NCBI RefSeq assembly: GCF_018305005.1
Contig: NZ_JAGQEG010000022.1
Location: 1-64,000 of the forward strand
Source of the DNA: Collimonas silvisoli
GTDB taxonomy: Bacteria > Pseudomonadota > Gammaproteobacteria > Burkholderiales > Burkholderiaceae_D
Length of the DNA stretch: 64,000 bases
Direction: 5' to 3'
The notes below the pieces were generated by a model. The model did no database searches and had not been told where the DNA came from. It worked only from the letters and a program-made list of their open reading frames with translations. The translations under genes and the position numbers were made by a program. Position 1 is the first letter of the stretch. Each line of letters begins with the position of its first letter. Below are positions 1 to 64,000 of the stretch, in pieces.

Positions 1-3000
1 CCAAAGACAGCATCAACCTGGATGTGGCGCACAGCTTCGAGACCCAGGGGCAAACCAATACCGCCAAAGGCTGGAGTACGGATAACCGGGGCAGTTTGCC
101 GGTCGGGGTATTTAACAGCAACGGCAAGGGCAACGGCAGCACCGACACCATCCACGGCACAACTCTGTCGGCCGGCGGCAAGGCCACGCTGGCGACGACC
201 GAGGGCGATATCACCCTCACTGCCGCTAACCTGGTGGCCAGCAGCGATCTGAGCATCAACGCCGCCAGAGATCTGACTATCCAGAGCGGGCAGGATACGC
301 TCACGAACGCCAACCAGAACAACAGCCAAGCCATCGGTAAAGTCGTGATCTCCGATACGGAGCACTTTGCCGGCTACCATTCAGAGAAGAACCACGCGAA
401 CGATACCGCTATCACCCAGGTCGCCAGCAATGTCGGCAGCCTGCAAGGCAATGTCAGCCTCAGCGCGGGCGACAAATACACCCAGACGGCGAGTAATGTC
501 TTGGCCAAGAACGATATCAACATCGTCGCCAAATCCATCGATATCAATACTGCCGCCAACACAGGCAGTAGCGATCAGAGCAGTGCTGATCTGAAAATAG
601 GGGCGTTTGCCAGAGTCAGTTCGCCGTTGATCGATCTTGGCAACAATCTGGAGAATGCCAAGAAATCGGATGGCCGCCTGCAAGCCATGCAAGGCTTGGC
701 AGCGGCGTCGAATGCGTATCAAATTGCCAGCGCCGCCAATGCCGTTGCAGGCGGGGCCGGAAGTGGCGAATTGCTCAAAGCCGAAGTCGGTGTCGGCTTT
801 GCCAGCGCCAATAGCAAGGATCGCAGCAGTTACAGTCAGGCCCAGGGCAGCAGTGTCCAGGGGGGCGGCAACGTCAGTCTGACCAGCACCGAAGGCGATA
901 TCCACGCTACCGGGGCGCATATCGCTGCCGGCGATGCGGCAGGTAAAACCTTGACGCTGGATTCGGCCCGCAACATCCTGCTCGATGCCGGTCAGAGTAC
1001 CGCGACGAGCAGCGGCAGCAATCACAGCGCCGGTGTCGAAGTGGGCGTGGGGTATGAGGTCGGTGCGAAAACGGGTTTCTATGCGTATGCCACGGCGAAT
1101 GTGGGTAATGGCAATTACAACAACACCTCAACGACCAACAGCAACACGCAGTTAAGCGGCGACACCGTCACTTTGACTTCCAAAGGTGATACGACCTTAA
1201 AGGGGGCGACTGTCAAAGCCAATACGATCAATGCCGATGTCGGCGGCAAGCTGGCGATTGAATCGGTGCAAGATACCAGCGTCCAGCACAATGAACAAAG
1301 CAGCGTGGGCGGGCGGATACAGATCTCCTTTGGCACCGCGTGGGAGGCCTCGGGCAACGTGGGGCAATCGACGGCCAACGGCAGCAGCAACGCGGTCAAT
1401 CAGCAGTCTGGCCTGTTTGCCGGCAACGGCGGTTATCACGTTACGGCCGATACGGTGGCCTTGAAGGGCGGTGCGATTGCCAGCAGCAATGCTGGCAAGT
1501 CCGATCTGACGGCCAAGTCCATCACGTTTGAGAATCTCACCAATAAGATGGATTACTCGGCAGACACGGTGAGTATGTCGGGTGGCGTGAGCGGTGGTAG
1601 CAGCAACGGCAATAGCAAAGGCGAGGCGCCAGCGCAAACCAGCACCGGCGCCAGCAATCCGAACGTCACTCCCGGCATTCCATTGTTGGAGAGCGGCAGT
1701 GCCAGCTCTACCACTTACGGCACCCTCACCGACGGCAACATCACGATTGGCGGCCAGCGCATGACAAGTGCGGCCGGCTTGGGCGCGCATACCGATCTGG
1801 CGACGGCCCATACCGCCATCGCACCCTTGCCTGACCTGAAGAATGTCATGAACAATCAACAGGCCATGGCAGCCGCCGCGAATACCGTGATTGCCACCAG
1901 CGCGCAGATCGCCAACGATTTAGGTACCGCAGCGAACAAGAAATATGACAAAGCACAAGCCGTGCTCAACAATAAAGACAGTACGCAAGAGCAAAAGAAT
2001 CAAGCACAACAAGACGCCAATGACGCACAAGCCGCTGTTAAGAACTGGGGACCAACGGGCGATTACACCCGCGCCTTGAAAGTCGTGACCGGGGTATTAG
2101 TCGGCGGCGTTGCCGGCCAGGGCGCAGGTCAGATTGCCGCCAACGCCAGCGCCCCGTATGCGGCCAACGCGATAGGGGATTATTTCGCGCAACCCGGTCA
2201 TGAAAACCAGACTGCGCAAGTATTAACCCACGCTGTGCTGGGTGCTATCCTCGCCGCTGCTAATGGCGGCAGTGCTGCAGCCGGGGCCGGTGCAGGCGCT
2301 GCAGGCGAGCTTGCCGCGCAACAGATTAGCCGCGAGTTGTATCCGCAAGCCTATGATGCCGATGGCACCTTCCATCCTGAAAAGCTGGATGCTAATCAGA
2401 TTAATACGGTCATTTCCTTATCAACGGCAGTGGGTGCGCTGGTGGCGGGAGCGACGGGTGGCTCGGCGCTGGATGCCAGCGTGGGAGGAAATATTGCGGC
2501 GAATGCGGCGACGAACAATTGGTTAAGCCAAAAGCGGAAAGGCATGAGGCTGTCGGAGCAGGAACAATTTGACGCGGCTCAGAAAAGGTGCACGGAGACC
2601 GGTGATTGCACAGCGGCACGAAATTTAGCTGAAATTTCTGCATTACGAGATGCTAATTTAAATACAGCTTGCGCAGATAGAGCTTCGTCGGCGTGCGGTG
2701 CAGCTATCAGCGATGCCCGGGCGAACGGCAACACGGTGATTTTTGGAAATAATGGTCACGCTTATGCTTACCCGACTGGTTCTCCGACATGGCAAGCCAT
2801 AGCTGACCCACGACAAGGGACGTATGAGTCGGCTCAGGCCGCCAATTTGAACGATGCCTTGCAGTACGCTGCAATGGATTCTGTGACGGGGATAGCCCTT
2901 AAAGGGATTGTTTTCGGTGCCAAGGCCATTCTTGGAGGTGCTGAAACGCTTTTAGCTGGCCTAACAAAGAGTGCTGCGGAAACAGTGCTTGCTGTGCCAG

Positions 3001-3236
3001 GTAAGGCAATTGGTCAATTTGATATGATCGCCAATCCTGGGCCTTTGGCAAGTATGCCCGGTACACCTGCAGCTAATTTTGCTGGCGGTAAATATACGGC
3101 GGTTACCCTTACCGATGATGTCACTCTCTACCGAGGAGGTGACTCAAATGGAAAGGCTCTTGGTCAGTGGTTTACTACGGAGGCACCTACTTCAGTTGCG
3201 CAAGTACGGATAGATACGGCCGTCAAGCCACAGTAG
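1..3236 (+). CDS. CdiA/filamentous haemagglutinin-type contact-dependent toxin, C-terminal part (5' end outside window)
   Basis: The reading frame is open from the left edge; a GTG at 24 is internal, so this is the 3' part of a much larger gene. Residues up to about 550 are beta-helix type repeats rich in Gly/Ser/Asn, typical of the filament that a CdiB-type porin exports. A helical and Gly/Ala-rich pretoxin region follows (about nt 1840-2510). The sequence ATNNWLSQ at nt 2511-2530 sits where many CdiA proteins carry the VENN motif. From there the DNA becomes less GC-rich and the protein changes character, as expected for a swapped toxin module. The tail contains YRGG and QWFTTEAP before a TAG at 3234. 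Downstream DNA continues the same frame and style, so the toxin is probably interrupted (see next entry). The toxin class is not certain. Confidence 0.85.
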   Translation, partial: KDSINLDVAHSFETQGQTNTAKGWSTDNRGSLPVGVFNSNGKGNGSTDTIHGTTLSAGGKATLATTEGDITLTAANLVASSDLSINAARDLTIQSGQDTLTNANQNNSQAIGKVVISDTEHFAGYHSEKNHANDTAITQVASNVGSLQGNVSLSAGDKYTQTASNVLAKNDINIVAKSIDINTAANTGSSDQSSADLKIGAFARVSSPLIDLGNNLENAKKSDGRLQAMQGLAAASNAYQIASAANAVAGGAGSGELLKAEVGVGFASANSKDRSSYSQAQGSSVQGGGNVSLTSTEGDIHATGAHIAAGDAAGKTLTLDSARNILLDAGQSTATSSGSNHSAGVEVGVGYEVGAKTGFYAYATANVGNGNYNNTSTTNSNTQLSGDTVTLTSKGDTTLKGATVKANTINADVGGKLAIESVQDTSVQHNEQSSVGGRIQISFGTAWEASGNVGQSTANGSSNAVNQQSGLFAGNGGYHVTADTVALKGGAIASSNAGKSDLTAKSITFENLTNKMDYSADTVSMSGGVSGGSSNGNSKGEAPAQTSTGASNPNVTPGIPLLESGSASSTTYGTLTDGNITIGGQRMTSAAGLGAHTDLATAHTAIAPLPDLKNVMNNQQAMAAAANTVIATSAQIANDLGTAANKKYDKAQAVLNNKDSTQEQKNQAQQDANDAQAAVKNWGPTGDYTRALKVVTGVLVGGVAGQGAGQIAANASAPYAANAIGDYFAQPGHENQTAQVLTHAVLGAILAAANGGSAAAGAGAGAAGELAAQQISRELYPQAYDADGTFHPEKLDANQINTVISLSTAVGALVAGATGGSALDASVGGNIAANAATNNWLSQKRKGMRLSEQEQFDAAQKRCTETGDCTAARNLAEISALRDANLNTACADRASSACGAAISDARANGNTVIFGNNGHAYAYPTGSPTWQAIADPRQGTYESAQAANLNDALQYAAMDSVTGIALKGIVFGAKAILGGAETLLAGLTKSAAETVLAVPGKAIGQFDMIANPGPLASMPGTPAANFAGGKYTAVTLTDDVTLYRGGDSNGKALGQWFTTEAPTSVAQVRIDTAVKPQ

Positions 3237-3449
3237 ATTGACCCAATAACAGGACAATTGACGAGTAGCTCTCCTATCGATGCTGTCTACGCAGTTAAAA
3301 TTCCGGCTGGCACAACAATCTATCAAGGTCCTGTTGGAAATCAAGGAGGAATCTTTGTTGGAGGGCAAAATGTTAATCAAATTTTTATACCTCAACCATG
3401 GAAAATTCCAGGGGTTCAAGTCGTCGGAAAACCTATTCCTATAAAATAG
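3237..3449 (+). pseudogene. Detached end of the CdiA toxin domain after an in-frame TAG
   Basis: The frame of the upstream CdiA gene continues without another stop from 3237 to the TAG at 3447-3449. It gives about 70 residues that include AVYAVKIPAGTTIY, GPVGNQGGIFVGG and NQIFIPQPW. These read as the continuation of a globular toxin domain, not as random sequence. The separating TAG is one base from TGG (Trp). The only nearby initiator is a TTG at 3258 without a Shine-Dalgarno sequence, so independent translation is unlikely. The YRGG/GG..NQIFIP pattern faintly recalls ADP-ribosyltransferase-type toxins; that is a weak inference. Confidence 0.65.
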
Positions 3450-3453
3450 AGCA

Positions 3454-3756
3454 ATGGAAAATTTAAAAATATCTCACGCGCTTAAACTTCTTGCGGAATT
3501 GCAAAATATATATTGCAAGGAGGGAGGGGAAAACTTCGTTTCCGGAATCATGGCTACTATGGCTTCTTTATCTGATGATCAAATATCAGAAAAGGATCGA
3601 TGGTCTCAGGCCTGTTCCGTTTATCGAACAATGGCTGGATCAAAATCGGGATTTATGGATTTTTATATCGATCGCGAATCAGCGGAGCAAAGAATTATTG
3701 CAAATGCCCGTCTCGACAATATTCGTGATGAACTTTGGGCATTATTTGATTATTAA
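3454..3756 (+). CDS. Candidate CDI immunity protein (small acidic protein)
   Basis: This ATG gene lies 4 bp after the end of the detached toxin tail. Immunity genes of CdiA modules occupy this position. The 100-residue product is soluble, mainly helical and acidic, with a SGFMDFYI segment and an LDNIRDELW end. It has no signal peptide, as expected for a cytoplasmic inhibitor of its cognate toxin. The C-terminal pattern resembles small immunity-like families I remember (DUF6966-like), but I could not check this. Its low GC matches the toxin tail, so toxin end and immunity gene probably arrived as one cassette. Confidence 0.6.
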   Translation: MENLKISHALKLLAELQNIYCKEGGENFVSGIMATMASLSDDQISEKDRWSQACSVYRTMAGSKSGFMDFYIDRESAEQRIIANARLDNIRDELWALFDY

Positions 3757-3793
3757 AGCATGCGTTGATTAATGAGGAATAAGAAGGTCACAG

Positions 3794-3939
3794 GCGAATA
3801 TTCGCATTGGAAATAAAAGGGTCAACATTCCTTAATTTACAGAAGAAAATCACCTTTTGCATGCTGCAGGAATAAAGGGTCGGAGTCAAATATTCTTCGA
3901 AAAATAGTGCTGAATGACTTCAGGTCACCAGGTGACCTG
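3794..3939. repeat. Two perfect palindromes in the gap after the immunity gene
   Basis: The gap 3757-4002 has no convincing gene. It holds a 12-bp perfect palindrome GCGAATATTCGC at 3794-3805. At 3921-3939 there is a 19-bp dyad, CAGGTCACC-A-GGTGACCTG. Neither is followed by a T run, so they are not intrinsic terminators. They could be operator sites or remnants of an insertion; nothing in the sequence decides. Confidence 0.4.
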
Positions 3940-4002
3940 TCCTTCCTGTTTAGCCGATGTGCAAAAAAACTGAATCAGGCCGTCATGACGACGACCAGCC
4001 TT

Positions 4003-4296
4003 TCATTCGTGGGTAATCACTAGACAACCAGGCATCACCCGCACCCGAATGCGGTCATTGGGCAAGAAGCCAGCTTGTCTCAGCCATAAGCCATGCAGGC
4101 GTATCCATGATTTGGGGAGGCGACAAAACGGATTGTTGCTGATCATCTGCTCTGGGTTAGCTTCCGGGAATTTCGCCACGGTGATCCAGCGGTCTTGAAG
4201 GTGTTGATGGAGGGATGCGGGAATGCGTGCGGGACGATCTGGCCTGCTGCTGGTGGTGGATGGGCGAGAGAGATTGGGCGTGCGAATGTCGAACAT
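4003..4296 (-). CDS. SymE-family toxin-like protein
   Basis: The 97-residue product carries the SymE signature in its C-terminal half: WIRLHGLWLRQAGF, then DRIRVRVMPGCLVIT. SymE proteins have an AbrB-like fold; the E. coli member is an SOS-induced toxin controlled by an antisense RNA. The ATG at 4296 is preceded on the minus strand by GGAGG, giving a credible start. The long polar N-terminus (RPSTTSSRPDRPARIP) is unusual and may be disordered. The gene lies in the debris after a CDI module, opposite to it. A cis antisense RNA cannot be identified, but the upstream DNA is strongly structured (next entry). Confidence 0.7.
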   Translation of the reverse strand: MFDIRTPNLSRPSTTSSRPDRPARIPASLHQHLQDRWITVAKFPEANPEQMISNNPFCRLPKSWIRLHGLWLRQAGFLPNDRIRVRVMPGCLVITHE

Positions 4297-4319
4297 GATA
4301 CCTCCGTGTAATTTGATTA

Positions 4320-4530
4320 AGCCGATTCCCGCTTCCTAACGGGGGAGGGCGGCAAATAGTAGGGTAGGAAGACCGGTACACACGGAACCCGGCAAGCCTT
4401 GCGGCTTCCCTGCTATCGCCGCCCATAGGGGCGCGCGAAGGCAGAACGAACGAGCCGTGAAGAGCGGTACGTTCGCCGGTGTAGTCAGGCTTCCCAACCT
4501 GGACCCTGTTTTTTTCAGGGACGGCAACGA
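4320..4530. other. Structured non-coding region upstream of the SymE-like gene
   Basis: About 300 bases between the SymE-like gene and the haemagglutinin fragment have no convincing gene. Several hairpins are visible. CGAACG-AG-CCG..CGG-TA-CGTTCG lies at 4447-4475, AAGCC-TTGC-GGCTT at 4394-4407, and CCCTG-TTTTTTT-CAGGG at about 4504-4520. The word TTCCCTGCT at 4406-4414 also occurs in the hairpin units near 34.7 and 54.4 kb, but no terminal repeats are seen here. The region could encode the SymE leader and an antisense RNA, or be a decayed mobile element. Confidence 0.4.
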
Positions 4531-4596
4531 CTATAAACGCTATTGGAAACGAAGACAATTAGAAGAACGATAAATGCATTGCTATCTCAACACCGA

Positions 4597-4987
4597 CAGC
4601 ACGATCTCTACCTGGTCAACGTCGGGACACTGGGCGCTGCCGGCAATCTGACGGTCAATGCCGGCAATCATCTGTCGTCGACGATGGAAGCCGATGGCAC
4701 CTTGAATGTAGCCGCCAACCAGATCAACAACGTGCGGCAGAACGTGCAGGTCAATACGGTGACGGTCTCGGATACGACCAGCACGATGACGCAATCGCCA
4801 TGGTGGACATCGTTGGGGCCGGGCAGTACGCCCACGCGTAACGGCAATACGCAGATGCACGATAAGTATTACCTGAATCCGGCGGCTATCATCTTTCGAG
4901 CGACAGGTAGCGGAGACACAAGTCCGCGCGGCCATCCTGAACCGCTTCACCCGCCTGGATGCGCCGACGACCGTGCGCGTGCCATAA
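4597..4987 (+). pseudogene. Filamentous haemagglutinin (CdiA-like) internal fragment with frameshift
   Basis: An open frame (4543-5094) contains a haemagglutinin-like stretch from about 4597 to 4896: GTLGAAGNLTVNAGNHLS, LNVAANQINNVRQNVQV, then YYLNPAAI. This resembles internal segments of CdiA/FHA proteins, not an N- or C-terminus. After about 4896 the frame loses that character. A different frame, 4904-4987, reads QVAETQVRAAILNRF and ends at a TAA. There is no start signal, secretion domain or toxin. This is best read as debris of a second cdiA copy or of recombination at the locus. Confidence 0.6.
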
Positions 4988-5208
4988 ATCCATCTGGAGA
5001 ACGGGGCGTTACGACCAGCGATTACTTATGTAACAAAACCGGTGCCCAGACTACTCGAAGTGATAGAAAAAACGACCACACTGTGTACGATTAATCTACA
5101 ATCCGCAATGTCCTACCTGCGGGAGTCTGACCTGGCCACGGGTGGCGAAATTTAACATGGCCAACGGGGTCTAGGTAGAGATTGTTAGAATTATTAAAAT
5201 CAAAAAAT

Positions 5209-6198
5209 ATGAATAAATTAGTTGACTGCGAATTGCATGAGAACAATGATAAGGCCGTATACATTTCGCAGCGCATAGCCGTACTTATCCCATGCTATAA
5301 CGAAGAAGCAGCAATTGCTTCGGTCATTCGCGATTTCCGCACTGCACTTCCCACAGCAAAAATCTATGTGTTTGATAATAATTCAACTGATCGCACTATA
5401 GAAATTGCAAAAAATTCTGACGCAATAGTTCGTACGGTCCCATTGCAGGGTAAGGGCAATGTTATACGAAGAATGTTTGCGGATGTGGATGCAGATATAT
5501 ACGTCATGGTTGATGGCGATAATACCTATGATGCGAAAGAAGCATCGCGCTTAGTCGAGAAACTCGTATCTGATGGACTTGATATGGTTATTGGGACGCG
5601 GGTTACTGAAGAGCAAGCAGCGTATCGCTTCGGGCATCGCTTTGGCAATGTATTATTGACTGGTTGCGTGTCATTTATTTTTGGCAGCACTTTCACCGAT
5701 ATGTTATCCGGGTACCGAATTTTTTCACGTCGGTATGTTAAGTCCTTTCCTGCGCAATCCGCAGGTTTTGAAACCGAAACTGAACTTGCAGTACATGCCC
5801 TGCAGCTGAGAATGCCGGTAGCAGAACTGGCTACTACTTACGGAGCACGGCAAGAAGGCTCTTCAAGTAAATTAAATACTTACAGAGATGGCTTAAGGAT
5901 CCTAATCACTATATTTAGATTGTTCAAATCAGAAAAGCCGCTCACATTTTTTTCATTAGGATTTTTGTTTTGTACTTTAATTTCTATTATTCTTGCTGCG
6001 CCATTGTTTGAGACATATTTCAATACAGGCCTGGTGCCAAGATTTCCGACCGCGATTTTATGTGCAGCTTTCATGTTATTCGGCGTAATCTTGTTAACAT
6101 GTGGAATTGTGCTTAATACAGTAACAAAAGGGCGTATTGAGGCTAAACGATTCGCATACCTGGCTAACCCCGCCCCATCTATAGGGCAATCGGAATAA
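5209..6198 (+). CDS. Family 2 glycosyltransferase, GtrB-like (bactoprenol-linked sugar transferase)
   Basis: Residues 20-180 form a GT-A domain: VLIPCYNEEAAI at the start, FDNNSTD, and VDGDNTYD as the metal/nucleotide-sugar site. Two C-terminal hydrophobic helices (around LTFFSLGFLFCTLISIIL and AILCAAFMLFGVILLTCG) anchor it, as in GtrB/DPM1-type enzymes. These transfer glucose or a similar sugar to a polyprenyl phosphate at the inner membrane. I chose the ATG at 5209; an in-frame TTG at 5182 is possible, and neither has a strong ribosome site. The stop overlaps the next start (TAATG). The AT-rich composition contrasts with most of the window and suggests acquisition. Confidence 0.85.
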   Translation: MNKLVDCELHENNDKAVYISQRIAVLIPCYNEEAAIASVIRDFRTALPTAKIYVFDNNSTDRTIEIAKNSDAIVRTVPLQGKGNVIRRMFADVDADIYVMVDGDNTYDAKEASRLVEKLVSDGLDMVIGTRVTEEQAAYRFGHRFGNVLLTGCVSFIFGSTFTDMLSGYRIFSRRYVKSFPAQSAGFETETELAVHALQLRMPVAELATTYGARQEGSSSKLNTYRDGLRILITIFRLFKSEKPLTFFSLGFLFCTLISIILAAPLFETYFNTGLVPRFPTAILCAAFMLFGVILLTCGIVLNTVTKGRIEAKRFAYLANPAPSIGQSE

Positions 6199-6611
6199 TG
6201 ACCGGTTACCAGCAATTTATTCGCTTCGCTATAGTGGGAGCTATTGGTTTCGCGGTTGATGTAGGGGTTCTATATTTAAACCTTCATCTTGGCATGGGCT
6301 ATTTTATTGGTCGTGCTATATCTTTTCTTTGCGCTGTATGGGTAACATGGAAAATTAATCGGCAATTCACATTCATTTCAAGTGGCGAAGGTTCTGACTT
6401 CAAGGAAATGTTGCGCTATCTTGCTGCAATGCTTTTTGGTGGACTGATTAATTACCTTGCATACTTGATAGTCGTAATGCAGGTGCGTAATTTACCTTTT
6501 CTTCCATTCTTTGCGGTGGCTATCGGTTCCGTTTCTGGGATGATGTTCAATTATTTTACTGCAAAATCATGGGTATTTAAATCTGTAGAGAAACTTAAGA
6601 ATAAAAAATGA
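6198..6611 (+). CDS. GtrA-family small membrane protein (probable polyprenyl-linked sugar flippase)
   Basis: The 137-residue product has four hydrophobic helices and the GtrA pattern: FIRFAIVGAIGFAVDVGVLY at the N-terminus, WKINRQFTF after the second helix, and MFNYFTAKSWVF at the end. GtrA proteins are thought to flip the polyprenyl-phosphate sugar made by GtrB to the periplasm. The gene is translationally coupled on both sides: its ATG overlaps the GtrB-like stop, and its TGA overlaps the next ATG (ATGA). It shares the low GC of its neighbours. Confidence 0.88.
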   Translation: MTGYQQFIRFAIVGAIGFAVDVGVLYLNLHLGMGYFIGRAISFLCAVWVTWKINRQFTFISSGEGSDFKEMLRYLAAMLFGGLINYLAYLIVVMQVRNLPFLPFFAVAIGSVSGMMFNYFTAKSWVFKSVEKLKNKK

Positions 6612-8470
6612 GTATTTTTCATCGAGTTATAAATAAAACTGGATTGCGTAATATCGATCTAAACGACTCAGAGACATTTAAGTATTTCTGTTTTTTTGTG
6701 CCGATTTTTTTTGGTCTCATTTCCTTATGGTTGGGTGCTGACACGAATTGGGATTTGCAAAATTATCACTTGTATAATGCCTTTTCCCTATTGAATAATA
6801 AACTGCATATGGATTTGGCAGTGGCGGGGATGCAGACATATTTTAATCCAACACTCGATGTGCCATATTATTTGATGACGTTGTATTTGCCTGCACCATT
6901 GGTCGGCTTTATTATGGGAGCAATACACGGAATCAATTTTATATTGCTGGCGGGTATATGTTATAAGGCTTTGCCGAATCTTCCGCCAGATGATCGTTTT
7001 CGGATTCCGCTTCTTCTCTCCATATTTGGCTGTCTTACGGCAAATTTTCTATCGGAAATAGGAAGTACGATGGGGGACGACACCACGTCCATTTTCGTTC
7101 TGGCTTCTTTACTTATTGTTTTAAATGATTGGAGCAAGCTTTTTGAACGCGGAATTCGTCCCATCTTAATCGCAATCTTGGCTGGTTCATGCGTGGGTCT
7201 TGGCGCGGGACTAAAGTTGACGAATGTTGTATATGCAGTGGCGTTGTGTGCGAGTTTTTTTGTTGTACCGGTTAGTTGGGCAATTCGTTTTCGTGTGGCA
7301 TTCCTTTTTGGTTTTGGTGTACTGATTGGTATGGCGGCCACAAGCGGATATTGGTTTTATGAGATGTGGCGGTCATTCGGCAATCCGTTGTTTCCACAGT
7401 TCAGTGCTTTTTTTGCGAATCCATTGACGCATGCCGTCGCGGTGGTTGATGTCGTATTTCGACCAAAAAATGGCTTTGAAACCGTATTCTGGCCGTTCGT
7501 GTTTTCATTGAAATCTGAAAGGGCCGCGCAACTGCCGGGCATACATCAAATTATTTGGCCAGTCGTGTATATCCTTTTCTGGTGTTGGATCGTGATGGCG
7601 CTCGTTAAAAATAAAGACCCAAACACTGGAAATGGCATGCGACCATCTTCAAAATATATCGTCGCTGTGGTTGCTATTGGCTATTTGGTATGGATGAAAC
7701 TCTTTAGTATCCAGCGCTACCTGGTGCCGATTGAGATATGCGCTCCATTAGTGGCGTTTATTCTTCTTATGCGGCTAACGCATTATCAGAAAGCACGTAA
7801 GATCGCCATATGGGTTCTTGCCATATCGTCTGCGATTGTGCTTCTCGGAGGCGTGCATACTTGGGGACACGCATCCTGGGCGGGAAAAATGTTTCGCGTT
7901 GATTTACCTCCGCTTGATGCACCAGAAAAAACGACCGTCCTTCAAGCTGGCGGTGATCCGCCTTTTGGATGGATTGCAGCCCAATTCCCAGCTAGCGTTG
8001 CATTCGCTCAAGTGCATGGTAGCTTTCCGGAAGCCATGCCGGAATATAGCAACCGAATTCATGCCATTGTGAAGGAACGTGGCGGCCCGGTTTTCGCCAT
8101 TGTCCAAGGGACAAATCAATCTAGTCGGATAGCACAGATCGCCAAAATTAGTGAAACCGCGTCTCATCTAGGTATTACATCGAGTGAAAAGGGATGTGCA
8201 GCGCTTCAATGGGCATCTGTACATCTAAAGCTCCACGCATCCGTAACTGTTTTGGATCGCTCTCTTAGCAAAGCTAAATGCTCTATCGATGTATTGTCTT
8301 CGGATATCGTAGATGTTGACGCTAAGAACAGGGCGTTCGTTTCAGTCGCAGCAAAACAACTAGCAATTTATGGTTTCTCTATCGATTCTGCTTACTGCAG
8401 GCCATATTCAGCATATATCGGCAAGGACGAATCCCCTTTTCAGTGGTGCGAGCTATCTCAGTCTCAATAA
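6608..8470 (+). CDS. Polytopic membrane protein, probable lipid-sugar-dependent glycosyltransferase (Gtr-type third component)
   Basis: The 620-residue protein begins with a hydrophobic segment, then ADTNWDLQNYHLYN, an acidic first periplasmic loop of the kind seen in GT-C fold transferases. About ten or more membrane helices follow to residue ~440. A soluble C-terminal domain (about 450-620) has AGGDPPFGWIAAQFP. In gtr operons the third, strain-specific gene encodes the enzyme that moves the flipped sugar from the polyprenyl carrier to O-antigen or another surface glycan. Operon position and translational coupling to GtrA support that role. The family is not identified precisely and the acceptor is unknown. 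Codons are AT-rich. Confidence 0.7.
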   Translation: MSIFHRVINKTGLRNIDLNDSETFKYFCFFVPIFFGLISLWLGADTNWDLQNYHLYNAFSLLNNKLHMDLAVAGMQTYFNPTLDVPYYLMTLYLPAPLVGFIMGAIHGINFILLAGICYKALPNLPPDDRFRIPLLLSIFGCLTANFLSEIGSTMGDDTTSIFVLASLLIVLNDWSKLFERGIRPILIAILAGSCVGLGAGLKLTNVVYAVALCASFFVVPVSWAIRFRVAFLFGFGVLIGMAATSGYWFYEMWRSFGNPLFPQFSAFFANPLTHAVAVVDVVFRPKNGFETVFWPFVFSLKSERAAQLPGIHQIIWPVVYILFWCWIVMALVKNKDPNTGNGMRPSSKYIVAVVAIGYLVWMKLFSIQRYLVPIEICAPLVAFILLMRLTHYQKARKIAIWVLAISSAIVLLGGVHTWGHASWAGKMFRVDLPPLDAPEKTTVLQAGGDPPFGWIAAQFPASVAFAQVHGSFPEAMPEYSNRIHAIVKERGGPVFAIVQGTNQSSRIAQIAKISETASHLGITSSEKGCAALQWASVHLKLHASVTVLDRSLSKAKCSIDVLSSDIVDVDAKNRAFVSVAAKQLAIYGFSIDSAYCRPYSAYIGKDESPFQWCELSQSQ

Positions 8471-8584
8471 TTACCTTCGGGTTTTTACGGTCGAAAAGAT
8501 GGTGTTGGCGGCGTGATTGTCTCAACGTCATGAGTGATTAGCTAACAAGAGAAGTGGGGCTGCTCAAAGTGGCCGCTGTCTTCA

Positions 8585-8971
8585 CTATTGTTCATACAAT
8601 TCCAGCGGCAAGCCATCGGGATCGGCGAAAAAGGTGAAGCGCTTGCCGGTGAATTCATCGATCCGGATGGCTTCCACTGCGATGCCCTGCTGCTGCAATT
8701 CTTGTGCCGCAGCGGCGACGTCGGGCACCCGGAACGCCAGGTGGCGCAAGCCGCAGGCTTCCGGCCGGCTCGGGCGCGGCGGCGGCGAGGGGAAGGAAAA
8801 CAGCTCTATCTGTACGCCATCCGGGGTGCGCAGGTCGAGCTTGTAGGAATCGCGCTGTTCTCTATAGGTCTCGGCAACGATAGCCAGGCCCAGCAGCTCG
8901 CTGTAAAAACGCTTGGAGCGCGGGTAATCGGAGGCAATGATGGCGACGTGATGGATGCCGGAAATTTGCAT
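8585..8971 (-). CDS. VOC-family metalloprotein, glyoxalase I-like (YaeR/GloA2 type)
   Basis: This single-domain 128-residue VOC protein starts ISGIHHVAIIASDY and repeats the fold from CGLRHLAFRVPD. Candidate metal ligands are the His in IHHVAI, the Glu in VQIELFSF, the His in LRHLAF and the Glu in PLELYEQ, the usual layout of glyoxalase I-like enzymes. The length matches YaeR-type proteins. The physiological substrate is not predictable. The gene stands alone between the gtr operon and the chromate transporter genes. Confidence 0.85.
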   Translation of the reverse strand: MQISGIHHVAIIASDYPRSKRFYSELLGLAIVAETYREQRDSYKLDLRTPDGVQIELFSFPSPPPRPSRPEACGLRHLAFRVPDVAAAAQELQQQGIAVEAIRIDEFTGKRFTFFADPDGLPLELYEQ

Positions 8972-9038
8972 GTGCGGTCGAAAAAATAGTATCGGCAGGA
9001 TGGATGGCAGCCGCCAGCTTGCGGCTATCCAGCCATGA

Positions 9039-9569
9039 CTATACCTGACCTATTCCGCTCAAACCCAGCAGCGCGCCGGCTGCGAGCACCCACAGTGGAT
9101 GGACTTTGCTCTGGTAGGTGATCAGGGCGCAAGCCGCCGCGATTGCCGCCAGGCCCCAGGTATGCGCCGAGGCTTCGGTGATCAAGGAAGCGCTAGCCGC
9201 CACCAAACCTACCGTCATCGGCGCCAGCCCGGCTTGTACCGTGGCGCGCCAGGGTTTGTCCTTGAAGCGTTGCCACAGATGCAGAACCACTCCCGTCAGC
9301 AACGACGAGGGGCCGAATTTGGCCAGGCTGGTGACCAGTACGCCGGGCCAGCCGGCGACATGCCAGCCGACCAGCGTCACGATCATCATGTTCGGCCCCG
9401 GCGCGGCTTGCGCCAGGGCGAACATGGCGCTGAAATCCTGGGGCGACATCCAGTGATGGATGTCGACTACCTGACGTTGCATTTCCGGCAGGATGGTGTT
9501 GCCGCCGCCAAAAGCCAGCAATGATAATTGACTGAAAATCGTGGCAAGCGCGAGCAGGGCATCGGTCAT
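9039..9569 (-). CDS. chrA: Chromate transporter (CHR family), second half-size subunit
   Basis: The 176-residue membrane protein has the CHR-domain signature LLAFGGGNTILPEMQRQVVD near its start and QAAPGPNMMIVTLVGW in the middle, with about six hydrophobic helices. I start it at ATG 9569, although the frame is open further upstream, because that ATG overlaps the TGA of the preceding CHR gene (ATGA) and begins the recognisable domain. Paired short CHR proteins replace the fused full-length ChrA in many bacteria and export chromate. The operon is tam-chr-chr. Confidence 0.85.
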   Translation of the reverse strand: MTDALLALATIFSQLSLLAFGGGNTILPEMQRQVVDIHHWMSPQDFSAMFALAQAAPGPNMMIVTLVGWHVAGWPGVLVTSLAKFGPSSLLTGVVLHLWQRFKDKPWRATVQAGLAPMTVGLVAASASLITEASAHTWGLAAIAAACALITYQSKVHPLWVLAAGALLGLSGIGQV

Positions 9570-10144
9570 GACGGCAGCTTCCAGATAGCGATCACGCTGA
9601 GCGGCGCCAGCACCAGCATGGTCGGCAGCAGGGGCAGGCGCAGCACGGCGATCGAGATAAAGAACAGGGATGCGATCAGCAGCGGCAACGGTTTCTTCAA
9701 GATCGGCATCAGCATTTTCAGCGCCATCGAGATCAGCAGGCCGGAAGCCGCCGCGGCCAGGCCGGCAAACATGTGCTGCACCGAGGGATTGTCCTGGAAC
9801 CGCTGGTAGATCACGCCGAGTGCAATCACGATGGCCGACGGCGCTGCGATCAAGCCCAGCAGCGACGCGAAGGCGCCTCTGACGCCGCGAAAATGCAAGC
9901 CTATCGCCACCGCAAGATTGATGATGTTGCCGCCCGGGAGAAACTGGCACAAGCCAAGCATGTCGGTGAATTGCGCCGCGCTCAGCCAGCGGCGCTGCTC
10001 GACGATCATGCGGCGCGCCAGCGGCAGCACGCCGCCGAAGCCTGTCAGGCCGAGCATCAGGAAGCCGTGGAATAATTCCCGGCTAGAGGGCAAGGGTGCA
10101 GGGCGCACGATGTCTTGGTCGGTGGTGATGGTTTCTGTAGTCAT
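9566..10144 (-). CDS. chrA: Chromate transporter (CHR family), first half-size subunit
   Basis: The 192-residue membrane protein shows the CHR motif LGLTGFGGVLPLARRMIVEQ and the paired LCQFLPGGNIINLAVAIG. The first is characteristic of the N-terminal half-domain. It begins 8 bp after the stop of tam and its TGA overlaps the start of the second CHR gene, so all three genes are probably co-transcribed. The expected role is chromate efflux. No chrB regulator is visible nearby. Confidence 0.87.
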   Translation of the reverse strand: MTTETITTDQDIVRPAPLPSSRELFHGFLMLGLTGFGGVLPLARRMIVEQRRWLSAAQFTDMLGLCQFLPGGNIINLAVAIGLHFRGVRGAFASLLGLIAAPSAIVIALGVIYQRFQDNPSVQHMFAGLAAAASGLLISMALKMLMPILKKPLPLLIASLFFISIAVLRLPLLPTMLVLAPLSVIAIWKLPS

Positions 10145-10152
10145 TGTTAAAT

Positions 10153-10947
10153 TTAAACGTTGGCGACGATGAAAAGCCTTTTGAACGGCAATAGTGTGAT
10201 GCCATTCTCGCGCTGCGGGTACGCGGCGCGCATTGCTGCCGCATAGGCGGCGCGGAAAGCCGGGCGTTTATCCTCCGGCAAGGCGTCCAGATAGGGTCGC
10301 AGACTGGTGCCCGCAGCCCATTCCACAACTGCATCCGGGCCGCGCAAAGTATGCAGGTAGGTGGTTTCCCAGATGTCCAGCTTGCTGCTGTGCGGACGCA
10401 GCAGGTCGTAGTAGTTTTCAGCAGTCAGAATCGAAGGGTGTTGCGGCACTTTCTGCAGATGCGGCGCAAACGACGGCGATCTGGCTAACTCTGCCTGCAT
10501 TTGCCGCAAGGGGGCGTCGTGCATGGCCGGCATCTGTACCGCCAGCCAGGCGCCGCGGCGCAGAAACGATAGCAGCCGTGGCAGCAGGGTGGGGTGATCT
10601 GGCAGCCATTGCAGCGTCGCATTGGAGTAAATCACATCCAGCAGGCCATCTGGCTGCCAGTGCGCCAGATCGGCGTGCTCGAAGCGGCATTCCGGTACCG
10701 CTGCCGCGGCGGCGGCCAGCATGTTTTCCGAGCTGTCGACCCCGAGTACATCGGCCGCTGGCCAGCGCGCCTTCAACAAAGCCGATACATTGCCGGTGCC
10801 GCAACCGAGATCGACCACCCGCTGCGGCTCCTGCTCCGGAACATAAGCCAGCAGATCGAGGGCGGGGCGCAGACGCTCATTGCCGAAGTGCATGTACTGC
10901 TTGGCGTCCCAAAAATCTGCTGTCGTATTAGCTGTACTTGCATTCAT
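10153..10947 (-). CDS. tam: Trans-aconitate 2-methyltransferase
   Basis: This class I SAM-dependent methyltransferase of 264 residues has motif I VVDLGCGTGNVSALL, motif II LGVDSSENML, and IYSNATLQWLPDH, which is typical of Tam. Tam methylates trans-aconitate, an inhibitor of aconitase that forms spontaneously from the citrate-cycle intermediate cis-aconitate. I chose ATG 10947 because AGGAG lies upstream on the minus strand and the family starts there; the frame stays open to 11172 without other support. It is the first gene of the operon with the two chromate transporter halves and lies divergent from the LysR gene. Confidence 0.88.
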   Translation of the reverse strand: MNASTANTTADFWDAKQYMHFGNERLRPALDLLAYVPEQEPQRVVDLGCGTGNVSALLKARWPAADVLGVDSSENMLAAAAAAVPECRFEHADLAHWQPDGLLDVIYSNATLQWLPDHPTLLPRLLSFLRRGAWLAVQMPAMHDAPLRQMQAELARSPSFAPHLQKVPQHPSILTAENYYDLLRPHSSKLDIWETTYLHTLRGPDAVVEWAAGTSLRPYLDALPEDKRPAFRAAYAAAMRAAYPQRENGITLLPFKRLFIVANV

Positions 10948-11153
10948 GTTATCTCCTAGTATTTGCCACAAGGTAAAGCATCTGGGAAGTTCTTGGCTGT
11001 TCCTGATGAAAGCGGCCATTACGGCAGAAGTGGCGATGAATACTGATTCGATAGACGCATGGTACAGAAATTCGAGGTGCCTACAAATCGACTTTTTTAG
11101 CGTTATGTTGTGACATATAATCACAAGCATGTCTCGCTCTCTCTCTCCCTCCC

Positions 11154-12023
11154 TTGCAAGCGCTACGCGCATTTGAAGTCGCGGCGCGCTTTGAAAATTT
11201 CTCGGCTGCCGCAGAAGAGCTGCATGTGACGCACGGTGCAGTCAGCCGTCAGGTGGCGGCGCTGGAGGCCTGGCTCGGCATGCAAGTGTTTCACCGCATC
11301 GGCAAGCGGGTGCAATTGACCGATGACGGCCGCCGCTATCTGCTCACGGTGCAGGCGGCTTTCGACAATATCGCCAGCGCCACCAAACTGCTGCGCGAGT
11401 CCGGCACGGTGCGGGTGTTGCATATCAACGCCTTGTCGACTTTTGCGATGCGCTGGTTGTTGCCGCGTCTGAGCGGCTTCCAGCGCCTGTATCCGGGCGT
11501 GGAGCTGAAGCTGTCGACCTCTACCTCTATGCAGCCCTTGGGCGAAGCGGGCGAGCTGTTCGATGTCGCGATCCGGCGCGGCCCGGGCCATTGGCCGAAT
11601 TGCATGAGCGGTGAGTTCCTGGAAGAAAGCGAGTTGCCGGTTTGCAGCCCGGCACTGCTGGCGCGCGCGCCGATCCGGGCGGCCGGCGATCTGGCGGCGC
11701 ACACCTTGCTGCATTCGGATACGCGCCCGGAGGCCTGGCCGAAATGGCTGGCGGCAGCCAATGTGGCGCCAGCCTTGTGCAAGAAAAAACAATCGTTCGA
11801 TCATTTTTACCTGGCCCTGCAGGCGGCCGTCGACGGTCTCGGCGTGGCGCTCGGGCCGTTGCCGCTGATTACCGATGAGCTGGCCAGCGGCCGCCTGGTC
11901 ATGCCGCTGGCCGAGCCGGTGAGCCGCGCCAGGAGCTATTGGTGGATAGTGGCGCGGCATCAAGCGGAGGTGCCCCTGATCAAGCATTTTTGCGACTGGC
12001 TGCAACAGGAGGCGCTGCGCTGA
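11154..12023 (+). CDS. LysR-family transcriptional regulator, GcvA-like (start region disturbed)
   Basis: The N-terminal winged HTH reads ALRAFEVAARFENFSAAAEELHVTHGAVSRQV, as in GcvA-type regulators, followed by the periplasmic-binding-like effector domain to residue 289. The only in-frame initiator is a TTG at 11154, which removes the usual first residues. An ATG at 11129 would give MSRSLSPSL, the expected family start, but it is one base out of frame. Deleting one C in the CT-rich stretch 11132-11155 restores the full N-terminus. This is either a real frameshift, a slippage site or a sequence error. The gene is divergent from tam. Confidence 0.85.
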   Translation: MQALRAFEVAARFENFSAAAEELHVTHGAVSRQVAALEAWLGMQVFHRIGKRVQLTDDGRRYLLTVQAAFDNIASATKLLRESGTVRVLHINALSTFAMRWLLPRLSGFQRLYPGVELKLSTSTSMQPLGEAGELFDVAIRRGPGHWPNCMSGEFLEESELPVCSPALLARAPIRAAGDLAAHTLLHSDTRPEAWPKWLAAANVAPALCKKKQSFDHFYLALQAAVDGLGVALGPLPLITDELASGRLVMPLAEPVSRARSYWWIVARHQAEVPLIKHFCDWLQQEALR

Positions 12024-12127
12024 AGGAGATCCGGTAAAGCGGGTCCGCTAAATAGTGATGCATAATGGCAACGGCTGTTTTGAACTCAGATCAATTTTAA
12101 AAAAAAACGAATGAGGAGACAAAAGTC

Positions 12128-13549
12128 ATGCGGGTTGCCCAGTTCTGCCAATCTTCAAAATTTCTTGCCGTCACGCTGCTTGGCCTGACGCTTAATGCTT
12201 GCGGCGGTGGTGGCGATAATTTGACGCCGCAATCGAAAGCATTTACCGCCGATGGCGGCGTTTCGTCGTTTTACCGATGGAGCGACGCTATCCCCGCTAC
12301 GCCAGGCGTGTTGTTGCAGCAGGAAGCATTGGCGCCCGCTCAGGTACTGCCGAACGCCTCGCAAGGCATCCGCATTCTGTATAGCTCAACCGACGGCGAC
12401 GATGGTAAAACCGCGATCTACGTTTCCGGCGATTTGCAACTGCCCAAGGGCACGCCGCCGGCCGGCGGCTGGCCGCTGATCGCCTGGGCTCATGGCACTG
12501 TCGGCGTGGCCGACGTTTGCGCGCCATCATGGACACTGCGTGATGCGCGCGATATAGATTATCTGGACGCCTGGCTGGCGCAGGGTTATGCGGTGGTGTC
12601 TACCGATTACCAGGGATTGGGCACGCCCGGCTTGCATCCGTATCTGCACGCGCGGCCCGAAGCCTACAGTGTTCTGGATAGCATCCGGGCGGTCACCAAA
12701 GCGTTCCCGCAACTCTCCAGTTCGGTAGTGATCGTCGGCCAGTCTCAGGGGGCGCAGGGTGCGCTTGCAACCGCCGCCTATGCGCCCAGCTACGCGCCGG
12801 AAATCAAGCTGTTGGGAACGGTGGCAACCGGCGTTCCGTACCAGTTGCAAAGCGTGCTGGCGTATCTGAACGCGCTGACGGCGCAGGTGCCCACCAGCGG
12901 TTTCACCTCGGTGCTGTCGACGCTGGAAGCTTACGCCTGGCTGGGTTACGCCACTGCAGAAAGAGTAGTGCCGAATTTCCTGCTGTCGGATCACCTGACT
13001 GCCAAGGGTAAAGCGTTTTACTCGGTGGTGGCGACGCAATGCCTGGGGCCGATTGAAGATTACATCACGCAGAACAAGCTGGTCACTGCCGATGTCTTCA
13101 ACGGCGACGTGACCGCCTGGGCCACGCAAACCCTGCAATCCTCCAATTACCCGACAGTCAAATTCGCCGCGCCGATCTTTGTCGGTACCGGCACCCTGGA
13201 TACCGATATTCCAACCGTGGTTCAGTATCAGTTCGCTAAAGACGCCTGCGCTGCCGGCAGTACCGTTGAGCAGCATTATTATGTCGGCCAGGATCACGAT
13301 GGCACAGTGCTGACAGCGCTGGTGGATTCAAAGCCGTTTGTGCAAAAGCTGTTTGAATCCGCGTTTGGGCCTCGCGGTCATCTGCTGCCTTGGCACGCTG
13401 CAACTGCACTCCTAGCCAGGCCAGCAGCGGACGACGCCAGCCTTGCGCTGAGGCGGTCTCGGTGGCGTTGGCGATATCTGCCGGCGTCAAGCGGCCGCTT
13501 TGCAATAGTGCGGCGGCGGCCACCAGGCGCGCCAGCGGATCTTCGATAG
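12128..13549 (+). CDS. Secreted lipoprotein alpha/beta hydrolase, secretory lipase-like
   Basis: A signal peptide with lipobox LNAC (Cys about residue 25) is followed by a glycine run and an alpha/beta hydrolase domain. The nucleophile elbow VGQSQG has Ser206; GTLDTDIP supplies the likely acid and GQDHDG (His390) the base, as in secretory lipases (LIP family). AATG-type spacing from an AGGAG at 12112 supports the ATG. The domain ends near residue 410 (FVQKLF, about nt 13360). The last ~60 residues are Arg/Ala-rich and are antisense to the neighbouring lipoprotein gene, so they look like read-through caused by a lost original stop. Confidence 0.8.
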   Translation: MRVAQFCQSSKFLAVTLLGLTLNACGGGGDNLTPQSKAFTADGGVSSFYRWSDAIPATPGVLLQQEALAPAQVLPNASQGIRILYSSTDGDDGKTAIYVSGDLQLPKGTPPAGGWPLIAWAHGTVGVADVCAPSWTLRDARDIDYLDAWLAQGYAVVSTDYQGLGTPGLHPYLHARPEAYSVLDSIRAVTKAFPQLSSSVVIVGQSQGAQGALATAAYAPSYAPEIKLLGTVATGVPYQLQSVLAYLNALTAQVPTSGFTSVLSTLEAYAWLGYATAERVVPNFLLSDHLTAKGKAFYSVVATQCLGPIEDYITQNKLVTADVFNGDVTAWATQTLQSSNYPTVKFAAPIFVGTGTLDTDIPTVVQYQFAKDACAAGSTVEQHYYVGQDHDGTVLTALVDSKPFVQKLFESAFGPRGHLLPWHAATALLARPAADDASLALRRSRWRWRYLPASSGRFAIVRRRPPGAPADLR

Positions 13550-13994
13550 CGCCGATGCGGCCGCTGCTGACCACCGCTTTGTGCTGGGCCGGCAGCAAGC
13601 CGGCGTCCAGGCCCTGCCATTGGCCATTTACATAAGCTGCATAACTGCGTTGGGCGGCGTCAGCGTCTTGCGCCAGCGGCTGAAATCCGGCGCAGTTGTC
13701 AAACTCCAGGCTGGCCGCACGCGCAGCGCAGCGCATCAGTTCTGCGCGCGCCACCAGATCGGCGCGGCCGGTACTGGCGACGGCATCGCGGGCGCGTGCG
13801 AATTCCTGATTGGCCACACGCGTGTCGCCGCTCAGATAAGCCGAGGAAAAACTTTGCAGAGAGTTGAATGCGTTGCCCTGCCAGTCGGGCGCCGGCGGCT
13901 TGCTGCTGCAAGCGGCTAACGAAATGGCAAACAATACCGCAAGCGATATAGCGGGTAATGCGGGAAACAAGCCGGGTGGGCAGGTCATTTTCAT
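13236..13994 (-). CDS. Lipoprotein of the Mla/MCE-type operon (unknown family)
   Basis: The start at ATG 13994 overlaps the TGA of the MCE gene (ATGA). A signal peptide with lipobox SLAAC leads to a helical, Ala/Gln-rich periplasmic protein of about 252 residues in total. Helical repeats run to about nt 13370 (LLAWLGVQLQRAKAAD). Beyond that, the sequence is antisense to the lipase gene and probably not native. The third gene after an MlaE permease and an MlaD protein is often an outer-membrane-linked lipoprotein partner; this one does not resemble PqiC/DUF330 in any motif I can see. Confidence 0.65.
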   Translation of the reverse strand: MKMTCPPGLFPALPAISLAVLFAISLAACSSKPPAPDWQGNAFNSLQSFSSAYLSGDTRVANQEFARARDAVASTGRADLVARAELMRCAARAASLEFDNCAGFQPLAQDADAAQRSYAAYVNGQWQGLDAGLLPAQHKAVVSSGRIGAIEDPLARLVAAAALLQSGRLTPADIANATETASAQGWRRPLLAWLGVQLQRAKAADDREAQTRIQTAFAQTALNPPALSALCHRDPGRHNNAAQRYCRQRRRL

Positions 13995-14947
13995 GGCAGT
14001 TTGAGCTCCGTATCGCGGGCGAAAGGCCATTTGCGGTTGATCTCATTGACCAGCTGGTTCACTTTACGCAAACTGGCGTCCACTTCGGCGCGCAATGCGC
14101 CCAGGTCGTCGCTGGCGATACGGACATTGCTGCCCACCGCTTGCGCCTCGGCCAGTACCGCATCCACTTTCTTGAGGCTGTTGCGGGCATCGCTCAGCAC
14201 ACCGTTAAGCTGGACGATGGCGGCTTGCGCATCGTCCATCACGCCGCGCTGGCCGGGCTGGCCGAATACGCGTTGGTCGGTTTTGGCCAGCAGCGCATTG
14301 ACGCGGTCCAGCGTGGCGATGAGTTTCTTTGCATTTTCGTCGCTGCCCAAGGCGCCGCCCAGAACGCCGTATTGTCCAGTCAGGCGGCCGGTCATGGTCT
14401 GCACATTCGCCAGGCTGGTGTTAAGGCTGGAGTCTGCGGCGGTGATGGCTTGCAGGTTTTCCAGTAATTCCCTGGCGGTTGCTACCAGGCGCGGAATTTC
14501 TGCCGCGGTATCGCCGCGCAGCACGCTGCGTACCGAGTCGGGCGGCAACAGCGGATCGTCGAGGACGCCGGTAAAGGCGCGGATGCGGGTGTCGCCGACC
14601 AGGCCGCGTTCCAATGTGAATACGCTGCTGGTGCGCAGCCAGTTGGCGTCTTTGCGCGGGACGTCGATCAAGATGCGCGCCTTGCCGTCCGGCCCCAGAT
14701 CTATGCGTTGCACGCGGCCGATGGGAAAGCCGGAGAAGGTCAGGTCCATGCCCACCAGCACGCCCTCGGAATCGTCCGCCACCAGCACCAGGCGCTGAGT
14801 GCTTTCGAACACGCCGCGCGCATACATCACATACAACACAAAACCGCACACCAGCGCAGCCATCAGGACCAACAGCAAGAGCGCCTTGAATTCAACGTTG
14901 GCGGGCGGTTGAGGAGGGGAAGGGGGGGAATCGAGGGCAGATGCCAT
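13991..14947 (-). CDS. MCE-domain (MlaD-like) lipid-transport protein
   Basis: The protein has a cytoplasmic Pro-rich start, one membrane helix (about residues 22-43) and an MCE domain (about 45-125) containing GVLVGMDLTFSGFPIGRV. A long helical tail follows, as in MlaD/PqiB-like proteins that form hexameric tunnels between membranes. It lies 14 bp after the MlaE-type permease gene and is coupled to the lipoprotein gene. The cargo is presumably phospholipid or another hydrophobic molecule. Confidence 0.87.
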   Translation of the reverse strand: MASALDSPPSPPQPPANVEFKALLLLVLMAALVCGFVLYVMYARGVFESTQRLVLVADDSEGVLVGMDLTFSGFPIGRVQRIDLGPDGKARILIDVPRKDANWLRTSSVFTLERGLVGDTRIRAFTGVLDDPLLPPDSVRSVLRGDTAAEIPRLVATARELLENLQAITAADSSLNTSLANVQTMTGRLTGQYGVLGGALGSDENAKKLIATLDRVNALLAKTDQRVFGQPGQRGVMDDAQAAIVQLNGVLSDARNSLKKVDAVLAEAQAVGSNVRIASDDLGALRAEVDASLRKVNQLVNEINRKWPFARDTELKLP

Positions 14948-14961
14948 AGTCGTTTTCCGAG

Positions 14962-15777
14962 TTAGATATATTTCACTGCCAGCGCCCCGACCTCGATCAG
15001 GACCAGCACCAACAACAGGCGCGTGGCGCCCGGCTGCAACGCGGATGACAGCGTGGCTTTGCGCCGCGCGCTTTCAAGAATCGCCGCCGCAGGGACTACC
15101 GCCACCGCCAGCCCGAACAGCAGGGTTTTCAAGGCGAAGCCGAGCGTAACCGCCGGCTCGAACACCCGTCCCACGGTGCGCGTGTAGTCAAGCAAGCCCC
15201 AGGGGGTGATGCCGTAGACATTGATATAGGCCAGCAGCAAGACAATCATGCCGCTGACCGTAGCCAGGCTCGCCACCGAGAAGGCGCTGGCGATCACGCG
15301 CGGCACCAGATCCGATTGCAATTGGGCGATATCCGGTGCTGCCGGGGGGTGGGCAGGGGCAGGGTCGGCGCCGGTTACGGCGAACTGTGCGCCGCTGAAT
15401 GCCAGGCCGGCGCGCAGCGCCACGAACAGGGCCGCCGACAAAGGGATCAATTCCAGCACCAGCACCCGCACCATCATTTCCAGCGCGTAGCGCGACAGGC
15501 CGTAGCTCAGCGCGGTGACGATCACGATGCGGATCAGCACCAGGCTGAGCAAGGTAGAGAGCAGGGTGAACCAGGGCAGGATTTGCCAGGTGCCGGTGTA
15601 GATGTAGCGGTAGGTCGCGTTACGGTTGGCGCGGTGATAGGTAGATGGGGAAAATGCCATGACCAGCGCAATCCCGGCCAGATGCAGCATATACCACCAG
15701 CTGCGCAGGGCGCGCATGAAAGTCACGGCCCATTGTTCTGGTTTCAGGTAGCGGGAGCGGGGTGAGGTTGGATACAT
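14962..15777 (-). CDS. MlaE-family ABC transporter permease
   Basis: This 271-residue membrane protein resembles MlaE permeases: an amphipathic N-terminus, LELIPLSAALFVALRAGLAFSG in the middle (the conserved coupling region around the EL..L..AL..A.R.G motif) and a hydrophobic C-terminus. It heads the permease-MCE-lipoprotein operon. No MlaF-type ATPase lies next to it: the upstream neighbour is a divergent small lipoprotein gene. The ATPase must be encoded elsewhere or be shared. Confidence 0.85.
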   Translation of the reverse strand: MYPTSPRSRYLKPEQWAVTFMRALRSWWYMLHLAGIALVMAFSPSTYHRANRNATYRYIYTGTWQILPWFTLLSTLLSLVLIRIVIVTALSYGLSRYALEMMVRVLVLELIPLSAALFVALRAGLAFSGAQFAVTGADPAPAHPPAAPDIAQLQSDLVPRVIASAFSVASLATVSGMIVLLLAYINVYGITPWGLLDYTRTVGRVFEPAVTLGFALKTLLFGLAVAVVPAAAILESARRKATLSSALQPGATRLLLVLVLIEVGALAVKYI

Positions 15778-15922
15778 GGTTCAATGATAACGCAGCAGCA
15801 ACTCTCAAAGTGCTTCTTTGAATTCCAGCCGATTTAATTGCCATAGTTCATCATCTTCAGTTGATCCAGTTGCATAAAATCAACTATCAAACAGTGCAAC
15901 GGGTTTTCTCAGGGGGGGATAG

Positions 15923-16261
15923 ATGACAAAAAGAACTTCGGTGTTGTTCGCCGTAATGGCATGTTTTGCGCTCAGTTCATGTGCACCCATGGTGGCGACC
16001 GCACCAGCCAGAATCGACGTGCCTGCTCAAAGCCAGGCTGCCCGGCAAATTCGGGTCTTGAAGGCCGCGCAAGCCGGCTATCAACGGGAGATAGCGCTTA
16101 ACTCGATCTGGCGCGACGCAGGCAGTGCGAGGCAGCTGCGGCCAAGTAAATTTTGTGGCTGGCCGCCGCAGATAAAGCGGCCCTCCTATATGGGCCGTTT
16201 TTTTTTCCAATGTAATCCAGTTGTCAGGCGGCGCCGCGGTAAGAATTCAGATCCGGTGTAA
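15923..16261 (+). pseudogene. Small lipoprotein gene, probably truncated or frameshifted at its 3' end
   Basis: A purine-rich Shine-Dalgarno (AGGGGGGG) precedes the ATG. The product has a signal peptide and lipobox LSSC, then a short conserved-looking stretch (RQIRVLKAAQAGYQREIALNSIWRDAGS). Afterwards the frame runs through an intrinsic terminator (16178-16206) and overlaps the 3' end of the opposite gene, which a normal gene would not do. The alternative frame after about 16110 ends in a TAA just before the terminator. The gene is probably a remnant; the function is unknown. Confidence 0.55.
16178..16206 (+). terminator. Intrinsic terminator
   Basis: Stem CGGCCC (16178-16183) pairs with GGGCCG (16192-16197) across an 8-nt loop and is followed by nine T. 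It lies inside the 3' part of the small lipoprotein frame and just past the end of the convergent gene ending at 16224, so it may serve both directions. Confidence 0.85.
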
Positions 16262-16508
16262 GCCGCTGCGGGCCTTGCGGTTTGGAGGGCAGTTTGGGTC
16301 TCTGCGACTCGGCGACGCTTTCTACGCCATCGGCGGCAATTGCTTCGAGGAAACCGAGGATGTTGCGATAGTAATCGACGCGCATTTCAGCTTCCAGCAA
16401 CTGCCTTTCCGATTGATACAACGCCAAGCGTGTATCGCGCAATTCATTTTCTGCTAGTTTTTCTGGCGTCAGGATATATTTCGTCGCCAATTTGTTAAGC
16501 CATCCCAT
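16224..16508 (-). CDS. Small coiled-coil-like protein of unknown function
   Basis: The 94-residue product starts MGWLNKLATKYILTPEKL and continues with a charged helix (RDTRLALYQSERQLLEAEMRVDYYRNILGFLEAI), then a Pro-rich tail. No signal peptide or catalytic motif is visible. GAGGTG upstream of the ATG on the minus strand gives a good start. I do not recognise the family. The 3' end overlaps the frame of the small lipoprotein remnant by about 38 bp. Confidence 0.6.
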   Translation of the reverse strand: MGWLNKLATKYILTPEKLAENELRDTRLALYQSERQLLEAEMRVDYYRNILGFLEAIAADGVESVAESQRPKLPSKPQGPQRLTPDLNSYRGAA

Positions 16509-16844
16509 GTCGACACCTCTTTTTTGTATAGAGACAATTTGATAATAAAACGTTCTTCCGAAATGCGGTTAAAAATTGACATCATTTAACTATGTTGTTG
16601 CGCAATTCCCACGCAAAATTTACATAAAACTACAATGCATCAATAGTCAAAAAATGCAAGGTGTGAAAAGCAAGATGCGCATCGCACATAGATTGGCGAT
16701 TGGCGTTCAAGTGCGCGAGTTTGTCGCTTCGGCGCCTCGTATCTTGAATACGCGGTCGGTGGCGGCGGCAGACACGCTGCGCCGATCGACGCAATAGCAC
16801 CATAGCGTATCCGCATTGCTGCAATTTGGCTGCGGCAGCACCGC
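16509..16844. other. Intergenic region, no gene recognised
   Basis: The first part is AT-rich and contains a TTGACA at about 16578, but no matching -10 at normal spacing. Short open frames on both strands (16576-16797, 16630-16900) lack ribosome sites and recognisable sequence. It probably carries the promoter of the minus-strand gene starting at 16508. Confidence 0.4.
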
Positions 16845-18011
16845 TTAGTGAACCAGCAACGGCGAACGGTAAGACTTGATCCGGTCAAGCTTGGCGGCAT
16901 ACAGATCGTGATCGCCGCGGGTCGTACTATTTTCCATGGCGATACTCAAGTGCTTGGCCGCCTGATCTGTTTCACCCAGGCGCAGGCAGGCAATACCCAG
17001 CCAATACTGGAATTCATGGTAGTAGGGGTCGCGTGCAATTTCCCTGGAAAACTGCAGTTTTGCGGTTTTGAAATCTCCCGCACGCATGGCCGCCATGCCC
17101 AGGTTGAATGCCTGGAAAGGTGCTTCAGGCTGCAGTTGCGCCAACTTGGCCGCCAAATTTTTTGATTCCGCGGATTTGCCGAGATCATTGAGAACGCCGA
17201 TCAGATTGAACATGACTACCGTGTTATCCGGTTCGCGTTCGGACACCAGCCGGAACGTGTGTTCGGCGTCCTGCAGGTTGCCATGGCGCCGATAGACGAC
17301 GCCCAAGGTATTGTAGGAAGCCAGGAAGCCGGCGTCTTGCCGGATCGCTTCGCGTACCCACCAGTAAGCATCGTCCAGCTGGTGCAGGGCTAAGGCTTCG
17401 GCCGCTCGGTTATTCATGTACATGGCGACGATGGTGTGCTCGTCGATCTCTAGCCGGCGCTGGCCGTCGGTATCTTCCGGCGGCAGAAAATCAATCGTCA
17501 TCAGGCGGCTATGGTCGAACGGAGTACGGATGGCGCTGGCTTTTTTGCCCAGGATGAGATTAACGTGTCCGCTGGCAAAGTAGAGGTCGTCGTTGCGGCT
17601 CCAGGCTTGATCCATCAGTATGCGCTGGTAGCTCACAGGCAGTCCCAGTTCCTTGGCGAAGGCGGCTGTCATGATCACCAGCGACAGGCAATTGCCGCTG
17701 CGGGCGGCGAAGGTCTGCGCCGCATTGCGGGTGCTTTCCGAGTTGTAGTCCAGTTTCAACTGGCTCTTGCTGTACAGCGCATCGAACAGCCCTTGTTGCA
17801 TGCCGTTTGTGCGCATCTGATGAACCGTCTCCGCGCTGCTCAGATACTGTTTCATGGCAGGGCTGACGGCAAATACATCGTCGACGCTGATGCGCTGCGA
17901 GGGAGCTGAGAACAATTGATCGTTGAAGAGATGATCAGCCCGTGGCGCCTGCGGCGTGGTTGCGCAGGCGGCGAGCATGATGCATATAGGCAGGATTACC
18001 CAGTTTTTCAT
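16845..18011 (-). CDS. TPR-repeat lipoprotein with transglutaminase-like domain
   Basis: A signal peptide with lipobox LAAC is followed (about residues 85-200) by a transglutaminase-like fold. The Cys is in RSGNCLSLVIM, the His in ASGHVNLIL and the Asp in MTIDFLPPED, in the order of a Cys-His-Asp triad. Residues ~210-380 hold about four to five TPR-type helical pairs (YNTLGVVYRRHGNLQDAEHTF, AFNLGMAAMRAGDFKTAKLQF, YWLGIACLRLGETDQAAKHL). Such proteins act in the periplasm as scaffold or peptidase-like factors; the substrate is unknown. It lies alone upstream of the CBS gene on the same strand. Confidence 0.8.
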   Translation of the reverse strand: MKNWVILPICIMLAACATTPQAPRADHLFNDQLFSAPSQRISVDDVFAVSPAMKQYLSSAETVHQMRTNGMQQGLFDALYSKSQLKLDYNSESTRNAAQTFAARSGNCLSLVIMTAAFAKELGLPVSYQRILMDQAWSRNDDLYFASGHVNLILGKKASAIRTPFDHSRLMTIDFLPPEDTDGQRRLEIDEHTIVAMYMNNRAAEALALHQLDDAYWWVREAIRQDAGFLASYNTLGVVYRRHGNLQDAEHTFRLVSEREPDNTVVMFNLIGVLNDLGKSAESKNLAAKLAQLQPEAPFQAFNLGMAAMRAGDFKTAKLQFSREIARDPYYHEFQYWLGIACLRLGETDQAAKHLSIAMENSTTRGDHDLYAAKLDRIKSYRSPLLVH

Positions 18012-18060
18012 CTGAGGCCACCATGTGGAAATTTCTTGTGGTTCTTAATCCATACCTGAA

Positions 18061-18507
18061 TTACTCAGGTTGAGGCCGCCCCATGATGTAGTGTTCGAGC
18101 TGCTGAATGATGAACTGCTGCTCGGAAATAATGTCCTTCACCAGATCGCCGATGGAGATGATGCCGATCAGCTTGCCATCGTCCAGGATCGGCAGGTGCC
18201 GCAAGCGGTTTTCCGTCATCAGCGCCATGCATTGTTCATTGGTGTCATCGGGGCGCACATACATGACGGAGGAAGTCATGATGTCGCGCACGAAAGTGTC
18301 GGTTGACGAGCGCCCCATGAGTATCATCTTCCTGGCATAGTCGCGCTCGGTGACGATGCCGACGATTTTTTCCTGTTCCGTCACCAGCAGCGCGCCGACG
18401 CTTTTGTCTGCCATCATTTTTACGGCGTCCAGCACCTTGTCTGCGGGAGAAATCGTGTAGACGGCCTGATTTTGCTTGGTTTTAAGAATCTGTGCGACGG
18501 TTTTCAT
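18061..18507 (-). CDS. CBS-domain pair protein
   Basis: The 148-residue protein has two CBS domains: residues ~15-65 (SPADKVLDAVKMMADKSVGALLV..IVGIVTERDYARK) and ~75-130 (RPDDTNEQCMALMTENRLRHLPILDDGKLIGIISIGDLVK). Stand-alone CBS pairs bind adenine nucleotides and modulate partners or sense energy state. A GGAGGG on the minus strand just upstream of the ATG supports the start. No partner gene is evident. Confidence 0.9.
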   Translation of the reverse strand: MKTVAQILKTKQNQAVYTISPADKVLDAVKMMADKSVGALLVTEQEKIVGIVTERDYARKMILMGRSSTDTFVRDIMTSSVMYVRPDDTNEQCMALMTENRLRHLPILDDGKLIGIISIGDLVKDIISEQQFIIQQLEHYIMGRPQPE

Positions 18508-18849
18508 CAGCTATCCCTCCAGGTAAACCTGCCATTCGAATAATTATTCTCGGTCCTGCCTAACTGAGAAAGTAGCCCCTTCGTTTTCAAAATGCAAGAG
18601 ACTTTGGTGAAGAATCCATAGCGAATAGTCATTGCTGCCGTGTTCGCCATGGCTGGCAATTCTGACAGTAGCAAACGGCTTGCCAACCATACTATCATTG
18701 CATTTTGGAAATAAACTCCTGCCCTTGCCGGCGTTGCGCCACGAGCGTGCAGTTCGGTCACGGAAATCCGCCGGCAGATGGGTCCGGGCTATCGCATGGA
18801 ACAGGAAATGACCTATCAATGACAATGTATTTCAGTTGCTGTTCCGCCG
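18508..18849. other. Intergenic region between divergent CBS and histidine-kinase genes
   Basis: Open frames on the minus strand (18544-18825) have no ribosome site, motif or codon pattern that supports them. The region should hold the promoters of both divergent genes; no clear -35/-10 pair or operator stands out. Confidence 0.4.
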
Positions 18850-20550
18850 ATGACTGATTCTGGTTTTGCCGTTGTGCTGAAAAAAGTACGAAAGTTCGAT
18901 GTCGCAATGATTTTCTCGCGCAGATCGGATATCCGGCTGGCGCTGTTTTTTTTCGCAAGCGCATTAATCGCATGTATATGGGTAATAACCTTATATGACG
19001 AAGCCAGCGAAACGCAGCGAGAGCTGGAGCAGGTGGGCCGCGACGCGCAGAATGTGGCGAGAGCGTTCGATGAGAACATCAGTCGTGTCATTCAGCAGGC
19101 GGATGAAGCCAGCAGTCTTCTGAAATTTCAATACGAGCGTTATGGAGAGAAAATGAACAGCCCGGAATATCGGGATGCGCGCTTCATACAGAGCGATCTC
19201 GGCAACCGCTTCTTCATTCTTGATGAACACGCGGTACAGATCTATGGCGATGAAGATCTTGTGCTTGACGATCAGGTGGCTGCCCAACATATGCAAATGC
19301 ACAGGCTGCGCGACTCCGGTCAGCTGCTGTTCCTTGTCAAACCGACGCGCGATCGCACGTCCGGGGAGTGGTCGCTGCAAGCCAGTCGCCGTCTTAACCA
19401 CCGCGACGGCAGCTTCAGCGGTGTGGTCGGCGTCTCGATGAATAGTGTTGTCGTGACTAATTTCTATCGTCAAATCAATATCGGCAGCAAAGGGGCAATC
19501 AGCTTGGTCGGCGATGACGGCACGATCAAGGTGAGGAAGGCGGACGGAGAGTCCGACGCCAGCTTTGCAAATGGACTGGATATTTCCGGGGAGCCGTCGT
19601 TTGGCGTGATGAAGGCCCGCCGCCAAGGTTATCTGATTGCCCAAAGCCCGGTCGACGGCAGGTTGCGGGCGTATGCCTATCGGCATATGGAAAAGTATCC
19701 GCTGTATGTGATCGTCGGTATTGCCATAGATGAGGCTATGCAACCTTTTTACAGCAATCGCTATCGTGCGTCGATGCTGGCCGGTATTGCGATCATGATG
19801 GTGTGCGCCTTCACTATTTTTATCCTGTTCCTGGCTAATCAGTTATTGAGTACGCGCCGTACGGCGACACTTGCCAATCAGGCAAAGTCGCAGTTCCTGG
19901 CCAATATGTCGCACGAGTTGCGCACCCCGCTAACCGGTATCCTGGGCTACGCCGAGCTGCTGCGCGATGATCTGTACGGTACCGACAAATGGGATTTTGC
20001 GCAGGCGATTCATGACAGCGGAACGCATTTGCTGTTACTGGTCAATACCGTGCTGGATACCGAGCGGATTGCAGCAGGGAAAATGGAGGTGACCATTGCA
20101 ACGGAAAATTTACGGGATCTGATGCATCAAATCGTCGCCGGCCATGCATCCACTGCGATACGCAAGAAGATTGCGCTGCGACTGATGCTCAATCCGATGT
20201 TGCCGCATGAGTTCGCCTGCGATCGCAGCAAGGTCGTCACGGTGCTCAATAACCTGATCCACAACGCTCTCAAATTTACGCATCAGGGAAGGGTGACGAT
20301 ATGGGTTCTTGCCGCGAATCAAATGCTGATATTTAAGGTGATGGATACCGGGGAAGGCATCCCTGCAGAACTCCAGAATGCTGTTTTCGAGAAATTTTTT
20401 CAGGTAGGCGGACCGGAAAGGCAAGCCCAGACGGGCAGCGGTCTGGGCCTGGCGCTGGTCAAGGATCTGGTGTCGTTCATGGGCGGCACGATTGCGATAC
20501 GGTCGCGTCCTGGCAGAGGTTCCATCTTTACTTTCACGCTACCGATCTGA
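18850..20550 (+). CDS. Membrane sensor histidine kinase with periplasmic Cache-like domain
   Basis: Two membrane helices (about residues 28-48 and 305-328) bracket a ~250-residue periplasmic sensor containing IQSDLGNRFFILDE and GSFSGVVGVSMN, typical of double-Cache/PDC domains. The kinase core follows: H-box FLANMSHELRTPLTGILGY with His355, N-box NNLIHNALKF, G1 DTGEGIP, F-box FEKFF and G2 GSGLGLALV. There is no attached receiver. Receiver-only and HPt-only genes follow at once, so phosphate may pass to them. The start may be ATG 18850 or the later ATG 18907, which begins closer to the membrane helix. Confidence 0.9.
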   Translation: MTDSGFAVVLKKVRKFDVAMIFSRRSDIRLALFFFASALIACIWVITLYDEASETQRELEQVGRDAQNVARAFDENISRVIQQADEASSLLKFQYERYGEKMNSPEYRDARFIQSDLGNRFFILDEHAVQIYGDEDLVLDDQVAAQHMQMHRLRDSGQLLFLVKPTRDRTSGEWSLQASRRLNHRDGSFSGVVGVSMNSVVVTNFYRQINIGSKGAISLVGDDGTIKVRKADGESDASFANGLDISGEPSFGVMKARRQGYLIAQSPVDGRLRAYAYRHMEKYPLYVIVGIAIDEAMQPFYSNRYRASMLAGIAIMMVCAFTIFILFLANQLLSTRRTATLANQAKSQFLANMSHELRTPLTGILGYAELLRDDLYGTDKWDFAQAIHDSGTHLLLLVNTVLDTERIAAGKMEVTIATENLRDLMHQIVAGHASTAIRKKIALRLMLNPMLPHEFACDRSKVVTVLNNLIHNALKFTHQGRVTIWVLAANQMLIFKVMDTGEGIPAELQNAVFEKFFQVGGPERQAQTGSGLGLALVKDLVSFMGGTIAIRSRPGRGSIFTFTLPI

Positions 20551-20574
20551 GTAAAACGTTAGGGGGAAATCAAG

Positions 20575-20946
20575 ATGCACATCAAAAATATAATGGTGGT
20601 GGATGACAATCCGCTCAACAGCAATCTTGCTTCGATCATATTAAGCAGGGCAGGACATTCGGTCCAAGTGTTTACCGGCGCATCCGAAGCGTTGCGCTAC
20701 CTTGAGAAAAACAGAGTGGATGTCGTGTTGAGCGATGTCGGCATGCGGGATATGAGCGGCAAGGAATTTTGCCGCCTGATTAAGAGCGGCGGCAATGCTG
20801 CCACTCCTCGCATGGTGGCATATACCGCATTTGCGATGGCAGAGGAATTGTCGTCGATCATGGCGGCGGGCTTCGATGCGATTGTGGTGAAGCCGGCAAC
20901 CCGGTCGCAGATTCTTGCGGCGTTGGATCCCGTGTGTTCGCCCTGA
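20575..20946 (+). CDS. Stand-alone response-regulator receiver
   Basis: The 123-residue receiver has the acidic pair D10-D11, phospho-acceptor D54 (VVLSDVGM), Thr in YTAF and Lys in VVKPATR. There is no output domain. GGGGG upstream of the ATG gives a ribosome site, 24 bp after the kinase stop. Such proteins act as intermediates in multistep phosphorelays or on protein targets. The HPt gene follows within 8 bp. Confidence 0.9.
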   Translation: MHIKNIMVVDDNPLNSNLASIILSRAGHSVQVFTGASEALRYLEKNRVDVVLSDVGMRDMSGKEFCRLIKSGGNAATPRMVAYTAFAMAEELSSIMAAGFDAIVVKPATRSQILAALDPVCSP

Positions 20947-20953
20947 CGAAAAT

Positions 20954-21379
20954 ATGAGCCGGCCGATCATGCAATCCCGATCCTGCAGCCATTTCAGCGC
21001 GGAGATGTTTTTAAGACACTCCTACAACGACAGCGCCATTTTTGCGCAGCTGTGCAGATTGTTCCTGCAAGTGGGGGGCGAGCAATTTGCCCGGCTGGAG
21101 GCTGCCGTACGGGCGGCCGACGTTGTCGCCACGACCCGCGAATGCCATGCCCTTAAAGGGACGTTGCTCATTGCCGGCGCGCATACTGCGACCCTGCTGT
21201 TAGATCGCATCGATGACGAGTTCAATCGGGAAAAGTCGGCTTGCACCCAGGCTAGGTTCCTGGAGCTGCGCACTGAAATAATGTTGACCTTTGATGAGGT
21301 GCGCTGTTTCCTTGATAGTGACGGAGCATTCGGCAATTCCCTCAAGTCTTTGGCTGGCGACGAAACCTACCTTGCCTGA
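20954..21379 (+). CDS. Histidine phosphotransfer (HPt) domain protein
   Basis: The 141-residue helical protein has the HPt signature ECHALKGTLL with the predicted phosphorylated His65. I chose ATG 20954, 8 bp after the receiver gene; the frame is open upstream but that part overlaps the receiver. With the kinase and the receiver it completes a His-Asp-His relay without a final output regulator in the operon. Its 3' end overlaps the convergent PAP2 gene by 13 bp. Confidence 0.82.
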   Translation: MSRPIMQSRSCSHFSAEMFLRHSYNDSAIFAQLCRLFLQVGGEQFARLEAAVRAADVVATTRECHALKGTLLIAGAHTATLLLDRIDDEFNREKSACTQARFLELRTEIMLTFDEVRCFLDSDGAFGNSLKSLAGDETYLA

Positions 21380-21975
21380 CGATTATCCGCAGTCTGTCTG
21401 GCGTGGCCCGACAGCAAAGCCGCTGCGTCGTTGATCAGGCGCTCAGTTGGTATCGGCTTGGCAAAGGATGCCGCCAGGAGAGCCGCAAAACTGCCGACAA
21501 CCAGTGCGCGATTCAATGCCGGCTTTGGCAATTGTTCCGCAAGCCAGAGAAAGCTGAGGCAAACAGCTGTCCCCAGTATCCATCCGCTGAGCGCTTCTGA
21601 AATCGAATGGAAATGCAAAAGTACGCGAGACAGTGCGATCAGCGCCGCAAAAGACATGCCGAGCAAGACTGTAGAGAGGCGGACCGCAAGCGTGTTTTGT
21701 TGCAAGAGAATATAGAAAAACGGCGGGATAATGGCGGCGGCGCGCATCGCATGGCCGCTGAAACCGGTGAAGTCAAGTGCTTCTATGCCGACGCCCCAGC
21801 CGACATAGGCGATTTTCGATGCGGCAACCAGCAGCAGGCCGCCGGCGAACAGCAGGCACCAATAGCAAGCCAGGCGCCAGGCCTGTCCGGCGGAAAGCCA
21901 GGCCGCCATCGCGGCAGCGGCCGGCAGCAAGATAGTGCTGCCACCGATTTGGGTGATTTGCATCCATGGGAACAT
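21367..21975 (-). CDS. PAP2-family membrane phosphatase-like protein
   Basis: About six hydrophobic segments are visible. Phosphatase motifs are KIAYVGWG (motif 1 remnant), FSGHAMRAA (motif 2, GH) and SRVLLHFHSISE (motif 3, SR....H). PAP2 enzymes act on lipid phosphates or undecaprenyl pyrophosphate at the outer face of the inner membrane. Recycling of undecaprenyl carrier would fit the neighbouring exopolysaccharide cluster, but that is inference. Motif 1 lacks the usual arginine pattern, so activity is not assured. Confidence 0.75.
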   Translation of the reverse strand: MFPWMQITQIGGSTILLPAAAAMAAWLSAGQAWRLACYWCLLFAGGLLLVAASKIAYVGWGVGIEALDFTGFSGHAMRAAAIIPPFFYILLQQNTLAVRLSTVLLGMSFAALIALSRVLLHFHSISEALSGWILGTAVCLSFLWLAEQLPKPALNRALVVGSFAALLAASFAKPIPTERLINDAAALLSGHARQTADNRQAR

Positions 21976-22059
21976 AGGAGTGAGCGCCTGAACGTTGATG
22001 ACAATACGGGTTTCTTGCGACAGAAGCAGATCGATAGGCGCGGATCGCGCTGCTATTGC

Positions 22060-22698
22060 TTATTCGGAGGCAGCTGCCGGGGCCGCCAGGCGGGATTGGC
22101 GCGCCTTGCGTGCGGCGCAGCCACGCAAGAAGCCTCGCAGTTCTTCGAAGACGATAGGTTTTTGAAAGAACAGCACTTCGTCCGGCAAGCCGCCGCGGGC
22201 GTCGAGATCGCTTTTGTCGAGAGTAGTGAGAACCGCAATCTCGATATGCCTGAGCTCGGGGTTGGCGAGCACCGCCTTGACTATCTCATAGCCGTCTATC
22301 CCATCCATCACGATGTCGAGCAACAGGATGTCGTGCTTGCGCCGGGCGATTTCTATCAGTGCCTGATAGCCGTTTTCACAGAAACGGAGTTCGATCGGGA
22401 TATTCCAGGAGGAAATCTCTTTCTCGTAGATCATCCGTTGCAGTTGATTGTCTTCAACGATCAATGCGCTCAAGGTCGAGGAAAGCGAGCCTTTGACCTT
22501 TTCCACCAATAGATCGCTGCGTTCAGCTTTGAGCGCATCTACCGCTTCACGCGGGATGCGGCGATGTCCGCCTTGTGTTTTCCAGGCAACCAGAACCCCA
22601 CGTTCCACCAATTGCTGAACCGAAGTAACGGAAATGCCGAGCAGGCGGGCGGCTTCTTGCGTAGTGACATCGCTTTGATTGAGTTTCACTGCTGTCAT
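22060..22698 (-). CDS. Response regulator with N-terminal excisionase/MerR-type HTH and C-terminal receiver
   Basis: Residues 11-57 (TTQEAARLLGISVTSVQQLVERG..KTQGGHRRIPREAV) are a helix_turn_helix_17/excisionase-like DNA-binding domain. Residues ~76-200 are a receiver with E82-D83, D128 (LLLDIVMDG) and Lys in FFQKP. The order DNA-binding domain then receiver is opposite to most response regulators. The gene is divergent from the wza operon with about 220 bp of AT-rich DNA between them, so it is a good candidate regulator of exopolysaccharide synthesis. It could be the missing output of the nearby kinase-receiver-HPt set. Confidence 0.85.
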   Translation of the reverse strand: MTAVKLNQSDVTTQEAARLLGISVTSVQQLVERGVLVAWKTQGGHRRIPREAVDALKAERSDLLVEKVKGSLSSTLSALIVEDNQLQRMIYEKEISSWNIPIELRFCENGYQALIEIARRKHDILLLDIVMDGIDGYEIVKAVLANPELRHIEIAVLTTLDKSDLDARGGLPDEVLFFQKPIVFEELRGFLRGCAARKARQSRLAAPAAASE

Positions 22699-22884
22699 CG
22701 GGAGATTGGAGAAAGTTGGTTGAGTATTTTAGCAAACTATGAAATGTCAGGGATCAACAGAATTTCTGGTTATTAAATTCAAAATACTATAAAATTAAAA
22801 AAAACGTTATTAAATCATTTTTATCTGTATTTTATATGATATTTTTCATTTTGAAGTTACATCGTTACTTTCCAATAGCCAAGC

Positions 22885-22908
22885 TTTGACGGGCTATCGA
22901 TAGTCAAA
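22885..22908. promoter_or_regulatory. Dyad upstream of the exopolysaccharide operon
   Basis: TTTGAC (22885-22890) and GTCAAA (22903-22908) form an inverted repeat around an inner palindrome CTATCGATAG (22894-22903). It lies 14 bp before the wza ATG in the intergenic region shared with the HTH-receiver gene. It may be an operator or leader hairpin; no T run follows. The DNA from 22700 to 22880 is AT-rich and probably holds the promoters. Confidence 0.45.
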
Positions 22909-22922
22909 CTGGATCGACGTGA

Positions 22923-24062
22923 ATGAAATTGAAAAAAATATTGCTGCTGACTTTTTCTCTGGCATTGGGCGGATGCGCATTTGCGCCAGGCATGAAATTC
23001 AATTCAAATTCGCCGCTGGACGCCAGCGATCCAGCATCCGTCCCAGTCATCACACCGATCACGCTTAAATTGATACAGCAGGAAAATGCCGAGCGCGCGC
23101 GGGAAAAGCTGAACATCGACAATTACCGGGAGCTGATCGGCAAGCCGCAACCGTATCGCATGGGGCCGGCCGACGTGTTGTCCATCATCGTCTGGGACCA
23201 CCCGGAACTGGTGGTTCCCAATCTGACCTATACCCTCGGAGCGACCGGCAACCTGTCGAGCAGCGGCATGACTTCGCAGACCTTGCCGGGCTACGTGATC
23301 AGTAGCGAAGGCGAGGTTCAGTTTCCGTATATAGGACAGTTCCAGGCAGGCGGGTTGACCGAGGGCGAAGCGCAAAAGAAGCTGCGCGAAATGCTGTCCA
23401 AATATATCCGCGATCCGCAAATCACACTGCGCGTAATTGGCTATCGCAGCCAGAAAATCTATGTCGACGGCGAAGTCCGTGCGGCCGGCGTCAAGCCGAT
23501 CACCGACGTGCCGATGACCTTGTCCGAAGCACTCAACCAGGCTGGCGGCATCCCCGCCAGCGGCGACTCCAGCCGGATTACGCTGGTGCGCGGCGCCAAA
23601 AATTATCAGCTTAGCGTACCGGCGATGATCGACCGGAATATCAGTCCATCGACGATTGTGCTATTGAATGACGATGTGATCCGGGTAGCGCCGTTGGAGG
23701 ACAACCAGATTTCGGTGGCCGGAGAAGTGTTGCGGCCGGGATCGCAGCCGCTGCGCAGCAACGGCCGCTTGAGCCTGAGCGATGCGTTGAGCGGCGCCGG
23801 CGGAGTTGACGCCAATACCAGCGATCCGAGCGCGATTTACGTGGTGCGGGCCGCCGCCGACGGCGGCATGCCGACGGTATTCCATTTGAATAGCAAATCT
23901 CCGGTCGGCATGGCGCTGGCAGAAAATTTCGCGCTCCAGGCCAAGGACGTGGTGTACGTCGACGCCCCTGGTCTGGTGCGCTTCAACCGTGTGGTGTCGC
24001 AATTGGTCGGCAGTTCCACCACGGCGGTCAACTCGCGTAATGCGGTGGATAAGAAAAATTGA
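22923..24062 (+). CDS. wza: Outer-membrane polysaccharide export lipoprotein (Wza)
   Basis: A signal peptide with lipobox LGGC precedes a polysaccharide-export domain (YRMGPADVLSIIVWDHPEL, then ISSEGEVQFPYIGQ) and two SLBB domains (IYVDGEVRAAGVKPITD; ISVAGEVLRPGSQPL). The length of 379 matches Wza. It forms the outer-membrane exit channel for the polymer and works with Wzc. It is the first gene of the operon; the phosphatase start overlaps its stop. Confidence 0.93.
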   Translation: MKLKKILLLTFSLALGGCAFAPGMKFNSNSPLDASDPASVPVITPITLKLIQQENAERAREKLNIDNYRELIGKPQPYRMGPADVLSIIVWDHPELVVPNLTYTLGATGNLSSSGMTSQTLPGYVISSEGEVQFPYIGQFQAGGLTEGEAQKKLREMLSKYIRDPQITLRVIGYRSQKIYVDGEVRAAGVKPITDVPMTLSEALNQAGGIPASGDSSRITLVRGAKNYQLSVPAMIDRNISPSTIVLLNDDVIRVAPLEDNQISVAGEVLRPGSQPLRSNGRLSLSDALSGAGGVDANTSDPSAIYVVRAAADGGMPTVFHLNSKSPVGMALAENFALQAKDVVYVDAPGLVRFNRVVSQLVGSSTTAVNSRNAVDKKN

Positions 24063-24514
24063 TCAAATCCATCCTTATCGTTTGCATCGGCAATATTTGC
24101 CGCAGCCCGATGGCGGCAGCGCTGCTTGCGCAAGAACTGCCCGATGTCGAATTGCGGTCGGCCGGCATCGATGCCTTGATCGGACAGCCTGCTGCGCCGT
24201 ATTCGATCGAGTTGATGCAGCGACGCGATATCGATATCAGTGCGCATCGGGCGCAGCAACTGCAGGCATGGCAGTGCGAAATCGCCGATTTGATCCTGGT
24301 GATGGATACCCGGCAAAAACAGATTGTTGAAGAGCAGTACCCGACCACGCGCGGCAAGCTGTATCGGCTCGGTCAGTACGGCAAGTTCGACGTGTTCGAT
24401 CCGTATCGGCTCGACCGCGACCAGTTCGAGGATTGCCTGCGGCTGATCGAGCAGGGGGTGGCCGATTGGGTAAGCCGCATCCATTCGATCAATCAATCAT
24501 TACCGGAATACTGA
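24059..24514 (+). CDS. wzb: Low-molecular-weight protein-tyrosine phosphatase (Wzb)
   Basis: The 151-residue product has the P-loop VCIGNICRSP with catalytic Cys9 and Arg15, and the general-acid motif DPYRLD near residue 120. The likely start is a TTG at 24059 whose last bases overlap the wza stop (TTGA), an example of translational coupling. Wzb dephosphorylates the tyrosine cluster of Wzc, the next gene, allowing cycles of polymer assembly and export. Confidence 0.92.
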   Translation: MIKSILIVCIGNICRSPMAAALLAQELPDVELRSAGIDALIGQPAAPYSIELMQRRDIDISAHRAQQLQAWQCEIADLILVMDTRQKQIVEEQYPTTRGKLYRLGQYGKFDVFDPYRLDRDQFEDCLRLIEQGVADWVSRIHSINQSLPEY

Positions 24515-24521
24515 CCTGTCC

Positions 24522-26774
24522 ATGACACAACTCAACTCGCCTCAGCTACATTCGCCACACTTGCCCGACAAGGAAGACGACATCAGTCTGGCCGCGATTC
24601 TCGATGTCTTATTGGATAATCGCCGCCTGATCTGTCTCGTCACTCTCGCCTTCATCGTGATTGGCGCGCTGTACGCTTTTCTGGGGACGCCAATCTACAA
24701 AGCCGATATTCTGGTGCAAGTGGAAGACAACTCGCCCAGTGCCGCCGCCAGCAATATCCTGGCCGACATGTCGACGATGTTCGATGTGAAATCGACCGCG
24801 CCGGCCGAAATCGAAATTCTGAGTTCGCGCCTGGTGGTATCCAGGTCGGTCGATAATCTGCACCTGTTCATCGAGCAGCGGCCAAAATATTTTCCGCTGA
24901 TTGGCGCTGTCATCGCGCGCGCAAACAAGGACCTTTCCAATCCCGGATTGTTCGGTATCGGCGGCTACGCCTGGGGCAGCGAAAAAATCGATGTCGATAT
25001 TTTCAATGTCCCGCTAATCCTGGAAGGCGAATCGTTCAAGCTGAAGACGCTAGGCAAAGGCCGTTACGCCTTGTCCAGTTCCAAGTTCGACCAGGTATTC
25101 GAAGGCGTGGCGGGGCGGACGGAAATATTCCATCTCGGCGACGACGTCATAGAGCTGCGTGTGGCTCAGCTGCAAGCCAAGGCGGGCGCCGTCTTCGATC
25201 TTGCGCGCAACTCAAGGCTGAAGACCATCCAGGATTTGCAAGAGCAATTGAGCATCGCTGAAAAGGGCAAGCAATCCGGCGTGATCGGCGCTGAACTGCT
25301 GGGGGCCGACCCGCTGCTGATCAGTGAGACATTGAATGAGATCGGCCGTCAATATGTACGGCAAAACGTCGAACGCAAGTCTGCCGAGGCCACCAAATCG
25401 CTAGACTTTCTTGACGGCCAGCTGCCGCAGCTGAAACAGGAACTGGACCGGGCCGAGAATCTCTACAATGCGCTGCGTGAACGGGCCGGCAGCATCGATA
25501 TTGGAGAAGAAGCCAAGATAGTCCTGCAGCACGCAGTGACGGCCGAAACGCAGATATTCGAGCTGAGACAGAAGCGCAAGGATCTGGTTACCCGCTTTGC
25601 CGATTCGCATCCGTCGATCCTGGCACTCGACCGCCAGATCGCCGCGCTTCAGAGTGATCAGGGAAAGGTTTCAGGGCAGATAAAAAAACTGCCTAACAGT
25701 GAGCAGGATCTGTTGCGGCTGATGCGCGACGTGACCGTGAATACCACCTTATATACAGAGCTGCTGAACAATATTCAGCAATTGAAGCTGGTCAAGGAGG
25801 GCAAGGTCGGCAATGTCCGGGTGGTCGACGTTGCCGCAATTCCGGAAATCCCGGTCAGGCCGAAAAAGATACTGGTGCTGCCAATTGCCGCAATATTCGG
25901 CCTGTTTGCGGGGGTAGTGGCGGCCGTTGTACGCGAGACGCTTTACGGCGGCATCAGCAACCCCAACGATATCGAGCGCTTCGCCGGCTTGAGTGTGTAT
26001 GCCACTGTGCCGCTGAGCGATGCGCAGGAGGAGCTGAACAAGAAAATCAGAAGGAAAGCCGGGGAGCCGGCCGTGCTGGCGCTGTTCCAGCCGCACGATA
26101 CCGCGGTCGAAAGCCTGCGCAGCTTGCGCACGGCCTTGCGCTTTGCCATGCTTGAAGCACACAACAATATCGTGTTGCTGACCGGCCCCGCCCCGGGGGT
26201 CGGCAAATCGTTCATCGCCGCCAATCTGTCGGCGCTCATTGCCTCTTCGGGCAAGCGCGTGCTGCTGATTGACGCCGACCTGCGCCGGGGCCATCTCAAT
26301 CAGTACTTCGGATCGGCGCGCGGCAAGGGCTTGTCTGAATTAATTGCCGGCGCCGCCATTCCGGCTGAAGCGCTGCAGAAATCCATCCTGCCGAATCTTG
26401 ATTTCATTTCCACCGGCAGGCTGCCGCCTAACCCGGCCGAACTGTTCCTTGCCGGGCGCACGGCGGAGCTGCTGCAAGGGTTCTCCGCCGAATACGACAT
26501 TGTGCTGGTCGACACGGCGCCGGTGCTGGCAGCCTCGGACGCAGGCATTCTGGCGGCAATGGCTGGCACGGTTTTCCTGGTCGCGAAGGCTGATGTGAGC
26601 AAAATCGGAGAGATGGTCGAATGCGTCAAGCGTCTGGCGCAGAACGGGATACGGGCAAAAGGAGCGATATTCAACGGCATCAGGCACGACACGCGCAGGT
26701 ATGGCTATGGCGCCAGGTCGGGGCGCTACCGGTACGCCGCTTATTCCTATAAACCGCAAGACATCGTTTCTTGA
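24522..26774 (+). CDS. wzc: Polysaccharide co-polymerase and bacterial tyrosine kinase (Wzc)
   Basis: The N-terminal Wzz domain has a membrane helix at about residues 42-60. A long periplasmic coiled coil and a GNVR-type segment follow, with a second helix near 450. The cytoplasmic BY-kinase domain has Walker A GPAPGVGKS (Lys562), Walker A' VLLIDADLRRG and Walker B VLVDTAP. The C-terminus ends in a tyrosine cluster (YGYGARSGRYRYAAYSY), the autophosphorylation site read by Wzb. It controls chain length and export with Wza. Confidence 0.93.
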   Translation: MTQLNSPQLHSPHLPDKEDDISLAAILDVLLDNRRLICLVTLAFIVIGALYAFLGTPIYKADILVQVEDNSPSAAASNILADMSTMFDVKSTAPAEIEILSSRLVVSRSVDNLHLFIEQRPKYFPLIGAVIARANKDLSNPGLFGIGGYAWGSEKIDVDIFNVPLILEGESFKLKTLGKGRYALSSSKFDQVFEGVAGRTEIFHLGDDVIELRVAQLQAKAGAVFDLARNSRLKTIQDLQEQLSIAEKGKQSGVIGAELLGADPLLISETLNEIGRQYVRQNVERKSAEATKSLDFLDGQLPQLKQELDRAENLYNALRERAGSIDIGEEAKIVLQHAVTAETQIFELRQKRKDLVTRFADSHPSILALDRQIAALQSDQGKVSGQIKKLPNSEQDLLRLMRDVTVNTTLYTELLNNIQQLKLVKEGKVGNVRVVDVAAIPEIPVRPKKILVLPIAAIFGLFAGVVAAVVRETLYGGISNPNDIERFAGLSVYATVPLSDAQEELNKKIRRKAGEPAVLALFQPHDTAVESLRSLRTALRFAMLEAHNNIVLLTGPAPGVGKSFIAANLSALIASSGKRVLLIDADLRRGHLNQYFGSARGKGLSELIAGAAIPAEALQKSILPNLDFISTGRLPPNPAELFLAGRTAELLQGFSAEYDIVLVDTAPVLAASDAGILAAMAGTVFLVAKADVSKIGEMVECVKRLAQNGIRAKGAIFNGIRHDTRRYGYGARSGRYRYAAYSYKPQDIVS

Positions 26775-26788
26775 GCCTGCCCCTCGCC

Positions 26789-27991
26789 ATGAAAAAAACC
26801 AAAGCGCTGTTGCAAATCGTATTCGAGCAAGCGGTTTTCACCTTCTCGTTTTTTTCTACGCAGGCTTTGCTGGCTCGCTACCTGAGTGTGGAGGACTTCG
26901 CCACGTTTTCCGTCATTTACTCGGCCGTGATCCTGTTGAATATCGTGCATGGCTGCACGGTCATGGAGCCGTTGCTGGTGTTTGCCAAGGCGGACTATGC
27001 AATCGACCGCAAGCTGCTGATGAAATTGCATGTGCCGCTGGCGCTGGTCAGTGTGCCGGTATTGATTTATCTGGTATGGCGGATTCTCGATACGCCGCCG
27101 TATTTCGGTTACGCCCTGGTTCTTTCGCTGGCGGGCTTTGTCGCTTACTGGACGGTGCGCTCGATTGCCATTTTGGAAAACAAGAGTCTTAAATCCGTGA
27201 TTCCCGCACTGGCGCAGCTGGCGGGCGTAGCTGCGGCAATTGCACTGATTCCAAAGAACAGCCCCTATGAGCTGAGTGAGCTGCTCGCCGCGCTGGGTCT
27301 GCCGATGCTGCTGACGAGCGCGCTGATTGCGGGCATGTCGAAAGAAAAGATTCGCCAGCCAGGTGAAGCGCCGAGTGCAAACAAAGCCTGGCTGAGTTTC
27401 GGCCTCAACAATTCTCTGAGCCAGATTCTGATCTGGGTGATGACCAACGGCTTGGTGATCTACTACATGTCCAGGCAGCAGGCGGATCTGGCGGCCAATT
27501 TCCGGGTGGTGCTGATGCTGGTGCTGCCGGCACAGTATTTGAACATCGCGATCTCGAATTTCGGCTTGCCGAGGCTGGCCCGGCTGTTCGATGAAAAATC
27601 GGCAGAATTTTCAGCGATGGCGCGCATGCTGATCGCGGCCACCTTGGCTTCCAGTCTTTTGTATAGCCTGGTCCTATGGATCTGGGGACAGTTCCTGGTC
27701 GGCTTGCTGTTCGGCGCCAAATACAGCGGCCTGAATATGCACGACTATATTTTGCTGCCGGTGATTCTGGCGGCAATTCAGGGCACCCGTACCGTATTGA
27801 AGGCGCTCAGATTGACGCACTGCGCCAGCTGGGCCGTAACCGGCGGATTCCTTTGCTTCATATTGGTATTCGCCGCACGTCCGGCAGCATCCGTCAGCAC
27901 CTTCTTCATTCCCACCATCTTCGGCCTTTGCCTGGCCTCCATCATCATGTTTTACCAAATTCGCAAAAGCTTAACGGTGATCGTCCTATGA
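26789..27991 (+). CDS. wzx: Polysaccharide flippase-like membrane protein (Wzx/MATE-type)
   Basis: About 400 residues with twelve or so hydrophobic helices, starting MKKTKALLQIVFEQAVFTFSFFSTQALLARYLSVEDFATF, resemble the polysaccharide-transport (PST) family. Wzx flips undecaprenyl-PP-linked repeat units to the periplasm. A TTG at 26771 overlapping the wzc stop is an alternative start; I prefer ATG 26789. The stop overlaps the next ATG (ATGA). The symbol is assigned by role, since sequence identity in this family is low. Confidence 0.75.
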   Translation: MKKTKALLQIVFEQAVFTFSFFSTQALLARYLSVEDFATFSVIYSAVILLNIVHGCTVMEPLLVFAKADYAIDRKLLMKLHVPLALVSVPVLIYLVWRILDTPPYFGYALVLSLAGFVAYWTVRSIAILENKSLKSVIPALAQLAGVAAAIALIPKNSPYELSELLAALGLPMLLTSALIAGMSKEKIRQPGEAPSANKAWLSFGLNNSLSQILIWVMTNGLVIYYMSRQQADLAANFRVVLMLVLPAQYLNIAISNFGLPRLARLFDEKSAEFSAMARMLIAATLASSLLYSLVLWIWGQFLVGLLFGAKYSGLNMHDYILLPVILAAIQGTRTVLKALRLTHCASWAVTGGFLCFILVFAARPAASVSTFFIPTIFGLCLASIIMFYQIRKSLTVIVL

Positions 27992-29205
27992 AAATCGTGA
28001 TTGGCGCCGTGCCTTACAGCCCAAATCTGGGCGATGGAATTATTTATGAAAATATCCGGCAGCTGTTGCTGGAGCATATGCCGAGCGCGCGGGTCAGCGC
28101 CCTCGATATCGCCGGACGGGACGATTACGAGGCGCCTGGCGTCTCCAGGAAATCCTTGATCAACAAGGTGCCGAAGCGGCTGCGTCCCTATCTGGTTTGC
28201 GCTTACTTCGGCCTGCAATATTTTTTGCGCTGGCGTCGCAAGTGGCTGCGGCAACTGGCCAATGCGGATCTGATCGTGATCGGCGGCGGGCAGTTGTTCC
28301 TAGACGTGAATCTGAATTTTCCGATCAAGTTGTTCCTGCTATCGAAAACCATCAAGGCTGCCGGCAAATCCGGCAAGGTTGCGATTCTGGGGGTCGGCGT
28401 CGCCACCACCATGTCCGACGCCGGTACCGGATTGCTGCGACGGACGCTGGCCAATCTGGCGCCGATGCAAATCAGCACGCGTGACAGCGCTTCGGCGCAC
28501 AATCTGCAACAGATTCTGGCAGAGAAGCTGGAAGTGCGAGTCACGCCGGATCCAGGTATCTATTCAAAGCAAACCTATGCCAGCTCTTTGCCGGTACGTG
28601 CCGCAGGGGATGTTTTGGGAATCTGCATTTCAAGCCCGCTGGAGTTGAATCAGCTTGGCGCGGAAGATGCGGATTATGGGCAGCGGATCGGCATGTATTT
28701 CCAGCAGCTGGCGAGGCAGGCGGTTGAACTGGGGTATCGGGTTCAGCTGTTTACCAACGGCTCTCCGGATGACGAGACATTCAAGGAAGTGCTGGCAAGC
28801 GACCTCGATCCCGCAGCCGTGCTTAACCTGCCGCGGCCCGACCTGCCGGCGCAGCTGGTTGCCAATATCGCCAATTGCGATTGCATCATCGCTCACCGGC
28901 TGCATGCCAATATCGTTGCCTACGCGCTCGACATTCCCAGCATCGGCTTGAGCTGGGACAGCAAGATCAAGTCATTTTTCAAGCAGACCGGCCGCGACCG
29001 CTTTTTCATCCAGGCGGCGATACCGGATGTCGGCCGCACGCTCAGCCTGCTTGATTACGCGCGCCGCAGCCGGGACGCAACAAAAAAAGCGGAATTGACG
29101 CAGCAGCTCACATCGGAAATTGCGGCCTTGCTCAACGCATCGAGCCCTTCGTGTGCAGCGCTGACGCCGGAAGACGCCAGCGCCGTAGTCACGGCAGCGG
29201 CATAG
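27988..29205 (+). CDS. Polysaccharide pyruvyl transferase family protein
   Basis: The 405-residue protein begins MKIVIGAVPYSPNLGDGIIYENI and contains DLIVIGGGQLF and, toward the end, IIAHRLHANIVAYALDIPSIGLSWDSKIKSFF, all typical of the CsaB/WcaK family (PF04230). These enzymes add pyruvate ketals from phosphoenolpyruvate to sugars, giving the polymer negative charge. The ATG at 27988 overlaps the flippase stop; the frame is open further upstream but only as a shadow of the flippase gene. Confidence 0.87.
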   Translation: MKIVIGAVPYSPNLGDGIIYENIRQLLLEHMPSARVSALDIAGRDDYEAPGVSRKSLINKVPKRLRPYLVCAYFGLQYFLRWRRKWLRQLANADLIVIGGGQLFLDVNLNFPIKLFLLSKTIKAAGKSGKVAILGVGVATTMSDAGTGLLRRTLANLAPMQISTRDSASAHNLQQILAEKLEVRVTPDPGIYSKQTYASSLPVRAAGDVLGICISSPLELNQLGAEDADYGQRIGMYFQQLARQAVELGYRVQLFTNGSPDDETFKEVLASDLDPAAVLNLPRPDLPAQLVANIANCDCIIAHRLHANIVAYALDIPSIGLSWDSKIKSFFKQTGRDRFFIQAAIPDVGRTLSLLDYARRSRDATKKAELTQQLTSEIAALLNASSPSCAALTPEDASAVVTAAA

Positions 29206-29213
29206 CAACGGCG

Positions 29214-30248
29214 ATGAAAAAGCTATTCGACAAGCGCATTGCGGCCGAAATCAGGCTCATCAGCGGGGCGCTGATCCTGTTGCTGGGGGCGCTGGTCTAT
29301 CTATATCAGCGAGTCTTTCTTCCAGCCTATTTTTTTACCGATGAACGGACGATTTACGATCTGATCCGATATACGGATCTTCATCTGGCAGAACAAAACT
29401 CTTTTGTCAGCATGGCCGTGATTTTCTCTTTTCTCGGCCAGGCCGGGTCGCAGTTGTTATTGGTGAGCGCCACCGGGCTGGTGATGATCTATGTCAGCAA
29501 GCGCTCGTTGCGCTTGGTCGATCTTGTGTTTGCCTGCGTCCTGATGTCGTCATTCGCATTGTTCAATCTCAAGCTGTCGAAAGAAGTCGTCGTCATTCTC
29601 CTGAACTTGGCGGCGTGCCTTATCTGCAGCCGGCGCCTGTCGAACCACAGCAAGATCGGATTGACGGTCGCCCTCTATCTGCTGTACGCATGGCAGTTCC
29701 GCATCTATTTCGTTCTGGTGGCCGCCATCCTGATAGCGCTGCACATGGTGGCCAGCAGCCACGGCAAACTGCGCGCGGTGATTGTGTTCGGCGTCCTCGC
29801 CGCTTGCCTGGCGCTGCCGGGCGACTTCTGGAATCAGTTGCAGCTGGCGCGCGATATTGTCAATGAAAACAGGGAAGGGATGGCGGACGCCAAGACTGTC
29901 TTCACGAATATCCTGACTCCCAGCGGCGTACTGACGGCTCTTCCGAATATCGGCTTTGCGACGATACGCTTTTACTTTGCGCCGCTGTTTTCACTGCGCG
30001 CGCAAGAACTGATCCTGTCTTTTACCTTGTGGTATCTGACCTTCGTTCTTTTCAGGCGGCGCAACTACCAACATCCTTTGTTCCTACTGCTGCTTGCCAA
30101 TTTTGCGGTTCAGACTTTCTTTGAACCGGACCTCGGATCTTTTTTTCGCCACTTGACTGCCTATGCCTTCTGCGTGTTCGGCATCGACTATCTACAGCCT
30201 GCGCAGGAGGAGGTTGCGCGCAGATTTCCAGCTACAAGGCAAGCATAA
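29214..30248 (+). CDS. Polytopic membrane protein, probable polysaccharide polymerase (Wzy-like)
   Basis: The 344-residue product has about nine hydrophobic segments with a larger loop containing NENREGMADAKTVFTNILTPSG. The sequence is not family-diagnostic, as is usual for Wzy polymerases. Its place between pyruvyl transferase and glycosyltransferase in a wza-wzc operon, and the lack of any other polymerase candidate here, argue for Wzy. I start at ATG 29214, 8 bp after the previous stop. It could also be an unrelated polysaccharide membrane protein such as an acceptor ligase. Confidence 0.6.
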   Translation: MKKLFDKRIAAEIRLISGALILLLGALVYLYQRVFLPAYFFTDERTIYDLIRYTDLHLAEQNSFVSMAVIFSFLGQAGSQLLLVSATGLVMIYVSKRSLRLVDLVFACVLMSSFALFNLKLSKEVVVILLNLAACLICSRRLSNHSKIGLTVALYLLYAWQFRIYFVLVAAILIALHMVASSHGKLRAVIVFGVLAACLALPGDFWNQLQLARDIVNENREGMADAKTVFTNILTPSGVLTALPNIGFATIRFYFAPLFSLRAQELILSFTLWYLTFVLFRRRNYQHPLFLLLLANFAVQTFFEPDLGSFFRHLTAYAFCVFGIDYLQPAQEEVARRFPATRQA

Positions 30249-30279
30249 AGGCAAGCATATTTTTCTTAGGGGGGGAATA

Positions 30280-31377
30280 ATGCATAAAAATCGTCCGCTC
30301 AGTGTGTTGAACGTAGCAGAGACCATCAAAGGAGGGATCGCCACTTATCTCGATACGCTGGAGCGTCTAAGCGGCGATTTCAATTGCAATTTCTCGTATT
30401 TGATTCCTGCCTCGCAAGCCGATCAGCTGAATGCCGGCCGCAAGCATTTCCATGCCTATTCGCGCGCTGGCCTGGGGCCTCTCAAACTGGCGATCGCCAT
30501 CGTCCGTCAGGTGCGCTTGCAGTCTCCCGATATTGTCTTCGCGCACAGCACCTTCGCCGGCGTGGCGCTGTGCCTGGCCAGACCCTGGCTTGGACGCAAG
30601 ACAAAGACGATGTATTGCGCGCACGGCTGGGCCAGTTTCCGCGATCGCAGCAAGCTGGTGACGCTGCTTACCCGGGTTGTCGAAACGGGCATGTCCTACG
30701 TTCCTGATTCGGTGGTAGAGATTTCGCGTTATGAATATGAAAAAAACCGCAGATCCGGTTTTTCCCGAAACTGTACTTTGATCCAAAGCAGTGTGCTGGA
30801 CCGAAAGGATGCGCCGCGTCCGCAAAGCAGGGACGACGGCCATTTGCATATCCTGTTTGTCGGCCGCCTGGACCGGGAAAAGGGTTACGATATTCTGCTG
30901 GAAGCTATTCGTATTTTGCAAAAGACCAGGCCGGAATATGTGTATCACATCGTCGGCGCTCCGGTGCTGGCCAATCTGGCGCTTGAAAAGGTGGATGCCT
31001 GGAATGTGCGCTATTACGGCTGGATCGACCAAGCCCATATCGACGCGTATTACGACCGCGCGAACGTGCTGGTAATGCCGTCACGGACAGAAGGGTTCGG
31101 CTTGGCGGCATTGGAAGCCTTTCGCAGCTATGTGCCGGTGATTGCCAGCAACCGCGGGGCATTGCCCGATATCGTTGAGCATGCGGTCAATGGCCTTATC
31201 TTCAATTGCACCGCCAGCGACCTGGCGGAAAAACTGGAAAATATCGACCACGACACCCTCAAGCGCTATGCAGTCGCGGCGCGGGCTGCCTACGTTGAAC
31301 GCTTCTCGCCGCTGCAATTCATTGCCGGTTATCAGAAATTATTTTCCCATTTTCGGCAGTTGATGCAGTTGAGTTAG
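30280..31377 (+). CDS. Family 4 glycosyltransferase
   Basis: The GT-B fold is visible: N-terminal SVLNVAETIKGGIATYLDTLERL, and C-terminal HILFVGRLDREKGYDILLEAI with LVMPSRTEGFGLAALEAF..VPVIASNRGALPDIV, the nucleotide-sugar-binding E-x7-E region of GT4. AGGGGGG eight bases before ATG 30280 is the best start. It is the only non-initiating glycosyltransferase in the exopolysaccharide cluster, so it should add the second or a later sugar of the repeat unit. Confidence 0.9.
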   Translation: MHKNRPLSVLNVAETIKGGIATYLDTLERLSGDFNCNFSYLIPASQADQLNAGRKHFHAYSRAGLGPLKLAIAIVRQVRLQSPDIVFAHSTFAGVALCLARPWLGRKTKTMYCAHGWASFRDRSKLVTLLTRVVETGMSYVPDSVVEISRYEYEKNRRSGFSRNCTLIQSSVLDRKDAPRPQSRDDGHLHILFVGRLDREKGYDILLEAIRILQKTRPEYVYHIVGAPVLANLALEKVDAWNVRYYGWIDQAHIDAYYDRANVLVMPSRTEGFGLAALEAFRSYVPVIASNRGALPDIVEHAVNGLIFNCTASDLAEKLENIDHDTLKRYAVAARAAYVERFSPLQFIAGYQKLFSHFRQLMQLS

Positions 31378-31422
31378 CGCGCAACCTGGCGGCTACATTT
31401 TCTTATACTGGAGGATAAACAG

Positions 31423-32721
31423 ATGAAATTACGCGTAGCTCATGTTTCCCCTGTTTTTTTCTGTGGCCTGTTGCTGGCGGGGCCTGCCAGCGGCTGGGAG
31501 AAATACGGCATTCATTCCATTTATCCGGTCGCCATCAGCGTGCAGATCAAACCCTCCGCACTGTCGGACGACGATTTGAAAAGAGTCAAGAGGGCGGGCT
31601 TTGAGTACCTGCGATTTGGCATACGTCCGCCCATCGCGGCGATCGCCAAAAAAAATCCGGATTATTCGACACTGCTCACCCGGATCCATAACGCACAACT
31701 AAAGCCTATCGTCACGCTGTTTGGCGGGGTCGATGTCTGGGGCGGAGAAAAAATGGAATCGCGAATGGCCAGGACGCCGCAGGAATCCGCGGATAAATTT
31801 GCCGCCTTTGCGCTGGACACCCTGCGGCAATATGCAGACCCTGATATTTTGTGGGAATTGTGGAATGAGCCGGACGATCCCACTTTCTTGAAGCCGGAGC
31901 TGTTGCAATCGGGATTGCTGCCGTCGATACAGGCAATTTGCGCGTCCTTGAAGGGTAACGGGCAGCAGGGGCAACAGGGGCAACAGAAGGGGATTGCGCG
32001 CAAGAATATATTTGGCTTCGGTTTCAGCAAAATGCCGAATCTGACCCCTGATTCCATCGGCAGCCAACTCCTTGCCGCTTCGCTGGAGAACTGTCTCGAC
32101 GGCGTTTCCGTCCATCCTTACCGAAACATTCCCGAGACGGTCATCAACGATGCTGAGCAGACGCGCAGCCTGATGCAACAATACGGACGCGCCGACTTGC
32201 CGATGATTGCGTCGGAATGGGGATATTCAAGCTTTACCGCCGCCCGCGATCAGGACGCGCAGGCGGAACTCATTCTGAGGGAATATCTGTCCACGGTATT
32301 TGCCGGTATCCCGCTATTGAGTATCTACGAATGGAAAGATTCAGGAACCGATCCGACGGCGATAGAACACAATTATGGACTTGTCGGCAACGACGACAGA
32401 CCGAAACCAGCGTTGCTGGCGCTTAGCTATTTATTGAAGAAACTGGAACACACTCAACTTGCCGCCAGCAAAAAAGACGGGACAGCGTATCAGCTGACCC
32501 TAACCAGCGAGCCTGGCGTCAAGGAAAGGCGCAACGTCTACATGTTATGGGCTTCTTCTTCGCGTGCAGGCAGACCGTTCAGCATTCAAAGGAATGGCGC
32601 CAAACGCTGCATCATCAGTCAGTTTCATCCGCAGCAGAGCGATAGGCCCTGTCCGGGCAACGCGGAAAACGTCGAGGTGAACGCCGGTTCTGTGCCGGTG
32701 GCGGTAACGCTTTATTTCTAG
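31423..32721 (+). CDS. Secreted glycoside hydrolase, PslG/GH39-like
   Basis: A signal peptide (to about residue 24) is followed by a TIM-barrel of clan GH-A. The acid/base is Glu149 in LWNEPD and the nucleophile Glu265 in ASEWGYSS. GGAGG precedes the ATG. A Gly-Gln-Gln triple repeat (about residues 178-186, encoded by a 9-bp repeat at 31960-31990) is an unusual low-complexity loop. Hydrolases in exopolysaccharide operons trim or release polymer in the periplasm or at the surface. The exact family and linkage are uncertain. Confidence 0.82.
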   Translation: MKLRVAHVSPVFFCGLLLAGPASGWEKYGIHSIYPVAISVQIKPSALSDDDLKRVKRAGFEYLRFGIRPPIAAIAKKNPDYSTLLTRIHNAQLKPIVTLFGGVDVWGGEKMESRMARTPQESADKFAAFALDTLRQYADPDILWELWNEPDDPTFLKPELLQSGLLPSIQAICASLKGNGQQGQQGQQKGIARKNIFGFGFSKMPNLTPDSIGSQLLAASLENCLDGVSVHPYRNIPETVINDAEQTRSLMQQYGRADLPMIASEWGYSSFTAARDQDAQAELILREYLSTVFAGIPLLSIYEWKDSGTDPTAIEHNYGLVGNDDRPKPALLALSYLLKKLEHTQLAASKKDGTAYQLTLTSEPGVKERRNVYMLWASSSRAGRPFSIQRNGAKRCIISQFHPQQSDRPCPGNAENVEVNAGSVPVAVTLYF

Positions 32722-32768
32722 CCAGAGACCAAGAGAAAAAAGGGAGGGGCGCAGGCCTCAGTTCATGC

Positions 32769-34187
32769 TCAATATGCGGACTTGCCGCTCCAGCCTTTGA
32801 AGGCGGTCCAGACCAGGATGCGGAAATCCATCAGGAAAGACCAGTTCTGTATGTAATGCATATCGAACTGAACCCTCTTTTCCATTTTTTCAAGCGTGTC
32901 GGTTTCGCCGCGATAGCCGTGGATTTGCGCCCAGCCGGTGATGCCGGGTTTGACCCGATGGCGCACCATGTACAAATCCAGAAGTTCTTCATACATCTGA
33001 TTATGTTGCAGCGCATGAGGCCTTGGTCCGATCACGGACATGTCGCCCAACAAGACATTGATGAATTGCGGCAGTTCATCCAGGCTGAAGTGACGCATGA
33101 ATTTCCCTATTCTTGTGACACGCGGATCGTCCTGGGTGGCCTGTGTAAGCTTGCCGTGTTCCTGATGCGGCTTCATGGAGCGGAACTTGTAAATCATGAA
33201 TTTCTTGCCGTTCAGGCCCAGCCTGACCTGTTTGAAAAATACCGGTCCGGGCGAAGACATCTTGATGCACAGCGCTAGCGCCAGGAACAGCGGACTCAAT
33301 GCCATCAGCACCGCCAGCGCGAACAGCTTGTCCAGAAAATGCTTGGCGATACCGCTGGCGCCGCTGCTGGCAGGACGATTCAGATCGAAGGTCGGGGTGC
33401 CGAGGAAGTTGCTCATCTTGCTGCTGATCATCTGGATCGCCTTGGTGTCCGGAACCCAGCGGATATCCACCAGCGAATTGCGCAGGTAGATTTGCAAAGG
33501 CCTGAGCTGAGCCGCCGCGGTCATCGGCAGCGTGATCCAGATTTCATCGATCTGGTTGGCGAGTACATAGCCATGGATCTGATTGAGCTGTTCGATCCGC
33601 GTGATATGGGCGTCGTGCAGAATGCCGGCCTCGTCGGCGTTGGCTACTACAGCCTTGACGTCATAGCCTATCCACGGCTGCTGCAAGGCGCGGCGGTGGA
33701 TTTCCCGTCCGGCCTGACCATAGCCGACGATCACTACCCGCTTGCCGCCGAGGCGGAGTTTGCGCAGCCTTACCAGGGTGACGTAGGAGAAAGCACGATA
33801 CAGCAACAGCAGCAGCATGCTGGTCATGTACCAGTAAAGCAGCCAATGGTGAGAGAGCCTGCCGATACCGTGCACCATGCGGCTGAGGAAAATTCCCAGA
33901 ATCAGCACCAGCGCCCAGGATACGGCAAGGCGCATGAACATGGACGCAGCGGGCCGTTCGGGCCACGCGGTGTAGAGATCGAGCTGGGCAAATAATACAA
34001 ACGCCAGCGCACAGCAAAAATACAGCAATACCGTGTGCACCGGCGCTGCCAGCGATAGAGGCATGTGGAGCTGGAGATAGGCAACGATCTGGGCCGCAAT
34101 GGCCAGGATCGCCGTATCTGCGATCCGCCTTGGGAGCTCCTGCCCCAGAACATACTGGAGAATAGTCAAGTGTGTTGAGCGCGACAT
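32769..34187 (-). CDS. Undecaprenyl-phosphate glucose phosphotransferase (WcaJ-type initiating enzyme)
   Basis: Four N-terminal membrane helices, a Rossmann-like CoA-binding middle domain (KRVVIVGYGQAGREIHRRAL) and a C-terminal bacterial sugar transferase domain (FKQVRLGLNGKKFMIYKFRSM, DELPQFINVLLGDMSVIGPRPH) give the full polyisoprenyl-phosphate hexose-1-phosphate transferase architecture. It puts the first sugar phosphate on undecaprenyl phosphate. It is convergent with the operon, 47 bp from the hydrolase stop, and so is separately controlled from the AT-rich region above 34188. Confidence 0.92.
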   Translation of the reverse strand: MSRSTHLTILQYVLGQELPRRIADTAILAIAAQIVAYLQLHMPLSLAAPVHTVLLYFCCALAFVLFAQLDLYTAWPERPAASMFMRLAVSWALVLILGIFLSRMVHGIGRLSHHWLLYWYMTSMLLLLLYRAFSYVTLVRLRKLRLGGKRVVIVGYGQAGREIHRRALQQPWIGYDVKAVVANADEAGILHDAHITRIEQLNQIHGYVLANQIDEIWITLPMTAAAQLRPLQIYLRNSLVDIRWVPDTKAIQMISSKMSNFLGTPTFDLNRPASSGASGIAKHFLDKLFALAVLMALSPLFLALALCIKMSSPGPVFFKQVRLGLNGKKFMIYKFRSMKPHQEHGKLTQATQDDPRVTRIGKFMRHFSLDELPQFINVLLGDMSVIGPRPHALQHNQMYEELLDLYMVRHRVKPGITGWAQIHGYRGETDTLEKMEKRVQFDMHYIQNWSFLMDFRILVWTAFKGWSGKSAY

Positions 34188-34514
34188 GATTATCTATCCA
34201 TTGGACTGTCAAAAAGCGTATGAAGGCAGATGCCCGACTTTCAAACCTTGAATCAGCAATCGTTCAAAGTGATTTTTCAATTGTTGTTGCGCAACAAATT
34301 GCCTTCTTGAATCATTTTAATCATTGAAATCAATTTATTCAATGTAAACATTTTAATTAAAATGTTTGTGAAAATTCAATGATGAAGATTTGCCGTTTTG
34401 ACATTTTTGAGGCTTCTTGTGGTCTGACTGTGATGACGGAGGAGCGGCGCGGTTAGAAAGGCAGTTTGAGTTGGTGAAATGCGTGTGGTGTCGGCCTGTC
34501 ATGGGTAGAATCTA
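34188..34514. promoter_or_regulatory. AT-rich intergenic region with a 22-bp perfect palindrome
   Basis: No gene is seen. The probable promoter region of the initiating-transferase gene (minus strand) contains a perfect palindrome at 34346-34367, left half AAACATTTTAA. Related words (ATTCAATG) lie at 34338-34345 and 34374-34381. The palindrome is a plausible operator for an exopolysaccharide or biofilm regulator; no T run makes it a terminator. Confidence 0.45.
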
Positions 34515-34596
34515 TAGAACTCATTTCATCAATATCCGTGAGTGCGAACGCGGCGTGTGGGAGGTAGTGCAAGGCGCGTCGGGCAGCCAAGGGTGT

Positions 34597-34681
34597 CCCT
34601 TGCAGGGCGCGTTTCCGCTTGCAAGCGGAAACCGTTTCGCAGGCGGACAGCGTGCTGTCCGAATTCCCTGCTACACCCCTT
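34597..34681 (+). repeat. Three-hairpin repeat unit, copy 1 (element A)
   Basis: In order: CCCT-TGC-AGGG, a 10-bp inverted repeat TTTCCGCTTG/CAAGCGGAAA (34612-34631), linker CGTTTCGCAGG, hairpin CGGACAGC-GT-GCTGTCCG (34644-34661), then AATTCCCTGCTACACC. Copies 2 and 3 keep the linkers but change both halves of each stem together. Confidence 0.85.
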
Positions 34682-34798
34682 GGCAAGCGGCGCAACGCAG
34701 CAATACGCCCAAATAACCCGTTCCCGGAGGGTTCATGCCAGAAGAGGCGCTGGCCGCGTTGTGCTCCTTGCCAATAGCTCGCTATTGGACGCGTCGCA

Positions 34799-34882
34799 CC
34801 CTTGCAGGGCGCGTCTGCGCTGGTAGGCGCAGACCGTTACGCAGGCGCACAGCACGCTGTGCGAATTCCCTGCTCCACCCTT
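34799..34882 (+). repeat. Three-hairpin repeat unit, copy 2 (element A)
   Basis: The order is as in copy 1. Hairpin 1 is GTCTGCGC-TGGTAG-GCGCAGAC (34813-34834), linker CGTTACGCAGG, and hairpin 2 CGCACAGC-AC-GCTGTGCG (34846-34863), followed by AATTCCCTGCTCCACC. The whole unit is enclosed by the 18-bp stem 34736-34753/34884-34901. Confidence 0.85.
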
Positions 34883-34978
34883 GCCAGCGCCTCTTCTGGC
34901 AAGAACGCATCTCACGGATATTGATGAAATGAGTTCTAACTTGACCGAAGTTCGAAATTAACCATTCGAAAGAAAATC

Positions 34979-37900
34979 ATGCATACAGCCGCCATAGAAA
35001 GAAAACAGCAAAAGCTGGCAGAGATGGTCGAATTCGCTCGCGATCGCTTGCCGCCGGAAGTGTTTGCACCGATGCAAGCTTTTCTGGTCGAGTATTACTC
35101 GCAGGTGGGGGAAGAGCAGATAGTGAGCCGCGATATCGCCGATTTGTACGGCGCCGCCGTCGCCCATTGGCAGTTTGCGCGGCACTTCGTCAGCGGTGCG
35201 CCGCGGGTGCGCATCTACAATCCGCAGCTCGATGAGCATGGCTGGCAATCCGGCCATAGCGTGATCGAAATCGTCAACGACGATATGCCGTTCCTGGTGG
35301 ATTCGGTGACCACCGAAATCAACCGCCTGGGCCTGACCCTGCATGCGGTGATTCACCCGGTATTCCGTGTTTGGCGCGACGCCAGCGGGCAGGTGGAAAA
35401 AATCCAGCGCGCCAGCGAGAACGCCGGCCAGGATAGCGGACCGGCAGGGCTGGAACCTAGGCTGGAATCGCATATACATATAGAAGTCGACCGCTGTACC
35501 GAGGCCGCCAGGATGGAGGAAATCCTGGCCGCCGTGCTCAAGGTGCTGGGCGATGTCCGCGCCGCGGTGGAGGACTGGCGGCAGATGATGACGGCGGCCA
35601 ATGCCGCCATCGACGATCTGAAACAGCAAGACCATAGCGATGCTGCGTTGCACAGCGAAATTGCCGAGGCGCGCGCCTTCCTCGAATGGATGGTTGACGA
35701 TCATTTCACGTTTCTCGGCTATCGCGATTACGAGCTGCTGGTGCGCGACGGCGAAAACTATCTGCAAGGCGTGGCCGGTTCCGGCCTGGGGGTATTGCGC
35801 GATTCCCTGCGCGCAGCCGACAGCGCCGACATGACCAAGCTGCCGGTCAGCGCGCAGGGCATCATCGACGCCCGTTCGCCGATTTTCATCACCAAGGCGA
35901 ATTCACGCGCCACCGTGCATAGAGCCGGTTATCTCGATTATGTCGGCGTCAAGCGCTACGACGCTGACGGCAAGGTGGTCGGCGAGCGCCGCATCGTCGG
36001 CCTGTACACCTCGACCGCCTACATGGTGCCGACCAGCGAGATCCCGCTGGTGCGGCGCAAGGTGGCGAAGGTGCTGGAGCGCGCCGGTTTCGTCCCCAAA
36101 GGCCATCTGGCAAAGACCTTGGCCACTATCCTGGAGCAATACCCGCGCGACGAACTGTTCCAGGTCAACGAAGACGAATTGTTCGACACCGCCAGCGGCA
36201 TCCTGCGCCTGGAAGAGCGCCAGCGCACCCGTCTGTTTGTCCGGCGCGACGCCTTCGGCCGCTATGTTTCCTGCCTGGTGTTCGTGCCGCGCGACCGTTT
36301 CAACACCGAGCTGCGCGAGCGCATCCAGAGTTTGCTGCTGGAGGCCTTCAACGGCACCGGCATCGAATTCACGCCCTTGCTATCGGAATCGGTGCTGGCG
36401 CGCATTCAGTTCACGGTACGCACCGAACCGGGCAGTGCCGCCGAGATCAATGTCGAGCAGCTGGAAGCGAGTATCGTGCAGGCCACGCGACGCTGGCAAG
36501 ACGATCTGACCGAAGCCTTGCTGGAGCAGCGTGGCGAGGAACAGGGCACGCGGCTGCTGCGCCGCTATGCAGCATCGTTTCCGGCCGGTTTCCGTGAAGA
36601 CTACGCGGCGCGCACCGCAGTGCATGACATCGCCTTGCTGGAAGCCGCGCAGCTGTACAGCGGCCTGGCCATGAGCTTGTACCGGCCGATCGAAGCGGCG
36701 CCAGCCTCGTTGCGCCTGAAGATTTACCGCGCCGGCAAGCCGATGGCTTTGTCGCAGAGTTTGCCGATGCTGGAGCATATGGGCGTCAAGGTGAACGAGG
36801 AACGCCCTTACCGGATCGAGCTGCACGATAGCGAACCGGCCTGGATACACGATTTCGGCATGCAGACCGCGGACGATAGCGAAGTCGAGATAGATCGCAT
36901 CAAGGGCGTATTCGAAGAGGCTTTCGGCCGCGTCTGGAGCGGCGAAGCGGATAATGACGATCTCAACCGGCTGGTGCTGGGGGCGCGTCTGAACTGGCGC
37001 GAAGTCACCATCCTGCGCGCTTATGCACGTTATCTGCGGCAAGTCGGATCGACCTTCAGCAACGCCTATATCGAACAAGCCCTGACCGCCAACCCGGAGA
37101 TCGCGCGCAAGCTGGTAGAGCTGTTCCTGGTGCGCTTTGATCCGGCCCTGGCTAAGGATGCCGGTACAGACGCAAAAGCCAAATCGTTGCTGCAGCAGAC
37201 CGAAGAAGCAATGGACCAGGTGCCGAATCTCGACGAAGACCGGATCCTGCGCCAGTTCCTGGGCGTGATCAGCGCCACCTTGCGCACCAATTATTTTCAG
37301 CGCGGCGCCGACGGCCAGCCGAAACCTTATCTGTCGTTCAAGTTCGATCCGGCCAAAGTGCCGGGGCTGCCCGCACCCAAGCCGATGTTCGAGATCTGGG
37401 TGTATTCACCGCGTTTCGAAGGCGTCCATCTGCGCGGCGGCAAAGTGGCGCGCGGCGGTTTGCGCTGGTCCGACCGGCGTGAGGATTTCCGTACCGAGGT
37501 GTTGGGGCTGGTGAAGGCGCAGATGGTCAAGAATGCGGTGATCGTGCCGGTCGGCTCCAAGGGCGGGTTCGTCCTCAAGAGCGCGCCGCTGGCCGCCGAG
37601 CGCGACGCCTATCTGCGCGAGGGGGTAGCCTGCTACCAGAATTTCCTGCGCGGCCTGCTCGACCTGACCGATAACCTGGCCGACGGCAAGGTGGTGGCGC
37701 CGCCGGACGTGGTGCGCTACGACGGCGACGATCCTTACCTGGTGGTCGCCGCCGACAAGGGCACCGCCAGTTTTTCCGATTACGCCAACGCGATTTCAGC
37801 CGAATACGGCTTCTGGCTGGGCGACGCCTTCGCCTCCGGCGGCTCGGTCGGTTATGACCATAAGAAGATGGGGATTACCGCGCGCGGCGCATGGGAAGCG

Positions 37901-39853
37901 GTGAAACGCCATTTCCGCGAAACCGGAGTGAATACCCAGGAGCAGGATTTTACGGTGGTCGGCATCGGCGACATGTCCGGCGACGTGTTCGGCAACGGCA
38001 TGCTGTTGTCACGCCACATCAAGCTGGTGGCGGGCTTTGACCATCGCCATATTTTCCTCGATCCGGATCCGGACCCGGAGACCAGCTTCGCCGAGCGCGA
38101 GCGTTTGTTTGCCTTGCCGCGCTCCAGCTGGGCCGATTACAACCGCAACCTGATCTCGGACGGCGGCGGAATCTATGCGCGCAGCCTCAAGACGATTGCG
38201 CTGACGCCGCAAGTGCAAGCAGCGCTGGGCGTGAGCGCCAGCGAGCTGGCGCCGGCGGAATTGATACGCGCGATCCTGCTGGCGCCGGTCGATCTGCTTT
38301 ACAACGGCGGCATCGGCACCTACATCAAGGCCAGCCGCGAAAGCCACGCCCAGGTCGGCGACCGCAGCAACGATGCGATCCGCGTCAACGGCGCCGAACT
38401 CAATTGCAAGGTGGTGGCCGAAGGCGGCAACCTCGGCTGCACCCAGTTCGGCCGTATCGAGTTTGCGCAAAAAGGCGGCCGTATCTGCACCGATGCTATC
38501 GATAATTCGGCCGGCGTCGATTGCTCCGATCACGAAGTCAATATCAAGATCATGCTCGGCCTGATCGTCAGTGACGGCGAAATGACCGAGAAACAGCGTA
38601 ACAAGCTGCTGGCGGAAATGACCGAAGAGGTCGGACTGCAGGTGCTGACCGATAACTACTACCAGACCCAGGCGCTGTCGGTGGCGGGGCGCCGCGCCGC
38701 CAGCCTGCTGGAACCGGAAGCGCGTCTGATCCGCTTCCTTGAGCGTGCCGGCCGGCTCGACCGCGCGGTTGAATTCCTGCCGTCGGAAGACGAGTGTGCC
38801 GAGCGCAAGACCGCCAAGCAAGGACTTGCCGCGCCGGAACGCGCGGTGCTGATGGCGTATAACAAGATGTGGCTGTATGAAGAATTGCTGGCATCCGATT
38901 TGCCCGCAGACCCGTTTATCGCCAGCTCGCTGGCTTCCTATTTTCCGCAGCCGCTGCGTGAACGCTTTCCCGACGCCATGCGGCGTCATCCTCTGGCGCG
39001 CGAGATTATCTCCACCTATCTGGTGAATACGCTGACCAACCGGGTCGGCGCCACCTTTGTCCATCAAATGGCCGATGAGAGCGGCGCCAGCCCGACCGAT
39101 GTGCTGCGCGCCATCGTGATTGCGCGCGAGGTGTTCGGTTTCGAGGAAATCTGGCAAGACATCGATGCTCTCGACAACGTGGTGCCGGATGCCTTGCAGG
39201 CGCAAATGTTTGTCGATGTCGGCGGCCTGATCGAGCAAGCCAGTTTCTGGTTCTTGCATCGTCATGGGCAAGAAGCTTCGATTGAAGCCACCGTGGCACG
39301 CTTCCGCCAGGCCGCCGATCAGTTGGGGCCGCAACTGGTCTCGTTGCTGGCGGCCAGCGACGCCGATGCGCTCAAGGCAAAACGCGATGCGCTGATACAG
39401 GCCGGCGTCTCCCAGCAACTGGCGCGCCGGGTTGCCAGCGCCGAGCTGATCGGTGCGGTGCTGGATATCGCCGAAGTGGCGGCATCGACCGGGCGCAGCC
39501 TGGAGCTGGTGGCGGCGGTCTATTTTGCGCTGGACGTCAACCTGAACTTCGGCTGGATGCGCGAACGGGTTGGCGCACTGCCGGTCGACTCGCATTGGCA
39601 GACTCTGGCGCGCACCGCCTTGCAGAGCGATCTGACCGGTTTGCAGCGCGCTTTGACGGCCAAGGTGATTCAGTTGTCGCCGGCGCTGGAACTGTCGCAG
39701 GAAATGATCGAGGTCTGGCAGACCGTCAGCCGGGCGCCGCTGGAACGCTATCGCCGCTTGCAGACCGATTTTCAGATGGGCGGCAATGTCGATCTGGCGA
39801 TGCTGTCGGTGGCGGCGCGCGAGATGCGGGCAATTGACTCTGTTACCAGCTGA
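34979..39853 (+). CDS. gdhB: NAD-specific glutamate dehydrogenase, large (180 kDa) type
   Basis: The 1624-residue length is diagnostic of the L_180 class of NAD-dependent glutamate dehydrogenase. N-terminal ACT-like regulatory segments are followed by the catalytic core around residues 810-1130: GGKVARGGLRWSDRREDFRTE, KNAVIVPVGSKGGF and GIGDMSGDVFGNGML. The helical C-terminal domain follows. The enzyme deaminates glutamate to 2-oxoglutarate for catabolism and is usually allosterically controlled. It starts 41 bp after element A, which may therefore lie in its promoter or leader; no strong Shine-Dalgarno sequence is seen. The symbol follows common usage for this class. Confidence 0.93.
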   Translation: MHTAAIERKQQKLAEMVEFARDRLPPEVFAPMQAFLVEYYSQVGEEQIVSRDIADLYGAAVAHWQFARHFVSGAPRVRIYNPQLDEHGWQSGHSVIEIVNDDMPFLVDSVTTEINRLGLTLHAVIHPVFRVWRDASGQVEKIQRASENAGQDSGPAGLEPRLESHIHIEVDRCTEAARMEEILAAVLKVLGDVRAAVEDWRQMMTAANAAIDDLKQQDHSDAALHSEIAEARAFLEWMVDDHFTFLGYRDYELLVRDGENYLQGVAGSGLGVLRDSLRAADSADMTKLPVSAQGIIDARSPIFITKANSRATVHRAGYLDYVGVKRYDADGKVVGERRIVGLYTSTAYMVPTSEIPLVRRKVAKVLERAGFVPKGHLAKTLATILEQYPRDELFQVNEDELFDTASGILRLEERQRTRLFVRRDAFGRYVSCLVFVPRDRFNTELRERIQSLLLEAFNGTGIEFTPLLSESVLARIQFTVRTEPGSAAEINVEQLEASIVQATRRWQDDLTEALLEQRGEEQGTRLLRRYAASFPAGFREDYAARTAVHDIALLEAAQLYSGLAMSLYRPIEAAPASLRLKIYRAGKPMALSQSLPMLEHMGVKVNEERPYRIELHDSEPAWIHDFGMQTADDSEVEIDRIKGVFEEAFGRVWSGEADNDDLNRLVLGARLNWREVTILRAYARYLRQVGSTFSNAYIEQALTANPEIARKLVELFLVRFDPALAKDAGTDAKAKSLLQQTEEAMDQVPNLDEDRILRQFLGVISATLRTNYFQRGADGQPKPYLSFKFDPAKVPGLPAPKPMFEIWVYSPRFEGVHLRGGKVARGGLRWSDRREDFRTEVLGLVKAQMVKNAVIVPVGSKGGFVLKSAPLAAERDAYLREGVACYQNFLRGLLDLTDNLADGKVVAPPDVVRYDGDDPYLVVAADKGTASFSDYANAISAEYGFWLGDAFASGGSVGYDHKKMGITARGAWEAVKRHFRETGVNTQEQDFTVVGIGDMSGDVFGNGMLLSRHIKLVAGFDHRHIFLDPDPDPETSFAERERLFALPRSSWADYNRNLISDGGGIYARSLKTIALTPQVQAALGVSASELAPAELIRAILLAPVDLLYNGGIGTYIKASRESHAQVGDRSNDAIRVNGAELNCKVVAEGGNLGCTQFGRIEFAQKGGRICTDAIDNSAGVDCSDHEVNIKIMLGLIVSDGEMTEKQRNKLLAEMTEEVGLQVLTDNYYQTQALSVAGRRAASLLEPEARLIRFLERAGRLDRAVEFLPSEDECAERKTAKQGLAAPERAVLMAYNKMWLYEELLASDLPADPFIASSLASYFPQPLRERFPDAMRRHPLAREIISTYLVNTLTNRVGATFVHQMADESGASPTDVLRAIVIAREVFGFEEIWQDIDALDNVVPDALQAQMFVDVGGLIEQASFWFLHRHGQEASIEATVARFRQAADQLGPQLVSLLAASDADALKAKRDALIQAGVSQQLARRVASAELIGAVLDIAEVAASTGRSLELVAAVYFALDVNLNFGWMRERVGALPVDSHWQTLARTALQSDLTGLQRALTAKVIQLSPALELSQEMIEVWQTVSRAPLERYRRLQTDFQMGGNVDLAMLSVAAREMRAIDSVTS

Positions 39854-39918
39854 TCGCAGGGCGGGCAGGTAGGTAGTGCCTGCGCAATGCCCACTCTACC
39901 AGGCGGAAAGGCAAGGCC

Positions 39919-40695
39919 ATGCATACCATTTCATTCGACACCGACGGGGCCATCTGCACCATTACCATGACGCGGCCAGAGAAGCGCAACGCCGTCGATC
40001 GCCCCATGGCCGAGGAATTGCGCCTGGCATTTGAACGGTTTGAAAACGAGCCGGCGCTGAGGGTGGCGGTGCTGACCGGCGCCGGCGGTCATTTCTGCGC
40101 CGGCGCCGATATGAGCGCTGTCGGCGATCCGGCCTTGCGTAACGAATTGACCGCCGATGGCAGCGGCAGCGGTCCGATGGGGCCGAGCCGGATGGCGTTG
40201 TCGAAACCGTTGATTGCCGCGATCAGCGGCAGCGCCGTGGCCGGCGGACTGGAGCTGGCTCTGCTGGCCGATCTGCGGGTGGCTGACGAGGACGCGGTAT
40301 TTGGCGTGTTTTGCCGGCGCTGGGGAGTGCCGCTGATAGATGGCGGGACGGTGCGTTTGCCGCGCTTGATCGGCATGGGCCGCGCGCTGGACCTGATCCT
40401 GACCGGACGCCCGGTGCCGGCCGAGGAAGCCTTGGCCTTCGGCCTGGTCAATCGCATCACGCCGCCAGGCGGCGCGCTGGCGGCGGCGCAGGAGCTAGCG
40501 CGCCTGATCGCCGCTTTTCCGCAGCAATGCATGCTGGCCGATCGCCGTTCCGCGTACGAGCAATGGAATTTGCCGCTGGCCGAGGCGTTGCGCCGGGAAG
40601 GCGCGCAAGGGGCGCCGATCGTGTTTGCCGAAGGTGAGGCAGGTGCTGCCAGATTCACCCTCGGCGCCGGCCGCCACGGCCGTTTCGAAGACTGA
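39919..40695 (+). CDS. Enoyl-CoA hydratase/isomerase-family (crotonase) protein with altered active site
   Basis: The 258-residue crotonase fold has the oxyanion-hole segments HFCAGADMSAV and ISGSAVAGGLELALLADLR. In classical hydratases two glutamates act: the first, in GGLEL, is present. The second normally sits in FGxPE; here the sequence reads FGVFCRRWG, with Cys in its place. The enzyme may be an isomerase, hydrolase or decarboxylase-like member, or act with one Glu. AGGCGGAAAGG precedes the ATG. It follows the glutamate dehydrogenase gene by 65 bp. Confidence 0.85.
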   Translation: MHTISFDTDGAICTITMTRPEKRNAVDRPMAEELRLAFERFENEPALRVAVLTGAGGHFCAGADMSAVGDPALRNELTADGSGSGPMGPSRMALSKPLIAAISGSAVAGGLELALLADLRVADEDAVFGVFCRRWGVPLIDGGTVRLPRLIGMGRALDLILTGRPVPAEEALAFGLVNRITPPGGALAAAQELARLIAAFPQQCMLADRRSAYEQWNLPLAEALRREGAQGAPIVFAEGEAGAARFTLGAGRHGRFED

Positions 40696-40968
40696 TCCGT
40701 CTTTATTTTTCAATTCAAACCAGCGCAAGGCCGGATGCCAGCTATACGGCCGTCTTACCGGCGCGACGCCAACTGTTGTCACTCCAACTCCGCGCTGTTT
40801 CACCTCCGCTGGTGAACCACTTTGCGTGACAGAGCTCGCCTGAGAAAAACCAAGGAAACTTGACTGAGGTCAATGCCGTGCTCCATCTGAGGTGGCTAAG
40901 ATGGCATCAAGCTGAAGCAACGCAAGAGGCGCTGCTGGAGCAGATAACAACCGACAACAGGAGGAGCA

Positions 40969-42735
40969 ATGGCAGCAGTGATATCTGAATCGAAGGTGGC
41001 CGCAGCATCAAGCACGACTGCCGACGATACGCTCAAGCGCAAGAGCCGGGAAGCAGGCGTGGTGTCGGGCGGGCATCTGGTGGCGCGCGCCTTGAAGAAC
41101 GAGGGCGTGGACACGATTTTCACCTTGTGCGGCGGCCACATCATCGATATCTACGATGGCTGCATCGATGAAGGCATCCGCATCATCGACGTGCGGCATG
41201 AACAAGTCGCGGCCCACGCAGCCGACGGCTATGCACGGCAGACCGGGAAACTGGGCGTGGTGGTGACCACGGCCGGGCCGGGCTGCACCAATGCCGTGAC
41301 CGGCATCGCGACCGCATTCCGCTCCGAAAGCCCGGTGTTGCATATCGGCGGCCAGGGCGGCATTACCCAGCACATGATGGGGTCGCTGCAGGATCTGCCG
41401 CATACCGAGATGATGCGGCCGATCACCAAATTCTCCGAAGGCGTGCGTTCTACCGAACGCGTGGCCGATATGGTGTCGATGGCAATCCGCGCCTGCTTTG
41501 CCGGCGCTCCCGGCCCGGCCTATCTGGAAATCCCGCGCGATGTGCTGGACCGTGAAATCGACATCGGCAAAGCGGTGATTCCGGCGGCCGGCCAATACCG
41601 CGCCTCGGTCAAATCCCTGGGCGACGTCGCCGACATCGAGAAGCTGGCGGATATTCTGGTGCAGGCGGAGCGCCCGGTGGTGCTGTACGGCGGCCAGGTC
41701 TGGTCATCCCGCGGCCACAGGGAAGCGATCGACCTGGTGCGCGGCCTGGATATTCCGGCCTATTTCAACGGCGCCTCGCGTGGTTTGCTGCCGCCCGGCG
41801 ACCCGCATCATTTCGACCGCACCCGGCGCGAGGGTTTCGATAAGGCCGATGTGATCCTGATCGTCGGCACGCCGTTCGATTTCCGCATGGGCTACGGCAA
41901 ACGTTTGGGCTTGAATGCCAAAGTGATCCAGATCGACCAGGACTATCGCACCGTCGGCAAGAACCGCGACATCAGCTTGGGGCTGGTGGGCGACCCGGGC
42001 ACCATCCTGGGCGCGGTCTTGCAAGCGGCCAGCGGCCGCATCAACAAGAGCGCGCAAGAAAAGCGGCGGGCCTGGATGAAACAATTGCAACTGCAGGAAG
42101 CGATTGCCACCGAGAAGCTGATGCCCTTGTTCAAATCGAACAGCGCGCCGATCCATCCCTACCGCGTGGCCTATGAAATCAACGAATTCCTGAACGACGA
42201 CACGATCTATATCGGCGACGGCGGCGATGTGGTGACGATCTCGGCGCAAGCGGTACGGCCGCGCAATCCGGGCCAATGGATGGATCCGGGCGCCTTGGGC
42301 AGCCTGGGCGTGGGCACCGGTTTTGCGATTGCGGCGGGGCTGGCCAATCCGGAGAAGGAAGTGATGTGCTACTACGGCGACGGCGCCTTCAGCATGACCT
42401 CGTTCGACATGGAAACGGCGAATCGCTTCGGCGTGCCGTACATCGCGGTGATCGGCAACAACTCGGCGATGAACCAGATCCGTTACGGCCAGCTGGCGAA
42501 GTACGGCGAGGAGCGCGGCAACGTCGGCAATCTGCTGAGCGACATCCCTTACGGCAAGTTTGCCGAGATGCTGGGCGGCCATGGCGAAGAGGTGCGCGAT
42601 CCGGCGCAGATTGCCGGCGCCTTGCAACGGGCGCGGGAGGCGGTGCGCAAGACGCGGCGTTGTGCGGTGGTCAATATCTGGGTCGATCCTGCGGTGTACG
42701 CCCCGGGGACCATGGCGCAGACCATGTACAAATAA
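40969..42735 (+). CDS. ThDP-dependent acyl-CoA lyase/decarboxylase (acetolactate synthase-like) of the oxalate locus
   Basis: The three ThDP-enzyme domains are visible. The Pyr domain has VRHEQVAAHAADGYAR with the cofactor-activating Glu and TTAGPGCTNAVTG. The central domain is around residues 215-350. The PP domain has YYGDGAFSMTSFDMETANRF..NNS (GDG...NN metal/ThDP motif). The N-terminus has a 30-residue extension. It is closer in style to acetolactate synthase/2-hydroxyacyl-CoA lyase than to classical oxalyl-CoA decarboxylase, whose N-terminal motifs are missing. GGAGGAG precedes the ATG. Position before two frc genes suggests that it produces or cleaves formyl-CoA. Confidence 0.8.
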   Translation: MAAVISESKVAAASSTTADDTLKRKSREAGVVSGGHLVARALKNEGVDTIFTLCGGHIIDIYDGCIDEGIRIIDVRHEQVAAHAADGYARQTGKLGVVVTTAGPGCTNAVTGIATAFRSESPVLHIGGQGGITQHMMGSLQDLPHTEMMRPITKFSEGVRSTERVADMVSMAIRACFAGAPGPAYLEIPRDVLDREIDIGKAVIPAAGQYRASVKSLGDVADIEKLADILVQAERPVVLYGGQVWSSRGHREAIDLVRGLDIPAYFNGASRGLLPPGDPHHFDRTRREGFDKADVILIVGTPFDFRMGYGKRLGLNAKVIQIDQDYRTVGKNRDISLGLVGDPGTILGAVLQAASGRINKSAQEKRRAWMKQLQLQEAIATEKLMPLFKSNSAPIHPYRVAYEINEFLNDDTIYIGDGGDVVTISAQAVRPRNPGQWMDPGALGSLGVGTGFAIAAGLANPEKEVMCYYGDGAFSMTSFDMETANRFGVPYIAVIGNNSAMNQIRYGQLAKYGEERGNVGNLLSDIPYGKFAEMLGGHGEEVRDPAQIAGALQRAREAVRKTRRCAVVNIWVDPAVYAPGTMAQTMYK

Positions 42736-42777
42736 GCCAGTAAAAAATTCGATCAAGTTGAACAGGAGATTTGAAAA

Positions 42778-44045
42778 TGACTACGGAAACAAGCAAGGCA
42801 AAACCACTGGACGGCATCCGCATCATCGACTTTACACACGTACAGGCCGGCCCCGCATGCACGCAAATGCTGGCATGGTTTGGCGCTGACGTGATCAAGG
42901 TCGAGCGGCCCGGTTCCGGCGACGTCACACGCTCGCAACTGCGCGACATCCCGGATGTCGACGCCCTGTATTTCACCATGTTGAACAGCAACAAGAGATC
43001 GCTCACGCTCGATACCAAAAAGCCGGAAGGCAAGCTGGTGCTGGAAAAGCTGATCAAGGAATCCGATGTACTGGTTGAAAACTTCGGACCGGGTGCGCTC
43101 GACCGCATGGGTTTTTCCTGGGAGCGCATCAATGAACTCAATCCAAAGATGATCGTCGCCTCCGTCAAAGGTTTCAGCGACGGCCATCACTACGACGATT
43201 TGAAGGTCTACGAAAACGTCGCCCAATGCGCCGGCGGCGCTGCTTCCACCACCGGTTTCTGGGACGGCCCGCCCACCGTCAGCGCCGCCGCCCTGGGCGA
43301 TAGCAATACCGGCATGCATCTGGCGATCGGCATTCTTACCGCGCTGATCGGGCGCGACAAGAGCGGTAAAGGGCAGCGCGTCGCGGTGTCGATGCAGGAT
43401 AGCGTCTTGAATCTGTGCCGGGTCAAATTGCGCGATCAGCAACGCCTGGACCGGCTCGGCTTTTTGGAAGAATATCCGCAATACCCGCACGGCACATTCA
43501 GCGATGTCGTGCCGCGCGGCGGCAATGCCGGCGGTGGCGGCCAGCCAGGCTGGGTGCTCAAGTGCAAGGGTTGGGAAAACGATCCGAATGCGTATATCTA
43601 CTTCACCATCCAGGGCCATGCCTGGGCGCCTATCTGCAAGGCGATCGGCAAGGATGAATGGATAGACGATCCGGCCTACAACACGCCGAAAGCGCGCCAG
43701 CCGCATATCACCGAAATTTTCGACACGATAGAAGTGTGGCTGAAGGACAAGACCAAGTTTGAAGCGGTCGATATCCTGCGCAAATTCGACATTCCTTGCT
43801 CACCGGTGCTGACCATGAAAGAACTGGCCAACGATCCTTCGCTGCGCGCCAGCGGCACCATTACCGAGGTCGATCACAAGGAGCGCGGCAAGTATCTGAC
43901 GGTCGGCAGCCCGATCAAGTTCTCCGATCTGACGCCGGAAATTACCGGATCGCCATTGCTGGGCGAACACACCGACGAGGTGCTGGCGAGCCTGGGCTAC
44001 AGCGCCGGCCAGATTGCGGAATTGCACAGTGCGCAAGCGGTCTGA
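42778..44045 (+). CDS. frc: Formyl-CoA:oxalate CoA-transferase, copy 1 (CaiB/BaiF family III)
   Basis: Strong resemblance to Frc over the full length: [60 protein letters not shown]-like segment, catalytic Asp in [10 protein letters not shown], and the glycine loop [12 protein letters not shown]. Frc moves CoA from formyl-CoA to oxalate, making oxalyl-CoA for decarboxylation. I use ATG 42778; an ACAGGAGATTT leader precedes it and is shared with the second copy. It lies 42 bp after the ThDP gene. Confidence 0.9.
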
Positions 44046-44151
44046 GGCTGGCAGCATGATGGGTGGATAATCGTCCAGATGGCGATAGCCGGCGTCCGCC
44101 CAGGGCGCCGTTTTTACATGAAAAGCGCTTTATCAATACAGGAGCAAGGAT

Positions 44152-44601
44152 ATGTCTTCCACACTTGATCTCAAACAATTGGTCGAGGCGGTTGGCGACG
44201 CCATCGTGATTTCCGACGCCGGCGGCGCCATCACCTTATGGAATCCGGCAGCCGAGCGCATGTTCGGTTTTACCCAGGGCGAGGCGCTAGGCAGGTCGCT
44301 GGACCTGATCATCCCCGAACGGCAGCGCCAACGTCACTGGGATGGTTACCAGAAGACCATGGATACCGGCGTCACCCGCTATGGCAACGATGTATTGCGG
44401 GTGCCGGCCGTGCATAAGGATGGCCACATTTTATCCATCGCGTTTACGGTGGCGTTGCTGCATACGGCAAATAACAAGGTGGCGGCGATCGTTGCGGTCA
44501 TCCGCGATGAAAGCAGCCGCTTTGCGGAGGATCGCGCCTTGCGCAAACGGCTGGCGGAAATGGAAGCCAGGCTGGCGGCGCAAGAAGCTGAATCCAGTTA
44601 A
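44152..44601 (+). CDS. PAS-domain-only protein
   Basis: The 149-residue product has a PAS/S-box fold: [43 protein letters not shown], then [16 protein letters not shown] short charged helix follows ([18 protein letters not shown]) that could dimerise. No kinase, GGDEF or DNA-binding domain follows. It sits between two frc genes on the same strand with its own AGGAG, so it is probably co-transcribed and may sense a ligand or redox signal for the pathway. How it transmits the signal is unknown. Confidence 0.85.
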
Positions 44602-44657
44602 GATCGAGAGGGCGCCGGGAACACGGCGCCGATGATAAATATAAACAGGAGATTTCC

Positions 44658-45905
44658 ATGAGCAAAGCACTGGATGGCGTGCGCATTCTTGACTTCACCC
44701 ATGTCCAGTCAGGGCCGACCTGCACCCAGTTGCTGGCCTGGTTCGGCGCCGATGTCATCAAGGTCGAGCGGGCCGGCGAGGGCGACGCCACACGCGGGCA
44801 GTTGCGCGATATTCCCGGGGTCGACAGCCTGTATTTCACGATGTTGAACCATAACAAACGCTCGATCACGCTCGACACCAAGAATCCCAAAGGCAAGGAA
44901 GTGCTGGAAACGCTGATCAAGGATTGCGATGTGCTGGTGGAGAATTTTGCGCCGGGCGCGCTGGACCGCATGGGCTTTTCCTGGGAGCGGATTCAAGAGT
45001 TGAATCCGCGCATGATCGTGGCCTCGGTCAAAGGTTTCGGTCCCGGCAAATACGAAGATTGCAAGGTCTACGAAAATGTCGCCCAGTGCGCAGGCGGCGC
45101 GGCTTCCACCACCGGTTTCGACGACGGCCCGCCGATGGTGACCGGCGCCCAGATCGGCGACAGCGGCACCGGCTTGCACCTGGCGCTGGGGATCGTCAGC
45201 GCACTGTATCAGCGTCACACTTCAGGCCGCGGCCAGAAAGTGCTGGCGCCGATGCAAGATGCGGTGCTGAACCTGTGCCGGGTCAAACTGCGCGATCAGC
45301 AACGGCTGGAGCGCACCGGCACCATGCATGAATATCCGCAGTATCCGGACAGCAAATTCGGCGAGGCGGTACCGCGCGCCGGCAATGCCTCCGGCGGCGG
45401 CCAGCCGGGCTCGATTCTGAAATGCAAAGGCTGGGAAACCGACCCCAACGCCTATATTTATTTCATCACTCAGGGCGCGGTCTGGCCGGCGGTCTGCAAG
45501 GTGATCGGCGAGGAGGGCTGGATTACCGACGAGGCTTACGCCACGCCTGCCGCCCGTCTATTGCATCTGAAGCCCATCTTTGCCCGCATCGAACAATGGA
45601 CCATGAGCAAGACCAAATTCGAAGCCATGGAGATCCTGAATCAGTACGACATTCCATGCGGACCGATTCTGTCGATGAAAGAAATTGCCGAGGATGCTTC
45701 GCTGCGCCAGACCGGCACCATCGTCGAAGTCGATCATCCGACACGCGGCAAGTACCTGACGGTGGGTAACCCGATCAAGATGTCGGACAGCCCGACCGAA
45801 GTCACCCGTTCGCCTTTGCTGGGAGAACATACCGAGGAAGTGCTGGCGCAACTTGGCTACGGCAAGGATTACATTGCAACGTTGCGTGAAGAGAAGGTGA
45901 TTTGA
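44658..45905 (+). CDS. frc: Formyl-CoA:oxalate CoA-transferase, copy 2 (CaiB/BaiF family III)
   Basis: The 415-residue paralogue is closely similar to copy 1 throughout ([57 protein letters not shown] with the catalytic Asp, [11 protein letters not shown]). The glycine loop differs from copy 1 (GNASGGG versus GNAGGGG) and the nearby GDSGTG replaces GDSNTG, so substrate preference may differ, for instance acetyl- or succinyl-CoA as donor. AGGAGATTT precedes the ATG. Confidence 0.88.
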
Positions 45906-46201
45906 GTACAACATGCAGGCCCGCCTGAACCCACAGGGCCTTGCCATCGCTGATAGAGCTGGCGGGCGCTGAGGCAGTACACCCACCGCGTTCCACCGTT
46001 AAACTCCTTCGGCGATTTCTGCCATCCTTATCCCGCTCGCGGATAATTCTCAAAGAATCAAGACCTTAGCTGGTTCCGATGAATTTTCATCGCTGCCCGC
46101 TATGCCGGGTCACGGCGTATCGCAGTATCATGCATGGCGTTTCGGTCGTAAAATTCGGATAAGTAATTTGAATATCATGTTTTTTTATAAAGGAGATGGG
46201 C

Positions 46202-46582
46202 ATGGGTCAGGAAAAATACACGGTTGAGCATGAATGGTTGCGTATCGAGGACGACGGTCTGGTGACGGTCGGCATTACCGCTTACGCGCAAGATCATCTG
46301 GGCGACCTGGTTTTTGTGCAATTGCCTGAAGTCGGCGCCGATATCGCCAAGGGCGAGGAAGCCGCGGTGATCGAATCGGTCAAGGCTGCAAGCGAAATCA
46401 ATATGCCGGTTGCCGGCACAGTGGTCGAAATCAACGAGACGCTGGCGGACGAACCAGGCAAGGTGAACGAAGATCCGCTGGGCGCCGGCTGGTTCTTCAA
46501 GATGAAAGTAGACGATACGGCCGAGTTGAACAGTCTGATGGACAAAGCAGCTTATGACGCCATGATCAAAGGCCTGGCTTAA
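46202..46582 (+). CDS. gcvH: Glycine cleavage system H protein
   Basis: The 126-residue protein has the lipoyl-attachment motif ESVKAASEI with Lys61 and the start KYTVEHEWL. H protein shuttles the aminomethyl group between P, T and L proteins. AAAGGAG at 46190-46195 is correctly spaced for ATG 46202, not for the in-frame ATG at 46196. First gene of a gcvH-gcvP-gcvT operon. The 296 bp upstream (45906-46201) hold no gene or glycine riboswitch that I can recognise. Confidence 0.95.
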   Translation: MGQEKYTVEHEWLRIEDDGLVTVGITAYAQDHLGDLVFVQLPEVGADIAKGEEAAVIESVKAASEINMPVAGTVVEINETLADEPGKVNEDPLGAGWFFKMKVDDTAELNSLMDKAAYDAMIKGLA

Positions 46583-46625
46583 GCACAAGCGCAGTTTTAC
46601 TGTTCATTAAATGAAGGAAGCACCC

Positions 46626-49490
<2,865 letters not shown>

Positions 49491-49509
49491 AGCGCAGGGA
49501 AGAGAAAGG

Positions 49510-49546
49510 CAGGGCGGGCGCAGCGCAAGGCGTAGCGCCCGCCCTG
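49510..49546 (+). promoter_or_regulatory. Stable hairpin between gcvP and gcvT
   Basis: CAGGGCGGGCG (49510-49520) and CGCCCGCCCTG (49536-49546) form an 11-bp perfect GC-rich stem with a 15-nt loop. No T run follows, so it is more likely an mRNA-processing or stabilising element setting the ratio of P to T protein than a full terminator. Confidence 0.6.
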
Positions 49547-49587
49547 ACAATCCGATCAAGCTACTGATAAAAAAAGGACATTTTTTC

Positions 49588-50718
49588 ATGAGTGATACCA
49601 GCCACGCCGCAGCGGCGGCGCGCACGCCGCTATACCAGTTGCACCTGGAGCTAGGCGCCAAGATGGTGCCGTTTGCAGGCTATGACATGCCCTTGCAATA
49701 TCCAAGCGGCATTCTCAAGGAACACATGCACACTCGCAGCCAGGCCGGCCTGTTCGACGTTTCGCACATGGGGCAATTGCGCCTGAGCGGCGCCGATGCC
49801 GCCGCCGCGCTGGAGTTGCTGGTGCCGGTCGATATTGTCGACCTGCCCGTAAATCGACAGCGTTACGCCATGTTCACCAATCCGCAAGGCGGGATCCTCG
49901 ACGATTTGATGGTGGCCAATGCCGGCGATCATCTGTTCCTGGTGGTGAACGCGGCTTGCAAGCAGCAAGACACAGCACACCTGCGGCAACATCTGTCCAG
50001 CCGTTGCCAGATCGAGGAATTGAGCGACCGTTCCTTGCTCGCCTTGCAGGGACCGGCCGCCGCCGCCGTCATGGCGCGCCTCGCACCAGGTACCGCGCAG
50101 ATGGTCTTCATGCAAACCGCGAGAATCACGCTGGCAGGCAGCGATTGTTTTGTCAGCCGCTCAGGATATACCGGCGAAGACGGCTTTGAAATTTCAGTGC
50201 CGAATGCTGAAGTCGAAGCCTTGGCGCGGCTGCTGCTGGCGCAACCCGAGGTGGCGCCTATCGGCCTTGGCGCGCGCGATTCCCTGCGGCTGGAAGCCGG
50301 CCTCTGCCTGTATGGCCACGACATGGATGCCAGCACCACGCCGGTCGAAGCCAGCCTGGGCTGGGCCTTGTCCAAGGCGCGCCGCACCGGCGGCGCCCGG
50401 GCCGGCGGTTATCCCGGCGCTGAACTGATCCAGCGCCAGCTTGAGCAAGGCGTCGGCCGCAAGCGGGTCGGCTTGCTGCTCAAGGATCGGATGCCGGCGC
50501 GCGAGGGCGCCGAACTGGTCGATGCCGATGGTAAACAAGTAGGCAAAATCACCAGCGGCGGCTTCGGACCGACGCTCGGCAGTCCGGTGGCGTTGGGTTA
50601 TGTCGATAGCGCACACGCGCAAATCGGCACATTGTTGCAGGCAATGGTGCGCGGCAAGGCGGTGCCGATTGAAGTGGTCAAGACGCCGTTTACCCCGACC
50701 CGTTATTTCCGCGGCTGA
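49588..50718 (+). CDS. gcvT: Aminomethyltransferase, T protein of glycine cleavage
   Basis: The 376-residue product begins RTPLYQLHLELGAKMVPFAGYDMPLQY and has FDVSHMGQLRLSG and SRSGYTGEDGFEI, the folate-binding and structural motifs of GcvT. It transfers the methylene group to tetrahydrofolate and releases ammonia. The frame is open upstream, but ATG 49588 starts the family and follows AAGGA. It is the last gene before a strong terminator; T at the end differs from the usual T-H-P order. Confidence 0.95.
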   Translation: MSDTSHAAAAARTPLYQLHLELGAKMVPFAGYDMPLQYPSGILKEHMHTRSQAGLFDVSHMGQLRLSGADAAAALELLVPVDIVDLPVNRQRYAMFTNPQGGILDDLMVANAGDHLFLVVNAACKQQDTAHLRQHLSSRCQIEELSDRSLLALQGPAAAAVMARLAPGTAQMVFMQTARITLAGSDCFVSRSGYTGEDGFEISVPNAEVEALARLLLAQPEVAPIGLGARDSLRLEAGLCLYGHDMDASTTPVEASLGWALSKARRTGGARAGGYPGAELIQRQLEQGVGRKRVGLLLKDRMPAREGAELVDADGKQVGKITSGGFGPTLGSPVALGYVDSAHAQIGTLLQAMVRGKAVPIEVVKTPFTPTRYFRG

Positions 50719-50773
50719 CAGCTGAATTAAACGGTTTGCCAAAAGACCTGCCTGACACTCTGCCGGCTACATG

Positions 50774-50826
50774 AGAACGCGCCCAATTGAGATTTGTATC
50801 TCAGTTGGGCGCGTTCTCTTTTTTTC
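50774..50826 (+). terminator. Strong intrinsic terminator of the gcv operon
   Basis: A 19-bp stem (50774-50792 with 50799-50817, one G-T wobble) with a 6-nt loop TTTGTA is followed by CTTTTTTTC. Because the arms are nearly perfect it could also work in the opposite direction. Confidence 0.92.
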
Positions 50827-50980
50827 ATTCCTCCGGCAATCGTTGTTCAGCGTTCCCAGAGAATCCATCATTCCCTTGATATCTGAATTCCGACTATCCG
50901 GAGAAGAATTTATTCGTTCGCTTTATTTTGTCCTCTTATTAAGATCGGGCTAACTTAATCCGCTTCATCGAGAAGGCAAT

Positions 50981-51982
50981 ATGAGTGATAACAACAGATC
51001 CAGATTTAAAAACAATACGCAGGCGGGCCAGCGCCGCCGCCTGTTACAGGCCGGTTTAGGCATCGCCGCAGTGGCGGCTTTAGCGCCGGCTTTATCACCG
51101 TTGGCCGCTTACGCCGCGCAACGCGAATTCCGGATCGGCTATCAGAAAGGTTTGCTCAGCTTGCTGAAAAAACGCGGCACGCTGGAACAGCGCCTGGCGC
51201 CTTTGGGCGTGACAGTCAAGTGGATAGAATTCAGCGCCGGGCCGGTGCAGCTGGAGGCGCTGAATGTCGGCTCCATCGATTTCGGCGACGTCGGCGAAGC
51301 GCCGCCGATTTTTGCCCAGGCCAACGGCACGCCTATCGCGTATGTCGCGGCAACCGTGCCACGCCCGGCGGTGGAAGCGGTGCTGATTCCGGCGGCTTCC
51401 ACGATCAAGACGGTGGCTGATCTGAAGGGAAAAAAGATTGCCCTGAACAAGGGCTCGAATGTGCATTATTTTTTAGTCAAGCTGTTGCAAAAGAACGGCT
51501 TGAACTATAGCGACGTCAATCCGGTCTGGCTGTCGCCGGCCGACGCCCGCGCCGCGTTCGAGAAGGGCGTGGTCGACGCCTGGGTGATCTGGGAACCGTT
51601 TCTTGCAGCAGCCGAGAAGACCTTGTCAGCCCGCATCCTGGCCGACGCCAGCGGCGTCGTCAAGAATCGCGCCTATTATTTTTCTTCCAAAGAGTATTCG
51701 AAAAAAAATGACGACATCCTCGATATCGCCATCGAAGAACTCAATCAGATCGATCTCTGGGGCCAGGCGCACCGTAGCGACCTGGCGGCCGAACTGTCAG
51801 CGGTATGGGGCTTGCCCAAGCCGATCGTCGATGTGCTGGTGGCGCGCTCATCCTTTGGCACGGGGCCGATCACCAAAACAATATTGGCAGAGCAGCAGAT
51901 CATTGCCGACACATTCTTCGAGCTGAAACTGATTCCGAAGCAGATCGATGTGCGCGACGCCGCGCCAGCGGCTTTGGGTTGA
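50981..51982 (+). CDS. ssuA: Aliphatic-sulfonate ABC transporter substrate-binding protein (SsuA-like)
   Basis: The signal peptide has a twin-arginine-like RRRLLQAGLGIAAVAAL and an AYA-A cleavage site. The mature protein resembles SsuA: FRIGYQKGLLSLLKKRGTLE, GVTVKWIEFSAGPVQLEALNVGSIDFGDVGEAPP and ALNKGSNVHYFLVKLL. It binds alkanesulfonates in the periplasm for sulfur supply. No ssuB, ssuC or ssuD gene is adjacent, so it is an orphan that must use a transporter elsewhere. Confidence 0.83.
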   Translation: MSDNNRSRFKNNTQAGQRRRLLQAGLGIAAVAALAPALSPLAAYAAQREFRIGYQKGLLSLLKKRGTLEQRLAPLGVTVKWIEFSAGPVQLEALNVGSIDFGDVGEAPPIFAQANGTPIAYVAATVPRPAVEAVLIPAASTIKTVADLKGKKIALNKGSNVHYFLVKLLQKNGLNYSDVNPVWLSPADARAAFEKGVVDAWVIWEPFLAAAEKTLSARILADASGVVKNRAYYFSSKEYSKKNDDILDIAIEELNQIDLWGQAHRSDLAAELSAVWGLPKPIVDVLVARSSFGTGPITKTILAEQQIIADTFFELKLIPKQIDVRDAAPAALG

Positions 51983-52010
51983 ACCTCTTCAAACCGACAC
52001 AGCGCAACGT

Positions 52011-52784
52011 TCAACGCTGCTCTGACACCAAGGCAAACATGGCGCCTTGCGGATCCAGGCCCTGGACGATCCATTTGCCGCCAGGAACCTGATGCGGGCC
52101 CATGATGACCTTGCCGCCGCCCTGGTTGATGCGGGTAACTGCGGCGTCTATTCCTGCGACGTTGACGTAATACAGCCAGCAAGGGACCGGCATATCGGGC
52201 GTCTTGGTCATCATGCCGCCGATTGCCGGGCCGCCGCTGGCGAAGGTCTGGTAGACGCCCATTGGCCCCATGTCGATCGCTTCATCCTTGGTCCAGCCGA
52301 ACAGGCCGGCATAGAAAGCGAAGGCTTTTTCGCCATCGCCGGCGTGCAGTTCATGCCAGCCGATATGGCCCGGCGTGCCGGCTGCCGCCGGCGTCGGCTC
52401 GGCGTCGCTATTGCCTTTGAATAAAATGAATGGCGCGCCATCCGGATCGGCGGCTACGGCAAAGCGGCCGACGCCGGGAATATCGTCAGGTGGACGCCGG
52501 ATCGCGCCGCCTGCGGCGGCGACCCGCGCCGCATAGGCGTCGACATCGCTGACGGCGATATAGCCGCTCCAGCAAGGCCGCGCCCCCATGGCGCGCGCAT
52601 CTTCCGGGATCGGCATCAAGCCGCCGACCATGGTCGGCCCGGCAGACAATATGGTGTAGGAGCGGTCGCCCATGCCGGCGTCCTGCATGCTCCAGCCGAC
52701 CACGTTCTGATAGAAAGACTCAGCGGCCCTGATATCGCTGGTCATGAGGTCGTACCACACAAATTTTGCTTGATCAGTAGACAT
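52011..52784 (-). CDS. Two-domain VOC (glyoxalase/bleomycin-resistance-like) protein
   Basis: Two VOC modules are visible in 257 residues: FVWYDLMTSDIRAAESFYQNVVGWSM with PGVGRFAVAADPDGAPFILFKG, and IGWHELHAGDGEKAFAFYAGLFGWT with WIVQGLDPQGAMFALV. AAGGAG on the minus strand supports ATG 52784. Proteins of this type are often metal-free or bind ligands; the substrate is unknown. It ends 28 bp from the convergent ssuA stop. Confidence 0.87.
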   Translation of the reverse strand: MSTDQAKFVWYDLMTSDIRAAESFYQNVVGWSMQDAGMGDRSYTILSAGPTMVGGLMPIPEDARAMGARPCWSGYIAVSDVDAYAARVAAAGGAIRRPPDDIPGVGRFAVAADPDGAPFILFKGNSDAEPTPAAAGTPGHIGWHELHAGDGEKAFAFYAGLFGWTKDEAIDMGPMGVYQTFASGGPAIGGMMTKTPDMPVPCWLYYVNVAGIDAAVTRINQGGGKVIMGPHQVPGGKWIVQGLDPQGAMFALVSEQR

Positions 52785-53042
52785 TTGGCTTGACTCCTTG
52801 GTTTGATTTTGAGGGAAGCGCAGTTCCAGATGGTGGCCGCTCCAGAGCGGCCCGGCAGATTGCAAGCAGGCGGACGCCGGCATCGCAGTGCTTGAATACT
52901 ACAACATTCACTCGCAATTCATAGGGCGAAGAGTTGATAGCTACGCCGCGGCGCAATAAGTCGCCGCTGCAAAATCAGATTTCTCCTACATACGGATCAA
53001 CACGGCGTTATTAATATGATCATGCAGTAAAGCAGGCCGGCG

Positions 53043-53546
53043 ATGCTGACAAAGCTGGCTTCCTTCACAACCAACGAGTTGCGGAAATATATGATAAAAC
53101 TTCAAGATGAACAGTGGCAAGAACTGGAACCCTTCCTGTTGGGGAAGCAGGGCGACCCTGGCGCCAACGCAAAGAACAATCGCTTGTTCATTGAGGCGGT
53201 TCTTTGGATTGTGTCGCGCAATTCTGCGTGGCGTCATTTGCCGCGGGAGTTCGGCAACTGGACTGCGGCGTATATGCGTTTCCGGCGCTGGAATGAATGC
53301 GATTTCTGGCGTCAGCTGACCCAAAGCGAAGTGAGGGATCCCGCCTTGCTGCAATTGCTGGAACGGATCGTTGACTACGGCGATCTGTATACCAGGCGCA
53401 TCGAGCAACGCCAGGAGCGGAGAATCTGCAGGACCGTGTACGAGGCGACGCTGGCTCCGGCCGACGGCGCGCAAGCTGTCAAGCAACTGGCTTTGTCGCC
53501 AAGTGAGTCGATCTTGCATTGGGTTCATCTGGTCGCGCCGCGCTAA
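53043..53546 (+). CDS. Solitary IS5-type (DUF4096) transposase N-terminal-domain protein
   Basis: Residues ~17-95 (QWQELEPFLLGKQGDPGANAKNNRLFIEAVLWIVSRNSAWRHLPREFGNWTAAYMRFRRWNECDFW) match the helix-turn-helix domain that begins IS427/IS5-type transposases. No DDE catalytic domain follows. Instead a unique C-terminus continues (LLERIVDYGDLYTRRIEQRQERR..SPSESILHW). No terminal inverted repeats were found around it. It may be a domesticated DNA-binding protein or a decayed insertion. An internal ATG at 53091 is an alternative start. Confidence 0.7.
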   Translation: MLTKLASFTTNELRKYMIKLQDEQWQELEPFLLGKQGDPGANAKNNRLFIEAVLWIVSRNSAWRHLPREFGNWTAAYMRFRRWNECDFWRQLTQSEVRDPALLQLLERIVDYGDLYTRRIEQRQERRICRTVYEATLAPADGAQAVKQLALSPSESILHWVHLVAPR

Positions 53547-53650
53547 GCGGCCGGCGTAACGGTGCATTGCTTGTCCGTGGTGCAGTTTTCGGTATGGCGC
53601 TTTGGATATCGTAGTTGGATATCTCTCATCAGTGCGCTAAAGTATGGAGC

Positions 53651-54280
53651 ATGATACTACCGCCTTCAGATCTGCAAAAAATTGCCGCTCTTACCCTGGA
53701 GCATTACAATCAGCACGCCGACGATTTCCGCGACGGCACCCGCGATCACGACGTCAGCCAGAATATTGCTGCGCTGCTGCGCCATATCAAGGGTGCGCCG
53801 CCGTTCTCGATTCTCGATGTCGGCTGCGGCCCGGGGCGCGATCTGCGCACATTCAGCAAGCTCGGGCACATCGCCGTTGGCGTCGAAGGCGCTGAACGCT
53901 TCGTCGAGATGGCAAGAGCGGACAGCGGTTGCGAAGTCTGGCACCAGGATTTTCTCAAGCTGGATTTTCCGGACAGCCGTTTCGACGGCGTCTTCGCCAA
54001 TGCGGCCTTGTTCCATATTCCCAGCCAGGAACTGCCGCGCGTGCTGCGCCAGTTCCACGCCACGCTAAAACCTGAGGGCGTGCTATTCAGCTCCAATCCA
54101 CGCGGCAGCAACGAAGAGGGCTGGAATCGCGGACGCTACGGCGCCTACCATGATCTCGCCGCATGGCGGCATTTCATGGCGGATGCCGGTTTTGTCGAGC
54201 TTGAGCATTATTACCGGCCGGACGGCCTGCCGCGCGATCAGCAGCCCTGGCTGGCCAGTGTCTGGCGCAAGCAGTCGTGA
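53651..54280 (+). CDS. Class I SAM-dependent methyltransferase
   Basis: The 209-residue product has motif I ILDVGCGPGRDLRTFSKLGH, acidic motif II VGVEGAERFVEMAR and FDGVFANAALFHIPSQELPRVLRQF, typical of Methyltransf_11/25 enzymes. GGAG lies directly before ATG 53651; an upstream TTG at 53615 is in frame but weaker. The substrate is unknown. Element B starts 15 bp after its stop. Confidence 0.85.
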   Translation: MILPPSDLQKIAALTLEHYNQHADDFRDGTRDHDVSQNIAALLRHIKGAPPFSILDVGCGPGRDLRTFSKLGHIAVGVEGAERFVEMARADSGCEVWHQDFLKLDFPDSRFDGVFANAALFHIPSQELPRVLRQFHATLKPEGVLFSSNPRGSNEEGWNRGRYGAYHDLAAWRHFMADAGFVELEHYYRPDGLPRDQQPWLASVWRKQS

Positions 54281-54295
54281 GGCAACAGGCAGCAC

Positions 54296-54639
54296 TAGGG
54301 CCTGTTAACAATTGATTTGGGAGATGCGTTCCAACCAAAACGTGTGGTGGCAAGGGTGTAGCAGGGAATTCGTGCAGCACTGCTGCACGCCTGCGTAACG
54401 ATCCCGCATGCAGGCGGGTATGCGCCCTGCAAGGGCGTGGCTTGCTGGGGCTGGTGCCCCAGCAAGCCATGCAACGCGGCCAGCACACGTTTTGGTTGGA
54501 ACCCTTCGGGAACGGCTGCAGGCGTCGCATGCCGTTGTTGCAGCTCCTTGCCGTAGCACCGCTACGTCGCGTCGCTGCGCCTAGGCACGCAACGCCTGCC
54601 GCGCGTTCGCACTCACAAATCAATTGTTAACAGGCCCTA
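54296..54639. mobile_element. MITE-like non-coding element B with 22-bp terminal inverted repeats and TA flanks
   Basis: The left end 54298-54319 starts GGGCCTGTTAACAATTGATT; the right end 54616-54637 is its exact reverse complement. TA flanks both sides (54296-54297 and 54638-54639). The 340-bp interior has no gene. On the minus strand it carries one hairpin unit like those in element A. A long-range stem (54329-54350 with 54480-54501, 21 of 22 pairs) encloses that unit. A 14-bp hairpin TGGCTTGCTGGGGC/GCCCCAGCAAGCCA lies at 54438-54469 and CGTAGC-ACC-GCTACG at 54552-54566. The ends differ in sequence from those of element A although the inside is related. Confidence 0.85.
54352..54435 (-). 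repeat. Three-hairpin repeat unit, copy 3 (element B)
   Basis: Read on the minus strand: CCCTTGCAGGGCGC, hairpin 1 CCCGC-CTGCAT-GCGGG (54403-54418), linker CGTTACGCAGG identical to copy 2, hairpin 2 GTGCAGC-AGT-GCTGCAC (54372-54388), then GAATTCCCTGCTACACC. The stems differ from copies 1 and 2 but remain paired. Confidence 0.85.
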
Positions 54640-54647
54640 AACCACCT

Positions 54648-54812
54648 CTAGTTTTTCGGCCCGAGGAATTGCCTCACCGTCTCTATCACGTCCGGGTCTT
54701 TCAACAAGCGGCGATGCCCCAGATTGCGTGTGCTGAACAGCCGCGCATCAGGCAGTTTTTCCATCAGTATTTGTGCCGCGGAAAACGGCACCTGCGGTTG
54801 ATTGGGCTTCGA
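54648..54812 (-). pseudogene. C-terminal remnant of an alpha/beta hydrolase
   Basis: On the minus strand a frame ending at TAG 54648-54650 reads AQILMEKLPDARLFSTRNLGHRRLLKDPDVIETVRQFLG. This is the typical end of an alpha/beta hydrolase with the catalytic His in NLGHRRLLKD. The N-terminal two thirds, including the nucleophile, are missing; the sequence begins directly after the stop of the small membrane protein gene. Element B lies 9 bp further on, so a deletion associated with that element is possible. Confidence 0.65.
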
Positions 54813-54938
54813 TCAAAAGAAGATGAAATCGTCATTGCAGGCGGGCACAAGTTGTCCTGTCAGATAAATCAAGCGCCATAGAGCCAGGCCGATAACGGCA
54901 GCGGCGACGAAAATGATGGACCCGGCAATAATTAACAT
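54813..54938 (-). CDS. Small single-span membrane protein (41 residues)
   Basis: AAGGAG stands eight bases before the ATG at 54938 on the minus strand. The product starts MLIIAGSIIFVAAAVIGLAL, one strong membrane helix, and ends with a short polar tail VPACNDDFIFF and TGA. The start signal and the clear helix make it credible despite its size. It lies between the TetR gene and the hydrolase remnant on the same strand, so it may belong to a TetR-controlled unit. The function is unknown. Confidence 0.65.
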   Translation of the reverse strand: MLIIAGSIIFVAAAVIGLALWRLIYLTGQLVPACNDDFIFF

Positions 54939-55022
54939 AATCGCTCCTTGAATCGCACGTGTGTGCGAAATTGACGCGTAAAAAAATCGAATGTCCCGTT
55001 CTGCAGAGTTTATTGCCGGGTT

Positions 55023-55631
55023 TTATCCGTGATAGTTGAAGCTGCGATAGGTCGAAGTCAGGCGTTCATAGGCGTTGCGCACCCGATCTTGCGCCTTGGG
55101 GTCGCGCAAAAAACGCGCATCGTGCATCAGCCCGACCATCAGGCTGTAGATCTCGAACACCAGTTGTTCCGGATCGGTGTCGGGCCGCAAATGACCGGCC
55201 TCCAGCGCCTGGACGATAGCGCGCCGCAGTACCGCACGCCAGCGCAATACATTCTGTTGCAGCCGCTCGCGCATGGGGCTGTCGACATCGTCGTATTCGA
55301 AAGCGCCCGCTACATAAATGCAGCCGCTGACATTGCAGGCGCGGTATATCCAGTTCATCACCAGCGCGTTGAGGCGCGGCAGGCCGCGCGGTTGCGCCAT
55401 CGCCGGGGTGAATACGTCGGCGGTAAAACGGCGGTCGAACTCATTGATGACCGCCTCATGCAAGGCTTCGCGCGAACCGACGCGTGAGAATACGCCGCTT
55501 TTGCTGATCCCCAGCCGTTTCGCCACTTCGCCCAGAGACAGGCTCTCCAGGCCTTGGGTGGCGACCATGTCCAATGCCGTATCGACAATAGCCGCCAGGG
55601 TGAGCTCGCTTTTTTCGGTGTGGGTATCCAT
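55023..55631 (-). CDS. TetR-family transcriptional regulator
   Basis: The N-terminal HTH reads AAIVDTALDMVATQGLESLSLGEVAKRLGISKSGVFSRVGSREALHEAV, the classical TetR pattern. The C-terminal ligand domain (RLQQNVLRWRAVLRRAIVQALEAGHLRPDTDPEQLVFEIYSLMVGLM) resembles the TetR_C_33/YsiA-like type. It probably represses itself and the small membrane protein/hydrolase unit downstream. The ligand is unknown. Confidence 0.9.
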   Translation of the reverse strand: MDTHTEKSELTLAAIVDTALDMVATQGLESLSLGEVAKRLGISKSGVFSRVGSREALHEAVINEFDRRFTADVFTPAMAQPRGLPRLNALVMNWIYRACNVSGCIYVAGAFEYDDVDSPMRERLQQNVLRWRAVLRRAIVQALEAGHLRPDTDPEQLVFEIYSLMVGLMHDARFLRDPKAQDRVRNAYERLTSTYRSFNYHG

Positions 55632-55736
55632 GCGGAACAGTTTAGCACTACCGTGCGAAATATGTCAGGTGTTTTTTAGGTCGCATACAAGGCATGCGCC
55701 ATTATCAAAAAAACAGGTGCTGTACTCAGCGTCGGT

Positions 55737-56990
55737 CTAGTTCGCCAGGCTAGAGTCTTGCTGTGTCGGCGCCTGCGCCAGCAGCAATTTCCGCAAGGTG
55801 GCGACGGTATAGTCGATTTCTTCGACGGTGGTGTAGCGTCCCAAGGAAAACCGGATCGCGCTGCGCGCCAGCGCATCGGAACGTCCCAGGTTCGACAATA
55901 CGTAGGATGGCGCGGCATTGGCCGAATTGCAGGCGGAACCGGCCGATACCGCGATATCCATCAGTTGGGCTGCGATCGGCGTGTTGCCGCCGAGATCGAA
56001 ACTGAGGTTCAGGTTGTGCGGAACGCGCTGCTGCCGGTCGCCGTTGAGAATCACCCCGGGACAATCGCTCAAGCCGTCCCACAAGCGGTCGCGCAAGCCG
56101 CGTATCCGCTCGCTTTCGCTCTCCAGCGATTGCGCCGCCAGGCTGAAGGCTGCGCCCATGCCGACGATCTGATGGGTTGCCAGGGTGCCGGAGCGCATGC
56201 CGTTTTCATGGCCGCCGCCGTCGATCTGCGCTTCCAGCTTGAATTTAGGATCGTGCCGGACGAACAGCGCGCCTATCCCCTTGGGGCCGTAAATCTTGTG
56301 CGCGCTGAATGACATCAGGTCGACTTTCAGCGTGCGCAGATCGATCGCGATCTTGCCTGCCGCCTGCGCCGCGTCGACGTGAAATACGATGTCGCGCTCG
56401 GCGCAGATTTCTCCCAGTTGCGCAATCGGCTGGATCACGCCGATTTCGTTGTTCACCATCATCACCGACGCCATGATGGTGTCCGGCCGCAGCGCAGCCT
56501 TGAAGCTATCCAGGCTGACCAAGCCATTCGGCAGCGGTTGCAGATAAGTGACTTCGAAGCCTTCGCGCTGCAGCGTGCGCATGGTGTCGAGCACCGCTTT
56601 GTGTTCTGTGCTCAGCGTGACCAGGTGGCGGCCGCGGCCACTCTCCCGCAGAACATGGGCGGCGCCTTTCAGGGCCAGGTTATTGGATTCGGTGGCGCCT
56701 GAGGTCCAGACGATTTCGGCGGTTTGCGCACTAACCAGCGTGGCAACCTGTTTGCGCGCCTTTTCCACTGCCGCCCGGGCGTCCCAGCCAAACGCATGCG
56801 AGCTGCTGGCCGGATTGCCGAATTTCTCCGTCAGGTATTCGCACATCTTGGCCGCTACCGCCGGGTCGACCGGGGTGGTGGCTGCATAGTCCAGATAGAT
56901 GGGAAGTTGAGGTGTTGCCGCTGCATTGCCGGTCCGGCTTGTCGCGCGATGGTTAGGGATTCCGGTGGTACAGGGACTGGTAGCGGTCAT
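55737..56990 (-). CDS. Cysteine desulfurase, IscS/NifS class
   Basis: This PLP aminotransferase class V enzyme of 417 residues has [32 protein letters not shown] and the PLP lysine in [12 protein letters not shown]. The active-site Cys lies in [17 protein letters not shown], matching the IscS-type loop. A 28-residue N-terminal extension precedes the conserved start. It is not in an isc or suf operon; it is divergent from a LysR gene, so it may serve a special sulfur need rather than general Fe-S assembly. Confidence 0.88.
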
Positions 56991-57232
56991 GGTGGCTGCT
57001 TCGAAAATAAGATTGACGTCAGGTTACGGTGAAATAGTTATTTGAAAAACGAATGTTATTTAATTTCTATATACGTTTTTTGATTGATTGGGGTGCGCGG
57101 TGTTTGCATTGGGCAGATTTCTGAATGCCATTCCATCGTTGAAGTTTTTTGGCATTTGCTTATGCAAAATAATTATACTCAAATCGAATACATATAATCA
57201 TATAATCCGGAATTTATATATACCAATATGCC

Positions 57233-58108
57233 ATGGACCTGAATCAACTGGAAGCTTTTTCCGCAGTGATGACGATCGGCAGCGTGACCGGCGCCGGGCG
57301 CAGCCTCGGCCGTTCGCAGCCAGCCGTCAGCAAGGCGATCCAGGATCTGGAAAACGAACTCGGTTATGCCTTGTTCGACCGCAACGGCCCCCGCGTTACC
57401 CCCACCGACAAGGCGTTCCTGCTGTACGAAGAAGTCGAGCGTTCGCTGGTCGGCTTGCGCACCATCCGCGAGAGGGCGCAGGAAATCGGCCGCGACGAGC
57501 AGCAGCCGATCCATCTGGTGGCGACGCCGGCGCTGGCGTCGACCATCGCGCCGATGGCGCTGAAGTTGATTGAATCGCAAGGTTTGCCCGAGCATATCCA
57601 TTTGCGCAGCGCCTCGGCCGAGCAAGTGGTCCATTCGGTGCTGCACCGGACGGTCAGCCTGGGCTTGACCAGCTTGCCGATCGCCCATCGCGGACTGGAT
57701 CTGCACTGGATCGGCGAAGCGCCCTGCGTCGCGGTGATGCGCGCCGACAATGCGCTGGCGGACAAGGCCGTGATCAGCGCCGACATGCTGCACGGGCAAC
57801 GGATTATCACCATGTCCAATCGTTACCGGCTGCGGCAACGCATCGACAGCGCGCTGGGCAACGGCGCTGCCCTGGATGTGGCGATAGAAACCAACACCTC
57901 GTTCAACGCCGTCATGGCGGCGATAGCCGGTTTGGCGGTGAAGCCGCTGGCAGTGAATATTCCGTTTTATTTCGGTGTCGTCACGCCTTACGGCAAGCCG
58001 ATCGATGGCGTCACCCAGGCATTGATCGGCGCGCTTGAAACCGCCGCCCGCAACATCCTGCACGGCTTCGTCAAGCGCGACGCCAGCCAGCACGACGATT
58101 TGCTGTAA
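57233..58108 (+). CDS. LysR-family transcriptional regulator
   Basis: HTH: MDLNQLEAFSAVMTIGSVTGAGRSLGRSQPAVSKAIQDLENELGYALFDR; the effector domain runs to residue 291 (PIHLVATPALASTIAP...). It sits between the divergent cysteine desulfurase and the flavin oxidoreductase-ABC operon and may control either or both. The 242 bp of AT-rich DNA upstream should contain its binding sites, but I cannot single out a T-N11-A box among many. No clear Shine-Dalgarno sequence precedes the ATG. Confidence 0.9.
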   Translation: MDLNQLEAFSAVMTIGSVTGAGRSLGRSQPAVSKAIQDLENELGYALFDRNGPRVTPTDKAFLLYEEVERSLVGLRTIRERAQEIGRDEQQPIHLVATPALASTIAPMALKLIESQGLPEHIHLRSASAEQVVHSVLHRTVSLGLTSLPIAHRGLDLHWIGEAPCVAVMRADNALADKAVISADMLHGQRIITMSNRYRLRQRIDSALGNGAALDVAIETNTSFNAVMAAIAGLAVKPLAVNIPFYFGVVTPYGKPIDGVTQALIGALETAARNILHGFVKRDASQHDDLL

Positions 58109-58167
58109 GCCACCTGAATAACCGCCCGACTAAGCTTGCCTCGACCTTGAACCTAGCGCCAATCACC

Positions 58168-59640
58168 ATGCACAATCACAAATCACTTCAGCAAGCCAGC
58201 TTAGAGAGGGGACTGGCGGCATTGGAAGCTCGGCTGCAGCAGGAGCTGGCATGGCTGGATCTGCCCGCCAAATCCTGGGTGCCGCCACTGATGCTAGATG
58301 GTCTAGCGGTGCTGGACGCGGCCGTCATCGGCGGCGGCCAAGCCGGCATGGCTGCCGCCGCCTCGCTGCTCCAGCTCGGCATCGGCGCGGTGATTTTCGA
58401 TCAGTCGCCGGCCGGCTACGAAGGGCCGTGGGCCACCACCGCACGCATGGAAACCTTGCGCTCGCCCAAAAAACTGACCGGCCCGGCGCTGGGTTTTGGC
58501 GCGCTGACTTTCCGCGCCTGGTACGAGGCGCAGTTCGGGCTGGAGGCATGGGAGGCGCTGGACAAGATCCCGCGCCTGCAATGGATGGACTACCTGCGCT
58601 GGTACCGGCGGGTGCTGGCGCTGGATGTGCGCAACCAGCATCGCATCGAGGCGATCTTGCCGCGTGCCGACGGCGTGGTGGAGTTGCGCGTGGTCACGCC
58701 GGCCGGCGTCTCGACCGTCCTGGCGCGGCGCGTGGTGCTGGCCACCGGGCGCGACGGCCTGGGCGGCGCCTGCCTGCCGCCGCAAGCCGCGCACTTGCCG
58801 CCTGAGCGCTGGGCGCATTCTGCCGAGGCTATGGATTACACCGCGCTGGCCGGTTTGCGGGTCGGCGTGATCGGCGCCGGCGCTTCCGCCATGGACAGCG
58901 CCGCCACGGCGCTGGAGGCCGGCGCCGCCAGAGTCGATCTGCTGATCCGGCGCCAGGATCTGCCGCGCATCAACAAGGGCAAGGGCGCCGGCAATCCGGG
59001 CCTGACCAACGGCCACCTGCATTTGCCGGATGAATGGAAGTGGCGCATCCGCCATTACATCAATCTGCAGCAGACGCCGCCGCCGGGCGCCAGCGTGCAG
59101 CGGGTAGCCCGGTTTGCCAATGCGCGTTTCATCTTCGGTGCGGCGATCGGCGATATTTCCGTCAGCGAACCAGGCCTGCGGGTGACTACCGCACGCGGCG
59201 TATTCGATCTCGATTTCCTGATTTTTTCCACCGGCTTCCGCATCGACTGGACCGTGCGTCCTGAATTCGCCGCCATCGCGCCGCATATCCGCAACTGGCG
59301 CCAGCGCTATACGCCGCCGAATGGCGACGAAGATGAGGAACTGGCCGATTCGCCCGATCTGGGAACGGCCTTCGAATTCCAGCAAAAGCAACCGGGCGGC
59401 TTGCCTGGCCTGGAACGGGTCCATTGCTTCTGCTATCCGGCCGCACTCAGCCACGGCACCTTGTCGGGCGATATTCCCGCCATCAGCGACGGCGCGCAAA
59501 GGTTGGCGCAAGGCATTGCGGCATTGCTGTATCGCGAAAATATCGACAGCCACTACCTGAACATTCAGCGCTACGACGAACCGGAGCTGCTGGGCGATGA
59601 ATGGCTGGCAGCCGAACCGACGCCGGAGGAACGGCGATGA
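58168..59640 (+). CDS. FAD/NAD(P)H-dependent oxidoreductase (flavin monooxygenase-like)
   Basis: The FAD-binding site is AAVIGGGQAGMAAAASLLQLG (about residues 50-70) and a second Rossmann site GVIGAGASAMDSAATALEAG (about 232-251) should bind NADPH. LIFSTGFRIDW is the ATG-like motif of class B flavoprotein monooxygenases. ATG 58168 is preferred over TTG 58147. Its TGA overlaps the first permease start, so it is part of the transporter operon and probably oxidises the imported compound; the substrate is not predictable. Confidence 0.82.
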   Translation: MHNHKSLQQASLERGLAALEARLQQELAWLDLPAKSWVPPLMLDGLAVLDAAVIGGGQAGMAAAASLLQLGIGAVIFDQSPAGYEGPWATTARMETLRSPKKLTGPALGFGALTFRAWYEAQFGLEAWEALDKIPRLQWMDYLRWYRRVLALDVRNQHRIEAILPRADGVVELRVVTPAGVSTVLARRVVLATGRDGLGGACLPPQAAHLPPERWAHSAEAMDYTALAGLRVGVIGAGASAMDSAATALEAGAARVDLLIRRQDLPRINKGKGAGNPGLTNGHLHLPDEWKWRIRHYINLQQTPPPGASVQRVARFANARFIFGAAIGDISVSEPGLRVTTARGVFDLDFLIFSTGFRIDWTVRPEFAAIAPHIRNWRQRYTPPNGDEDEELADSPDLGTAFEFQQKQPGGLPGLERVHCFCYPAALSHGTLSGDIPAISDGAQRLAQGIAALLYRENIDSHYLNIQRYDEPELLGDEWLAAEPTPEERR

Positions 59641-60611
59641 GCTCGGCCATCTTGCGCAGCCTGCTGCAAGCGCTGATGGTTGTGCTGCTGATGACCGTGA
59701 TCGTGTTTTTCGGCTTGCACATGATCGGCAATCCGGTCGATATCCTGATCGGCCAGGATGTCGACCAGGTCGACCGCCTGCGCATCATCCATCAGCTCGG
59801 GCTCGATCAGCCGCTATGGCGTCAATACCTGAGCTTTTTGAATGGTGCGCTGCATGGCAATCTGGGCAACAGTTTCGTCTACAACCAGCCGGCCATCATG
59901 CTGATTTTCCAGCGGCTGCCGGCCACCCTGGAGCTGGCTTTCGCGGCGCTGATCATGGCGGTGCTGATCGGCGTCCCGCTCGGTTTGCTGGCCGGCCTGT
60001 TTCCCGATCATCCGATGTCCAAGCTGGTAATGACCGGCAGCATTCTCGGCTTTTCCCTGCCGACTTTCTGGATCGGCCTGATGCTGATCATGGCCTTCAG
60101 CGTTTCGCTCGGCTGGCTGCCTTCCGGCGGACGCGGTGCAACGGTCACCTGGTTCGGCGTCAAATGGTCGTGGCTGACGGCCGACGGCTTGCGCCATTTG
60201 ATCTTGCCGGCGCTGAATCTGGCGCTGTTCAAGATTTCGCTGGTGATCCGCCTGACCCGCGCCAATGTGCGTGAGGTGCTGCCGATGGATTTCGTCAAGT
60301 TTGCCCGCGCCAAAGGCTTGTCGCCGCTGCGGGTGGTGCTGATGTACGTATTACGCAATACCATGATTCCGCTGGTGACCGTACTCGGGCTGGAACTGGG
60401 CTCGACCATTGCCTTCGCGGTGGTCACCGAAACCATCTTCGCCTGGCCCGGCGCCGGCAAGCTGATCCTGGACAGCATCAACGCTCTCGACCGGCCGGTC
60501 ATCGTGGCCTACATGATGGTCATCGTCTGCCTGTTCGTGACGCTCAACCTGATTGTCGACGTGCTCTACAAGCTGCTCGATCCGCGCGTGCGGGTGGAGT
60601 ACAAGGCATGA
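59637..60611 (+). CDS. ABC transporter permease, DppB/OppB type
   Basis: The 324-residue permease has six membrane helices, an N-terminal periplasmic loop with HQLGLDQPLWRQYLSFL, and the EAA-loop motif VLPMDFVKFARAKGLSPLRVVLMYVLRNTMIPLVTVLG. ATG 59637 overlaps the oxidoreductase stop (ATGA). It forms the channel with the DppC-type partner and imports peptides, nickel chelates or similar small molecules. Confidence 0.92.
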   Translation: MSSAILRSLLQALMVVLLMTVIVFFGLHMIGNPVDILIGQDVDQVDRLRIIHQLGLDQPLWRQYLSFLNGALHGNLGNSFVYNQPAIMLIFQRLPATLELAFAALIMAVLIGVPLGLLAGLFPDHPMSKLVMTGSILGFSLPTFWIGLMLIMAFSVSLGWLPSGGRGATVTWFGVKWSWLTADGLRHLILPALNLALFKISLVIRLTRANVREVLPMDFVKFARAKGLSPLRVVLMYVLRNTMIPLVTVLGLELGSTIAFAVVTETIFAWPGAGKLILDSINALDRPVIVAYMMVIVCLFVTLNLIVDVLYKLLDPRVRVEYKA

Positions 60612-61540
60612 GTACCCCGATGAAATTGGATGCCTTGGCCATCACGCCGACGCCAGTTCCGCGCCGCGAATCGCCGTGGCGGCGCGTGCTGCGCGATTTC
60701 CTGGCGTCGAAATCCGCCATGGTGGGGCTGGGCGTGGCCCTGGCGTTGATGATCGCCGCCTTGGCCGCGCCGTGGCTGACGCCGCAAAACCCTTACGACC
60801 TGATGCAGCTCGACGTGCTCGATGCACGCCTGCCGCCCGGCGCCATCAACGGCCTCGGCACGTTTCACTATTGGCTGGGCACCGACGGCCAGGGCCGCGA
60901 TCTGTATTCCGGCATCCTCTACGGCTTGCGCATCAGCGTTGGCATCGGTGTCGGCTCAGCCTTGATCGCCGGGGTGATCGGCAGCTTGGTCGGCTTGCTG
61001 GCAGCATATTGCGGCGGCAAGATCGACGCCTTGCTGATGCGCCTGGCCGATCTGGTGCTGTCCTTCCCGTCGATCCTGGTCTCGATGCTGATCCTGGCGT
61101 ATCTGGGCAAGGGCATCGTCAATGTGATGGCGACGCTGGTGCTGCTGGAGTGGGCCTATTACGCCCGCACCGCACGCGGCCAGGCGCTGGTCGAGCGGCA
61201 AAAGGAGTATGTCGAAGCCGCACGCGGGCTGGACATATCCGGCTGGCGCATCATGGTGCATCACATCCTGCCCAATTGCCTGCCGCCGCTGATCGTGATC
61301 AGCACCTTGCAGATCGCGCGCGCCATCATGCTGGAAGTGACGCTCAGCTTTCTTGGGCTGGGCGTGCCGATTACCGAACCGTCGCTGGGCCTGTTGATCG
61401 CCAACGGCTACCAATACATGCTGGCCGGCGAATACTGGATCAGCTTTTATCCCGGCATTGCCTTGCTGACCGTGATCGTCGCCATCAACCTGGTGGGCGA
61501 CCGCTTGCGTGACGTGATGAATCCGAGGTGGCAGAAATGA
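60608..61540 (+). CDS. ABC transporter permease, DppC/OppC type
   Basis: The 310-residue partner permease has the typical N-terminal cytoplasmic start (FLASKSAMVGLGVALALMIAALAAPWLTP), GTDGQGRDLYSGILYGLRISVGIGVG and the EAA loop KEYVEAARGLDISGWRIMVHHILPNCLPPLI. ATGA overlaps link it to both neighbours. Together with the upstream DppB-type gene it forms the transmembrane pore. Confidence 0.92.
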   Translation: MSTPMKLDALAITPTPVPRRESPWRRVLRDFLASKSAMVGLGVALALMIAALAAPWLTPQNPYDLMQLDVLDARLPPGAINGLGTFHYWLGTDGQGRDLYSGILYGLRISVGIGVGSALIAGVIGSLVGLLAAYCGGKIDALLMRLADLVLSFPSILVSMLILAYLGKGIVNVMATLVLLEWAYYARTARGQALVERQKEYVEAARGLDISGWRIMVHHILPNCLPPLIVISTLQIARAIMLEVTLSFLGLGVPITEPSLGLLIANGYQYMLAGEYWISFYPGIALLTVIVAINLVGDRLRDVMNPRWQK

Positions 61541-62544
61541 GCATGGCGCCAACCCTGGAAGTGCGTAATTTGCGCACCCATTTTTTCACCCGCGAAGGCG
61601 TATTGCCGGCGGTCGACGATGTCTCGCTGCGGCTGGAGCGCGGCCGCATTCTCGGTCTGGTCGGCGAATCGGGATCGGGCAAGACTGTCACCGGTTTCTC
61701 GATACTGGGTCTGCTGGACCCGCCGGGGCGGGTTGTCGGCGGCCAGATATTGTTCCAGGGAGCCGATCTGCTGACGCTGGATAAACGTGCCTTGCGCCAG
61801 CTGCAAGGCAACCGCATCGCGATGATTTTCCAGGATCCGATGATGACCCTCAACCCGGTGCTGCGGATCGAAGCGCAAATGGTCGATGCTGTGCTGGCGC
61901 ACAGCAAACTCAGCCAAAAAATCAGCAAAACGCAAGCGCGCGAACTGGCGCGCGAGACGCTGGGCATGATGGGCATCGCCAGCCCCGAGGAACGGCTGCA
62001 AGCCTATCCGCACCAGCTATCGGGCGGCATGCGCCAGCGGGTGGCGATTGCGATTGCCATGCTGCACAAGCCGGACCTGATCATCGCCGACGAACCCACT
62101 ACCGCGCTGGACGTGACGATCCAGGCGCAGATACTCTCTGAAATGCAAAACCTGGCGCGCCTGCACGGCACTGCGCTGATCTGGATCACCCACGATCTGT
62201 CGGTGGTAGCCAGCCTGGCCGATGAAATCGCGGTCATGTATTCCGGCCGCATTGTCGAGCAGGGCGCGGTGTCGGAGGTGCTGGATCGGCCTCTGCATCC
62301 TTATACCCAAGGCTTGATCGGCAGCCTTCCCAGCAACAACCGGCGCGGCCAGCGCCTGCGCCAGATTCCAGGCATGACGCCGAACCTGCTGCAGCTGCCC
62401 GCCAGCTGCGCCTTCGCCGCCCGCTGTGAAAGAGTCAGCGAACGCTGCCAGCAGCGTCCGGAGATCAGCGAACCGGTCGGCGGCCATCTGCTGCGCTGTT
62501 TTCATCCGGCGCTGCCGACCCAACCGGAGCCGCAATTTGGATAG
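61537..62544 (+). CDS. ABC transporter ATP-binding protein, DppD/OppD type
   Basis: Walker A GESGSGKT, signature [12 protein letters not shown], Walker [13 protein letters not shown] and the C-terminal oligopeptide-transporter domain with the Cys-containing segment [18 protein letters not shown] (an Fe-S-like Cys cluster common in DppD). The start at ATG 61537 overlaps the permease stop. It pairs with the next ATPase to power import. Confidence 0.92.
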
Positions 62545-63544
62545 CAAAACACCCTTGGTGGAAACCAGGCGCGTCAGCAAACGCTTCGGCGAGCGCAAGC
62601 CACACCCATTCGAAAATCTGCTGCAGGCGCGCGGCTGGATGCGGCCAGCCGCCGTCACCCGTGCGCTGGATGAAGTCGATCTGCAAGTCATGCCGGGCGA
62701 GGTAGTCGGCCTGGTGGGCGAATCCGGCTGCGGAAAATCGACGTTGGGACGGATCGTCAGCGGCCTGCTGCCTCTGTCGAGCGGACAAGTGCTGGTCGAC
62801 GGCGCCGATCGCAGCAGCTTGAGTGCGCGCAGCGAACACGAGGCCCGGCTCAAGATCCAGATGATTTTCCAGAATCCCTACGCCAGCCTGAATCCGCGCC
62901 TGCGGGTCGACCAGATCGTCGGCGAAGCGGCGCTGATCCACGCCAAGGTCGGCAGGGCGGAATTGGACGACTATGTCTGCGCGCAATTGCTGCAAGCCGG
63001 TCTCGATCCGCAATTGCGCGACCGTTACCCGCACCAGTTCAGCGGCGGCCAGCGCCAGCGCATCGGCATCGCCCGCGCCTTGGCGGTGCAGCCGCAGATG
63101 CTGGTCTGCGACGAGGCGGTGGCGGCGCTGGATGTCTCGATCCAGGCGCAGATCCTGAATCTGTTCATGGATCTGCGCGAGCAGCTGGGATTGACCTATC
63201 TATTCATCAGCCACGACCTCGGGGTGGTCGAGCATGTCTCGGACCGGGTGGTCATCATGTATCTGGGGCGGATTGTCGAAAGCGCTAGCGTGGAAGACTT
63301 GTTCGCTCGCCCCAATCATCCCTATACCCAAGCCTTGCTGGCGGAAGTGCCAAGACTGCAGGCGCGCAACAAACTGTTTACCGCAATCAAGGGCGAGATT
63401 CCCAGCCCGCTGAATCCGCCACCCGGCTGCCACTTTCACCCGCGCTGCCCGCATGCGATGCAGCGTTGCCGGGAGCAAGCGCCAGTCTTGAAAGAGATCG
63501 CAGCAGGGCACCGCAGCGCCTGTCATTTGAACGATGTGAAATAA
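62537..63544 (+). CDS. ABC transporter ATP-binding protein, DppF/OppF type
   Basis: Walker A GESGCGKS, signature FSGGQRQRIGIARAL and Walker B MLVCDEAVAALDVS; the usual Pro after DE is Ala here, as in some GsiA-like proteins. The C-terminus has CHFHPRCPHAMQRC, a Cys cluster. The best start is the TTG at 62537, overlapping the end of the preceding gene by 8 bp; no ATG is near the domain start. The family begins at about residue 7 of this model. Confidence 0.9.
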   Translation: MDSKTPLVETRRVSKRFGERKPHPFENLLQARGWMRPAAVTRALDEVDLQVMPGEVVGLVGESGCGKSTLGRIVSGLLPLSSGQVLVDGADRSSLSARSEHEARLKIQMIFQNPYASLNPRLRVDQIVGEAALIHAKVGRAELDDYVCAQLLQAGLDPQLRDRYPHQFSGGQRQRIGIARALAVQPQMLVCDEAVAALDVSIQAQILNLFMDLREQLGLTYLFISHDLGVVEHVSDRVVIMYLGRIVESASVEDLFARPNHPYTQALLAEVPRLQARNKLFTAIKGEIPSPLNPPPGCHFHPRCPHAMQRCREQAPVLKEIAAGHRSACHLNDVK

Positions 63545-63600
63545 AGTAGAAATAAGCAGCAACCGATAAGCTCCGATGAACCGCAACCGAGGATGATGTT

Positions 63601-64000
63601 ATGAAAAAAACGCTGTTTTCCAGCCTGTTGGCTGTCGCTCTGTTAAGTGCGGCTTCAGCCGGCGCGCAAACCCCGAATCAGACCCTGAACATTGCTTTCG
63701 CCGATCCTTTGTCGTCGCTCGATCCGCAACTCAATAATCATGCCGGCGACCGTTCGGTCGACCTGCATTTCTGGGATCTGCTGGTCGAGAATAATTTCAA
63801 CAAGCTGCAGCCCGGCCTGGCCCTGAGCTGGAAGAATATCGATCCCAAGACCTGGGAATTCAAATTGCGCAGCAACGTCAAGTGGCAAGACGGCACGCCG
63901 TTCACCGCCGCCGACGTCATCTACTCCTATCAGCGCGCCCGCAATGTGCCGGGCAGCGTGGCGACTTTCGCCGGCTACCTGCGCACGGTCGAAACGGTCA
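63601..64000 (+). CDS. ABC transporter substrate-binding protein, DppA/OppA type (3' end outside window)
   Basis: The signal peptide MKKTLFSSLLAVALLSAASAGA is followed by QTLNIAFADPLSSLDPQL and TWEFKLRSNVKWQDGTPFTAADVIYSYQRA, the family-5 extracellular solute-binding signature. The gene lies 56 bp after the second ATPase gene and is open to the window end. It delivers the substrate to the Dpp-type transporter above. About a quarter of the expected protein is visible. Confidence 0.92.
   Translation, partial: MKKTLFSSLLAVALLSAASAGAQTPNQTLNIAFADPLSSLDPQLNNHAGDRSVDLHFWDLLVENNFNKLQPGLALSWKNIDPKTWEFKLRSNVKWQDGTPFTAADVIYSYQRARNVPGSVATFAGYLRTVETV

Follow-up and report, generated by a model that had tools for sequence, protein, structure and literature searches.

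A probable IS5-type MITE family in Collimonas, with a folded core shared beneath two unrelated types of terminal repeat

INTRODUCTION

Can one gene-less interior be carried by mobile elements whose ends have nothing in common? This question is raised by a stretch of 64,000 nt from Collimonas silvisoli (assembly GCF_018305005.1, contig NZ_JAGQEG010000022.1, positions 1 to 64,000, forward strand; hereafter, the window), in which two inverted-repeat elements, A and B, enclose similar modules between dissimilar termini. An earlier note, made from the letters of the window, had argued that interior modules move between end types, or that different transposases mobilise one payload, and that this payload therefore has a function; it had named as a refutation the case in which both ends derive from one insertion sequence (IS) family and the interior is its decayed transposase gene. 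MITEs are commonly presented as reduced versions of a single IS, to which they remain tied.

RESULTS

Structure and sites of elements A and B

Element B occupies positions 54296–54639 (+ strand) of the window and is a gene-less IS5-type mini-element with one inserted 82-nt unit; TA stands at both of its ends, and the flanks give CTAA as its target. Its left end (54296–54316, +; TAGGGCCTGTTAAC...) resembles IS5-family terminal repeats, and its right end (54619–54639, –) is the mirror of the left, the inverted arms (54296–54323 and 54612–54639) being 96% complementary over 28 nt and perfect over the outer 24. The DNA fold of B lies 14.2 SD below dinucleotide shuffles (z = –14.2; none of 100 shuffles as low) and takes the form of a Y, with an unpaired A in its closing stem (54324, +; GAG-A-TGCG). 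Arm 1 (54329–54501, +) comprises the 82-nt unit (54354–54435, +) and the GCTTGCTGGGGC hairpin, its strong hairpin having 17-nt arms (54435–54472, +); a junction mini-hairpin, CCC-TTC-GGG (54502–54510, +), stands between it and arm 2 (54511–54607, +), which holds the CTCCTTGCC hairpin.

Element A (34515–34938, –) has the same Y architecture on the strand opposite to B, with different ends and two 82-nt units, one in arm 2 (34597–34678, –) and one in arm 1 (34799–34880, –), the latter at a GGCAAGG site, as for the unit of B. One end of A (34515–34535, +; TAGAACTCATTTCATCAATAT) matches the ends of the full-length IS5-family elements L327 and L339 described below, and the other (34918–34938, –) is its mirror copy; the inverted arms (34515–34542 and 34911–34938) are 100% complementary over 28 nt, and the DNA fold lies 12.8 SD below dinucleotide shuffles (z = –12.8; 0/100 shuffles as low). 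The ends of A and B had been called unrelated and perfect. Visual comparison and blastn searches against both types of insertion sequence bore out the first term, whereas the second applies in B to 24 of the 28 nt only. TA is indeed present at both ends of A and of B, and the interiors are related as described, through the common 82-nt unit (once in B, twice in A) and the CTCCTTGCC-stem hairpin. No unit is inverted, however: A and B lie on opposite strands, and all three units point alike in the element's own frame. The CTCCTTGCC hairpin does occur in both elements, although in different arms and in opposite orientations in that frame.

At the site of A, the sequence is uninterrupted in three relatives (G007, G011 and G002), an empty site of the kind that marks a MITE; A adds a net 424 bp there, and its left side has a TA beyond what simple TA duplication would leave. 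Relatives without the element were also found for the site of B, where the junction is too diverged to read, and B has the dispersed copies that are likewise a mark of MITEs. The genome from which the window comes (a 5.66-Mb draft of 241 contigs) contains 80 pieces matching the B sequence, many of them at contig ends, which indicates that the element breaks the assembly; in practical terms, copies of the family are so numerous in Collimonas that short-read assemblies break at them. There are also solo A-type forms of approximately 34–38 bp, mostly at TA sites, in which one end is closed by a junction sequence (TAGAACTCATTTCATCAATATCCGTGAGATGCGTTCTA or near variants; L052–L055, L183–L185 and L188).

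Distribution of the family and of the 82-nt unit

Matches to B were found in 27 of 60 relatives (its own genome counted) and in 14 of the 15 genomes of the genus, the exception being the 1.7-Mb genome G001; outside the genus, many listed matches span only the 82-nt unit. An internal 23-nt pattern of B identified 55 stretches in named genomes, belonging to Collimonas and Herbaspirillum. Among the 14 Herbaspirillum loci, 12 have GGGCCTGTT-type ends as in B, one has diverged ends and one has no detectable ends. Elements matching arm 1 of the A core (93 nt at 76%) occur in plasmid-collection records of Burkholderia, Paraburkholderia and Caballeronia, and the five Burkholderia-group elements examined (284–316 bp; ends such as TAGGGTCTGTTTACATATGG) have a similar Y in single-sequence folds. 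The plasmid and phage collections gave no match to B or to an element of a third genus (g51). Judged from such matches, the family is high-copy in Collimonas, is also present in Herbaspirillum and is represented more distantly in relatives of Burkholderia. Of the 55 loci in named genomes, 44 could be placed relative to neighboring genes (strands ++ 16, –– 11, –+ 11 and +– 6), and, judged by a crude ORF method, all of them lie outside open frames. The third genus also contains core-less forms of 43–56 bp in which two B-type ends nearly touch (L297, L299, L300 and L305).

The 82-nt unit lies at CAAGG/CCTTG sites throughout, in arm 1 of B and in both arms of A, and most copies lack it (for example, L012 and L061). 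It occurs alone or within other repeats in other genera and in Collimonas G008, where it lies within other repeat families with CAGGACTTACGCAAAATCGTCCTGG... and GACGAAGACAGTACG... flanks (L154–L156 and L194–L206). The unit is a second layer on the core, and its sequence occurrences suggest a wider set of modular structured repeats. The idea that interior modules move between end types accordingly stood in part: the unit is found in other genera and other repeats, and the ends vary almost independently of the interior, as shown below.

A shared Y-shaped core

A-type, B-type, Herbaspirillum and third-genus elements align over their full length of 264–269 nt (n = 22, hand-picked for diversity; 23 were chosen, and one, L280, was missed by the tip rule). 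The common fold consists of a closing stem with the unpaired A, which is the identical letter in 22/22 elements of four lineages, two arms, and the junction mini-hairpin, the three stem pairs of which are invariant in the 22 elements while the loop varies. Across these sequences, 98.8% of cells pair, and both sides have changed in 33 of the 60 pairs, with 251 doubly changed cells, compared with 25.0 pairs and 74.2 cells in shuffled controls (0/500 shuffles reach the observed values) and at most 15 pairs and 51 cells when the partners were slid by 1–3 columns. One measure went the other way, the number of further standard pair types (60 observed, 66.1 shuffled, with 497 of 500 shuffles equal to or above the observed count), whereas the other four measures exceed every shuffle. 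Collimonas B elements taken alone (57 distinct sequences) have, in the 30-pair outer stem, 1663 Watson-Crick cells, 15 G.T, 15 A.C and 6 others, with double changes in 21 of the 30 pairs. Arm 1 contains fixed T.G and G.T mismatches (49/57 and 54/57 B sequences, respectively), and the genera agree in their junction letters and in total length.

On this alignment, the fold of the core is certainly constrained. A function of the payload, for which the earlier note had argued, does not follow: what was shown is that the fold is conserved by paired changes, and these can be explained either by selection or by arm-to-arm copying. Selection on RNA would be one form of the first, the core then being a functional structured RNA, or an element that stabilizes or terminates transcripts, spread by MITE ends. 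The two-sided pair changes seen in four lineages, the invariant unpaired A, the conserved T.G pairs of arm 1 and the constant length of the 22 aligned elements all speak for such a reading. However, the elements match no family of Rfam 15 at its gathering score, giving only weak sub-threshold hairpin matches, and the neighbor genes of the 44 placeable copies show no clear orientation bias; together with the mismatch data given below, these observations lead us to regard a structured RNA as improbable. Elsewhere in the window, at 4341–4430 (–), a C4 antisense RNA (Rfam RF01695; 58.8 bits) exceeds its gathering score.

Full-length insertion sequences with the same ends

In genome G088, a decayed fragment lies next to a lone B-type tip; following it led first to plasmid records and then to complete elements. 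The full-length IS elements for each end type that the earlier note had proposed to look for were thus found for both A-type and B-type ends, outside Collimonas. B-type ends (TAGGG-CTGTT-type repeats) are carried by elements from Polaromonas (L315, 832 bp), Variovorax (L316, 832 bp), Paracoccus (L317, 824 bp) and Cupriavidus (L318, 819 bp), by two elements from the family to which Collimonas belongs (L319, 838 bp; L320, 858 bp), and by an 837-bp element of Undibacterium (L469), the ends of which, TAGGGGCTGTTAACATTCAATAAA, are perfect over 24 nt and near the Collimonas variant TAGGGCCTGTTAACATTCAATTTG (L101). A-type ends are carried by L327 (859 bp), from a genome of the same family, with 21-nt perfect repeats, TAGAACTCATTTCATAAATAG, equal to the end of element A, and by the similar L339, the gene of which has 12 equally scoring places in genome G064. 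One set of 14 IS5-like loci comprised 4 with clear ends and ten without, and in a second set of 8, clear repeats were present in L469, L472, L475 and L476, ambiguous in L471 and absent from L470, L473 and L474. Just inside the left A-type end of L327 (1336–1375) lies a B-type tip (TAGGGTCTGTTAAC), as though the present end had been placed beyond an earlier one.

In L319, L320 and L327, two overlapping frames encode proteins with DUF4096 and DDE_Tnp_1 that match the IS5 family model NF033580 of NCBIfam; for L315, this applies to the first frame. The IS5/IS427 group listed in Table 2 of PMC3281130 is similar, being mostly 832–865 bp long with 2-bp repeats and two overlapping ORFs, and we use the name IS427 by that description and not by ISfinder comparison. 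The B-type transposases of L319 and L320 are 50–54% identical, whereas the A-type transposase of L327 is approximately 26–36% identical to B-type ones. The proposal that different transposases mobilise one payload is well supported by this comparison, since the ends of A and B match two kinds of full-length IS5-family elements whose transposases, approximately 30–36% identical, would act on them. At the DNA level, the similarity of A and B to these elements is convincing only in the terminal 15–21 nt, and a tblastn comparison of four mini-elements with seven IS5 reading frames gave nothing better than E = 0.02; the interior is therefore not a decayed transposase gene. The refutation envisaged at the outset was thus half realized: both end types come from the IS5 family in a wide sense, yet they belong to different members whose ends are unrelated, and no trace of a transposase is seen in the interior.

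Among 101 collected elements, 87 fit the tip pattern, and 58 of these have at least 16 of 18 positions in common with one or other IS end. Both tips were recognized in 86 elements. TA is missing from one or both sides in 34 of them; the other 52 have it on both, and in 41 of these the target reconstructs as YTAR (CTAG 20, TTAA 10, CTAA 8 and TTAG 3).

Several other sources of mobility were considered. An IS630/Tc1-mariner origin, which the TA target might suggest, was rejected, as DDE_3 was found in one of the 15 genomes of the genus (G005) and not in the genome of the window, and an 11-nt seed search gave no terminal repeats at the G005 locus. REP/REPIN elements moved by RAYT, a Y1 transposase, also form short inverted palindromes, the solo 38-bp forms (L052–L055) resemble them, and the genome that carries A and B also has a Y1 transposase gene. 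However, in the flanks of 14 Y1 loci from seven genomes, the only match to A, B or the unit was a 15-nt one at chance level, and a TA/YTAR target with IS5-type ends does not fit a Y1 enzyme, so that this origin is hardly credible. Some of the RAYT-like loci (L089, L091, L092, L094 and L096) have short repeats of their own, which are unrelated to A and B.

DUF4096 genes number 3–17 per genome in 14 Collimonas genomes and one in G001, apparently without IS ends. One of them, a lone gene of 167 aa (53043–53546, +) encoding the N-terminal domain of an IS5 transposase, lies 750 bp from B. As a resident mobiliser, this class was rejected: an 11-nt seed search of 31 loci (30 DUF4096 loci and the DDE_3 locus) gave no terminal repeats beyond chance-like ones of 11–14 nt, and the gene near B is a lone N-terminal domain. 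Such lone genes possibly encode domesticated DNA-binding proteins. A search for full-length IS elements with an A or B tip in four Collimonas genomes, with narrow tip patterns (exact or at most 1 mismatch), gave no pairs at IS spacing.

Joint variation of the two ends

The 24-nt terminal stems are almost free of mismatches (60 of 2064 cells in 86 B elements and 6 of 360 in 15 A elements), and the 47 B elements with perfectly paired ends comprise 33 distinct sequences. It is the inner part of the terminal repeat that varies most, and A varies at the corresponding place. Over 58 elements, the inner repeat on the left changes with that on the right (r = 0.93), whereas the interior is only loosely related to either end (r = 0.17 and 0.22). 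For example, L111 and L122 differ by 1.9% in the interior and at 4 and 5 of 12 positions in their ends, and L103 and L116 differ by 3.3% in the interior and at 7 and 7 of 12 positions in their ends. In such pairs, the ends have been replaced while the core has hardly changed.

When the demand for a stem was dropped, 128 anchored candidates divided into 104 with 21–24 of 24 pairs and 24 with at most 11, the lowest 12 of which look like false anchor pairs or a real end with the wrong partner. Because this split persists without the stem demand, the mirrored ends were not created by the method of collection. The inner-repeat variants match the 13 known B-type IS ends at 6.91 of 9 positions, compared with 6.50 after column shuffling (0/1000 shuffles as high) and 4.45 after shuffling within the repeat; the closeness beyond column shuffles is real but small (0.41 of 9 nt).

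Could the A-type and B-type ends have diverged gradually from one ancestral IS5-type end, tracking drifting transposases without any exchange of ends? The many intermediate inner-repeat variants within each type are what such a course would leave. No intermediates between the types were found among the 101 elements (86 B and 15 A), however, each type matches its own kind of full-length IS, and near-identical interiors bear clearly different ends; we consider gradual divergence unlikely.

The mismatches of the outer stem show no strand bias, with 16 G.T and 17 A.C in 76 elements and, as noted above, equal numbers in 57, and the single-pair steps between perfect end variants comprise 12 of transversion type and 6 of transition type. 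Covariation mediated by RNA wobble was rejected on these grounds, as neither the mismatch spectrum nor the excess of transversion-type steps fits selection through G.U, and both count against a structured RNA. The same two results, together with the joint change of the ends, would be expected if the near-palindromes had no function and were under no selection, being kept by arm-to-arm template switching in replication with the fold as a by-product. Yet the unpaired A of the closing stem has been left uncorrected in 22/22 elements, the T.G and G.T mismatches of arm 1 are fixed, junction letters and total length are conserved across genera, and one-sided changes at shared sites remain uncorrected in L058/L144 and L111/L133; template switching alone is therefore, in our estimation, rather less likely than not to suffice. 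The fixed mismatches and the invariant A argue against copying that corrects everything. Taken together, the lack of strand bias and the transversion excess on one side, and the uncorrected A, the arm 1 mismatches and the one-sided changes on the other, favor a DNA-level process in which the ends would be copied or co-selected while the fold of the core is kept.

DISCUSSION

A and B probably represent one MITE family that is moved in trans by IS5-family (IS427-like) transposases and that combines exchangeable ends with a folded core, as far as can be read from the sequences. The outermost 15–21 bp of each end constitute, by comparison, an IS5-type terminal repeat, and the core lacks coding content; the end would be the changeable part of the element. 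A co-resident or visiting IS transposase may bind both ends, insert the element at YTAR and duplicate TA. When one end mutates or is replaced, the other may be copied from it through fold-back, that is, by template switching in the hairpin; alternatively, only elements with matching ends may go on spreading. Once both ends had changed together, an old core would stand under a new transposase, and the core itself would persist through its maintained fold. As a guess, the core may hold the ends together or shield the long inverted repeat from deletion.

A bolder form of this proposal, which we put forward tentatively and are inclined to doubt, is a 'chameleon' element spread throughout the Burkholderiales, in which the folded core replicates and switches transposase in a single step, a new end being transferred to both termini via fold-back copying. 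The hypervariable mirrored segment of the repeat would then be a record of such switches, which the core would make possible.

In the exchangeable-end MITE family preferred here, one gene-less core lies under two unrelated end types, and the ends change faster than the core and almost independently of it, yet remain mirrored. This could offer a parasite of a parasite a way out when its host transposase is lost, and the reason why the core keeps its fold becomes a direct question.

Our full-text literature searches found no description of the A/B repeats. Among known systems, the MITEs of IS5-family (IS427-like) elements are the most similar, sharing the IS ends, the lack of a gene, the duplication of a TA target, a high copy number and an intergenic location; the core described here, unlike theirs, is not an internally deleted IS, and a conserved Y fold is present under the unrelated ends of two IS types. 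The small repeats Correia, ERIC and RUP, which fold over their whole length, have TA at their termini, and RUP is tied by its ends to a known IS, whereas YPAL has no TA termini and 3–26 bp duplications (PMC2229807). In the tabulation of that paper, ERIC, Correia/NEMIS, RUP and YPAL each have one terminal repeat per family, in contrast to the two unrelated end types and the hypervariable mirrored inner repeat of the present family. REP/REPIN elements with RAYT are likewise palindromic, intergenic and high in copy number, but differ in enzyme class and have no matching target. TIMEs, the mini-elements derived from Tn3, are also non-autonomous and mobilised in trans, but have Tn3 ends; they are reportedly mosaic, with ends placed around random DNA instead of a conserved core that changes its ends. 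On the basis of these comparisons, we would class A and B as a new sort of IS5-type MITE family, one in which the ends are exchangeable and the folded core is constrained.
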